A DNA stretch of 32,776 nucleotides from Methanobacteriota archaeon (GTDB lineage: Archaea > Thermoplasmatota > Poseidoniia > Poseidoniales > Poseidoniaceae). The position numbers were made by a program, and so were the translations under genes. Every line of letters begins with the position of its first letter. Position 1 is the stretch's first letter. The stretch covers positions 19,119 through 51,894 of the forward strand of contig PAZU01000007.1 of NCBI GenBank assembly GCA_002715725.1, written 5' to 3'. This document shows positions 1 to 32,776 of this stretch, piece by piece. The notes under the pieces are model-generated. The model was given only the letters and a program-made list of their open reading frames with translations, was not told the origin of the DNA and did no database searches.

Positions 1-156
1 GGTAAATTCGACCCTACAAAAATGGAAGCGATTACCACACTTCCGCCTTCAGATGATTATCCTGCAAACACAGTAATCGACGAGTTAGAGGCTGGTTATA
101 TGTACAAAGATAGAGTATTAACTCCTGCAAGAGTTGTTGTGGCGTCAGACCAGTAA
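1..156 (+). CDS. grpE: GrpE nucleotide exchange factor, C-terminal fragment
   Basis: The window opens inside this gene; frame 1 reads 51 residues to a TAA stop. The fragment has the C-terminal GrpE signature: FDP near the start, a segment with PPSDDYPANTV, then GYMYKDRVLTPARVVV. In GrpE this region forms the beta domain that contacts the DnaK nucleotide-binding domain and promotes ADP release. The protein would act in the cytosol with DnaK and DnaJ, which presumably lie upstream. It converges on the radical SAM gene, with only 11 bases between the two stop codons and no obvious terminator hairpin. The 5' part is outside the window. The family call is secure from the conserved tail. Confidence 0.9.
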   Translation, partial: GKFDPTKMEAITTLPPSDDYPANTVIDELEAGYMYKDRVLTPARVVVASDQ

Positions 157-167
157 TTGCGTACTAA

Positions 168-1253
168 TCACCGAACATCGTTCAAATAAACCGAACCCAC
201 TTCTAGTCTTTCATGTGTCGGGTGGACTTCAATCATCAGTACTGGGACATTGAGTTGTTCCGCAATCTCTTCGGCGGCAGAGAGAGGAATTTCGATTCTC
301 TGTGTTGTGGCATCATACCTTATCCATGCATCAATCAACCCCAAGTTTTCAGATAATTCCTTTACATCATCTGTAGCATCTTCGAGAGAGCAAGGAATTG
401 CTCCGAACAGAATGGTATCATCATTAGACAAAATTTCATATGGCCGCAAAGTTGCTTTTGCTCTGCGTCTAAATCTATTTCTTAATTGCCCGGCATCCTT
501 GAATGTGGCTGTGCAGAATTTAACATGCAAATTCATGTTTTTCGCAACTTGCTTCAATCTAATCCCTAATTCTGCAGAACCTGCAGCAGCAGCGGTTATT
601 CCCCCTGCAAGATTGAACCCTCTAACGTCCATATTTTCTTGATTTCCGACTGTTATTTCTAACTCATTAAGATTCAAAAATTGCACAGGAGAGTCGTTTA
701 ATTCATCCAATAATGCAAGTAATTTTTCTTCTTTGTCTGGTTCAGCAGGCAATTCAACTCCAACACATATTCCTGCTTGGTGTGCAGCCGTAACAGATTC
801 TTGATATCTACTCAAAGTAAGGTCTAGTAAATGGAATCTGAGTTCATCAAGTCCAGCATTTCCAAGGGCGCGGGCTTGTTCTGGTTTTATCGGAATTGAT
901 GTGTAGCAGTGTATGTGGTGTTCACTGCCAAATGCTGCTTTGAGTGCTTTTACCGCCTCAACAGTTTTTTTGAAATCTAGCATTGGATCGCCGCCAGTGA
1001 TACCAGTGCCAGTTGCTCTCATCGCCTTACCTTCCTCTATCACTTCATCGAAATTTGTACAACGTCTTTCATTTGCAAACATGTCGGGAGATTCCCTGCG
1101 ATTATCTGAAAGCGGGCAATAGTCGCAACCCCAATGACATTTTCCTGTGACGAATAGCACTAATTTGCTACCTCGTTGGCATTGTATGCAACCTTCGGCC
1201 TCACCCTCTTCGGGTGGGGCTATCTCGCTAGCCATTTGCAGTTGCACGTGCAT
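168..1253 (-). CDS. Radical SAM protein, COG2108-like (related to pyruvate formate-lyase activating enzymes)
   Basis: 361 residues. The 4Fe-4S cluster motif CxxxCxxC is C39-C43-C46, preceded by a beta strand (LVLFVTG). A GGDPM stretch at about 86-90 corresponds to the SAM-binding GGEP motif of radical SAM enzymes. A second pair, C22-x-x-C25, precedes the core and could bind another metal. The rest fits a TIM-barrel radical SAM domain followed by a C-terminal domain of about 100 residues. Overall it resembles the archaeal COG2108 group, whose substrate is, to my knowledge, unknown. It lies downstream of pdxT on the same strand with a 42-base gap, so the two may be cotranscribed. The ATG at 1253 is used; an in-frame ATG at codon 7 is an alternative. 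The family is fairly sure, the reaction is not. Confidence 0.82.
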   Translation of the reverse strand: MHVQLQMASEIAPPEEGEAEGCIQCQRGSKLVLFVTGKCHWGCDYCPLSDNRRESPDMFANERRCTNFDEVIEEGKAMRATGTGITGGDPMLDFKKTVEAVKALKAAFGSEHHIHCYTSIPIKPEQARALGNAGLDELRFHLLDLTLSRYQESVTAAHQAGICVGVELPAEPDKEEKLLALLDELNDSPVQFLNLNELEITVGNQENMDVRGFNLAGGITAAAAGSAELGIRLKQVAKNMNLHVKFCTATFKDAGQLRNRFRRRAKATLRPYEILSNDDTILFGAIPCSLEDATDDVKELSENLGLIDAWIRYDATTQRIEIPLSAAEEIAEQLNVPVLMIEVHPTHERLEVGSVYLNDVR

Positions 1254-1295
1254 TCGGTCTTACATCTATGGTTTGAATTCAACGGTGCGAATCAT

Positions 1296-1862
1296 TCAAT
1301 TAAGTTGCTTTACACGGCTTAGTAACCAAATGTGGAATCTGTAATCCTCAGTAAGCTCTGGATGAAATGTCAATGCCATTATGTTTCCTTCAAGAACTCC
1401 AACGACCTCTTCATCAAGCCAAGCAACGGGATGATTGCTACCCTGCAAAAACCGTGGTGCTCTGATGAAAACACCTGGGAAATTACTTTCACCATCAATC
1501 TCAATTTTTATTTCGGCCTGAAAACTTTCTTTCTGTCTTCCAAAGGCATTTCTTTCAATTGATGTTTCAATTAATCCTTGTTGGGACAAGAGGATAGCCC
1601 CCGCACATGTCCCCAAAACAGGTGTGCCGTTTACTTTGATTGTTTCCCAAATTTTAGAATAGAGATTTTCAGATCGGCTAGCGATTTTCATAGCCGTAGA
1701 TTCTCCTCCTGGGAGTATGATTGCATCGACTCCTTCAACATCACTTGCTTTACGTAACTCACGAATCTCAATATCTGTGCCAATATTTTCAGCGGCTTTC
1801 AATATTGAATGCATATGTTCATGGCGAGCACCTTGCAACATTGCAACGCCCACTGTCAGCAT
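1296..1862 (-). CDS. pdxT: Pyridoxal 5'-phosphate synthase glutaminase subunit PdxT
   Basis: From the ATG at 1862 the protein has 188 residues, the usual PdxT length, and begins MLTVGVAMLQGARHEH, matching the family's normal start. Class I glutamine amidotransferase features are visible: PGGES at 51-55, the nucleophile Cys86 in GTCAGAILL, and His167/Glu169 in FHPEL completing the triad. PdxT hydrolyses glutamine and channels ammonia to PdxS, which makes PLP from ribose 5-phosphate and glyceraldehyde 3-phosphate. No pdxS is in the window. A longer reading frame reaches an ATG at 1943, but that would overlap the start of the divergent aminotransferase gene and cover its likely promoter, so the shorter start is preferred. 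The divergent neighbour is itself a PLP enzyme. Confidence 0.93.
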   Translation of the reverse strand: MLTVGVAMLQGARHEHMHSILKAAENIGTDIEIRELRKASDVEGVDAIILPGGESTAMKIASRSENLYSKIWETIKVNGTPVLGTCAGAILLSQQGLIETSIERNAFGRQKESFQAEIKIEIDGESNFPGVFIRAPRFLQGSNHPVAWLDEEVVGVLEGNIMALTFHPELTEDYRFHIWLLSRVKQLN

Positions 1863-1906
1863 GTGTTGTCCTAAAGGCATAGGGTTCTTCACAGCGACGG
1901 TTTGTA

Positions 1907-1921
1907 GTTCACTTATTGAAC
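1907..1921 (+). promoter_or_regulatory. Inverted repeat and TATA-like box upstream of the aminotransferase gene
   Basis: GTTCA-CTTAT-TGAAC is a perfect 5-5-5 inverted repeat centred 28 bases before the ATG at 1942. The CTTATT in its middle sits where an archaeal TATA box would give a leaderless transcript. It lies in the 79-base gap between the divergent pdxT and aminotransferase starts, so it could also be an operator. This is inferred from spacing only. Confidence 0.35.
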
Positions 1922-1941
1922 CGAGCGCGCCTCGCAGTATC

Positions 1942-3126
1942 ATGGCTCATGATGGTGACTGTTTTTTGGTCCCGGGGCCAGTTCGAATGAGTCAAGCATG
2001 TTTAGACGCTTTAGCCAGCCCAACAATTACGGCCAGAGGTACTGAATTCCGAGATGTAATGGCACGATTAAACAGCGGATTACGCTATGCTTTCAATCTA
2101 TCACCTTCATCTGATGAAAGGAAAAACCAGTCTTGGATTGGCGAAGATGGATACAGGGTAATTGTTGTTTCAGGTTCGGGTACTGCTGCTATGGAGATGG
2201 TGATAGCTAATCGTTTCAGACCGAATGACCGTGTTTTAGTTCCAACAAATGGAAAGTTCGGAGAACGCGTAGCTGAAATGGGTTCAAGATTTTGTAATGT
2301 TAAGCATTTGAAATATGACTGGGGCCGTGCTTTTGACTTAGGTGAAATAGAAGAACAATTGGCTAGAGGAAACTGGGAAGCTTTAGCGGTCTGTCACAAC
2401 GAAACCTCATCCGGAATTACTCAGGACGCTTTAGAGTTGGCTGAGATGTGCCAAAGGCACGGAGTTGCTTTCATCATCGATGGCATAACCAGTGTTGGAG
2501 GCCTGCCCGTCCATCCCGAAGAATGGGGTGCAGAAGCAGTAGTAGTTGGTGCACAAAAGTGCACTGCGGGCCCAAGTGGCATCGCTGCAATCGCAGTCAA
2601 CCAACATTTCATCGATAGGTGCAATGCAATAAGAAATCAAGATGATTCCAATCCTACATATTACCTAGATATTTTGTCAGCAATGAAAAAAGGAGGTGAT
2701 GATCAAACTCCTTGGACTCCTGCAATAAATCCTGCAATGGGTTGGGCAGCGGCTCTGGAGACTCTCAAGTCGGAAGGGTTGGAAGAGAGATGGTCAAGAT
2801 GTGCTTTGATGGCCAAAGGTGTCAGAGCCTTATTCACCGATTTAGGCTTTGAGTTATTAGCGGACGAATTTTTCCGTTCTGCTACAGTTACTGCAATAAT
2901 GTATCCTGAAGGAATAAATGACGAATGGCGCACTAGACTAAAGAATGAATACGAGACTCAAGTTATCGGTGCGCAGGACCATCTCAAAGGTAAGATGTTT
3001 AGAATTGGCAGTATGGGAGAAACACCGGTTTCTGAAATGGTAGAGGGATGCAAGCGAATGATTGCTTGTTTCAACGATTTTGGTTTAGGATTACCGGAAC
3101 TTGATGTTGAATCGTATTTTGAGTGA
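1942..3126 (+). CDS. Class V PLP-dependent aminotransferase (serine-pyruvate / alanine-glyoxylate aminotransferase family)
   Basis: 394 residues from the ATG at 1942. It opens with MAHDGDCFLVPGPVRM, the family's PGPV start. SGSGTAAME at about 78-85 is the phosphate-binding region. HNETSSG at 152-158 and D180 in FIIDGITSVGG are the usual cofactor-contact elements. K206 in VVGAQKCTAGPSG is the predicted Schiff-base lysine. The family (COG0075) moves amino groups between alanine, serine or aspartate and glyoxylate or pyruvate; the substrate cannot be fixed from sequence. The open frame continues upstream to 1717, but that part is the antisense of pdxT. nadM follows directly, so an operon with cofactor-related genes is likely. 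Divergence from pdxT hints at coordination with PLP supply (inference). Confidence 0.88.
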   Translation: MAHDGDCFLVPGPVRMSQACLDALASPTITARGTEFRDVMARLNSGLRYAFNLSPSSDERKNQSWIGEDGYRVIVVSGSGTAAMEMVIANRFRPNDRVLVPTNGKFGERVAEMGSRFCNVKHLKYDWGRAFDLGEIEEQLARGNWEALAVCHNETSSGITQDALELAEMCQRHGVAFIIDGITSVGGLPVHPEEWGAEAVVVGAQKCTAGPSGIAAIAVNQHFIDRCNAIRNQDDSNPTYYLDILSAMKKGGDDQTPWTPAINPAMGWAAALETLKSEGLEERWSRCALMAKGVRALFTDLGFELLADEFFRSATVTAIMYPEGINDEWRTRLKNEYETQVIGAQDHLKGKMFRIGSMGETPVSEMVEGCKRMIACFNDFGLGLPELDVESYFE

Positions 3127-3131
3127 TATGC

Positions 3132-3662
3132 ATGAACATTGTTTTAGGTAGATTTCAACCATTTCATAGAGGTCATGAACACTTGGTCGAAGTTGCACTG
3201 GGTAAAGGTCCAACAATAATCGCAATTGGCTCAAGTGAAGCCGAACTGAGTATGAACAACCCTTGGGATGCTGATGAACGTGAGGGGATGATTCGAGCTT
3301 GGTTAGATGGACGTGAAGCAAAAATCGTTCAAATTCCTGACATTAATGACCCTCCAAACTGGGTCGAGCACGCTACCAAGTTTCATGGAGAAGGAGTCTT
3401 GGTAACTAGTGATGAATCTACTAAGGAATTATACGAGGAAAGTGGATTTACAGTGGACTGGGTAGATCTCTCAAATCGAGAATCATTTGAAGGATGGAGG
3501 GTCCGTGCTACTTTGAAAATGCTCTCGACCGTGTACGAAACTGATGCACAGAAAACAGTGATGTTGGCCTCAATACCATCTGGTGTAGTAGATTGGTTAA
3601 TTGAAAATGATGCATTATATCGGCTGTATTCTATGTCTAGAGACTTAGAACACGTAGGTTGA
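3132..3662 (+). CDS. nadM: Nicotinamide-nucleotide adenylyltransferase, archaeal NadM type
   Basis: 176 residues from the ATG at 3132. The N-terminus reads MNIVLGRFQPFHRGHEH, containing the nucleotidyltransferase (H/T)xGH motif as HRGH at 12-15. Downstream elements typical of NadM are IGSSEAELSMNNPW, where the adenylate is bound, and SNRESFEGWRVRATL, the equivalent of the family's late substrate-binding motif. The enzyme joins NMN (or nicotinate mononucleotide) and ATP to make NAD(+) or its deamido form in the cytosol. Length matches archaeal homologues. A GTG at 3123 in the same frame would overlap the aminotransferase stop; the ATG 5 bases after that stop matches the family N-terminus better. 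Confidence 0.93.
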   Translation: MNIVLGRFQPFHRGHEHLVEVALGKGPTIIAIGSSEAELSMNNPWDADEREGMIRAWLDGREAKIVQIPDINDPPNWVEHATKFHGEGVLVTSDESTKELYEESGFTVDWVDLSNRESFEGWRVRATLKMLSTVYETDAQKTVMLASIPSGVVDWLIENDALYRLYSMSRDLEHVG

Positions 3663-3706
3663 AATTTCCCCTCAAGACTTATCACTGACTTAGTACACGA
3701 AGGGTT

Positions 3707-3934
3707 GTGAACTTGCTCAAGAAAATGGGGGTCATCGCTGCCGGTCTAGGCATAAGTGGTGCAATTGGCGCTATTTCTGCCGTTCTCCTTCTTTATGTCT
3801 TGATAGATGCAGCTGTAGCTGGAGCAGATGAAGTGGTTTGGATGTATTTGTCCGGCGCAATTGGTGTTATTGTTGGCGGAATTTGCTTCAGAATTGTTCT
3901 TTGGGCAGGAAAAGGCAACAAGGTTTTGCGATAA
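3707..3934 (+). CDS. Small membrane protein of unknown function, two predicted transmembrane helices
   Basis: 75 residues from a GTG at 3707; an ATG at codon 7 (3725) is an alternative. Two hydrophobic segments are visible, about residues 8-33 (VIAAGLGISGAIGAISAVLL onward) and 44-66 (VVWMYLSGAIGVIVGGICF), followed by a basic tail (KGNKVLR). Glycine and alanine residues are spaced within the helices in a way that suggests close helix packing. I recognise no family. It lies 44 bases after nadM and 54 bases before the thioredoxin-CcdA gene on the same strand, so it may belong to that transcription unit. It is supported by uninterrupted frame, position and plausible composition only. Confidence 0.6.
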   Translation: MNLLKKMGVIAAGLGISGAIGAISAVLLLYVLIDAAVAGADEVVWMYLSGAIGVIVGGICFRIVLWAGKGNKVLR

Positions 3935-3988
3935 TCTTGAACACAAACTTTGCGAGAGTTTCTTAACTCGCATTCTCTAGCACTTTGT

Positions 3989-5692
3989 ATGGGTCTAAAG
4001 GAAAAGTTCGGAATTGACCTCGGAGTTTTCAAAGATTCAACTACTTGGAAAGCATTGGGAATCGGTATTGTTTTATTTTCAATAATCGGATATGCTGGTC
4101 TGTCGATGTTTGATCTAGCATCATCTGGTTATGGAGTCGATAGAGATAACATTCGTCTCGCACCTGATTTTGAGGTGGAATCCGTAAATCGTTCAATTGA
4201 AGAAAGTGGCTATGTTAATGAAACTGGATGGTTCCAATTATCCGAACATAGAGGAAAGGTTGTCATCGTAGATTTCATGGCAATCGATTGCGCGAATTGT
4301 CATTTAGTACAAGCACATTTGGAGAAAAAATTTGATGATTGGCGTGAATATGATGGCGATTATGAGATAATCATTGTTTCAGTAGGAATGTGGTACTCAA
4401 TCGAATCATTGGACATGTTGAACAACACATTTGGCGACCCTGATTCAGACTCGCACATGCCTTGGATTGTAGCGTCTGGAGACACAGATTCAGTACTGAA
4501 ATCAGAAATTGTACATTCAGGTTTTAACTCATCAGAAGTAGACTTGGATGACGGCACTTATTGCCTTGAAGCACAAGTGAATGAATCACAAAAGGAAGTC
4601 TCATGCTTTGACGTTGGACAAGGCCTAACCGATAACGACGATTTGGATGTTGATGTTGAAGGAATAGAGGTGACTATCCATGAAAATACATCGATCAATT
4701 TCACAATTGAGACCACTCTAGAAGGAAACATCACTTGGGAAATTATCGAATTCACTCGTGGAGATATGGTAGAAGAATATCAAGCACAGGCAATTCCAGT
4801 TGCTTTGGTAATTGACCATGAAGGATATATTGTTGCTAAAGAGAGTTCGGGGACACCCACCGGTGGTTGGGATGAATTCGATTCAGCGGTATTTGCGGCT
4901 GCAGATGGCGATGCAGAAAACATGAGATTCTCTTTAGCAGAAGTCGATCGCTCAGCAGGTGCAATTTTCACTATGGGGTTACTACTTGGTGTGCTGGTCT
5001 ACTTCTCACCTTGTGCATTCCCAATTTTACCAGGTTATATCTCATATTATGTGGGCCTTGGTCAGCGTGAAGATGAACTAATGGAAGCTGGGAAACTTGA
5101 GAGTAAAATGCCTGCGCATTGGATATTGGGAGGATTAGCGGCTCTTGGGCAACTTACTTTCTTCGCGATAATTGGAGTTGTTATACTTGGACTTGGTAGT
5201 ATAATCAACCTGTCAGGAGTGTTGCATTATTTCGCTCTTGCAGTAGCAATTCTTCTAATCGTTCTTGGAGCATTCATGCTAACTGGAGGTACTGCACATT
5301 TACTTGGCTTCGTCCAAAAATTAGTTGACAAATATTCTACAACTGAAATGGATGACAAATTCACTCCAAGACGCAATATGTATCTGTGGGGGATTGGATA
5401 CTCTGCAGCATCCATTGACTGTACAGCAGCAGCGGTAATACCTTTCATTGCATATCTTGCATTGATTGGTGGGGCTGCGACTTGGACAGGATTAGCAGGC
5501 CTAATGCTGTCTGTAAGTTTGCTGATGATTACGGTGACGACAGTTGTCGGCCTAGGGCAACAACGTTTCATCAACATTCTGAGAAGGTCTACAGGACTAA
5601 TCAAGGCGATAGGTGCTTGGATGATGATGATGGCAGGAATAGCCCTGACATTTTACTTGACTCAGCCGGAACTAATTGCAAGTTGGATGTAA
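3989..5692 (+). CDS. Membrane-anchored thioredoxin-like domain fused to a CcdA/DsbD-type transmembrane electron carrier
   Basis: 567 residues from the ATG at 3989; the frame extends to a TTG at 3950. An N-terminal helix (about 21-43) anchors the protein. A TlpA/redoxin-like domain follows, with active-site CANC at 101-104. The matching cis-Pro strand (QAIPVALVIDHEG, P270) comes only after an Asp/Glu-rich insertion (about 180-262) that holds C192 and C206. From about 325 to 565 there is a CcdA-type membrane domain: SPCAFPILPGY (C342) and SIDCTAAAVIPF (C478) provide the paired intramembrane cysteines, with about six helices. By family knowledge CcdA passes electrons from cytosolic thioredoxin across the membrane; the fused extracellular thioredoxin would receive them and reduce exported proteins. 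The order is reversed relative to bacterial DsbD, which has its thioredoxin domain at the C-terminus. Confidence 0.85.
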   Translation: MGLKEKFGIDLGVFKDSTTWKALGIGIVLFSIIGYAGLSMFDLASSGYGVDRDNIRLAPDFEVESVNRSIEESGYVNETGWFQLSEHRGKVVIVDFMAIDCANCHLVQAHLEKKFDDWREYDGDYEIIIVSVGMWYSIESLDMLNNTFGDPDSDSHMPWIVASGDTDSVLKSEIVHSGFNSSEVDLDDGTYCLEAQVNESQKEVSCFDVGQGLTDNDDLDVDVEGIEVTIHENTSINFTIETTLEGNITWEIIEFTRGDMVEEYQAQAIPVALVIDHEGYIVAKESSGTPTGGWDEFDSAVFAAADGDAENMRFSLAEVDRSAGAIFTMGLLLGVLVYFSPCAFPILPGYISYYVGLGQREDELMEAGKLESKMPAHWILGGLAALGQLTFFAIIGVVILGLGSIINLSGVLHYFALAVAILLIVLGAFMLTGGTAHLLGFVQKLVDKYSTTEMDDKFTPRRNMYLWGIGYSAASIDCTAAAVIPFIAYLALIGGAATWTGLAGLMLSVSLLMITVTTVVGLGQQRFINILRRSTGLIKAIGAWMMMMAGIALTFYLTQPELIASWM

Positions 5693-5713
5693 GTTCTCAA
5701 ATAATCTGAGAAC
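5693..5713. terminator. Bidirectional terminator-like hairpin between convergent genes
   Basis: GTTCTCA (5693-5699), a 7-base loop and TGAGAAC (5707-5713) form a perfect 7-bp stem. It begins one base after the thioredoxin-CcdA stop and overlaps the last codons of the convergent archaellin-like gene, where it could end transcripts from both sides. No long T-tract follows, so the role is inferred from symmetry and position. Confidence 0.5.
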
Positions 5714-6320
5714 CTATTTCTCGGCCATTTGATAATGTCAATATTTGATGTGTTGAAGGTCCATTCGGAATGTGCAGCCAAAGGTTTGCAGAAATTCCCT
5801 CCCTGTCAAGATGTACAGGTCCACATTGATCCCCTCCCGGTGCAGCTTGTGTACCCCCATCTAAGGTGAAGAAATATCTTCCACCTGGCTCGAAATTGTC
5901 TACATTATCTGCCTCAGTTGTAGGTCTTTCAGTTCCTACTTCCCAAACGAAAATTGCAGAACCACCGTTGGAGAATCCTAACATTGCCGAACGGTAAAAG
6001 AAATCTCCATCATCTTCAGTACAGGTTAGAACATAATGTACGTCTTGACGAGTTAATGGGTCACCGGTTGCACCGAATTCCATCATGAATAGCATATCAT
6101 CATAGTTGTCATAGACCCAAGCGCCGGTAATTATTACCGAATTGGCAACATCTCTTCTGACATCTTCTGCAGTGTTCTGACTGTTTTGGGTAAGTTCTTC
6201 AGTAATATGGATAATAGTGAATGAGACTATTGAAGTGAATAAAATAATCCCGACGAAAATAATCATTGCACCTATTCCCATAGCGCACTCTTCTTCGGAA
6301 ATAATTCGATTTCTTCGCAA
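5697..6320 (-). CDS. Archaellin/archaeal pilin-like protein (second of a pair)
   Basis: 207 residues if translation starts at the TTG at 6320, nine bases past the stop of the upstream paralogue; the open frame goes back to 6380 but would then overlap that gene by 52 bases. The N-terminus has a basic stretch (LRRNRI), acidic residues (EEEC), then MG followed by IGAMIIFVGIILFTSIV. This is the class III signal layout, probably cleaved after the Gly by an archaeal prepilin peptidase. The remainder is a beta-rich, Asp-rich extracellular domain with Cys in VLTCTEDDGD and GGDQCGP. The hydrophobic helix would pack into a filament core. It resembles archaellins (FlaB/ArlB) in the N-terminal third only. 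No archaellum motor genes are nearby, so a minor pilin or another filament is equally possible. Confidence 0.7.
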   Translation of the reverse strand: MRRNRIISEEECAMGIGAMIIFVGIILFTSIVSFTIIHITEELTQNSQNTAEDVRRDVANSVIITGAWVYDNYDDMLFMMEFGATGDPLTRQDVHYVLTCTEDDGDFFYRSAMLGFSNGGSAIFVWEVGTERPTTEADNVDNFEPGGRYFFTLDGGTQAAPGGDQCGPVHLDREGISANLWLHIPNGPSTHQILTLSNGREIGSQII

Positions 6321-6328
6321 AATATCAC

Positions 6329-6898
6329 CTAATTCAAATCTTGTCCTTGATATGGAGCGCTTCCGATATCCATTTCCCACTCTTGAGTTCTACCTCTGTC
6401 GACCATTAAGATTAATGTTGCTTCATCGATATCATTCAAATCACAGTCTTCAAGAGGAATAATCATTCTGTAAGTGACGGCTGGTTCAAATTGTTCTAAT
6501 GGTAGGTCAGTTCTACCATCACCGTCAAGGTCGGTAGCAAGTACGAAGTCTCCTTCATCGAAATTCACATTGTTGGAACCAGATGGATTACACATTACGA
6601 CCCATGCTAAATCATCGTCGGCAACAGCACTTTCGATGTAGGGTAATTCAAAGACAATATGGATTTCATCATCTGCTCCTAGTGAGAAGATTTCCAAGAC
6701 AACAATGTTGACAATACCTTTCACGCTAGGGACATTTTCTTTTGCATCAGTCTTGGTTTCGGTGAATACTTTTTCAGCGAATCCAATAACGACTCCCGAG
6801 ATTATTGAACTCACTAGGATGATTGAAATGAATACGATCATCGCGCTGATGCCTTGGCTGGCATCATCCGAATTCATTGACCTACGCATCTTCCTCAT
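6329..6898 (-). CDS. Archaellin/archaeal pilin-like protein (first of a pair)
   Basis: 189 residues. The N-terminus reads MRKMRRSMNSDDASQG, then ISAMIVFISIILVSSIISGVVIGF: positive charges, a Gly and a hydrophobic helix, as in archaellins processed by FlaK/PibD-type peptidases. After the helix, TETKTDAKENV and GIVNIVVLEIFSLGADDEIHIVFELP follow the archaellin order of a polar linker leading to beta strands. The mature domain is strongly acidic (DEGDFVLATDLDGDGRTDL, with a possible Ca-binding DLDGDGRTD loop). It is first in a two-gene unit with the paralogue downstream and has its own AT-rich promoter box 25 bases upstream. Archaellin-like is a confident description of the N-terminus; filament type and function are not known. 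Confidence 0.72.
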   Translation of the reverse strand: MRKMRRSMNSDDASQGISAMIVFISIILVSSIISGVVIGFAEKVFTETKTDAKENVPSVKGIVNIVVLEIFSLGADDEIHIVFELPYIESAVADDDLAWVVMCNPSGSNNVNFDEGDFVLATDLDGDGRTDLPLEQFEPAVTYRMIIPLEDCDLNDIDEATLILMVDRGRTQEWEMDIGSAPYQGQDLN

Positions 6899-6916
6899 AC
6901 TTACTAGAAATCCGAC

Positions 6917-6928
6917 GCAATTTAATCT
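6917..6928 (-). promoter_or_regulatory. TATA-like box for the archaellin-like pair
   Basis: On the minus strand the sequence AGATTAAATTGC is centred about 25 bases upstream of the ATG at 6898. This spacing would place transcription initiation at or next to the start codon, giving a leaderless mRNA. Supported by position and composition only. Confidence 0.4.
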
Positions 6929-6970
6929 ATCGAGAGAATGACTACTTTTTTTCGAGTATGTATGTTGTTG

Positions 6971-6987
6971 TACAATTGGGAATTGTA
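6971..6987. promoter_or_regulatory. 17-bp palindrome, possible operator, upstream of the lipoprotein gene
   Basis: TACAATT-GGG-AATTGTA is a perfect 7-3-7 inverted repeat. It ends one base before the TATA-like box of the lipoprotein gene (6989-6996) and lies in the 119-base divergent region shared with the archaellin-like pair. A palindrome abutting the TATA/BRE region is a typical position for an archaeal repressor or activator site. The binding protein is unknown. Confidence 0.45.
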
Positions 6988-6988
6988 A

Positions 6989-6996
6989 TTTTATAT
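6989..6996 (+). promoter_or_regulatory. TATA-like box for the lipoprotein gene
   Basis: TTTTATAT is centred about 25 bases before the ATG at 7018, the spacing expected for an archaeal promoter driving a leaderless transcript. It is one of the best-looking TATA boxes in the window. Confidence 0.5.
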
Positions 6997-7017
6997 CTTG
7001 AAGTACACGTCTAGATT

Positions 7018-7770
7018 ATGAGAGGCATTAGGGCCGTAGTGGTTCTGATTTTTTGTTCAGGTTTATGCTTACCTGGATGCCTTTCTTTTGGTGAAGATTC
7101 CAATACAATCGAATTACAAGTCAATTATAACACCCTTAACGGAACAGTGATTGAATCTTACTTGGATGGTGAATTGACTTCTCTTGAGTCCTTTGAAGTC
7201 ATAGTTGATTTCTCAGAAACCAAATCTGAAACTAAACTGAAAAAGATTGGAATAGAATTTGATGATGATAGAGAATCAATCGAAGTCGAATTTCAAGATG
7301 AGCCATCAATAACTGTGTCTTTTAGTAAACATGGGATGTACAATTTAACAGCTTACGTAATCGATGAGCAAAAAAATCGAGCATCAACTACCGAGAATAT
7401 TCGTGTAGATTTACGCATTAATTGGATTGAAGACGATACTAATGAGCCAGAAAAAATGCCCTTCAATCCTATTCCAAGCAATAGTGGTGAGCATCCAATT
7501 TACATAGAAATCGTATCGACAGTAGAGAATCCAAGCATCATAGAAGATTTTGGTGGAGGCCAGTCGGTTGATTTTACTTGGAAAATAACCGATGAACTTG
7601 GTGACACATGTCAAAGTTACAGCGAACAGGTAGACGATGGAGAGTCAGTCACTTGGAACACAATTCATTTCAACACATATCTTCTTCATGATTTGAGTAT
7701 TGAATATGATGAAGGTCAGGATTACATTTCAGTATCTCATACAGTATCGATAATTTACGAATCGGAATGA
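7018..7770 (+). CDS. Secreted lipoprotein of unknown function
   Basis: 250 residues. The N-terminus has two arginines, a hydrophobic stretch and LPGC at 18-21, a lipobox-like site that predicts lipid attachment at C21 outside the membrane. The mature part is acidic and beta-rich, with two halves: about 30-130 (including ITVSFSKHGMYNLTAYVIDE, which recalls PKD- or cadherin-like strands) and 150-250 (VDFTWKITDELGDTC through VSHTVSIIY). I do not recognise a named domain; an Ig-like beta-sandwich pair is a guess. The gene is expressed alone from a strong TATA-like promoter next to a palindrome. Its end overlaps the convergent PAP2 gene by 16 bases. A surface binding or adhesion role is possible but not shown. 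Confidence 0.75.
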   Translation: MRGIRAVVVLIFCSGLCLPGCLSFGEDSNTIELQVNYNTLNGTVIESYLDGELTSLESFEVIVDFSETKSETKLKKIGIEFDDDRESIEVEFQDEPSITVSFSKHGMYNLTAYVIDEQKNRASTTENIRVDLRINWIEDDTNEPEKMPFNPIPSNSGEHPIYIEIVSTVENPSIIEDFGGGQSVDFTWKITDELGDTCQSYSEQVDDGESVTWNTIHFNTYLLHDLSIEYDEGQDYISVSHTVSIIYESE

Positions 7771-8498
7771 GAGTCATTAGATGAGAACGCTTCAATCCAT
7801 TCTTGGTTCGAGGATTCTTTCATTGCCGGTATGCACATCCAGTACCAACATGCTATTCCAGTGACTATTCCAGTTGCTAAATCGAAGAAAAAATGCTGCT
7901 TAGTAGTCATTACAGAAATACAGAGTGCAACCCATGCAATCCACAAAAAGACCTCCTTCCAACCGGTGACGATTTTCCAATATCTTAGCAACATTACAAT
8001 CATTAGAGATTGAACGACATGCAAACTCGGCCATGCGTTGTATGGCATGTCGGTCTTATGCATCAAATCTCCAAACCAGAATCCCCAGAACCCTTCTCCT
8101 GCTCTAACATCCGCAGGAATCTGGTCACGGATGTATACCTCTGTTGGAAATAAAATGAAAATTAGGTTAACCGCCCAGGTCATTACAAATAATGCTTGAT
8201 AGAAAGCAAACATTTCTCGAATTCTCTCATCGCTATCTCTGCCGAACCATGCTGCTGCAGGGTAATACAAGTACAGGCTCAAATAAATCACGAACGACCA
8301 TCCAATGTATGGCACCATTGAATCGATTGGCATTATTGGGTCTAACACAGATCTGTCAAAATATCCCATAATCTGATTGATTACAGAATATGGCAGAGCC
8401 ATCGCTAAAATTAGAGTTAGGATTGTGTACCAAAATAATCTAGGATTTTCCTTTTGACGCCAGTGTGGTTGCCAAAGCTTCCACGGACGTTTGAACAT
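7755..8498 (-). CDS. PAP2-superfamily membrane phosphatase/phosphotransferase-like protein
   Basis: 247 residues with about six hydrophobic segments. Two PAP2 signature elements are present: PSLH at 157-160 and, after another helix, TKQHFFFDLATG with H202 and D206, matching the SRxxxxxHxxxD region (without a clear SR). The arrangement, with FPTEVYIRDQIP before a loop and then the PSLH helix, resembles the branch that includes inositol-phosphorylceramide synthase-like proteins. Such enzymes remove or transfer phosphate or phospho-head groups on lipids at the membrane surface. The substrate here is unknown; archaeal isoprenoid phospholipids or polyprenyl phosphates are plausible. It starts at the ATG at 8498 and appears monocistronic, separated from the SPFH gene by 76 bases containing a terminator-like hairpin. 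Confidence 0.78.
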   Translation of the reverse strand: MFKRPWKLWQPHWRQKENPRLFWYTILTLILAMALPYSVINQIMGYFDRSVLDPIMPIDSMVPYIGWSFVIYLSLYLYYPAAAWFGRDSDERIREMFAFYQALFVMTWAVNLIFILFPTEVYIRDQIPADVRAGEGFWGFWFGDLMHKTDMPYNAWPSLHVVQSLMIVMLLRYWKIVTGWKEVFLWIAWVALCISVMTTKQHFFFDLATGIVTGIACWYWMCIPAMKESSNQEWIEAFSSNDSHSDS

Positions 8499-8543
8499 GC
8501 ACCGGCGACAAGTTGTATCTTTTCATGCAATCGGTAACAATAA

Positions 8544-8556
8544 CGGCCTAGAGCCG
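8544..8556 (-). terminator. Terminator-like hairpin after the SPFH gene
   Basis: Read on the minus strand, CGGC-TCTAG-GCCG is followed by TTATTGTT, giving a short GC-rich stem and a T-rich tail about 20 bases after the SPFH stop codon. It would separate that unit from the PAP2 gene downstream. The stem is only 4 bp. Confidence 0.4.
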
Positions 8557-8574
8557 AATTAATTTTCAAACAAA

Positions 8575-9693
8575 TTATGCAGAATCTTCTTCTTTTCCGT
8601 CGATTGCTTTCTGTGCAGTTTGCTGGCGAAGCATTTCTTGAATGACTTCAGGTGTTAGTGCTCCGTGTTCTGCTGCCAATTCCATGATCTCTTTTTGCAA
8701 TTGGTTTTGCGAATCCATTCTCTGTTTTTGGAATTCTTGCTGGTTTGCAATCCTTTCCGCCTTTCTTGCTTGAACCTCGGCAAACATATCCATTGCTCGC
8801 TTGTTTTTGGCATCGGATTCATCGACCCGGATTTGCATTTTCCCGCGTTCAAAATCTAGTTCAGCAGACCATTTTGCCTCTTGAGCACGTAGTTCTTTCA
8901 ATTCACTTTCTAGTTCTACAGTTACTTTACCTCGAGCATTTGCTCTTGCAACTTTATTCTCGAGTTCGATTCTTGCCAAGGTCAATGCTTCAGTGTGAGC
9001 ATATTGTGCAAGTTGTGCTTCAACATTTGCTTCGTCACCAGAAAGTTTGGCCTTAACAGCAGCTCGATGTCTTTGAACCAACTCCATATCCGTAGGGTTG
9101 GTAATTGGAAAAGCCTTCAATAGGGTGAAACCAAGATTAGACAATAGATTTCTCATTCCGCTTTCAGCAGACATATCGAACATCTCAAGGAATGAGGCAC
9201 TTCTTAGCCCTGCGGCACTTTCACACGATGCTAGTGATGGGGTGACTACTCTCGCTTTTACTTCATCAGCAATGATTTTGATTACGCCATCTCTGGTTAA
9301 AACCGGGTCATTATTTGCAAAATAGTTCAGCAGTTTTGGTACATCTTCCAAATCCAAACGCATCCTTAGGTTAGCAAAACCAGTGACCTTTTCTCCATCA
9401 GAGATTTGACCTTCGAATGGGATCCAATAATCCATCGGTCCAGTCATTGCAAAGAGTAAACGTCTATCATTAGCGGTTACCCCAAGTTTGTCTCCTATCC
9501 ATCTTGTAAATCCGCCTGCCATGCTTTTCAGCAGAGTTTCAGTAATCACATCTCCAATTCTGCCGTCGACAATAAGGGCGCAGGCTTCGTTTGGCTTGAG
9601 CAAAACTTCCTGGGTGGCAAAACTTTGTATCTTGTCTGCATTAACCAATCTAGCGACAATATCAGGGCTATCTCTCCATTTGTAGTTCGTCAT
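8575..9693 (-). CDS. SPFH/band 7-like protein with long coiled coil
   Basis: 372 residues. Residues about 25-215 look like an SPFH (stomatin/prohibitin/flotillin) domain: FATQEVLLKPNEACALIVDGRIGDVIT at the start, GFANLRMRLDLEDVPKLLNYF in the middle and MRNLLSNLGFTLLKAFPITNPTD at the end. Residues about 220-350 form a charged, Ala/Glu/Arg-rich coiled coil, and the tail LTPEVIQEMLRQQTAQK resembles a short helical hairpin of the SHOCT type. There is no N-terminal transmembrane segment, unlike stomatins, so it may be peripheral or cytosolic, closer to the YdjI/virion-core-like SPFH group. It follows the 178-residue gene with a four-base gap, implying a functional pair. SPFH proteins assemble into rings or scaffolds at membranes; the client here is unknown. 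Confidence 0.68.
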   Translation of the reverse strand: MTNYKWRDSPDIVARLVNADKIQSFATQEVLLKPNEACALIVDGRIGDVITETLLKSMAGGFTRWIGDKLGVTANDRRLLFAMTGPMDYWIPFEGQISDGEKVTGFANLRMRLDLEDVPKLLNYFANNDPVLTRDGVIKIIADEVKARVVTPSLASCESAAGLRSASFLEMFDMSAESGMRNLLSNLGFTLLKAFPITNPTDMELVQRHRAAVKAKLSGDEANVEAQLAQYAHTEALTLARIELENKVARANARGKVTVELESELKELRAQEAKWSAELDFERGKMQIRVDESDAKNKRAMDMFAEVQARKAERIANQQEFQKQRMDSQNQLQKEIMELAAEHGALTPEVIQEMLRQQTAQKAIDGKEEDSA

Positions 9694-9697
9694 TTAA

Positions 9698-10234
9698 TCA
9701 CTTCTTCACTTTCTTTTGTTTCAATCCTGCGAGAACATTTTTTCTCGCACCAAAAAATCCTTTGCAACTGGTAAGCACTTGTGTTGTTTGCATAGTTAGT
9801 TGCTTGGCATTGCCATCTGATGTGGATGTAGATAATTCTGCACTGTTTGCAATATTGACGGCTTTAGTAACCATGTCAATGACATCGTGGTCGTGTTTGA
9901 TTAGTTTTTTCAAATCACGGTTCGAAGGCGACCTCTGTCCTGAAAGGAATGCATGTTCCATCCCAGATGTGGATTTTTGAACATCTTCAATCAAGTAATC
10001 GCATTCTTCCATACACTGCTTCGCAGCACGTGCAATTTCCAGGTTCTCATTCTTAAATTGACTATCGAAAATATTCTGCATATGACTTCGAACTCTACCA
10101 ACGGCACGAACAATTTCATCTCGCACCATTTTGTCGTTTTCGAATCGAGAACCCTTTGTGTAACCATTGTATCCTATGAGAACTAATTGGACGCCGCGAA
10201 TATAGGGTACGACATCAAGAGGTCCAGCTACCAT
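9698..10234 (-). CDS. Helical protein of unknown function, partner of the SPFH gene
   Basis: 178 residues, not recognised. After a short hydrophobic strand-like stretch (PYIRGVQLVLIGYNGY) it is mostly charged helix: DKMVRDEIVRAVGRVRSHM, LEIARAAKQCMEECDYLIEDV and LKKLIKHDHDVIDMVTKAVN, ending in a very basic tail (KNVLAGLKQKKVKK). The pattern suggests a helical bundle that might bind a membrane surface or nucleic acid through the tail. It is the first gene of the unit with the SPFH protein, four bases apart, so the products likely work together. An AT-rich box (10241-10250) sits only about 12 bases before the ATG, closer than usual, so the true start might lie further downstream. Confidence 0.6.
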   Translation of the reverse strand: MVAGPLDVVPYIRGVQLVLIGYNGYTKGSRFENDKMVRDEIVRAVGRVRSHMQNIFDSQFKNENLEIARAAKQCMEECDYLIEDVQKSTSGMEHAFLSGQRSPSNRDLKKLIKHDHDVIDMVTKAVNIANSAELSTSTSDGNAKQLTMQTTQVLTSCKGFFGARKNVLAGLKQKKVKK

Positions 10235-10251
10235 CCTATCAAATTAAATTA

Positions 10252-10262
10252 CTACCGGGTAG
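10252..10262. repeat. Short palindrome between thiQ and the SPFH unit
   Basis: CTACC-G-GGTAG is a perfect inverted repeat in the 44-base gap between the thiQ stop and the next start, just upstream of an AAATTAAATT box. It could be a weak terminator stem for the thiamine operon or a promoter-proximal operator; the one-base centre argues against a long hairpin. Confidence 0.3.
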
Positions 10263-10278
10263 CATATGATACTAACGG

Positions 10279-10869
10279 TTACTTTATCGAAATCACAGAG
10301 TCTGCAAATTTCTTTGCAACATCAAGATTGTGTGTTACAAGAACAGCAGGACAATTTCTTCGCTTCAACAATTCTCTAACATCAGATAGAAGTTTGTCAG
10401 ATAATTCTTCATCCAATGAACTGAATGGCTCATCTAGAAGTAGTACAGAGGGGTTAGCCAATAAGGCTCTTGCTAGAGCAATTCTTTGCCCTTCTCCTCC
10501 AGATAGCGTCTCTATTCTACGCCTCTCAAATCCTGTTAACTCAACCTCTGCTAATATTGCTGCAGTGTCGCAATCCCTCGAGCCCAATCTCAGGTTTCCT
10601 TCTACATCCAAGTGAGGATATAATACGGGCTTTTGAAAGATCATACCAATTCCTCGTTCTTCTGCAATAGCATTGGTAATGTCTATTCCATCTAAAATAA
10701 TCTGACCTTCATCTAACTCTTCAAGTCCGCAGATGCATCGCAAAAGTGTCGTTTTTCCACAACCACTAGGCCCAGTGATTGCTACAATTTCTCCAGATTG
10801 CAAATCCAAGTTGAAATCATTGAACAACACCTTGTCGAATGATTTTACAAGCCCCTTACATGTTAACAT
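10279..10869 (-). CDS. thiQ: Thiamine ABC transporter ATP-binding protein
   Basis: 196 residues. All ABC ATPase motifs are visible: Walker A GPSGCGKTT (33-41), Q79 in the Q-loop (MIFQKPVLYPH), signature LSGGEGQ (122-128), Walker B VLLLDEP (142-148) and switch His180 in VTHN. The protein ends shortly after the H-loop, so it lacks the extra regulatory C-terminal domain of many importers, as is usual for ThiQ. It powers uptake through ThiP on the cytosolic face. Its ATG overlaps the thiP stop by one base (TAATG) and is preceded by a strong GGAGGT at about 8 bases. The substrate is assigned from the neighbouring ThiB and ThiR, since ATPases of this type also serve iron and polyamine importers. 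Confidence 0.88.
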   Translation of the reverse strand: MLTCKGLVKSFDKVLFNDFNLDLQSGEIVAITGPSGCGKTTLLRCICGLEELDEGQIILDGIDITNAIAEERGIGMIFQKPVLYPHLDVEGNLRLGSRDCDTAAILAEVELTGFERRRIETLSGGEGQRIALARALLANPSVLLLDEPFSSLDEELSDKLLSDVRELLKRRNCPAVLVTHNLDVAKKFADSVISIK

Positions 10870-12533
10870 TAGAACATACCTCCGTCTCTTCGTGGTCTAA
10901 ATTTCTCCGTGGATATGAATAGTATTAATGCTATGAGCATCAAAACAGAAGCCACAGCATTCGCAGCAGGAGCAGTTAGTGAGTTATTGTAAGGTATTGA
11001 ACGTAGTGAATCAATCATTATTGGCAGTGTAGTCCAGTCAGAGTTCCTAGTTACTACCCACGATGCTCCAAATTCGCCCATTGACATTGCCAAAGTGAAT
11101 ATTGTAGCAATCAAAATTGAACCTCTGAGCATTGGAACTTTGATTGAGAAAAAGCGTTTAAATTTTGAAATCCCTAAGGTTCTAGCACATTCATCGTAAA
11201 TAGGGTCAATCGACCTGAGCGCTGGAAGAATAATCCTAACGACAAATGGAGTTGTAATCATTACATGAGCAATGGCTGGAGTTAGCCATAGTGAGTAAAA
11301 AAACTCAGCATCTATTCGAATCATACCTAGCATCACTCCGAGGCCAATCATTACACTAGATACCGCAAATGGAAGCATCGTAAATAAATCCAAAAATCTT
11401 GCTAAACGCGGACGAACTTTTTCTAAGTCGCAAATATATTGCGCAAGCATCCATCCTAGAGGTAATGCGATTGCAAGGGCGATTAATGCATATCCAACAG
11501 AGTTGAACAAAGCATCCCATGCTGAAGGTAATGAGTTCGTAGAAGTGAATGCATATTCCCAACCTGCAGTGCTCCAACTGTAAGTTGTACTGTTGGGCCC
11601 TGATTCACGAACTCTAAATGATGAGATAATCAGAGTAATTAGAGGTGTTATTGCGAAAATAATTGCAGGAAGAACGATGAACCAACCATTTTTATTTTTA
11701 ATCTTCACAATAGATTCAGAAGCCTTTGGTAACCTACTTTGTCGCTTATGTTGTAGAGTGGACATTATCCATAATGATAGAAGCAAAATTATGAATTGGA
11801 TTAAGGATGAGCCTAAAATCATCTCATTTCTAGAGATCATATATCCATTTATTCCTGCGGATGAACCTATACTTGCCATCATACTTTCCAATGTATTCTC
11901 TCCCAATGTTATCCATTTTACTAAGGCAAAAGATGTGAATGAAAATACGAATGTCATACATGCAGCAGCTGCGATTGAAGGTGTCAATAATGGAATCCAA
12001 AGATTCCTTAGTCTGCCGATTTTTGTTCTTCCTGCTGGCAATAGCAGCATTTGTTCTTCCATTTTTGGGTCTAATGTTGAAAGCACCGGTTCGCAAAACC
12101 TGATCACTAGAGATAGATTGAACCAAGCATGTGCGATTATTAGAGTTGCAAACCATGTATCTTTGTTAGAGCGTATGTCGAGGCCGCTTTCACCAATTAA
12201 ATGTAAAAATCCCATCGCAGCAACTATTGATGGCATTACGAAAGGCATTGTTAGTATAGAGCGAATTAGATAATCATGGGGCCATTTGTATCTCCCGAGT
12301 TGCCAAGCAATCGGTATGCCGATTGCTAATGTAGCAATAGTCGAAATCGTAGCCTGCATTAATGTAAACTCAAATGCTCCCTGCGAAACAAAATTTCTTT
12401 CTAATGATTGGATCCAATTGATAATATCAAATCCGGCAACCCAGATTAATCGATCTATTGCTAGCCATAACGGGACAACCACGAGTATAGTATATGCGCA
12501 AACAGCTAGAATTCCTAAGTGCTTGCTATTCAT
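10869..12533 (-). CDS. thiP: Thiamine ABC transporter permease, fused double-domain
   Basis: 554 residues from the ATG at 12533. There are about twelve hydrophobic helices in two homologous halves, each with an EAA-type coupling loop: EEQMLLLPAGRTKIGRLRNLWIP in the first half and DECARTLGISKFKRFFSIKVP in the second. This fused two-domain arrangement is typical of the ThiP/FbpB permeases, where one chain forms the whole channel. It would carry thiamine (or its phosphates) from ThiB across the membrane using ThiQ. An ATG pair at 12557 would overlap thiB by 23 bases; the start two bases after the thiB stop is preferred, but either is possible. It sits between thiB and thiQ in one operon. Confidence 0.88.
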   Translation of the reverse strand: MNSKHLGILAVCAYTILVVVPLWLAIDRLIWVAGFDIINWIQSLERNFVSQGAFEFTLMQATISTIATLAIGIPIAWQLGRYKWPHDYLIRSILTMPFVMPSIVAAMGFLHLIGESGLDIRSNKDTWFATLIIAHAWFNLSLVIRFCEPVLSTLDPKMEEQMLLLPAGRTKIGRLRNLWIPLLTPSIAAAACMTFVFSFTSFALVKWITLGENTLESMMASIGSSAGINGYMISRNEMILGSSLIQFIILLLSLWIMSTLQHKRQSRLPKASESIVKIKNKNGWFIVLPAIIFAITPLITLIISSFRVRESGPNSTTYSWSTAGWEYAFTSTNSLPSAWDALFNSVGYALIALAIALPLGWMLAQYICDLEKVRPRLARFLDLFTMLPFAVSSVMIGLGVMLGMIRIDAEFFYSLWLTPAIAHVMITTPFVVRIILPALRSIDPIYDECARTLGISKFKRFFSIKVPMLRGSILIATIFTLAMSMGEFGASWVVTRNSDWTTLPIMIDSLRSIPYNNSLTAPAANAVASVLMLIALILFISTEKFRPRRDGGMF

Positions 12534-12534
12534 A

Positions 12535-13665
12535 TCAAGCAGCAACCATCGCATCATTCCAATCCTGTAACCATGATTCCATGTTCAATGCAATCTCACT
12601 CGCACTGACATTGGCGGCTAAGGTCGGAACCGTCGAATGGTATCGGTAACCTCCGTCTTCTGGAAGGTCGGAGTTGTCTATTACAGAGTACATGAAATTC
12701 TCCGTTGGCATTTTCACATTCACTTCCTCTGATAGTAAATACTCAATGAATGCTGATGCTGCGTCCAGGTTTCCTCCTTCAACAGCACTAGCATATTCAA
12801 CTTGATGGAAAGCCGCTCTTGGTAAATCCAATGCAGCAGATTTAGTCCAGTTGCCATTGTACCATGATTCAACGCCCGGCGAATGGCAGTAAGATACTAC
12901 CATGTGGGCATCACCAACATAACCTTCGGTGTACTCACCATAACCTCCCGTGTAATGAGTTTCGTATGCCTCTGACCACCCGGTTGTGATAATTGCATCA
13001 TTTGCTGACATCGCAGTCCACCAATCGGTCCATTCAGTTTGGTTATCTTCATCGTTAGCGAAATAATCAACTGTAGCAGTCATAAATGCACGACCAGGGC
13101 TACTTGTTTCTGGAGAAGGAATTGCTACTTTCCCATTCCATTCCTCGTTAGTAAGGTCCCAAAGACTAGTCGGCACCGTCAAATTTTCTCCATCCACCAT
13201 TTCTGTATCATAATTTAGGCACATGTAGCCATGGTCGAACGGGGCGGCTAGAGGGCCATTGTAAGGAGTCAAAACTTCCGATTTGATATTGGAAATATTG
13301 GCGAAATGTTCCCATAGCAACTGATTATCAATAGCAATCTGCAGGTAGGTGTTATCTAATCCGATTGCTAGGTCCGCAATCTGAACTCCCTTATGTTGCA
13401 TAAGATGGCTCAGCACAGAACCTGCATCGTCTAATTTCATCAAACTTATTTCATATCCAGTTTGATTTTCGAATTCAGATAGCATTTCGTCTGTCAAACC
13501 ATACACGTCATAGGTCACGATTACTAGTTCTCCGTCATCTTCCCAAACATATTCACTAGGATTCGTAGTATCATCATTTACATTATCTTCGATAGCTTCG
13601 CTAATACAGCCTGCCACCATCATTGTCGATACAAATATACTCAATAAAACAATTCGATTTTTCAT
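12535..13665 (-). CDS. thiB: Thiamine-binding lipoprotein, periplasmic-binding-protein type
   Basis: 376 residues. A signal peptide ends in a lipobox (VAGC), predicting lipid anchoring at C20, followed by an acidic linker. The mature protein parallels bacterial ThiB/TbpA along its length: ELVIVTYDVYGLTDE at the start, ADLAIGLDNTYLQIA, APFDHGYMCLNYD, SPETSSPGRAFM, TTGWSEAYETHY, MVVSYCHSPG, FHQVEYASAVEGG and PTENFMYSVI. ThiB captures thiamine and its phosphates outside the membrane and delivers them to ThiP. The ATG at 13665 is preceded by a GAGGT sequence and lies nine bases after the thiR stop. Substrate assignment is strong because ThiB-type motifs and the ThiR regulator agree. Confidence 0.92.
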   Translation of the reverse strand: MKNRIVLLSIFVSTMMVAGCISEAIEDNVNDDTTNPSEYVWEDDGELVIVTYDVYGLTDEMLSEFENQTGYEISLMKLDDAGSVLSHLMQHKGVQIADLAIGLDNTYLQIAIDNQLLWEHFANISNIKSEVLTPYNGPLAAPFDHGYMCLNYDTEMVDGENLTVPTSLWDLTNEEWNGKVAIPSPETSSPGRAFMTATVDYFANDEDNQTEWTDWWTAMSANDAIITTGWSEAYETHYTGGYGEYTEGYVGDAHMVVSYCHSPGVESWYNGNWTKSAALDLPRAAFHQVEYASAVEGGNLDAASAFIEYLLSEEVNVKMPTENFMYSVIDNSDLPEDGGYRYHSTVPTLAANVSASEIALNMESWLQDWNDAMVAA

Positions 13666-13674
13666 AATTAAACC

Positions 13675-14508
13675 TCACAAGTGTCCGACTATTCTGTGCA
13701 TCCTGTCTACCAGTTCCAGAGGGTTGTGTGCAAGTATGTACAATGCAGGTTCCCATCCAAACCCGCCTTCATCAAGAATTACGTCAATTCCCTGATGAGG
13801 AACTAGCTTACCTTCGGGCGCAAAAGTTAGGTTCAAGTCCATTTCCTCACAGACAGCTTCGACTTGCTCGAGATCTGCTCCGGGGTGAATATTCATGATC
13901 GCAGTTTTTGCATCATCATAGGCCCTTGCGTCCATAAGCATACTTGCCAGATGTTTCGATGCGCCGAATCTTGGAGTTTCATGGTGACGGATTTCGTCCT
14001 CAACAATAGTAATCTTTCCTGGGAATGCTGCTACCTCTGCTACTGAACGAGCAGATTCTAGACAACATGCAATATTCATGCCGACTGCTGGCATCCTAGA
14101 TTTCAAGCGATTTACATCGACTCTTGAAATAGCCCACTCAAGTCGTTTCAGTAGAGAGGTTTGTTCTTGGTCCGAGTCTAGATCCGTACCAGTTAGGGAT
14201 TTGTCGAATCTCAGGACTTGTCCGGGGGCAAAAGCGATTTCCATTACGAATCTAGTCCTGCTAGGTTTAGACTCCGGACCTAATTGTCTTAATGCTAGTG
14301 AGATTTCATGAGCCCATCCATCGATAGTTGATTCGTCAGAAGTGCCAGCCATCTCTGGTAATTCACGATGTGCCATTCGAGATATTGTTGACTGTGTTGA
14401 CCCCAAGATATCAGCAATTTCCGCCTGAGACCATCCTGATGCCTTCAAATTTCTAGCGAGTTGCATGTGTATTCTTTCGAGCCATGCAGAGCCATCGTTG
14501 CCTAACAT
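13675..14508 (-). CDS. thiR: Thiamine-responsive transcriptional regulator ThiR (HTH plus ThiN-like domain)
   Basis: 277 residues. The N-terminus holds a helix-turn-helix at about 15-48 (GWSQAEIADILGSTQSTISRM). Residues about 90-277 match the ThiN thiamine-phosphate synthase fold: VGMNIA (142-147), RFGASKH (180-186), IMNIHPGAD and DVILDEGGFGWEP (242-254). In archaea this HTH-ThiN combination is known as ThiR, a repressor of thiamine genes in which the ThiN domain senses thiamine phosphates. Being first in the thiBPQ operon makes autoregulated control of uptake likely. Whether its ThiN domain keeps catalytic activity cannot be told by eye. The ATG at 14508 lies about 59 bases from a TATA-like box that overlaps a palindrome. 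Confidence 0.9.
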   Translation of the reverse strand: MLGNDGSAWLERIHMQLARNLKASGWSQAEIADILGSTQSTISRMAHRELPEMAGTSDESTIDGWAHEISLALRQLGPESKPSRTRFVMEIAFAPGQVLRFDKSLTGTDLDSDQEQTSLLKRLEWAISRVDVNRLKSRMPAVGMNIACCLESARSVAEVAAFPGKITIVEDEIRHHETPRFGASKHLASMLMDARAYDDAKTAIMNIHPGADLEQVEAVCEEMDLNLTFAPEGKLVPHQGIDVILDEGGFGWEPALYILAHNPLELVDRMHRIVGHL

Positions 14509-14552
14509 GAGTTGTCGTTTAACACCTCGCTATTCAATGTTACTAGGTTAAA

Positions 14553-14565
14553 ATGCATAGTGCAT
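14553..14565 (-). promoter_or_regulatory. Probable ThiR operator overlapping the thiR promoter
   Basis: ATGCA-TAG-TGCAT is a perfect 5-3-5 inverted repeat. On the minus strand it abuts and partly overlaps the TATA-like AATTATATG (about 14563-14571) of the thiR operon, about 45 bases upstream of the thiR ATG. A repressor bound here would block TBP/TFB. Assignment to ThiR is inference from position. Confidence 0.45.
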
Positions 14566-14626
14566 ATAATTTTACTATCATTTAATTTAATGCAGCATGC
14601 GGACAAATCTGGATGTTTTCTCTAAA

Positions 14627-14641
14627 CAATGCACTGCATTG
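14627..14641. promoter_or_regulatory. Second palindrome upstream of thiR
   Basis: CAATGCA-C-TGCATTG is a perfect 15-base inverted repeat. It shares the ATGCA/TGCAT half-sites of the promoter palindrome about 75 bases away, but with a one-base spacer. It may be an auxiliary regulator site. Confidence 0.4.
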
Positions 14642-14860
14642 AAAGATAAAGTGCGGCGATCTCAATTAGCTAATTTACCCTAGTTTAGTTCTCATTAGCA
14701 ATTTAGATTAAACCGACATCTTGGCCTTGATTATACTTTATTTTGTTATCTCGATGCAAGATTATTCAATACGCATGTGATATTATGCATATCGTAATAA
14801 AAGGCAATTAAGAGTCATCTTGTGGTGAAAAATGAATTGGATTTACTCATTCACTCAGAA

Positions 14861-14868
14861 CTTTATAG
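14861..14868 (+). promoter_or_regulatory. TATA-like box for the PLP decarboxylase gene
   Basis: CTTTATAG lies about 50 bases before the ATG at 14915 and about 29 before an in-frame GTG at 14894. If it is the TATA box, transcription starts near 14890. That gives either a leader of about 25 bases to the ATG or near-leaderless translation from the GTG. Confidence 0.4.
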
Positions 14869-14914
14869 CGCAGGGTTCTAAACCCGCCTTCTAGTGGGGC
14901 TAAATGAGATAACC

Positions 14915-16324
14915 ATGAATTCAGAGACAAGTGAATTCTTAGATGAAGTTCTAAGAAGGATACGTAGTCACTTGGATGGCTCTCAAAAGGTAATTGAACA
15001 CATACCACAATCGAGTCTTCGTAAAATAGCAGACTTGAACATTCCTTTGGAGGGCATGGGTTTGGAAAATGCACTCCGAGATATTGATCAGTTCCTAAAG
15101 TATAGCGTGAGAACAGATTCACCTGGATTCATGAATCCCCTTTGGGGGGGTTTCAATCTATCTGCTTTCGCAGGAGAAGTGATTGCAACTTTAACAAACA
15201 ATTCAATGTACACTTACGAGTTGTCGCCACTTGCTACATTGATTGAGCAAGCTTTGATACGAAGAATGTGTGATATTGTAGGATTCACTGATGGTAATGG
15301 GACTTTGACTACAGGGGGTTCTAATGGAAATATGATTGGAATGATGTGTGCAAGGCACCAAGTTGACCCGCTGGGACAGCAAAGAGGTTTCAGAGGAGAT
15401 AGCCTAGTCTGTTTCGTATCAGAGGAATCTCATTACTCCGTATTGATGGCAGCAAATGTCCTAGGACTTGGATTCGATAATGTGATTAAAGTTCCATGTG
15501 ATTCAGATGGTAGAATGCGATGTGACAAGTTGGTGGAAGAGATTGAACGTTCAAGGTTGAACAATCAGATTCCATTCTGTGTGGTCGCCACTTCAGGTAC
15601 TACAGTCAGAGGCGCATTTGATCCTGTGAAAGAAATTGCACAGATTTGCGCAGACCAAGAATTGTGGCTCCATGTAGATGCTGCATGGGGTGGCTCGTGC
15701 CTTTTCAGTGCCAAACACCGGGAATTGATTGATGGCATCGAACTTGCGGATTCGGTTTGTTGGGATTCTCACAAAATGATGGGTATTCCACTCGTTTGTT
15801 CGGCTTTCCTGATAAAGCGTCCAGAAATTTTACGAAAAATATGTTCACACGGAAATGTCGCTCACTATCTTTTCTTGGGAGATGCAGAAGACGTAGATCT
15901 TGGGCGAATTAGTCTTCAATGCGGACGACGTAATGATGCGTTGAAACTATTCCTTGCTTGGAGAGAGAAAGGAGATGCAGGTTGGGCACGAATCGTGGAA
16001 AATTATGTCGTTCTGGCTGATTACCTACAGTCGCTAGTGGAAACAAATCCGAATTTGGAGATGATGTCATCGAGAGTTTGGTCCAATGTTTGCATCAGAT
16101 ATACAGCACAAGGAATAGACCATAATTCGGTAAACAAGCAATTGAGAGAGCGATTGGTTAAATCAGGTAATTTCATGATTTCACAATCAAATATTGGTGA
16201 TGATATCATTTTACGTCCTGTTATTGCAAACCCTGCTGTAACACGGGAAACAATCGAAAACCTAGTTGATGAAATAACCAACATTGGTAACGACATTATC
16301 CGAAACATTCCCTTTTCTAGTTAA
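14915..16324 (+). CDS. Group II PLP-dependent amino acid decarboxylase
   Basis: 469 residues from the ATG at 14915; a GTG seven codons earlier is an alternative. It matches the glutamate/aspartate/cysteine-sulfinate/diaminobutyrate decarboxylase family: SPGFMNPLWGG (69-79), SMYTYELSP (97-105), TTGGSNGNM (132-140), the ring-stacking H173 in SEESHYS, D255 in HVDAAWGG and the Schiff-base K287 in WDSHKMMG. Length and motifs fit the group II family better than the shorter archaeal MfnA tyrosine/aspartate decarboxylase. It would release CO2 from an acidic or related amino acid to form an amine such as GABA, beta-alanine or hypotaurine; the substrate is not decidable here. The alkA-like gene follows 17 bases downstream. 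Confidence 0.87.
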   Translation: MNSETSEFLDEVLRRIRSHLDGSQKVIEHIPQSSLRKIADLNIPLEGMGLENALRDIDQFLKYSVRTDSPGFMNPLWGGFNLSAFAGEVIATLTNNSMYTYELSPLATLIEQALIRRMCDIVGFTDGNGTLTTGGSNGNMIGMMCARHQVDPLGQQRGFRGDSLVCFVSEESHYSVLMAANVLGLGFDNVIKVPCDSDGRMRCDKLVEEIERSRLNNQIPFCVVATSGTTVRGAFDPVKEIAQICADQELWLHVDAAWGGSCLFSAKHRELIDGIELADSVCWDSHKMMGIPLVCSAFLIKRPEILRKICSHGNVAHYLFLGDAEDVDLGRISLQCGRRNDALKLFLAWREKGDAGWARIVENYVVLADYLQSLVETNPNLEMMSSRVWSNVCIRYTAQGIDHNSVNKQLRERLVKSGNFMISQSNIGDDIILRPVIANPAVTRETIENLVDEITNIGNDIIRNIPFSS

Positions 16325-16341
16325 TCACTTGAGGTTGCGAT

Positions 16342-16953
16342 ATGCAGAAAGGTAAACCTCATTGGTGGGATGAAGCCAATAAATTTCTTCTTCAAGACGA
16401 CCTCTTGGGGCCTATTGTGAAGCAGCATCAAGGTGAATCTTTGGTAGGTAAAGGAGACTTATTTGCAACGTTTGTGAACTCAATTGTTGGCCAGCAAATT
16501 TCTGTCATCGCAGCGGATTCGATATGGAATCGTCTGAAAGAGATGGTAGGGGAAATTACTCCAAAGCAGGTAAGCAGTTTCACACATGCCGAAATTGCGG
16601 CATGTGGACTTACAAAATCTAAAGCGACATACATACTTGGTGTTGCACAAAACCCCGAAGCGTTTCTCTCTCCAAACTGGGATGAATTGACTGACTCTGA
16701 AATTCACAAACATTTTGTGAGTTTCAAGGGGATTGGCCCATGGACTGCGGAAATGCTGATGATGTTCAGTTTAATGAGGCCTGATGTGTTTAGTCTGGGC
16801 GATATCGGATTGGTAAAGGCTGTCAAAATATTGGTTCCCGAGGCTGAAACAAAAGAACAGGTTCTCGAAGTTGCGGATAGATGGAAGCCATACCGAACTG
16901 CAGCCTGTTGGTATTTGTGGCGCATGCTTGACCCAGTTCCAGTAGCATACTAA
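16342..16953 (+). CDS. DNA-3-methyladenine glycosylase II-like (AlkA, HhH-GPD family)
   Basis: 203 residues. IVGQQISVIAADSIWNRL (48-65) is the conserved start of the HhH-GPD core. The helix-hairpin-helix lies at about 126-140 (FVSFKGIGPWTAEML). The catalytic Asp is D154 in DVFSLGDIGL. The enzyme flips out and removes alkylated bases from DNA, starting base-excision repair. It lacks the N-terminal beta domain of E. coli AlkA, as do many archaeal and Mag1-like members, and has no FeS-cluster cysteines of the Nth/MutY type. A GAGGTT sequence precedes the ATG. It lies between a decarboxylase and a membrane protein gene with tight spacing, suggesting a shared transcript with no obvious functional link. 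Confidence 0.88.
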   Translation: MQKGKPHWWDEANKFLLQDDLLGPIVKQHQGESLVGKGDLFATFVNSIVGQQISVIAADSIWNRLKEMVGEITPKQVSSFTHAEIAACGLTKSKATYILGVAQNPEAFLSPNWDELTDSEIHKHFVSFKGIGPWTAEMLMMFSLMRPDVFSLGDIGLVKAVKILVPEAETKEQVLEVADRWKPYRTAACWYLWRMLDPVPVAY

Positions 16954-17234
16954 TGCGAAACTTGAATACCCCTGTCCCTGTATTACTTACCATGGAGTTT
17001 GCATACTATTCATTGGCAATTATCGCAGCCTTCGCATTCACAAGGTGGTTCACTGAGAATTTCAAATTTCATGTACGCAACAAATCGATATGGCTACATC
17101 ATTGGATTATTGCTGCAATTGTAATGGTCGTTATGCTTGCCATGAAGGTTGAATCCGAGATTGCATGGGGCATACTAACAGGTGTTGCACTAGAAGGATT
17201 AGGTCGTAAAAATTGGTCAATTCTTCGTAAATGA
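16953..17234 (+). CDS. Small membrane protein of unknown function
   Basis: 93 residues; the ATG overlaps the alkA-like stop codon by one base (TAATG). Hydrophobic segments are at about 8-32 and 47-63 (HHWIIAAIVMVVMLAM), with a third weaker one near 68-80 (IAWGILTGVALEGLG). Between them is a basic, aromatic loop (FTRWFTENFKFHVRNKSIWLHH). The composition suggests two or three membrane passes. I recognise no family. An internal ATG at codon 14 (16992) is a possible shorter start. Translational overlap with alkA supports that it is a real gene. Confidence 0.58.
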   Translation: MRNLNTPVPVLLTMEFAYYSLAIIAAFAFTRWFTENFKFHVRNKSIWLHHWIIAAIVMVVMLAMKVESEIAWGILTGVALEGLGRKNWSILRK

Positions 17235-17256
17235 ATAGCAGTGTTTCTTGCGTGAC

Positions 17257-17264
17257 AATTTAAT
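17257..17264 (+). promoter_or_regulatory. TATA-like box for gcvT
   Basis: AATTTAAT is centred 27 bases before the gcvT ATG at 17288, the spacing of an archaeal leaderless promoter. It resembles the box before the archaellin-like pair. Confidence 0.4.
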
Positions 17265-17287
17265 GCCTTATTGGCTGACACCGATTC

Positions 17288-18397
17288 ATGGCAGCACAGC
17301 CTCCTGTTCGTACCGCACTTTACGAAGAGCATCTTGCTTTAGATGCAAACATTGTTGACTTCCATGGTTTTGAATTACCCATTTGGTATTCAAACATCTC
17401 CGAAGAGCACCTAGCTTGCCGTTCAAATGCTGGTTTGTTCGATGTATCACACATGGGTTCATTCAGATTTTCCGGTAGCGGAGTCAGGAATTGGCTTGAA
17501 TCAATAGCAACTCAAAAATGCTCTTCAATTGAACCTGGAAGATGTGCTTATACCCATTTTCTAGACCATGATGGATTTTTGATCGATGACATGATTTTTG
17601 CAGTTGTTTCAGAAGAAGAGATTTTGGGAGTTCCCAATGCAAGCATGGTTCCAGTAATGTGGAAATGGTTCAACTCATTATTACCTGAAGATGGCTCAGT
17701 AACAATTGAAGATTTATCTCCACGAACTAGTATTATTGCTCTACAGGGTCCAAATGCAAGGAAATATTGCGAGGCAGTTCTCGGTAATGAGAATCATGTC
17801 GGTAGATTTAGATGGGCAAAACTCCAAGAAAATTCTCTTGGAGTGAATGGATGGATCCAAGGCACAGGATATACTGGCGAGCCAGGTTATGAGATATTCA
17901 TCTCAAATAGTGATGCTCCAACACTTTGGCGTAGTTTAGTTGAGGCGGGGGCAACTCCTGTTGGACTAGGTGCAAGAGACACTCTTCGCTTAGAGAAGGG
18001 ATATCTTTTGTCAGGTGTCGATTTTGCATCTCCCGACCTGGATGACAACACGATGTTGCACAGGGATTCTTGGGAAACCAATGTTCCATTTGGGCTGGAT
18101 ATTGAACACGAATTTATCGGACGTCATCGAGTCATTTCTCATTCACCAGATAATGCAAAGTGGTGGGGGATAAAGCAACTCGAAAGAGGACCTCTGCCTC
18201 GTGGCGGCAAGATAGTTGAAGATTTGAATGGGAATTCAATTGGTACACTGACTAGCGGGGCGCCGGCTCCTTCGCTTGATAGAACCGGAATTGGAATGGG
18301 TTACATTGCTGGCGTTTCACCTGGTGACGAGGTCATGATTGTCGCCTCACCGCGGAAGAAAGTGCGGGCAGTAGTAGTTCGCCCACCCTTTGTCTGA
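17288..18397 (+). CDS. gcvT: Glycine cleavage system T protein (aminomethyltransferase)
   Basis: 369 residues, the normal GcvT length. Recognisable elements are FHGFELPIWYSNISEEHLACR (26-45), GLFDVSHMGSFRFSG, YTHFLDHDGFLIDDMIF (88-104, containing the family's conserved acidic residues), GYTGEPGYEIF and GLGARDTLRLEKGYLLSG. The C-terminal barrel includes the late GTLTSGAPAPSL element. It transfers the methylene group from aminomethyl-GcvH to tetrahydrofolate (or an archaeal pterin) and releases ammonia. gcvPA and gcvPB lie 4.6 kb downstream on the same strand; gcvH is not in the window. A perfect hairpin follows two bases after the stop. Confidence 0.94.
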   Translation: MAAQPPVRTALYEEHLALDANIVDFHGFELPIWYSNISEEHLACRSNAGLFDVSHMGSFRFSGSGVRNWLESIATQKCSSIEPGRCAYTHFLDHDGFLIDDMIFAVVSEEEILGVPNASMVPVMWKWFNSLLPEDGSVTIEDLSPRTSIIALQGPNARKYCEAVLGNENHVGRFRWAKLQENSLGVNGWIQGTGYTGEPGYEIFISNSDAPTLWRSLVEAGATPVGLGARDTLRLEKGYLLSGVDFASPDLDDNTMLHRDSWETNVPFGLDIEHEFIGRHRVISHSPDNAKWWGIKQLERGPLPRGGKIVEDLNGNSIGTLTSGAPAPSLDRTGIGMGYIAGVSPGDEVMIVASPRKKVRAVVVRPPFV

Positions 18398-18398
18398 T

Positions 18399-18417
18399 AA
18401 CGCCCCTAAGGGGCGTT
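18399..18417 (+). terminator. Strong GC hairpin between gcvT and the surface-protein gene
   Basis: AACGCCCC-TAA-GGGGCGTT is a perfect 8-bp stem with a 3-base loop starting two bases after the gcvT stop. It looks like an intrinsic terminator stem, but only GCTTTG follows rather than a long T-run. It ends 32 bases before the next start codon and could act as a terminator, attenuator or 3'-end stabiliser. Confidence 0.5.
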
Positions 18418-18449
18418 GCTTTGATGAGGGATTACCGCTAGGGTCTGAT

Positions 18450-21400
18450 ATGCGCCGCACCTTAGCCGTCGGTATCCTTGCCTGTTTTCTACTCTCGATA
18501 GTTCCAGCAATTTCTGATTCCCCAATAATTGTGGAAAGAGATGGGGAGGCAATCGGAGACTCTAGATTAATCGATGATTCCGAGATGACACTAGAACAAA
18601 TCAATGCCCTAAATGCAGTAGGTATGGCTCGTGGAACAAATACAAATTGGTCTACAGCGGGCGGTTCTCAAAGTAACGATGAGATTTATGAAATGATTTT
18701 TGATTCACAGGGTAACATCATTATTTGCGGTACAATCTACCAAGCATCTCAATTCGGAGCAATTCAGGTTTACACTGAAGGTGAAGGAGATATTCTAATT
18801 GCCAAGTTATCAAAAGATGGTGTTTGGGAATGGGCAGTTTCAGCAGGTACTGCACTCTACTATGACGAATGCAGAGGAGTGACAATCGATTCTAATGATA
18901 ATGTGTATGGAACGGGTTACTTCCAAGGAGAAGTTAACTTTGGAAATACTACAGTTTACACAACTGGTTTCGATGGATGGATTGCACGAGTAAATGCCAC
19001 TGGTCAATGGGACTGGGCTATTAAATTCGGTGGATTCGATGTGGATGTAGGATGGGATTTAGCTGCTGACAATCATGATAACTTGTACGTTACCGGATAC
19101 TATCAGAACTTTACAGAATTTGATGCAACTCAATTGAACGATGATGCTGGATCAGAGAACCCGCGATTCTTCCTTGCATACTACAACATTAGCGCAGAAG
19201 AGTGGGATTGGGCCAAGAATTCGTATGGTGATGGAGTTTCAGTTGCTTATCAAGTAGTAGTAGAAACAAGTACAAATTCAGCTTACGTCGTTGGATATAA
19301 TACTGGTAATGAAGAATGGGGTGGAACATTCATTTCAAATCCACAATCGACTTATGCTGGATTCTTGGTTAAGTACTCAGATTCAGGAAGTTTCATTTGG
19401 GGCCAAAATACTGGAGGGACACAATGCTTTGGAACTAATTGTGGTGTTTATTTCAACAATGTCGTTATGCATCCTGATGGTGGAGTCGTAGTCGGTGGCA
19501 ACTATCTGATGAATTACAAAAAACAGAGCGGTGCATCAGTTGGAGGCCAAGGTAGTTGGGATGTTCTATTGTTGCGCTATGATGCTAATGGTACACAGTT
19601 ATGGGACTATAATGCTGGTGGAAACGGTGATGACAGAATCCAATCACTCTCTGTAAACCCTAAGGGTCAAGTCCAATTTGGTGGCTGGCACGGAGATGTG
19701 ATGAAGTTTGGTTCTAACACTCTTCAGAAGAATAGCTCAACCATTTACTTCGATGGATTCATGGCACAGGTTGACAATAACTCCGACTACCAATGGTCGA
19801 TGAGTATTGGTGGCGCCGGTAATGATACTGTAGGTGCTTTACTTGCAATGGATGATGGAACGATTGTCTCAGGAGGAGATTTCAGTGGAACCGTATGGTT
19901 TGGAGATACTCCAAGAAGTGCTACAGACCAAGATATATTCGTTTGGGTATTCCAACATGACAAGGATGATGACGGCATTACTGATTATACAGACAACTGT
20001 CTAAACACTGCGAATTCAAATCAAAGTAATTTTGACTCTGACATCAAAGGAGATGCTTGTGATACCGACGATGATAATGACGGACTCCACGATGTGCTTG
20101 ATGATTGCCAATATGGATTTATGAATTGGAACCAATCAAACACTTCTCTTGACCATGATGAAGATGGTTGCAAAGATATCGAAGAGGACAATGATGACGA
20201 TAATGACGGTATTCTAGATGGTGATGACAACTGTCCATCCGGAGTTCTAGATTGGGTTGTCGACAATTCCAGTGACCTCGATGGCGACGGATGCAGGGAT
20301 ATCGACGAAGATACTGACGACGATGGTGATTCAATATTAGATGTGGATGACAATTGTCAGTATATTGTAAATCCAATGCAAGAAGATTACGAAGATGATG
20401 GAATCGGTGACGTTTGTGATGGTGATGACGATGGTGACGGTATCGATGATATAATCGATGACTGTTACCAAGGAGCAAAAAATTGGACATCAGCGGTACA
20501 AACTGACAAAGATAGTGATGGCTGCGAAGATGAAAATTCCAATGAAGATCCAGACGACGACAATGATGGGATTTTCGACGAATACGATAATTGTCCAAGA
20601 GGAGAGGTAGGTTGGAACTCTTCGCAATCCAATGACCGTGATGGCGATGGTTGTCGAAATGACAATGAAGACAATGACAACGACAATGATAGCGTAATCA
20701 ACGAAGTGGATTTGTGTAAGAATGGAATTACAAATTGGAGAAAGAACGCAACCAATGACAACGATGGCGATGGTTGTATCGACCAGCGCGAAGATACTGA
20801 CGACGACAATGATGGTTTCTCAGACATAATCGATTTCTGTCCTCTGCAAGAAGGAACTGCAACCCAGGGTGGAATGAAGGGTTGCCCTGATTTCGATGAA
20901 GATGGTTGGGCGGATGCTGCTGATGCTTTCTTCCAAGATGAAACACAGTGGAGTGATGGTGATGCTGATGGTTACGGAGATAACCCAGCAGGAAACAACC
21001 CTGACGATTGCCCATTCTTCTTTGGCAACTCCAGTGTTGATAGAACTGGTTGTATTGATTCTGATGGCGATGGCTATTCTGACCCAGAACTAGCTTGGAG
21101 CGTTGCTCAAGGTGCTGATGCATTCGTTGACGAACCAAGTCAATGGGCTGATGCGGATGGAGACGGATACGGTGATAATTTCGAAGGAGTAAATGTTGAC
21201 TTCTGTACTAATGATGCAGGCACTTCGACAATAGACCGATTCGGTTGCCCTGACATAGATGGGGATGGATATTCAGACCCAGATGCATTCTGGGCATACG
21301 ACAAGTGGGAATCACTTGGCTATGGACCTGACTTGTTCCCAATTGATCCAACGCAATGGTTTGACACAGATAACGATGGATTTGGAGATAACTGGGGCGA

Positions 21401-21980
21401 CCCTGAGTGGAACGAATCTCGAGAAGATGAATGGCCAGGTATCTTTGTGCAGGATGCAACTTCAGCAGACATGTGTCCTTTGGTCGCACCAGATGGTCGT
21501 TTCGATGACGATGTGAATTATCCTGGGTGCTTACTAACTGAGCCGAGCGATGGTGGCCAAAGTACCGATGAGGATTCACCAGCATCTGGTGAAGATGAAG
21601 GTATGGGGACTATGACGTTAGTCGGAATCATTGGAGGTGTCGTGGTTCTAGCTTTGGTTGGAGTTATTGTTGTCATGCTCAAAAAGAAACCTCAGCCCAA
21701 AAAGCGAGGTGGTCCAAAATCTCTCACAGATTTGCCTCCTCCTGGTGCCCCGAACTCTACCCCAATGGTGGAATCTGAAGAAACTTCAGAGGAATCCAAT
21801 GAACCTCAAGATGAAGATGAAGTAGAATCAGATGGTGAAATCACCGTTGGTTCTTGGGAAGATTTACCAGGTGGTGATTACCTTGATCCTGATGAAGAAG
21901 GAACTGTTTGGTTCAGGGCTAACAACGGTGAAAATTGGTACCAAAATGCCGATGGTTCATGGACAAAGTGGCAAGATTAG
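18450..21980 (+). CDS. Large cell-surface protein: beta-propeller-like repeats, thrombospondin type 3 repeats, C-terminal membrane anchor
   Basis: 1176 residues from the ATG at 18450, where MRRTLAVGILACFLLSIVPAIS forms a signal peptide; the frame runs back to 18390 across the hairpin. Residues about 45-500 hold roughly seven repeats of about 65 residues of the SBBP/beta-propeller kind, such as GNIIICGTIYQAS, DNVYGTGYFQGEVNFGN and DNLYVTGYYQNFTEF, each with W-D-W strands. Residues 504 to about 1030 are Asp-rich thrombospondin type 3 repeats (DDDNDGI, DNC, DGDGC) that should bind many Ca ions. A membrane helix lies at about 1056-1078, followed by KKKPQPKKRGG, an acidic tail and a Trp-rich end. 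The protein would stand on the cell surface; ligand unknown. No clear TATA box lies directly upstream, so readthrough from gcvT is possible. Confidence 0.85.
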   Translation: MRRTLAVGILACFLLSIVPAISDSPIIVERDGEAIGDSRLIDDSEMTLEQINALNAVGMARGTNTNWSTAGGSQSNDEIYEMIFDSQGNIIICGTIYQASQFGAIQVYTEGEGDILIAKLSKDGVWEWAVSAGTALYYDECRGVTIDSNDNVYGTGYFQGEVNFGNTTVYTTGFDGWIARVNATGQWDWAIKFGGFDVDVGWDLAADNHDNLYVTGYYQNFTEFDATQLNDDAGSENPRFFLAYYNISAEEWDWAKNSYGDGVSVAYQVVVETSTNSAYVVGYNTGNEEWGGTFISNPQSTYAGFLVKYSDSGSFIWGQNTGGTQCFGTNCGVYFNNVVMHPDGGVVVGGNYLMNYKKQSGASVGGQGSWDVLLLRYDANGTQLWDYNAGGNGDDRIQSLSVNPKGQVQFGGWHGDVMKFGSNTLQKNSSTIYFDGFMAQVDNNSDYQWSMSIGGAGNDTVGALLAMDDGTIVSGGDFSGTVWFGDTPRSATDQDIFVWVFQHDKDDDGITDYTDNCLNTANSNQSNFDSDIKGDACDTDDDNDGLHDVLDDCQYGFMNWNQSNTSLDHDEDGCKDIEEDNDDDNDGILDGDDNCPSGVLDWVVDNSSDLDGDGCRDIDEDTDDDGDSILDVDDNCQYIVNPMQEDYEDDGIGDVCDGDDDGDGIDDIIDDCYQGAKNWTSAVQTDKDSDGCEDENSNEDPDDDNDGIFDEYDNCPRGEVGWNSSQSNDRDGDGCRNDNEDNDNDNDSVINEVDLCKNGITNWRKNATNDNDGDGCIDQREDTDDDNDGFSDIIDFCPLQEGTATQGGMKGCPDFDEDGWADAADAFFQDETQWSDGDADGYGDNPAGNNPDDCPFFFGNSSVDRTGCIDSDGDGYSDPELAWSVAQGADAFVDEPSQWADADGDGYGDNFEGVNVDFCTNDAGTSTIDRFGCPDIDGDGYSDPDAFWAYDKWESLGYGPDLFPIDPTQWFDTDNDGFGDNWGDPEWNESREDEWPGIFVQDATSADMCPLVAPDGRFDDDVNYPGCLLTEPSDGGQSTDEDSPASGEDEGMGTMTLVGIIGGVVVLALVGVIVVMLKKKPQPKKRGGPKSLTDLPPPGAPNSTPMVESEETSEESNEPQDEDEVESDGEITVGSWEDLPGGDYLDPDEEGTVWFRANNGENWYQNADGSWTKWQD
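19959..21540 (+). repeat. Thrombospondin type 3 repeat-coding region
   Basis: The DNA encodes consecutive Asp/Asn/Gly-rich units in which DDDNDG-type calcium loops alternate with DNC/DGC cysteine positions. Early units of about 45 residues each have NW or DW plus DGDGC. Later units switch to a longer form with DGYGDN, QWxDxDxDG and DRxGCPD. GAT/GAC codons dominate, producing long artefactual His-rich frames on the other strand. Confidence 0.8.
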
Positions 21981-23002
21981 TTCAGCAATTTGTTGATTAC
22001 TGCGAGGAATTCAGATTTTTCCTCTCCCTTGATATTGTCTATTTTCATATCATGCGCTTGCATGATTGCTTCAGAAATCTTTTCGATATTTCCGTATGGT
22101 GCGGTGCGTCCTAGTCCTTCACTTTCGCACAAATCACCCATCGGTGTATTTTGATTTACAACGCTTGGTCTTCCAAATGCTGCAGCATCTAACATCTTTG
22201 TAGGAATCGCTCCCGATTTTATGTTCCCGCGCTCTTCATTGTACATTGCATACATTACGCTAATCTCCTTCATCAAATCAGGCAAATCATCTTCAGTAAA
22301 GGGCCCCCTGTAATCGACTTGTGGATTATTTTTGATTACATTCTCCACCTCCATACCATCGCCGGCGAGAATAACCTTGAATCCAATTTTCTCGGATGCT
22401 TTGATCAGGTTTGTAATCGAATCGACCTCTCTAATGCGTCCAAAATACCCAACCACCTTTTCGCTTGTGGGGGGCGTAGGTATTGGGTTTCTCCTATTCA
22501 TCACACATGTTGAGTCTCTACCGTTACTTGTAACCCATTTACAAAATTCCGGGGCAGAAACAATAATTTCGTCTACACTGCGAATAATTTTTTTTGCCTG
22601 AGATAACATCCTTCCGGATGCAAATTTGTGAACTAGAGAACGACCTCGCATTAAGGGCCAAGTATGAGCCATATCGTGGATATCCAGTAACTTTGGTCCT
22701 TGGAATTTAACATTAGCAGTATCTGTATCATTCAATATCAACAAATCATGTTTGAGATTTAGATTTGAAATGAAACGCTTTTTGGAAAACCATGTGCGAA
22801 TCGGATTTGAGCGATGAACAATTCCGAGTCGATAACGAACTATTTTGTATCCCTTTCTTTCTTCGAAAACAAGGCTACTGCAATGCCGATCCCATGCGTG
22901 AATTTCTACATCATGTCCTAGTTCAGATAGCCAATGTGCGTGTCTTTCAACTCTAGGGTCTGGCGCACATGCATTGGTTACAACCATTGCAATTTTCGCC
23001 AT
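21977..23002 (-). CDS. Glycosyltransferase, GT4-like (GT-B fold)
   Basis: 341 residues from the ATG at 23002. It starts MAKIAMVVTNACAPDPRVERHAHWLSELGHDV, the typical GT4 N-terminal Rossmann strand and helix. A central segment reads KLLDIHDMAH and DEIIVSAPEFCKWV. The C-terminal donor-binding half has KVVGYFGRIREVDSITNLIKA, VILAGDGMEVENV, YRGPFTEDDLPDLM and SGAIPTKMLDAAAFGRPSVV, where the usual E-x7-E donor motif is partly altered (KMLDAAAFG). It would transfer a sugar from a nucleotide donor, in the cytosol or at the membrane. It converges with the surface-protein gene (4-base overlap of stops) and diverges from gcvPA with 24 bases between starts. The substrate is unknown; decorating surface proteins is one possibility. 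Confidence 0.8.
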   Translation of the reverse strand: MAKIAMVVTNACAPDPRVERHAHWLSELGHDVEIHAWDRHCSSLVFEERKGYKIVRYRLGIVHRSNPIRTWFSKKRFISNLNLKHDLLILNDTDTANVKFQGPKLLDIHDMAHTWPLMRGRSLVHKFASGRMLSQAKKIIRSVDEIIVSAPEFCKWVTSNGRDSTCVMNRRNPIPTPPTSEKVVGYFGRIREVDSITNLIKASEKIGFKVILAGDGMEVENVIKNNPQVDYRGPFTEDDLPDLMKEISVMYAMYNEERGNIKSGAIPTKMLDAAAFGRPSVVNQNTPMGDLCESEGLGRTAPYGNIEKISEAIMQAHDMKIDNIKGEEKSEFLAVINKLLN

Positions 23003-23011
23003 AATTATCCG

Positions 23012-23018
23012 AGGAGGT
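23012..23018 (+). promoter_or_regulatory. Canonical Shine-Dalgarno sequence of gcvPA
   Basis: AGGAGGT lies 8 bases before the ATG at 23027. It decides this start over in-frame codons further upstream and implies a leadered mRNA for gcvPA, unlike the leaderless promoters proposed elsewhere in the window. Confidence 0.7.
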
Positions 23019-23026
23019 CTCACTCA

Positions 23027-24475
23027 ATGTGCTTTGCTACTAAACCAACATTCATGTTGGTTCCGCGTTACGACTCACCCGGGGACTACCATATGGTCGA
23101 CCAATTACCGAATTTGGGCCGCGAAAAAGAGATGCTAGATGCGATGGGCATGTCATCGATTGACGACTTATTTGCAGATATTCCTGAAGCCGTCAGAATG
23201 ACAGAAGAACTACCATTACCTCCTCCTCAATCCGAAGAAGAAATAATTTCGGATGCACGTCGATTGTTAGGCGCTAATGTGGCACTCGGAGACCGGGTAA
23301 ATTTCCTCGGAGCTGGGCTTAACCGGAACTATGTTCCAGCGAGTGTATTCCAGTTGGTTACGAGAGGTGAATTCCTAACTTCGTATACTCCTTACCAACC
23401 CGAGGTAAGCCAAGGTATGCTTCAAGCCATGTGGGAGTTTCAGACATTGATTAGTGAATTAGTTGGGCTAGAAGTTGCAAATCTATCGGTTTATGATGGT
23501 TCTACAGCAGCGGCTGAGGCACTTACATGTGCGGTCAGAGTACACAACAGAAAGGCTGAGCAAAAGGATACAGTCTATGTTAGTGAATTGGTCCCACCAT
23601 CAAGGAGGTCTGTTATTCACAACTATACTCAAGGTGGAGGTATTGAGGTCAAGACTCTACGCCATAATTCTGATGGCACGCTAGACCTCAACTCACTTTC
23701 ACAGGCTGCAGGTTCATGTGGAATATATGTTGAACAGCCTAATCCATTGGGCATATTGGATGGTGGTCTAACTCGTGTTAAGGAAATAATTGGTGAAAAT
23801 ACCGCTTTTGTTGTTGGTGTTGCACCTGTTAGCCTTGGTGTCATCGAAGCACCTGGTAATTATAATGCAGATATTGTGGTCGGTGAGGGTCAAGCACTCG
23901 GTTCTCCAATTACATATGGAGGGCCTTTGTACGGAATCTTCGCCTGTACCAAGACATACTTGAGGCAAATGCCGGGAAGAATCGTAGGTCGCTCAATCGA
24001 TGTTGACGGTAAAGAGGCATTTTGTCTGACACTCTCTACAAGAGAACAGCACATTAGACGTCATAGAGCGACTTCAAACATTTGTACCAATGAAACATTG
24101 ATTGCACTTATGGGGGCGATGCACATGTCATTACTCGGGCCAGAAGGACTAGCAAAATTGGCACAAAGGAATATGGCTGCTTGTCAACTAGCTAAGCAGA
24201 AATTGTCTGAGATTTCGACGATTGCGATTCCACACCGCAATAATTCACACTTCAATGAATTTGTAGTAGAACTACCCGGTAGTGCGGCAGAATGTATTGC
24301 ATATTTAGACACTCAAGGTTTGATTGGAGGTTTCGATTTATCTGCATGGTACCCTGAGAGAAAGAATTGGTTGTTGGTATCGTTCAGCGATCAGACCAAG
24401 GCAACTGAAATCGAATTACTAGCTGCACATCTTGCTGTGTGGTCAACATCTCTGGTTCAGGGGGTGAGAGCATGA
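23027..24475 (+). CDS. gcvPA: Glycine dehydrogenase (decarboxylating) subunit 1, P-protein alpha
   Basis: 482 residues from the ATG at 23027, chosen for its AGGAGGT sequence. Family elements include REKEMLDAMGMSSIDDLFADIPE near the N-terminus, FLGAGLNRNYVPASVFQLVTRGEFLTSYTPYQPEVSQGMLQ, the VYDGSTAAAEAL segment and a late STREQHIRRHRATSNICTNE. The N-terminus is about 20-30 residues longer than many homologues. With GcvPB it forms the heterotetrameric two-subunit P-protein, which decarboxylates glycine and passes the aminomethyl group to lipoyl-GcvH. Its TGA overlaps the gcvPB ATG (ATGA), giving translational coupling. Confidence 0.94.
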   Translation: MCFATKPTFMLVPRYDSPGDYHMVDQLPNLGREKEMLDAMGMSSIDDLFADIPEAVRMTEELPLPPPQSEEEIISDARRLLGANVALGDRVNFLGAGLNRNYVPASVFQLVTRGEFLTSYTPYQPEVSQGMLQAMWEFQTLISELVGLEVANLSVYDGSTAAAEALTCAVRVHNRKAEQKDTVYVSELVPPSRRSVIHNYTQGGGIEVKTLRHNSDGTLDLNSLSQAAGSCGIYVEQPNPLGILDGGLTRVKEIIGENTAFVVGVAPVSLGVIEAPGNYNADIVVGEGQALGSPITYGGPLYGIFACTKTYLRQMPGRIVGRSIDVDGKEAFCLTLSTREQHIRRHRATSNICTNETLIALMGAMHMSLLGPEGLAKLAQRNMAACQLAKQKLSEISTIAIPHRNNSHFNEFVVELPGSAAECIAYLDTQGLIGGFDLSAWYPERKNWLLVSFSDQTKATEIELLAAHLAVWSTSLVQGVRA

Positions 24476-25971
24476 GTCATTTGTTTGAACACGAGGGTGC
24501 GGACGGGAAAGGATACTCGCAACCAGACCCTGTAGCGCCAGTTGATAATCTTCAAATTCCTTCTTCTCTAGTAAGGGCGAAATTGCCACGATGGCCACGT
24601 CTATCGGAGCCGGAAATGGTTCGGCATTACACTTGGCTATCGACAAGGAATTTTGGTATCGATACAGGATTTTATCCACTTGGTTCTTGCACAATGAAGC
24701 ATAATCCAAGGATCAATGAAGTAATTGCGCAACTACCTGGAATTGCAGATATACATCCGCTACAACCTGATCACCAAATTCAAGGGACATTAGCAATTTT
24801 CCATGAGATGCAAGATATGCTAGGAATATGTGCTGGAATGGATGCAGTTACACTGCAACCTGTAGCGGGTGCTCAAGGAGAATTTACTGCGATCCGTTGT
24901 ATTCAAGAGTATTTCAGAGGCCGTGGTGAATTGGGTAGAACCAAGGTTATCGTACCGGATTCTGCACACGGAACAAATCCAGCTAGTGCAGCGATGGCAG
25001 GATTCGAAATCATTGAAATTCCTAGTCGGGAAGATGGGCGTATAGACCTAGATGCACTGCGCGCAGTAGTCGGAGATGATACGGCTGCAATGATGATAAC
25101 TAATCCAAGTACACTAGGTGTGTTTGAACCAGAAATTGCACAGGCTGCAGACATTGTTCATGAGGCTGGAGGACAGATGTATTACGACGGTGCTAACTTC
25201 AACGCAATTCTGGGAAGGACTTCACCAGGTTTGATGGGCTTCGATGCAGTGCATTATAATCTTCACAAAACATTCAGTCAACCACATGGAGGTGGGGGAC
25301 CAGGTTCTGGTCCGATTGGTGTAAAATCACACTTGGCAAAATTCTTGCCAGGTCCTGTAGTAAAGAGGAGGCCAATATTGGCAGGTGATCAACTTACTTC
25401 TGTAAATAAAGAATGGTGGTACCATTGGCATCAACCAGAAAATAGCATAGGTAAGGTTCAGCAATGGCACGGAAATAGTGGTGCTGTTGTTCGTTGTTGG
25501 GCGTACTACAGGCGTTATGGTCGAGAACTCAAGACCATGTCCGAACACGCTGTTCTAAATGCAAACTATCTACGTCACAAAATCATTGAAGAAGCTGAGA
25601 AAATAGGAGTTAGACACTTGTTTGCCGACGGTGCACCCGTTGATGTTGTAAAGCACGAATTTACGATTTCAATGGCTCCGATGAAGGAAGAATGTGGAAT
25701 AGGTGCTATGGATATTGCCAAGGGATTACTTGACATGGGATATATGGCTCCAACGGTTTACTTCCCACTCATTGTTCCTGAATGTATGATGGTTGAACCG
25801 ACTGAGACTGAATCTAAGGAAACTCTTGATGAATTTGCGAAAAAATTTGTTGAGGTTCTACAAGAAGATCCAGAAGTACTGCACAATGCACCAGTCACGA
25901 CAAAAGTACGCCGTGTTGATGAAGTGTATGCAGCTCGGAACCTGACTCTATCATACCCTTTTGATGAGTGA
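24472..25971 (+). CDS. gcvPB: Glycine dehydrogenase (decarboxylating) subunit 2, P-protein beta
   Basis: 499 residues from the ATG at 24472. PLP-binding features are clear: GSCTMKHNPR (71-80), PDSAHGTNPASAAMAG (162-177), YYDGANFNAILG, and the Schiff-base K266 in HYNLHKTFSQPHGGGGPGSGPIG. The subunit carries the cofactor and active site for glycine decarboxylation and works with GcvPA. Together with the GcvT encoded upstream it provides C1 units, or runs in reverse to make glycine. The lipoyl carrier GcvH and dihydrolipoyl dehydrogenase must be elsewhere. A 6-bp hairpin follows about 28 bases after the stop. Confidence 0.95.
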   Translation: MSHLFEHEGADGKGYSQPDPVAPVDNLQIPSSLVRAKLPRWPRLSEPEMVRHYTWLSTRNFGIDTGFYPLGSCTMKHNPRINEVIAQLPGIADIHPLQPDHQIQGTLAIFHEMQDMLGICAGMDAVTLQPVAGAQGEFTAIRCIQEYFRGRGELGRTKVIVPDSAHGTNPASAAMAGFEIIEIPSREDGRIDLDALRAVVGDDTAAMMITNPSTLGVFEPEIAQAADIVHEAGGQMYYDGANFNAILGRTSPGLMGFDAVHYNLHKTFSQPHGGGGPGSGPIGVKSHLAKFLPGPVVKRRPILAGDQLTSVNKEWWYHWHQPENSIGKVQQWHGNSGAVVRCWAYYRRYGRELKTMSEHAVLNANYLRHKIIEEAEKIGVRHLFADGAPVDVVKHEFTISMAPMKEECGIGAMDIAKGLLDMGYMAPTVYFPLIVPECMMVEPTETESKETLDEFAKKFVEVLQEDPEVLHNAPVTTKVRRVDEVYAARNLTLSYPFDE

Positions 25972-25998
25972 AGACTTGATTTCATGAAATGTTTCAAG

Positions 25999-26014
25999 GC
26001 TGATGGCTATCAGC
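25999..26014 (+). terminator. Hairpin after gcvPB
   Basis: GCTGAT-GGCT-ATCAGC is a perfect 6-bp stem with a 4-base loop in the 50-base gap after gcvPB. A separate perfect 12-base palindrome, ATTTCATGAAAT, lies just before it (25979-25990). No T-tract follows, and the next ATG is only 8 bases away, so it might instead lie in the next gene's promoter or leader. Confidence 0.4.
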
Positions 26015-26021
26015 GAAATAC

Positions 26022-26555
26022 ATGGAGTGGACGGAAGTGGACATCGTCGGCCCTGGGCCTAAGATGCTCTTTCCTATGGCGTGGTCACTCCTTCCACTTG
26101 TAGCAGGCTTACTCCTTTTCATCAAATCGGATAATCTTCTAGCCACCTCCCTTTTGGCAGCGGGCATCATGCTTTCTTTGTTTGCGGTATGGAGAGGTGC
26201 AACCTCTATGCCAGGCAGGGTCGATATGTTGGTATTGCTGGTTTCACCATTTGCCGCATTTTCCTTATTCTTTCAGCCTCCTGCATTTGTTCAAGCAATA
26301 ATTGCATTAACTGTTTGGACAATTAATTACCGTACTGCATCATTCTTGTCAGCACTTTCAGGTAAGAGCTACCGCTGTTTATGGGACCCAAGAATACCAT
26401 TGCCCGAGATATCTGGGGCGACTTATATGCACAAGAAATGGGCTGCAAGGCCACTTTTCCGTATTGGAAATAACATAGTAAGGGGTGTTAGAGTGAATAA
26501 CGAAATCATGTTGGAAGCCGATGCACCTATTACTTTCACATTCAGTGAAGAGTGA
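26022..26555 (+). CDS. Membrane protein of unknown function, four predicted helices and a soluble tail
   Basis: 177 residues. Four hydrophobic segments follow a short N-terminus: about 14-34 (MLFPMAWSLLPLVAGLLLFI), 40-57, 68-86 (VDMLVLLVSPFAAFSLFF) and 88-108. The remaining 70 residues are soluble, with several aromatic and basic residues (SYRCLWDPRIPLPE, YMHKKWAARPLFRIGNNIVRG) and end in an acidic TFSEE. I recognise no family. It lies between gcvPB and another unknown gene with the same orientation, and a hairpin overlaps its stop codon. The conserved-looking tail suggests a partner-binding role, but no function can be given. Confidence 0.6.
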   Translation: MEWTEVDIVGPGPKMLFPMAWSLLPLVAGLLLFIKSDNLLATSLLAAGIMLSLFAVWRGATSMPGRVDMLVLLVSPFAAFSLFFQPPAFVQAIIALTVWTINYRTASFLSALSGKSYRCLWDPRIPLPEISGATYMHKKWAARPLFRIGNNIVRGVRVNNEIMLEADAPITFTFSEE

Positions 26556-26572
26556 GCAAAATAATTGCTTAC
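26552..26572 (+). terminator. Terminator-like hairpin at the end of the four-helix membrane protein gene
   Basis: GTGAGCAA-AATAA-TTGCTTAC forms an 8-bp stem in RNA (one G-U pair) with a 5-base loop. It covers the gene's TGA stop and is followed by TTAATCC. It would separate this gene from the next one at 26595. Confidence 0.4.
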
Positions 26573-26594
26573 TTAATCCAGTATATACAAAGAC

Positions 26595-27167
26595 ATGCGT
26601 GATTATCCTTTAGACATAAGAGGCCTCATACTTCGTCACATTTATCCCGATTTAGAATGCCGTTGGGTTGCACCTTTTCTTTGGCAAGAGCAACTTGATG
26701 TTAGAAGTCATGTAGCATGTCATCGCCTTGCGAGGAAATATGAAATTCTAGTCGAAGTCGACTGTTTGGGCCATGGCAGAATTATTCCACGAGCTGCAGG
26801 AATTGCCGCGAGACAAGGTAGAATCACTCTTGCCAACTTATTCATGACAACACATCTCTATGGTCGTCAGCCAGAACCCGAATTAGAAGCCCGTGCTTTG
26901 AGTTTGTTAAATGATGAAAAGAGAAAGATTAGGAGACTGTTGAATCGTAATCGAGAATGGCCCCAAGATGTCTGGAATTTACAAGATACCCCTGCTTGGA
27001 TTATCCCTTCTTTCATCAGAAGATTTCGCACATTGGTCAACAGTAGAGCCATCTCCATTATTTCGGGAGGGCATCTTTTGGCCGAAGGTAATTGGTTATG
27101 GGAATTTGAAAGTAAATCACATATTGCTTCACAGATAAGAGCCCATGAAATTACATCTTCGGGATAA
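26595..27167 (+). CDS. Conserved-looking hypothetical protein, soluble and basic
   Basis: 190 residues with no signal peptide or membrane helix. It has a hydrophobic start (YPLDIRGLILRHIYPDLECRWVAPFLWQEQL), an Arg-rich middle (ARALSLLNDEKRKIRRLLNRNREW) and an aromatic C-terminal half (PAWIIPSFIRRFRTLVNSRA and GNWLWEF). The many Arg and Trp residues recall nucleic-acid or membrane-surface proteins, but I recognise no domain. A palindromic GTATATAC lies 7-14 bases before the ATG, too close to be a normal TATA box. An AT-rich stretch at 26557-26568 would fit better. purE follows after 68 bases. Called on its long frame and position. Confidence 0.58.
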   Translation: MRDYPLDIRGLILRHIYPDLECRWVAPFLWQEQLDVRSHVACHRLARKYEILVEVDCLGHGRIIPRAAGIAARQGRITLANLFMTTHLYGRQPEPELEARALSLLNDEKRKIRRLLNRNREWPQDVWNLQDTPAWIIPSFIRRFRTLVNSRAISIISGGHLLAEGNWLWEFESKSHIASQIRAHEITSSG

Positions 27168-27235
27168 TTTCTGAGGACTTTGAAATTCGATTTAGCGCGG
27201 TACGTTGATGAACCACCGTCGATGGCGCAACTGTC

Positions 27236-27718
27236 ATGGACGTAACTATACTACTTGGTTCCAAATCCGATATGCCTGTTGCTGAAAAGTGTACAAAGAT
27301 ACTCGAGCAATTCGATGTATCCTACCAACTACGTGTTGCTAGCGCACACAGATCACCTGCCTTCGTAGAGCAAATTGTTCACGATGCTGAAGCAGATGGT
27401 TGCACTGTGTTCATCGCTATGGCAGGACTTGCTGCAGCACTTCCTGGCGCTGTTGCTGCGCTTACAACAAAACCTGTAATCGGAGTTCCTTGCGGCGGAA
27501 GAGTACCTTATGACAGCCTGCTTTCAATTGCACAATTACCACCAGGAGTCCCTGCTGCAACAGTGGGTGTCGACCGTGGTGATAACGCGGGATACCTTGC
27601 GACACAGATTCTTGCGCTTGGAAATGAAAAGTATGCTGCTGCTCTGAAGCAAAATAAGCTTGACCAAGTCGAGAGAGTCAAGCAGATGGATGCTGAGGTC
27701 AACGGTAGGGATGCTTGA
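27236..27718 (+). CDS. purE: Phosphoribosylaminoimidazole carboxylase catalytic subunit / N5-CAIR mutase PurE
   Basis: 160 residues, the usual PurE length. Characteristic motifs are GSKSDMPV (8-15), the SAHRSP region (36-41), the glycine/alanine loop AMAGLAAALPGAVAALTTKPVIGVP and the late PYDSLLSIAQLPPGVPAATVGVDRGDNAG. PurE forms 4-carboxy-5-aminoimidazole ribonucleotide in purine synthesis, from N5-CAIR (class I) or from AIR and CO2 (class II). The CGGRVPYDSLLS stretch has some class II flavour, but I cannot assign the class by eye, and no purK is in the window. Its TGA overlaps the guaAb ATG (TGATG), linking IMP and GMP synthesis. Confidence 0.93.
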   Translation: MDVTILLGSKSDMPVAEKCTKILEQFDVSYQLRVASAHRSPAFVEQIVHDAEADGCTVFIAMAGLAAALPGAVAALTTKPVIGVPCGGRVPYDSLLSIAQLPPGVPAATVGVDRGDNAGYLATQILALGNEKYAAALKQNKLDQVERVKQMDAEVNGRDA

Positions 27719-28665
27719 TGTTCGATGCAGCATCATTCATTGAAGAGTCCGCTCAGAAAATGAAAGATGAAATTGACGATATTGCAATCATTGCTTGTAG
27801 TGGTGGAGTTGATTCTACAGTTGCAGCAGTTATTGCAAACCAAGCAATTGGAGACCGCTTACACTGCGTATATGTCGACACTGGTTTGATGAGGAAAAAT
27901 GAGACCAAAGAAATCCAAGATATGTTGGCTGCACACGGTTTGAATTTGACAACTATATTCGCTGAAGATCGTTATTTCGAAGCACTTGGTGATGTTACTG
28001 AACCAGAACGGAAACGCAAAATCATTGGAGAACTATTCATCCGGATTTTTGAGGAAGAACAAGAAAAAGTCGGCGCTAAGTATCTGGTTCAAGGGACTAT
28101 TGCACCAGACTGGATTGAATCTGGAGGCGGAGTGCGTGATACTATCAAGAGCCATCACAATGTTGGTGGATTGCCAGAAGATATGACTTTGGAAGTTGTT
28201 GAACCACTTCGTGATCTGTACAAAGACGAAGTTAGAGATTTAGCAAGAGAACTCAAGATTCGTGTTGCAGACCGACAACCTTTCCCCGGCCCTGGTTTAG
28301 CAGTTCGTTGCCTTGGCCCGTTGACTAAGGAAAGAGTACATGTTGTCAGAGAAGCGTGTGCAATAGTTGAGGAAGAACTAGAAGCAGCAGCGGCTGAAGG
28401 TAAGATGGAGATTCCTTGGCAGTATTTTGCTGCATTACTTCCTGTAAGATCTGTGGGCGTTCATGGAGATGTTCGGGCATATGGGGAAACAGTAGTTGTT
28501 AGAGCAGTACAATCCTTAGATGGAATGTCTGCAAGATATTCGACAATTCCACATGATGTTCTTGCGAAGATTAGTACCAGAATCACGAATACTGTGAAGG
28601 GTGCAGTTAACCGTGTGGTTTACGATATAACTCACAAACCGCCTGGTACTATTGAGTGGGAATGA
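27718..28665 (+). CDS. guaAb: GMP synthase ATP-pyrophosphatase subunit (split archaeal type)
   Basis: 315 residues from the ATG at 27718. The PP-loop motif SGGVDST is at 28-34. Other GuaA elements are HCVYVDTGLMRKNE, YLVQGTIAPDWIES, IKSHHNVGGLPEDM, the PLRDLYKDEVRDL stretch, RQPFPGPGLAVRCLG and the C-terminal dimerisation region ending TNTVKGAVNRVVYDITHKPPGTIEWE. It adenylates XMP and accepts ammonia to make GMP. The glutaminase domain is absent, as in archaea where GuaAa is a separate protein; no guaAa gene is in the window. It is coupled to purE by a one-base overlap and converges on a small membrane gene with a two-base gap. Confidence 0.95.
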   Translation: MFDAASFIEESAQKMKDEIDDIAIIACSGGVDSTVAAVIANQAIGDRLHCVYVDTGLMRKNETKEIQDMLAAHGLNLTTIFAEDRYFEALGDVTEPERKRKIIGELFIRIFEEEQEKVGAKYLVQGTIAPDWIESGGGVRDTIKSHHNVGGLPEDMTLEVVEPLRDLYKDEVRDLARELKIRVADRQPFPGPGLAVRCLGPLTKERVHVVREACAIVEEELEAAAAEGKMEIPWQYFAALLPVRSVGVHGDVRAYGETVVVRAVQSLDGMSARYSTIPHDVLAKISTRITNTVKGAVNRVVYDITHKPPGTIEWE

Positions 28666-28667
28666 AC

Positions 28668-28895
28668 TCATAATGGGGTTTTGAATCCCATTGCACGCAC
28701 AATACACCAACCAGTTCTTGCTTCCCAGATAGAGAACAGTCCTCCAAAGGTTGCACCAGCAACGCCTAACCACCATATTGTTCCTTCAAGAAAACCAGTT
28801 AGGACGATTATGGCCAGAGTAAGGGCACCAGCTAGTGCCATAAGCCCTAATCTCAATCGTACCGCTTTACCCTTAGCTCCAATGTTGCACTCCAT
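28668..28895 (-). CDS. Small membrane protein, DUF2892-like
   Basis: 75 residues with two hydrophobic helices (about 16-33, LGLMALAGALTLAIIVL, and 39-57, GTIWWLGVAGATFGGLF). The end, WEARTGWCIVRAMGFKTPL, has a Gly-x-Cys close to the C-terminus reminiscent of the short DUF2892 inner-membrane proteins (WCP-type ending). That match is by eye and weak. It is the last gene of the carotenoid operon, nine bases after crtB, with an AGGTGA sequence before the ATG. A role near carotenoids or the membrane is only suggested by position. An inverted repeat AATGGG/CCCATT (28672-28692) in its last codons may act as a terminator between the convergent guaAb and this gene. Confidence 0.6.
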   Translation of the reverse strand: MECNIGAKGKAVRLRLGLMALAGALTLAIIVLTGFLEGTIWWLGVAGATFGGLFSIWEARTGWCIVRAMGFKTPL

Positions 28896-28904
28896 AACTT
28901 CACC

Positions 28905-29900
28905 TTAATCGACTGAGAATTTTGCTCGTAATTTCATGTAATTGATTTTCATCCACAAGGAGATCTTAGACCTCTTGGATAATTTTAGCGGAGTAGAGAA
29001 AACATCTCCCGAGCGTCTGACAATCTCATTGGAAATCTTGGAATAAGCATCCAACATAATCCTTGGTTGAATGCGCGAACGTGAATCTAGATATTCGAAT
29101 AGGTGGATTGCTGATGACTGGTGTCGACGAATAACCTCTAGGTATTCTCGTATGAATGAGTTCCATGAAGGATTTTGAGGAAGATTAGGGTTGGTCAAAT
29201 CGTGTATTGAAATGTTATGAGAGGCCAATACTTCCTTCGGCAAGTAAATTCTACCTCTCTCATAATCTTCAGAAACATCTCTAAGGACATTAATCAATTG
29301 CATCTGGATGCCTAAATCGATTGCATGCAATCTTGCAGCTCTGTCTTCATAGCCATAGATTTCGATTAGAATTAACCCTACGGCAGAAGCAACTTTGTAG
29401 CAGTATGATCGCAATTCATCCCAAGTATTACACATGACCGGAAACAGGTCATCCTCCATTCCCTCAATGATTGTCTCGAAGTCTTGTAATCGGATGGTAT
29501 AACGCTTGAAAACATCTTGTAGAGCAATGAATACCGGTTCATCATTTTTGTTAATTTCTCCAAGGCTGGCTCTCTGCAACTTGTTTCGAATTGCAACCAG
29601 TGCCATCAGTCTCTGAAGATGAACATCTTCTGGGTTGGAAGGTTTACTATTGGAGTGTAATTCACGTAGGAATGAATCACGTTGTGTGGTTTGCTCCAAT
29701 AGTTCCTCAGTGAATTCAACTATTGGTTCTTCATCTCCGTCAACGATGTCATCTACCCAGCGGCAGAGGGCATAAACAGCATGTACAGCGCGTCTCTTTT
29801 CGTAACCAAGAGTCGAGAAAGAACTGTAAAATGTGGTCGAGGCATTCCGACAGATTTGTTGGCACGCCAAATACGCATCCTCGATTATTTCATCACGCAT
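28905..29900 (-). CDS. crtB: Phytoene synthase
   Basis: 331 residues. STTFYSSFSTLGYEKRRAVHAVYALCRWVDDIVDG (21-55) holds the first Asp-rich motif DDIVD. A second conserved region, IQMQLINVLRDVSEDYERGRIYLP, at about 200-225, holds the D-x-x-x-D motif and the family's ERGRIYLP. DDLFPVMCNTWDELRSYCYKVASAVGLI is the central helix region. The enzyme condenses two geranylgeranyl diphosphates head-to-head into phytoene; the motifs separate it from squalene synthase reasonably well. It lies nine bases downstream of crtI with a GAGGTG sequence before its ATG. Together they make lycopene-type carotenoid precursors. Confidence 0.93.
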   Translation of the reverse strand: MRDEIIEDAYLACQQICRNASTTFYSSFSTLGYEKRRAVHAVYALCRWVDDIVDGDEEPIVEFTEELLEQTTQRDSFLRELHSNSKPSNPEDVHLQRLMALVAIRNKLQRASLGEINKNDEPVFIALQDVFKRYTIRLQDFETIIEGMEDDLFPVMCNTWDELRSYCYKVASAVGLILIEIYGYEDRAARLHAIDLGIQMQLINVLRDVSEDYERGRIYLPKEVLASHNISIHDLTNPNLPQNPSWNSFIREYLEVIRRHQSSAIHLFEYLDSRSRIQPRIMLDAYSKISNEIVRRSGDVFSTPLKLSKRSKISLWMKINYMKLRAKFSVD

Positions 29901-29909
29901 ACTTTCACC

Positions 29910-31523
29910 TCATGTTTGAGTTGGATTACTTGTAGGAATTTCGGCATTATTAACAATATTTTTACCGTTAGATTTACTTCTTCGCTTTCGACTTGCAAAC
30001 CAAGTATCGACACCATTCCAATCGGGCCTTATACCGAGGCTGTCAAGAATTAATTTTGAACTTATCCGTGCGGACTCATAAATTACAGGAAGACCACTTC
30101 CTGGATGAGTCCCTCCACCTACAAGGTACAAATTATTGATCTCATCAAATTCATTTTTCGGCCTACGCCATAGCATTTGGTCCAACCCATGAGCCAAATT
30201 GAATACTGCTCCACGATAGCAATGTTCTCCCCAATCTTCAGGAGTAATCACCAATTCCGAGACGATGTTTTCGCTAAGATTTTTGAATCCTAATTTGGTT
30301 TCGATTTGCTCAACGATTCGATTGCGGAATGGGTCTTTTTCATCATCCCAATTGATATTTTCATGAATATGTGAAACAGGTACAAGAGCGTATACAGTAG
30401 AGTGCCCTTCTGGGGCCATTTGCGGGTCGGTTACACACGCGTTTTGAACATACACTGATGGATCGTCCCAGGTTAAGCGGTGATGATTTTCGATATCCTC
30501 AAGGTTTGAAACATAATCTTTCGAAGCGTAGATTTGGTGATGGGGGAGTTCGTCATAGGTTCCTTTAACACCGAGGTAAAGCATGAATGTAGAGCAAGAA
30601 TATTTCTTTTTGTCAATCTTCTTATTGGACCATTTCTTTCTAATCTTGTCAGGGAAAAGCGAAGTCATACCTTGAGCGAAATCAGCATTCATTACAACTT
30701 TGTCCGCATAGAATTCACCATTTTCGGTAACGACACCTTTGATAGTTTTCTTGTCCATGATTACTTCGGTTACAGCCTCACCCATACGGAATTCTACACC
30801 GAGGTCCTTGGCTATTTGACCCATTCTTTCAGATACACTACCAAGGCCACCCATCGGATGGAAAATTCCGTATTCATACTCAAGGAATGCAAGCATAGTG
30901 AATAGACTTGGACAATTGAAGGGGGACATTCCAAGGTACTTGGTTTGGAAAGACATAGCCAGCATCAAGCGGTCATCATCAAAGATTTTCATTAAATCTT
31001 TAGCTACTGAACGCTGAGGGCGTAGAACTGTTGCAACTCGCATTGCTCTTTTCGAAATAAGGTCAGATGCTCCAAACCAAGGCTCTTGTAAACATTGTTT
31101 TGATTTGTCAAGTTTCAATCGATTATCTTCAAGGTACTTCCTGAATCCTTGCGCATTCTTTTCGCCAGATAACTCAGCGATACGCTCACACATTTGGTCA
31201 ACATCGCTGGTGCAATCCAGCAACCCTCCTTGTCCGAAAATCAATCTGTAATTGATGTCTAGTTTCTTGAGTTTGAGTTCTTCATGAGCATCAAGACCAA
31301 TCGCCTGAAAAATATCTTCGATTACTTCTGGGTAATGGAAGAAGGTTGGGCCTAGGTCAAATTTGAATCCATCTCTTTCGAAAACTTTGTTTCGCCCTCC
31401 GACACGTTCAGACCTTTCAAAAACGGTTACTTTCACTCCTGATTTGGCTAGCAGTAATGCAGATGCGAGTCCCCCTGGTCCTGCTCCAATAATCGCTACT
31501 GATGGTTGTTTTACGCTAGACAT
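29910..31523 (-). CDS. crtI: Phytoene desaturase (CrtI-type)
   Basis: 537 residues from the ATG at 31523. The FAD-binding dinucleotide motif VAIIGAGPGGLASALLLAKSG is near the N-terminus, followed by VFERSERVGGRNKVFERDGFKFDLGPTFF. The C-terminal signature LVGGGTHPGSGLPVIYESARIS is diagnostic of the CrtI/CrtN family. It introduces double bases into phytoene, typically toward lycopene, bound at the membrane surface. The number of desaturation steps, and a possible CrtO/CrtD-like ketolase or 3,4-desaturase role, cannot be settled by eye; adjacency to crtB favours phytoene. A GTG at 31532 would overlap the upstream kinase stop by four bases (GTGA) and is an alternative start. Confidence 0.9.
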   Translation of the reverse strand: MSSVKQPSVAIIGAGPGGLASALLLAKSGVKVTVFERSERVGGRNKVFERDGFKFDLGPTFFHYPEVIEDIFQAIGLDAHEELKLKKLDINYRLIFGQGGLLDCTSDVDQMCERIAELSGEKNAQGFRKYLEDNRLKLDKSKQCLQEPWFGASDLISKRAMRVATVLRPQRSVAKDLMKIFDDDRLMLAMSFQTKYLGMSPFNCPSLFTMLAFLEYEYGIFHPMGGLGSVSERMGQIAKDLGVEFRMGEAVTEVIMDKKTIKGVVTENGEFYADKVVMNADFAQGMTSLFPDKIRKKWSNKKIDKKKYSCSTFMLYLGVKGTYDELPHHQIYASKDYVSNLEDIENHHRLTWDDPSVYVQNACVTDPQMAPEGHSTVYALVPVSHIHENINWDDEKDPFRNRIVEQIETKLGFKNLSENIVSELVITPEDWGEHCYRGAVFNLAHGLDQMLWRRPKNEFDEINNLYLVGGGTHPGSGLPVIYESARISSKLILDSLGIRPDWNGVDTWFASRKRRSKSNGKNIVNNAEIPTSNPTQT

Positions 31524-31528
31524 AATTT

Positions 31529-32776
31529 TCACGCCGTTGTTTTAGTTATTAAAGGACGGTTTTTCCCCACTGTTTTCCACCCACTTTCAGGCTCTCTGTC
31601 AAGTAGAGTTGATGTATCGATTAAGGTAGAAAATTCGTCAAGATATGGACCCATAGATGAAATCAGATCTACCTCGGGATGGCCTTTCAAAACCATTCCA
31701 TCCATGTACATCAAAGAACGTATAATTGGAAATGCTTCATCTCCGAATGAACAACCGGCCAAAACCGCAGCTTTGACAGTCTTCATCATTTGCTGTGTAA
31801 GCGAAACTTCACTCACAGAGGTCCCAACGAATCCGTCATAGAGTTCATACATTGATTGGTAATATGTCTGTAGAACTTTACCCGTGGGTTCTACTTCTGC
31901 CATAGTTAGCATGGCATCGAATGCATTTTGCAACTCGCCTTTGGCTAGGAAGTAGAAAAATCCAAACAGGGCTTTTCTTACATGGTCCGGTGCTTCACAT
32001 ATGGCACCTGTGTCGATGAAGATGAAATTTTTGTCGCTCCCCATCATGGCATTTCCAGGATGCAAATCGCCATGAAAAACTCCCATTCCAAACATGTAGG
32101 CGCCATGGATTCTGAATAGTTGCAATAAATCGTCCCATTCCATTGAACCTGCATTGAGGTGAGATTCCAATGTAGGTTCTGTAATCTCTTCCATTACCAA
32201 TACATTTTCGTTTGAGAGGTCTTTCCAAATTTTTGGGAATCGCAATTTTGGCATAGGAAATGTTTCGCTATATTGCTCGGCCAGTTGTTCCAGTCTCTCT
32301 TTACCTGAAATTTCGTTAAGTAGATTCAACTCGCGAAGAGTGTAGTCTTCGATGTGATTCAGTAGGCCAATCGGGTTTCCAACTTTCTTTAATTTGGGGT
32401 TAAACAGCAACCCCATCTTCATCCATCGCTTCATGCGTCGAACATCCTTCTTGAATGATTTCTTGAAATCACCTTTGATGAGTTTGATGACGACTGCAGA
32501 ACCATCGTTTAATTCAGCACGATGTATCTGCCCTATGCTGGCTGCAGCAAAGGGAGTAGAGTCGATATGTTTGAAATTAGAACGGAAGTTTTCTTCCGTA
32601 TACATGTCTAGCAACTTATCGAAGTTTTCAGAAGGAATCGTAGGAGCTCTGCTGTATAGTTTCTGTAATTGTATGCATCTATCAGGATCTAGCAAATCAG
32701 GCCGCAATGCGCAAATTTGACCCAACTTGACAGCTAGTAGTCCCATTGATTGTATTTTATCTATATCAACGGGCTT
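31529..32776 (-). CDS. ABC1/UbiB-like atypical kinase, 5' end outside the window
   Basis: 415 residues are visible; the open frame runs off the right edge, so the N-terminus is missing and the ATG at 32746 is internal. ABC1 (UbiB/ADCK/AarF) features are present: KLGQICALRPDLL, the KxGQ motif that covers the active site; FAAASIGQIHRAEL with the Ala-rich loop that replaces the glycine-rich loop; VVIKLIKGD with the ATP-binding Lys; and VFHGDLHPGNAMM followed by FIFIDTGAI, the catalytic and metal-binding motifs. Relatives have ATPase activity linked to isoprenoid quinone synthesis. No ubiquinone is expected in an archaeon, so a different isoprenoid lipid is likely. It heads the apparent crtI-crtB operon. 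Confidence 0.88.
   Translation of the reverse strand, partial: KPVDIDKIQSMGLLAVKLGQICALRPDLLDPDRCIQLQKLYSRAPTIPSENFDKLLDMYTEENFRSNFKHIDSTPFAAASIGQIHRAELNDGSAVVIKLIKGDFKKSFKKDVRRMKRWMKMGLLFNPKLKKVGNPIGLLNHIEDYTLRELNLLNEISGKERLEQLAEQYSETFPMPKLRFPKIWKDLSNENVLVMEEITEPTLESHLNAGSMEWDDLLQLFRIHGAYMFGMGVFHGDLHPGNAMMGSDKNFIFIDTGAICEAPDHVRKALFGFFYFLAKGELQNAFDAMLTMAEVEPTGKVLQTYYQSMYELYDGFVGTSVSEVSLTQQMMKTVKAAVLAGCSFGDEAFPIIRSLMYMDGMVLKGHPEVDLISSMGPYLDEFSTLIDTSTLLDREPESGWKTVGKNRPLITKTTA

Follow-up and report, generated by a model that had tools for sequence, protein, structure and literature searches.

Anchored thioredoxins of the ResA/TlpA/CcmG type that work with a separate CcdA, as encoded by the resA-ccdA genes of Bacillota and the tlpA-ccdA genes of haloarchaea, are among the closest described counterparts of the protein reported here. 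Mycobacterial DipZ combines a CcdA-type core with an extra β module. Bacterial DsbD has its membrane part between two further domains, a thioredoxin domain at the C-terminus and an N-terminal domain (nDsbD); the latter has been called the sole known oxidoreductase with an immunoglobulin fold (PMC3961690). The two cysteines of nDsbD, C103 and C109, are located on opposite strands of a hairpin within this fold (PMC7347389). The pneumococcal proteins Etrx1 and Etrx2 are TlpA-type thioredoxins of the cell surface whose partners are CcdA1 and CcdA2 (PMC10543277). An archaeal CcdA with a single cysteine pair passes reducing power outward, according to NMR work by others as told in PMC12288474.

The archaeal protein analyzed here shares with the ResA/TlpA/CcmG systems both modules, the gene order and a CxxC thioredoxin, but consists of one fused chain, predominantly uses CxNC and carries a lineage-specific insert. 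Like DsbD, it has a CcdA-like membrane core and a thioredoxin domain in one chain and possibly an extra β-domain with a cysteine pair. However, its thioredoxin domain (residues 56-310) precedes the membrane part (residues 311-567), and the cysteine pair is spaced C-x13-C instead of the C-x5-C of the DsbD N-domain. The likeness to DipZ lies in the thioredoxin-like part (2hyx, Z 15.1), which in DipZ belongs to the C-terminal piece, as judged from PDB titles. Etrx1 and Etrx2 likewise combine a TlpA-kind thioredoxin with CcdA (Etrx2, 4hqz, Z 15.3 against our thioredoxin part), but as separate proteins. Both the parts and the mechanism are known, and the fused order with this insert is a variant; within the wording of our searches, no account of the fusion or the insert was found in titles and abstract openings of the open-licence literature. 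What appears to be a single-chain transmembrane thiol reductase with its thioredoxin first is widespread in Thermoplasmatota, marine group II archaea included. The insert further offers a natural comparison, since one enzyme at one locus occurs both in a form that has the two-cysteine domain and in a form that lacks it, which makes the role of the insert directly testable.

An anchored thioredoxin fused to CcdA

The gene is found at positions 3989-5692 of the 32,776-nucleotide stretch of DNA analyzed (the window), which belongs to an archaeon of the Poseidoniales (marine group II); the gene and all its features described below are on the + strand. It translates to 567 residues followed by a stop, while the opposite strand contains many stops in the frame read and is not open. 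The protein has cysteines at positions 101, 104, 192, 206, 342 and 478 and no others. Re-translation agrees with the initial annotation of this DNA in the placement of the CANC motif (101-104), P270, C342 and C478, as well as C192 and C206.

The N-terminal module is a ResA/DsbE-like thioredoxin with a membrane anchor and the C-terminal module is CcdA, in support of the proposal of an anchored thioredoxin fused ahead of CcdA. In a full-length AF2 model (pLDDT 75.7, pTM 0.58), an anchor helix (residues 17-47; 4037-4129) precedes the thioredoxin domain, and the membrane part is helical; the predicted hydropathy peak is centred at residues 29-36. The first part of the thioredoxin domain (residues 56-165; 4154-4483) contains the CANC active site with C101 and C104 (4289-4300) and matches Pfam AhpC-TSA at residues 58-133, although this, like all Pfam matches of the protein, falls below the Pfam cut-offs. 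The second part (residues 257-310; 4757-4918) carries P270 at the cis-Pro position. The best structural match of the thioredoxin part is DsbE (3gl3; Z 17.2, rmsd 2.2, 141 residues aligned within residues 49-306), and the match to ResA (1st9) reaches Z 17.1 with an rmsd of 2.1 over 135 aligned residues. As well over 80 residues of the span remain unaligned, the insert is presumably skipped in both alignments.

The membrane domain (residues 311-567; 4919-5689) itself matches DsbD_2 only weakly (residues 372-543, E 0.073, under the Pfam cut-off), and at E ≤ 0.01 DsbD_TM is found in two and DsbD_2 in one of 14 family members. It is assigned to CcdA because the family relative L151 matches both DsbD_TM (4.9e-12) and a solved CcdA structure (5vkv, 4.1e-6). 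C342 (5012-5014) is part of an SPCAFP break after predicted helix 323-338, and C478 (5420-5422) lies within predicted helix 460-493 in the motif SIDCTA. CcdA proteins have conserved cysteines in their first and fourth membrane helices, and the same is found here by predicted position, counting the broken helix 323-338/346-359 as one and leaving out 434-449.

Conservation was assessed in an alignment of 47 distinct orthologous ORFs, obtained from 65 ORF rows after removal of the broken L063 and L025 fragments and of identical duplicates. The window sequence is one of 19 insert-bearing rows, L052 is partial and L064 gave no frame long enough. C104, P270, C342 and C478 are present in all 47 orthologues; C101 is seen in 46, the remaining row having a masked X at this position. 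The CxNC motif is found in 45, one of them with a masked residue, the other two having CQSC and CGSC. Apart from the X at position 101, all 47 rows have CxxC and cis-Pro, which the model of the window protein places in a thioredoxin fold, as in ResA, TlpA and CcmG; an outside, membrane-anchored location as in those proteins is predicted from helix 17-47. The 281-residue segment after the anchor helix contains 61 D+E and 14 K+R.

Proposed mechanism

What is established for CcdA and for ResA/CcmG would give an electron order of cytosolic thioredoxin, C342/C478, CANC and target. Our best explanation, to which we assign a probability of about 0.68, is a one-polypeptide transmembrane thiol reductase that probably arose as a tlpA/resA and ccdA fusion and whose insert is accessory and outside the electron chain. 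Electrons from cytosolic thioredoxin would reach C342/C478 in the CcdA part, and this pair would in turn reduce the CANC motif of the ResA/TlpA-type thioredoxin held outside. The targets of the latter would also be outside, with apocytochrome c the most likely one and oxidized surface proteins perhaps others. Apocytochrome c is our guess for the substrate, as proteins of a cytochrome c assembly family are encoded in all 21 genomes examined, including that of the window. VKOR is encoded in 16 of the 21, again including the window genome, so that disulfides are probably made outside the cell.

Domain order across Thermoplasmatota and beyond

The thioredoxin-first order had been taken for a special reversal of DsbD, a view that is not supported, given that this order is frequent in the phylum and matches that of tlpA/resA-ccdA gene pairs. 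A phylum profile built from ten insert-free forms and four paralogues found a match in 129 of 243 genomes at E ≤ 1e-10, many of the matches covering one module only. Among 18 stretches picked non-randomly from the match list, 14 encode thioredoxin and then CcdA in one frame, four of these with exactly four cysteines (L149, L150, L155 and L156), and three have adjacent genes with thioredoxin first (L146, L147 and L148). The remaining stretch, L154 (G000:C53), is the window genome's own second profile match, a lone thioredoxin-like frame of 221 amino acids with cysteines four apart (93 and 97); we guess that it is perhaps of the SCO type. Overall, fused thioredoxin-CcdA proteins are found in many Thermoplasmatota families.

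The minimal relative L151 also matched 169 plasmid records, while the plasmid collection searched with the window protein gave no match. In the annotated records among the best 25 of the 169, the matched region covers a CcdA gene together with one for TlpA or ResA. Of two records read in detail, that of Natribaculum luteum has the order SCO-TlpA-CcdA and that of Cytobacillus oceanisediminis the order ResA-CcdA-ResB. As common thioredoxin/CcdA gene pairs share the order of the fusion, no inverted DsbD is required. The protein probably originated when adjacent tlpA/resA and ccdA genes, arranged as they commonly are, became fused.

Three Thermoplasmatota stretches encode much longer thioredoxin-CcdA frames of 904-935 amino acids (L140, 1138-3882; L141, 1178-3982; L142, 1519-4230; all on the - strand). 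They have an extra front region with a CxxC motif, for which L140 gives weak matches to Omp28 models. Another region contains a C-x5-C that is conserved in three of three (GEExCDxxGVCxAY) and has the spacing of nDsbD C103/C109. Neither Pfam nor the PDB gave a match in support of kinship between this region and nDsbD. As candidates for a DsbD-like relay, these proteins seem more promising than the insert of the window protein.

Extent and origin of the insert

CANC and the cis-Pro strand had been described as about 165 residues apart. There are indeed 165 residues between C104 and P270; however, only about 81 of them are inserted, insert-free orthologues spanning 82-89 residues by the same measure. 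From CxxC to cis-Pro, the span is 166-173 residues in 19 orthologues and 82-89 in 28. The insert (residues 171-256; 4499-4756) contains 21 D+E against 2 K+R, which confirms the acidic character attributed to this segment. C192 (4562-4564) and C206 (4604-4606) are present in all 19 insert-bearing rows and gapped in the other 28. The conservation check proposed in the initial annotation came out positive, all six cysteines being kept in 19 of 19 insert-bearing orthologues (one X at 101). The 13 insert-bearing orthologues whose cysteines were counted have six each, none beyond the core four and the pair.

A tree was built from 36 sequences (476 columns, insert excluded), leaving out five insert-bearing rows because of masked residues, as well as eight of the short rows. 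The 14 insert-bearing sequences in it form one clade (support 99). Its sister is the insert-free L048 (support 99), with L018 next (95). Matches are found in 22 of 27 genomes of the genus, 19 of them full length with the insert and three without it (G293, G047 and G049). From these sequences, the insert is best read as a single gain within one genus. The β-domain would have been added once, in one sub-lineage, in the loop ahead of the helix leading to cis-Pro.

A comparison of gene neighbours at 16 loci showed that the nearest short forms share their neighbours with the long forms. L048/L085, L079 (G047) and L080 (G049), all short, are flanked on one side by genes for an aminotransferase and a nucleotidyltransferase, and on the other by PAP2 and the genes following it. 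At L081, L060 and L061, PAP2 is kept and the upstream block is rearranged; L050, L054 and L058 have no PAP2 neighbour among the loci compared. A paralogue mix-up behind the short forms was considered and rejected on account of these shared neighbours. A separate paralogue, a second anchored thioredoxin-CcdA protein (L074-L078; frames of 444-462 amino acids), was kept apart; it is encoded in five genomes of the genus, and the four frames read contain four cysteines each and either CSPC or CGPC. A paralogue of this type was not found in the incomplete window genome.

Predicted fold, sequence and sequons of the insert

The models support a predicted β-domain, as had been suspected, inserted between CxxC and cis-Pro and all-β in composition; a short turn links the successive strands that carry C192 and C206. 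Modelled alone, the insert is predicted to form seven strands and is all-β in the best of five models (pLDDT 75.1, pTM 0.67), the other four ranging in pLDDT from 71.0 down to 42.8. In the full-length model, C192 is part of strand 189-197 and C206 of strand 203-209, which are successive and presumably form a hairpin. The insert is flanked by a predicted strand (160-163) and a predicted helix (260-263) and comes shortly before cis-Pro. Structure searches gave no decisive match (best Foldseek E 0.031; best Z 7.1, to T4 gp9), and antibody-type domains reached Z values of about 4.5-5.3. It should be noted that nDsbD is absent among the fold matches listed, which indicates neither likeness nor difference.

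With a mean pairwise identity of 0.644 against 0.759-0.912 elsewhere, the insert is the fastest-changing part of the protein. In 14 sequences, 20 of its 86 positions are invariant, both cysteines included. A recognizable domain recruited from elsewhere was rejected as its source: an insert profile finds orthologues at E < 1e-36 and otherwise gives weak matches. Pfam searches yielded no convincing family for the insert (best E 0.012), and four weak chains were found among PDB sequences, three of them the lipocalin Can f 6. Homology to surface proteins, at first attractive, was demoted: sub-threshold matches (E ≤ 0.05) across the 292 genomes numbered 10, versus about 15 expected by chance. GxYC...C patterns are present three times in the large surface protein L104 and twice in L165 (shuffled means 0.008 and 0.012), a comparison that is biased, both proteins having been found through the same motif. 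L101-L103, matched likewise, have GxYC without a second cysteine, and L166 and L167 have no such pattern.

The insert of the window protein contains five N-x-S/T sequons. Inserts carry a mean of 4.8 per protein compared with 1.4 after shuffling, and the five sites are kept in 16, 17, 17, 19 and 17 of 19 sequences. However, sequons are not special to the insert, as the thioredoxin part is also enriched (2.5 versus 0.55 shuffled) and insert-free orthologues have one to six in the same region. STT3 is encoded in 17 of 21 genomes, including that of the window. The window genome's STT3 match (G000:C17:54512-55543, outside the window) is part of a 3189-amino-acid open frame, and 16 of the 17 STT3 matches are located in frames of more than 2000 amino acids.

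Possible roles of the insert

The initial annotation suggested that the insert acts as a downstream thiol relay. The invariance of C192 and C206 in insert-bearing sequences agrees with this, whereas the absence of the insert from 28 of 47 orthologues, including the sister L048 at the same locus, counts against it, absence from close homologues having been named in the initial annotation as a refuting result. Because the insert-free orthologues retain the core, an accessory domain is favoured over a relay, and we consider it more likely, at roughly four to one, that the insert braces or decorates the protein than that it carries electrons. The β-domain may be N-glycosylated and braced by a C192-C206 disulfide, and would most likely serve stability, shielding or partner docking. 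General thioredoxin topology counts against an accessory role, in that the insert would be expected to protrude on the same side as the active site.

In a true relay, CANC would reduce C192-C206 and the pair would in turn reduce the targets, as in the immunoglobulin-fold domain of DsbD. We regard this as unlikely, though several features fit: the pair is kept throughout the fastest-changing segment, as a relay would also predict, none of the cysteine-counted orthologues has a cysteine beyond the core four and the pair, the predicted fold is all-β with the pair on successive strands, and the hairpin cysteines of nDsbD provide a precedent (PMC7347389). In addition to the absence of the insert from core-keeping orthologues, the C-x13-C spacing and the richness in sequons argue against it. 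The Pfam searches also listed no DsbD N-domain family for the window protein at E ≤ 1 and no DsbD family for 14 inserts at E ≤ 10, HMMER filters dropping most matches above 0.1, and the PDB sequence matches at E ≤ 10 contained no DsbD chain. Probable disulfide formation outside by VKOR would run counter to such a relay, and the two-cysteine patterns of L104 and L165, a lead from weak profile matches, point away from it as well. In its most far-reaching form, the insert would be an independently evolved hairpin-cysteine relay within the very thioredoxin that feeds it, giving a six-cysteine, three-step conductor within one archaeal chain and a second origin of the nDsbD solution, which we hold to be slightly more doubtful.

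Less probable again, the insert could cap CANC and serve in substrate recognition or regulation, in which case its disulfide state would set access and no electrons would pass on. The position of the insert just before cis-Pro and the invariant cysteine pair would suit a cap, but the tests run do not separate it from a passive brace. A neutral domain gain that is simply tolerated would explain the fast change of the segment, yet is very improbable given its presence in all 19 clade members seen, the retention of its sequon sites and its invariant positions. An accessory, probably bracing or decorating domain outside the electron chain is our preferred reading.

Occurrence and genomic setting

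Within the order, 237 of the 292 genomes contain a match to the window protein, and its close relatives with named records are Poseidoniales or 'Euryarchaeota' marine assemblies. The window genome itself, a 76% complete assembly of 57 contigs, contains one match. No functional partner gene is evident among the neighbours at the loci compared. Directly after the fusion gene, the window encodes two overlapping archaellin-like genes (5697-6898, - strand) identified by Pfam matches, the second below cut-off. An archaellin-like pair also follows the gene in L033, with no archaellin match at the other 15 loci compared. Further downstream (18390-21980, + strand), the window encodes a 1196-amino-acid protein with thrombospondin type 3 repeats and, as judged by eye, a hydrophobic stretch towards its C-terminus.
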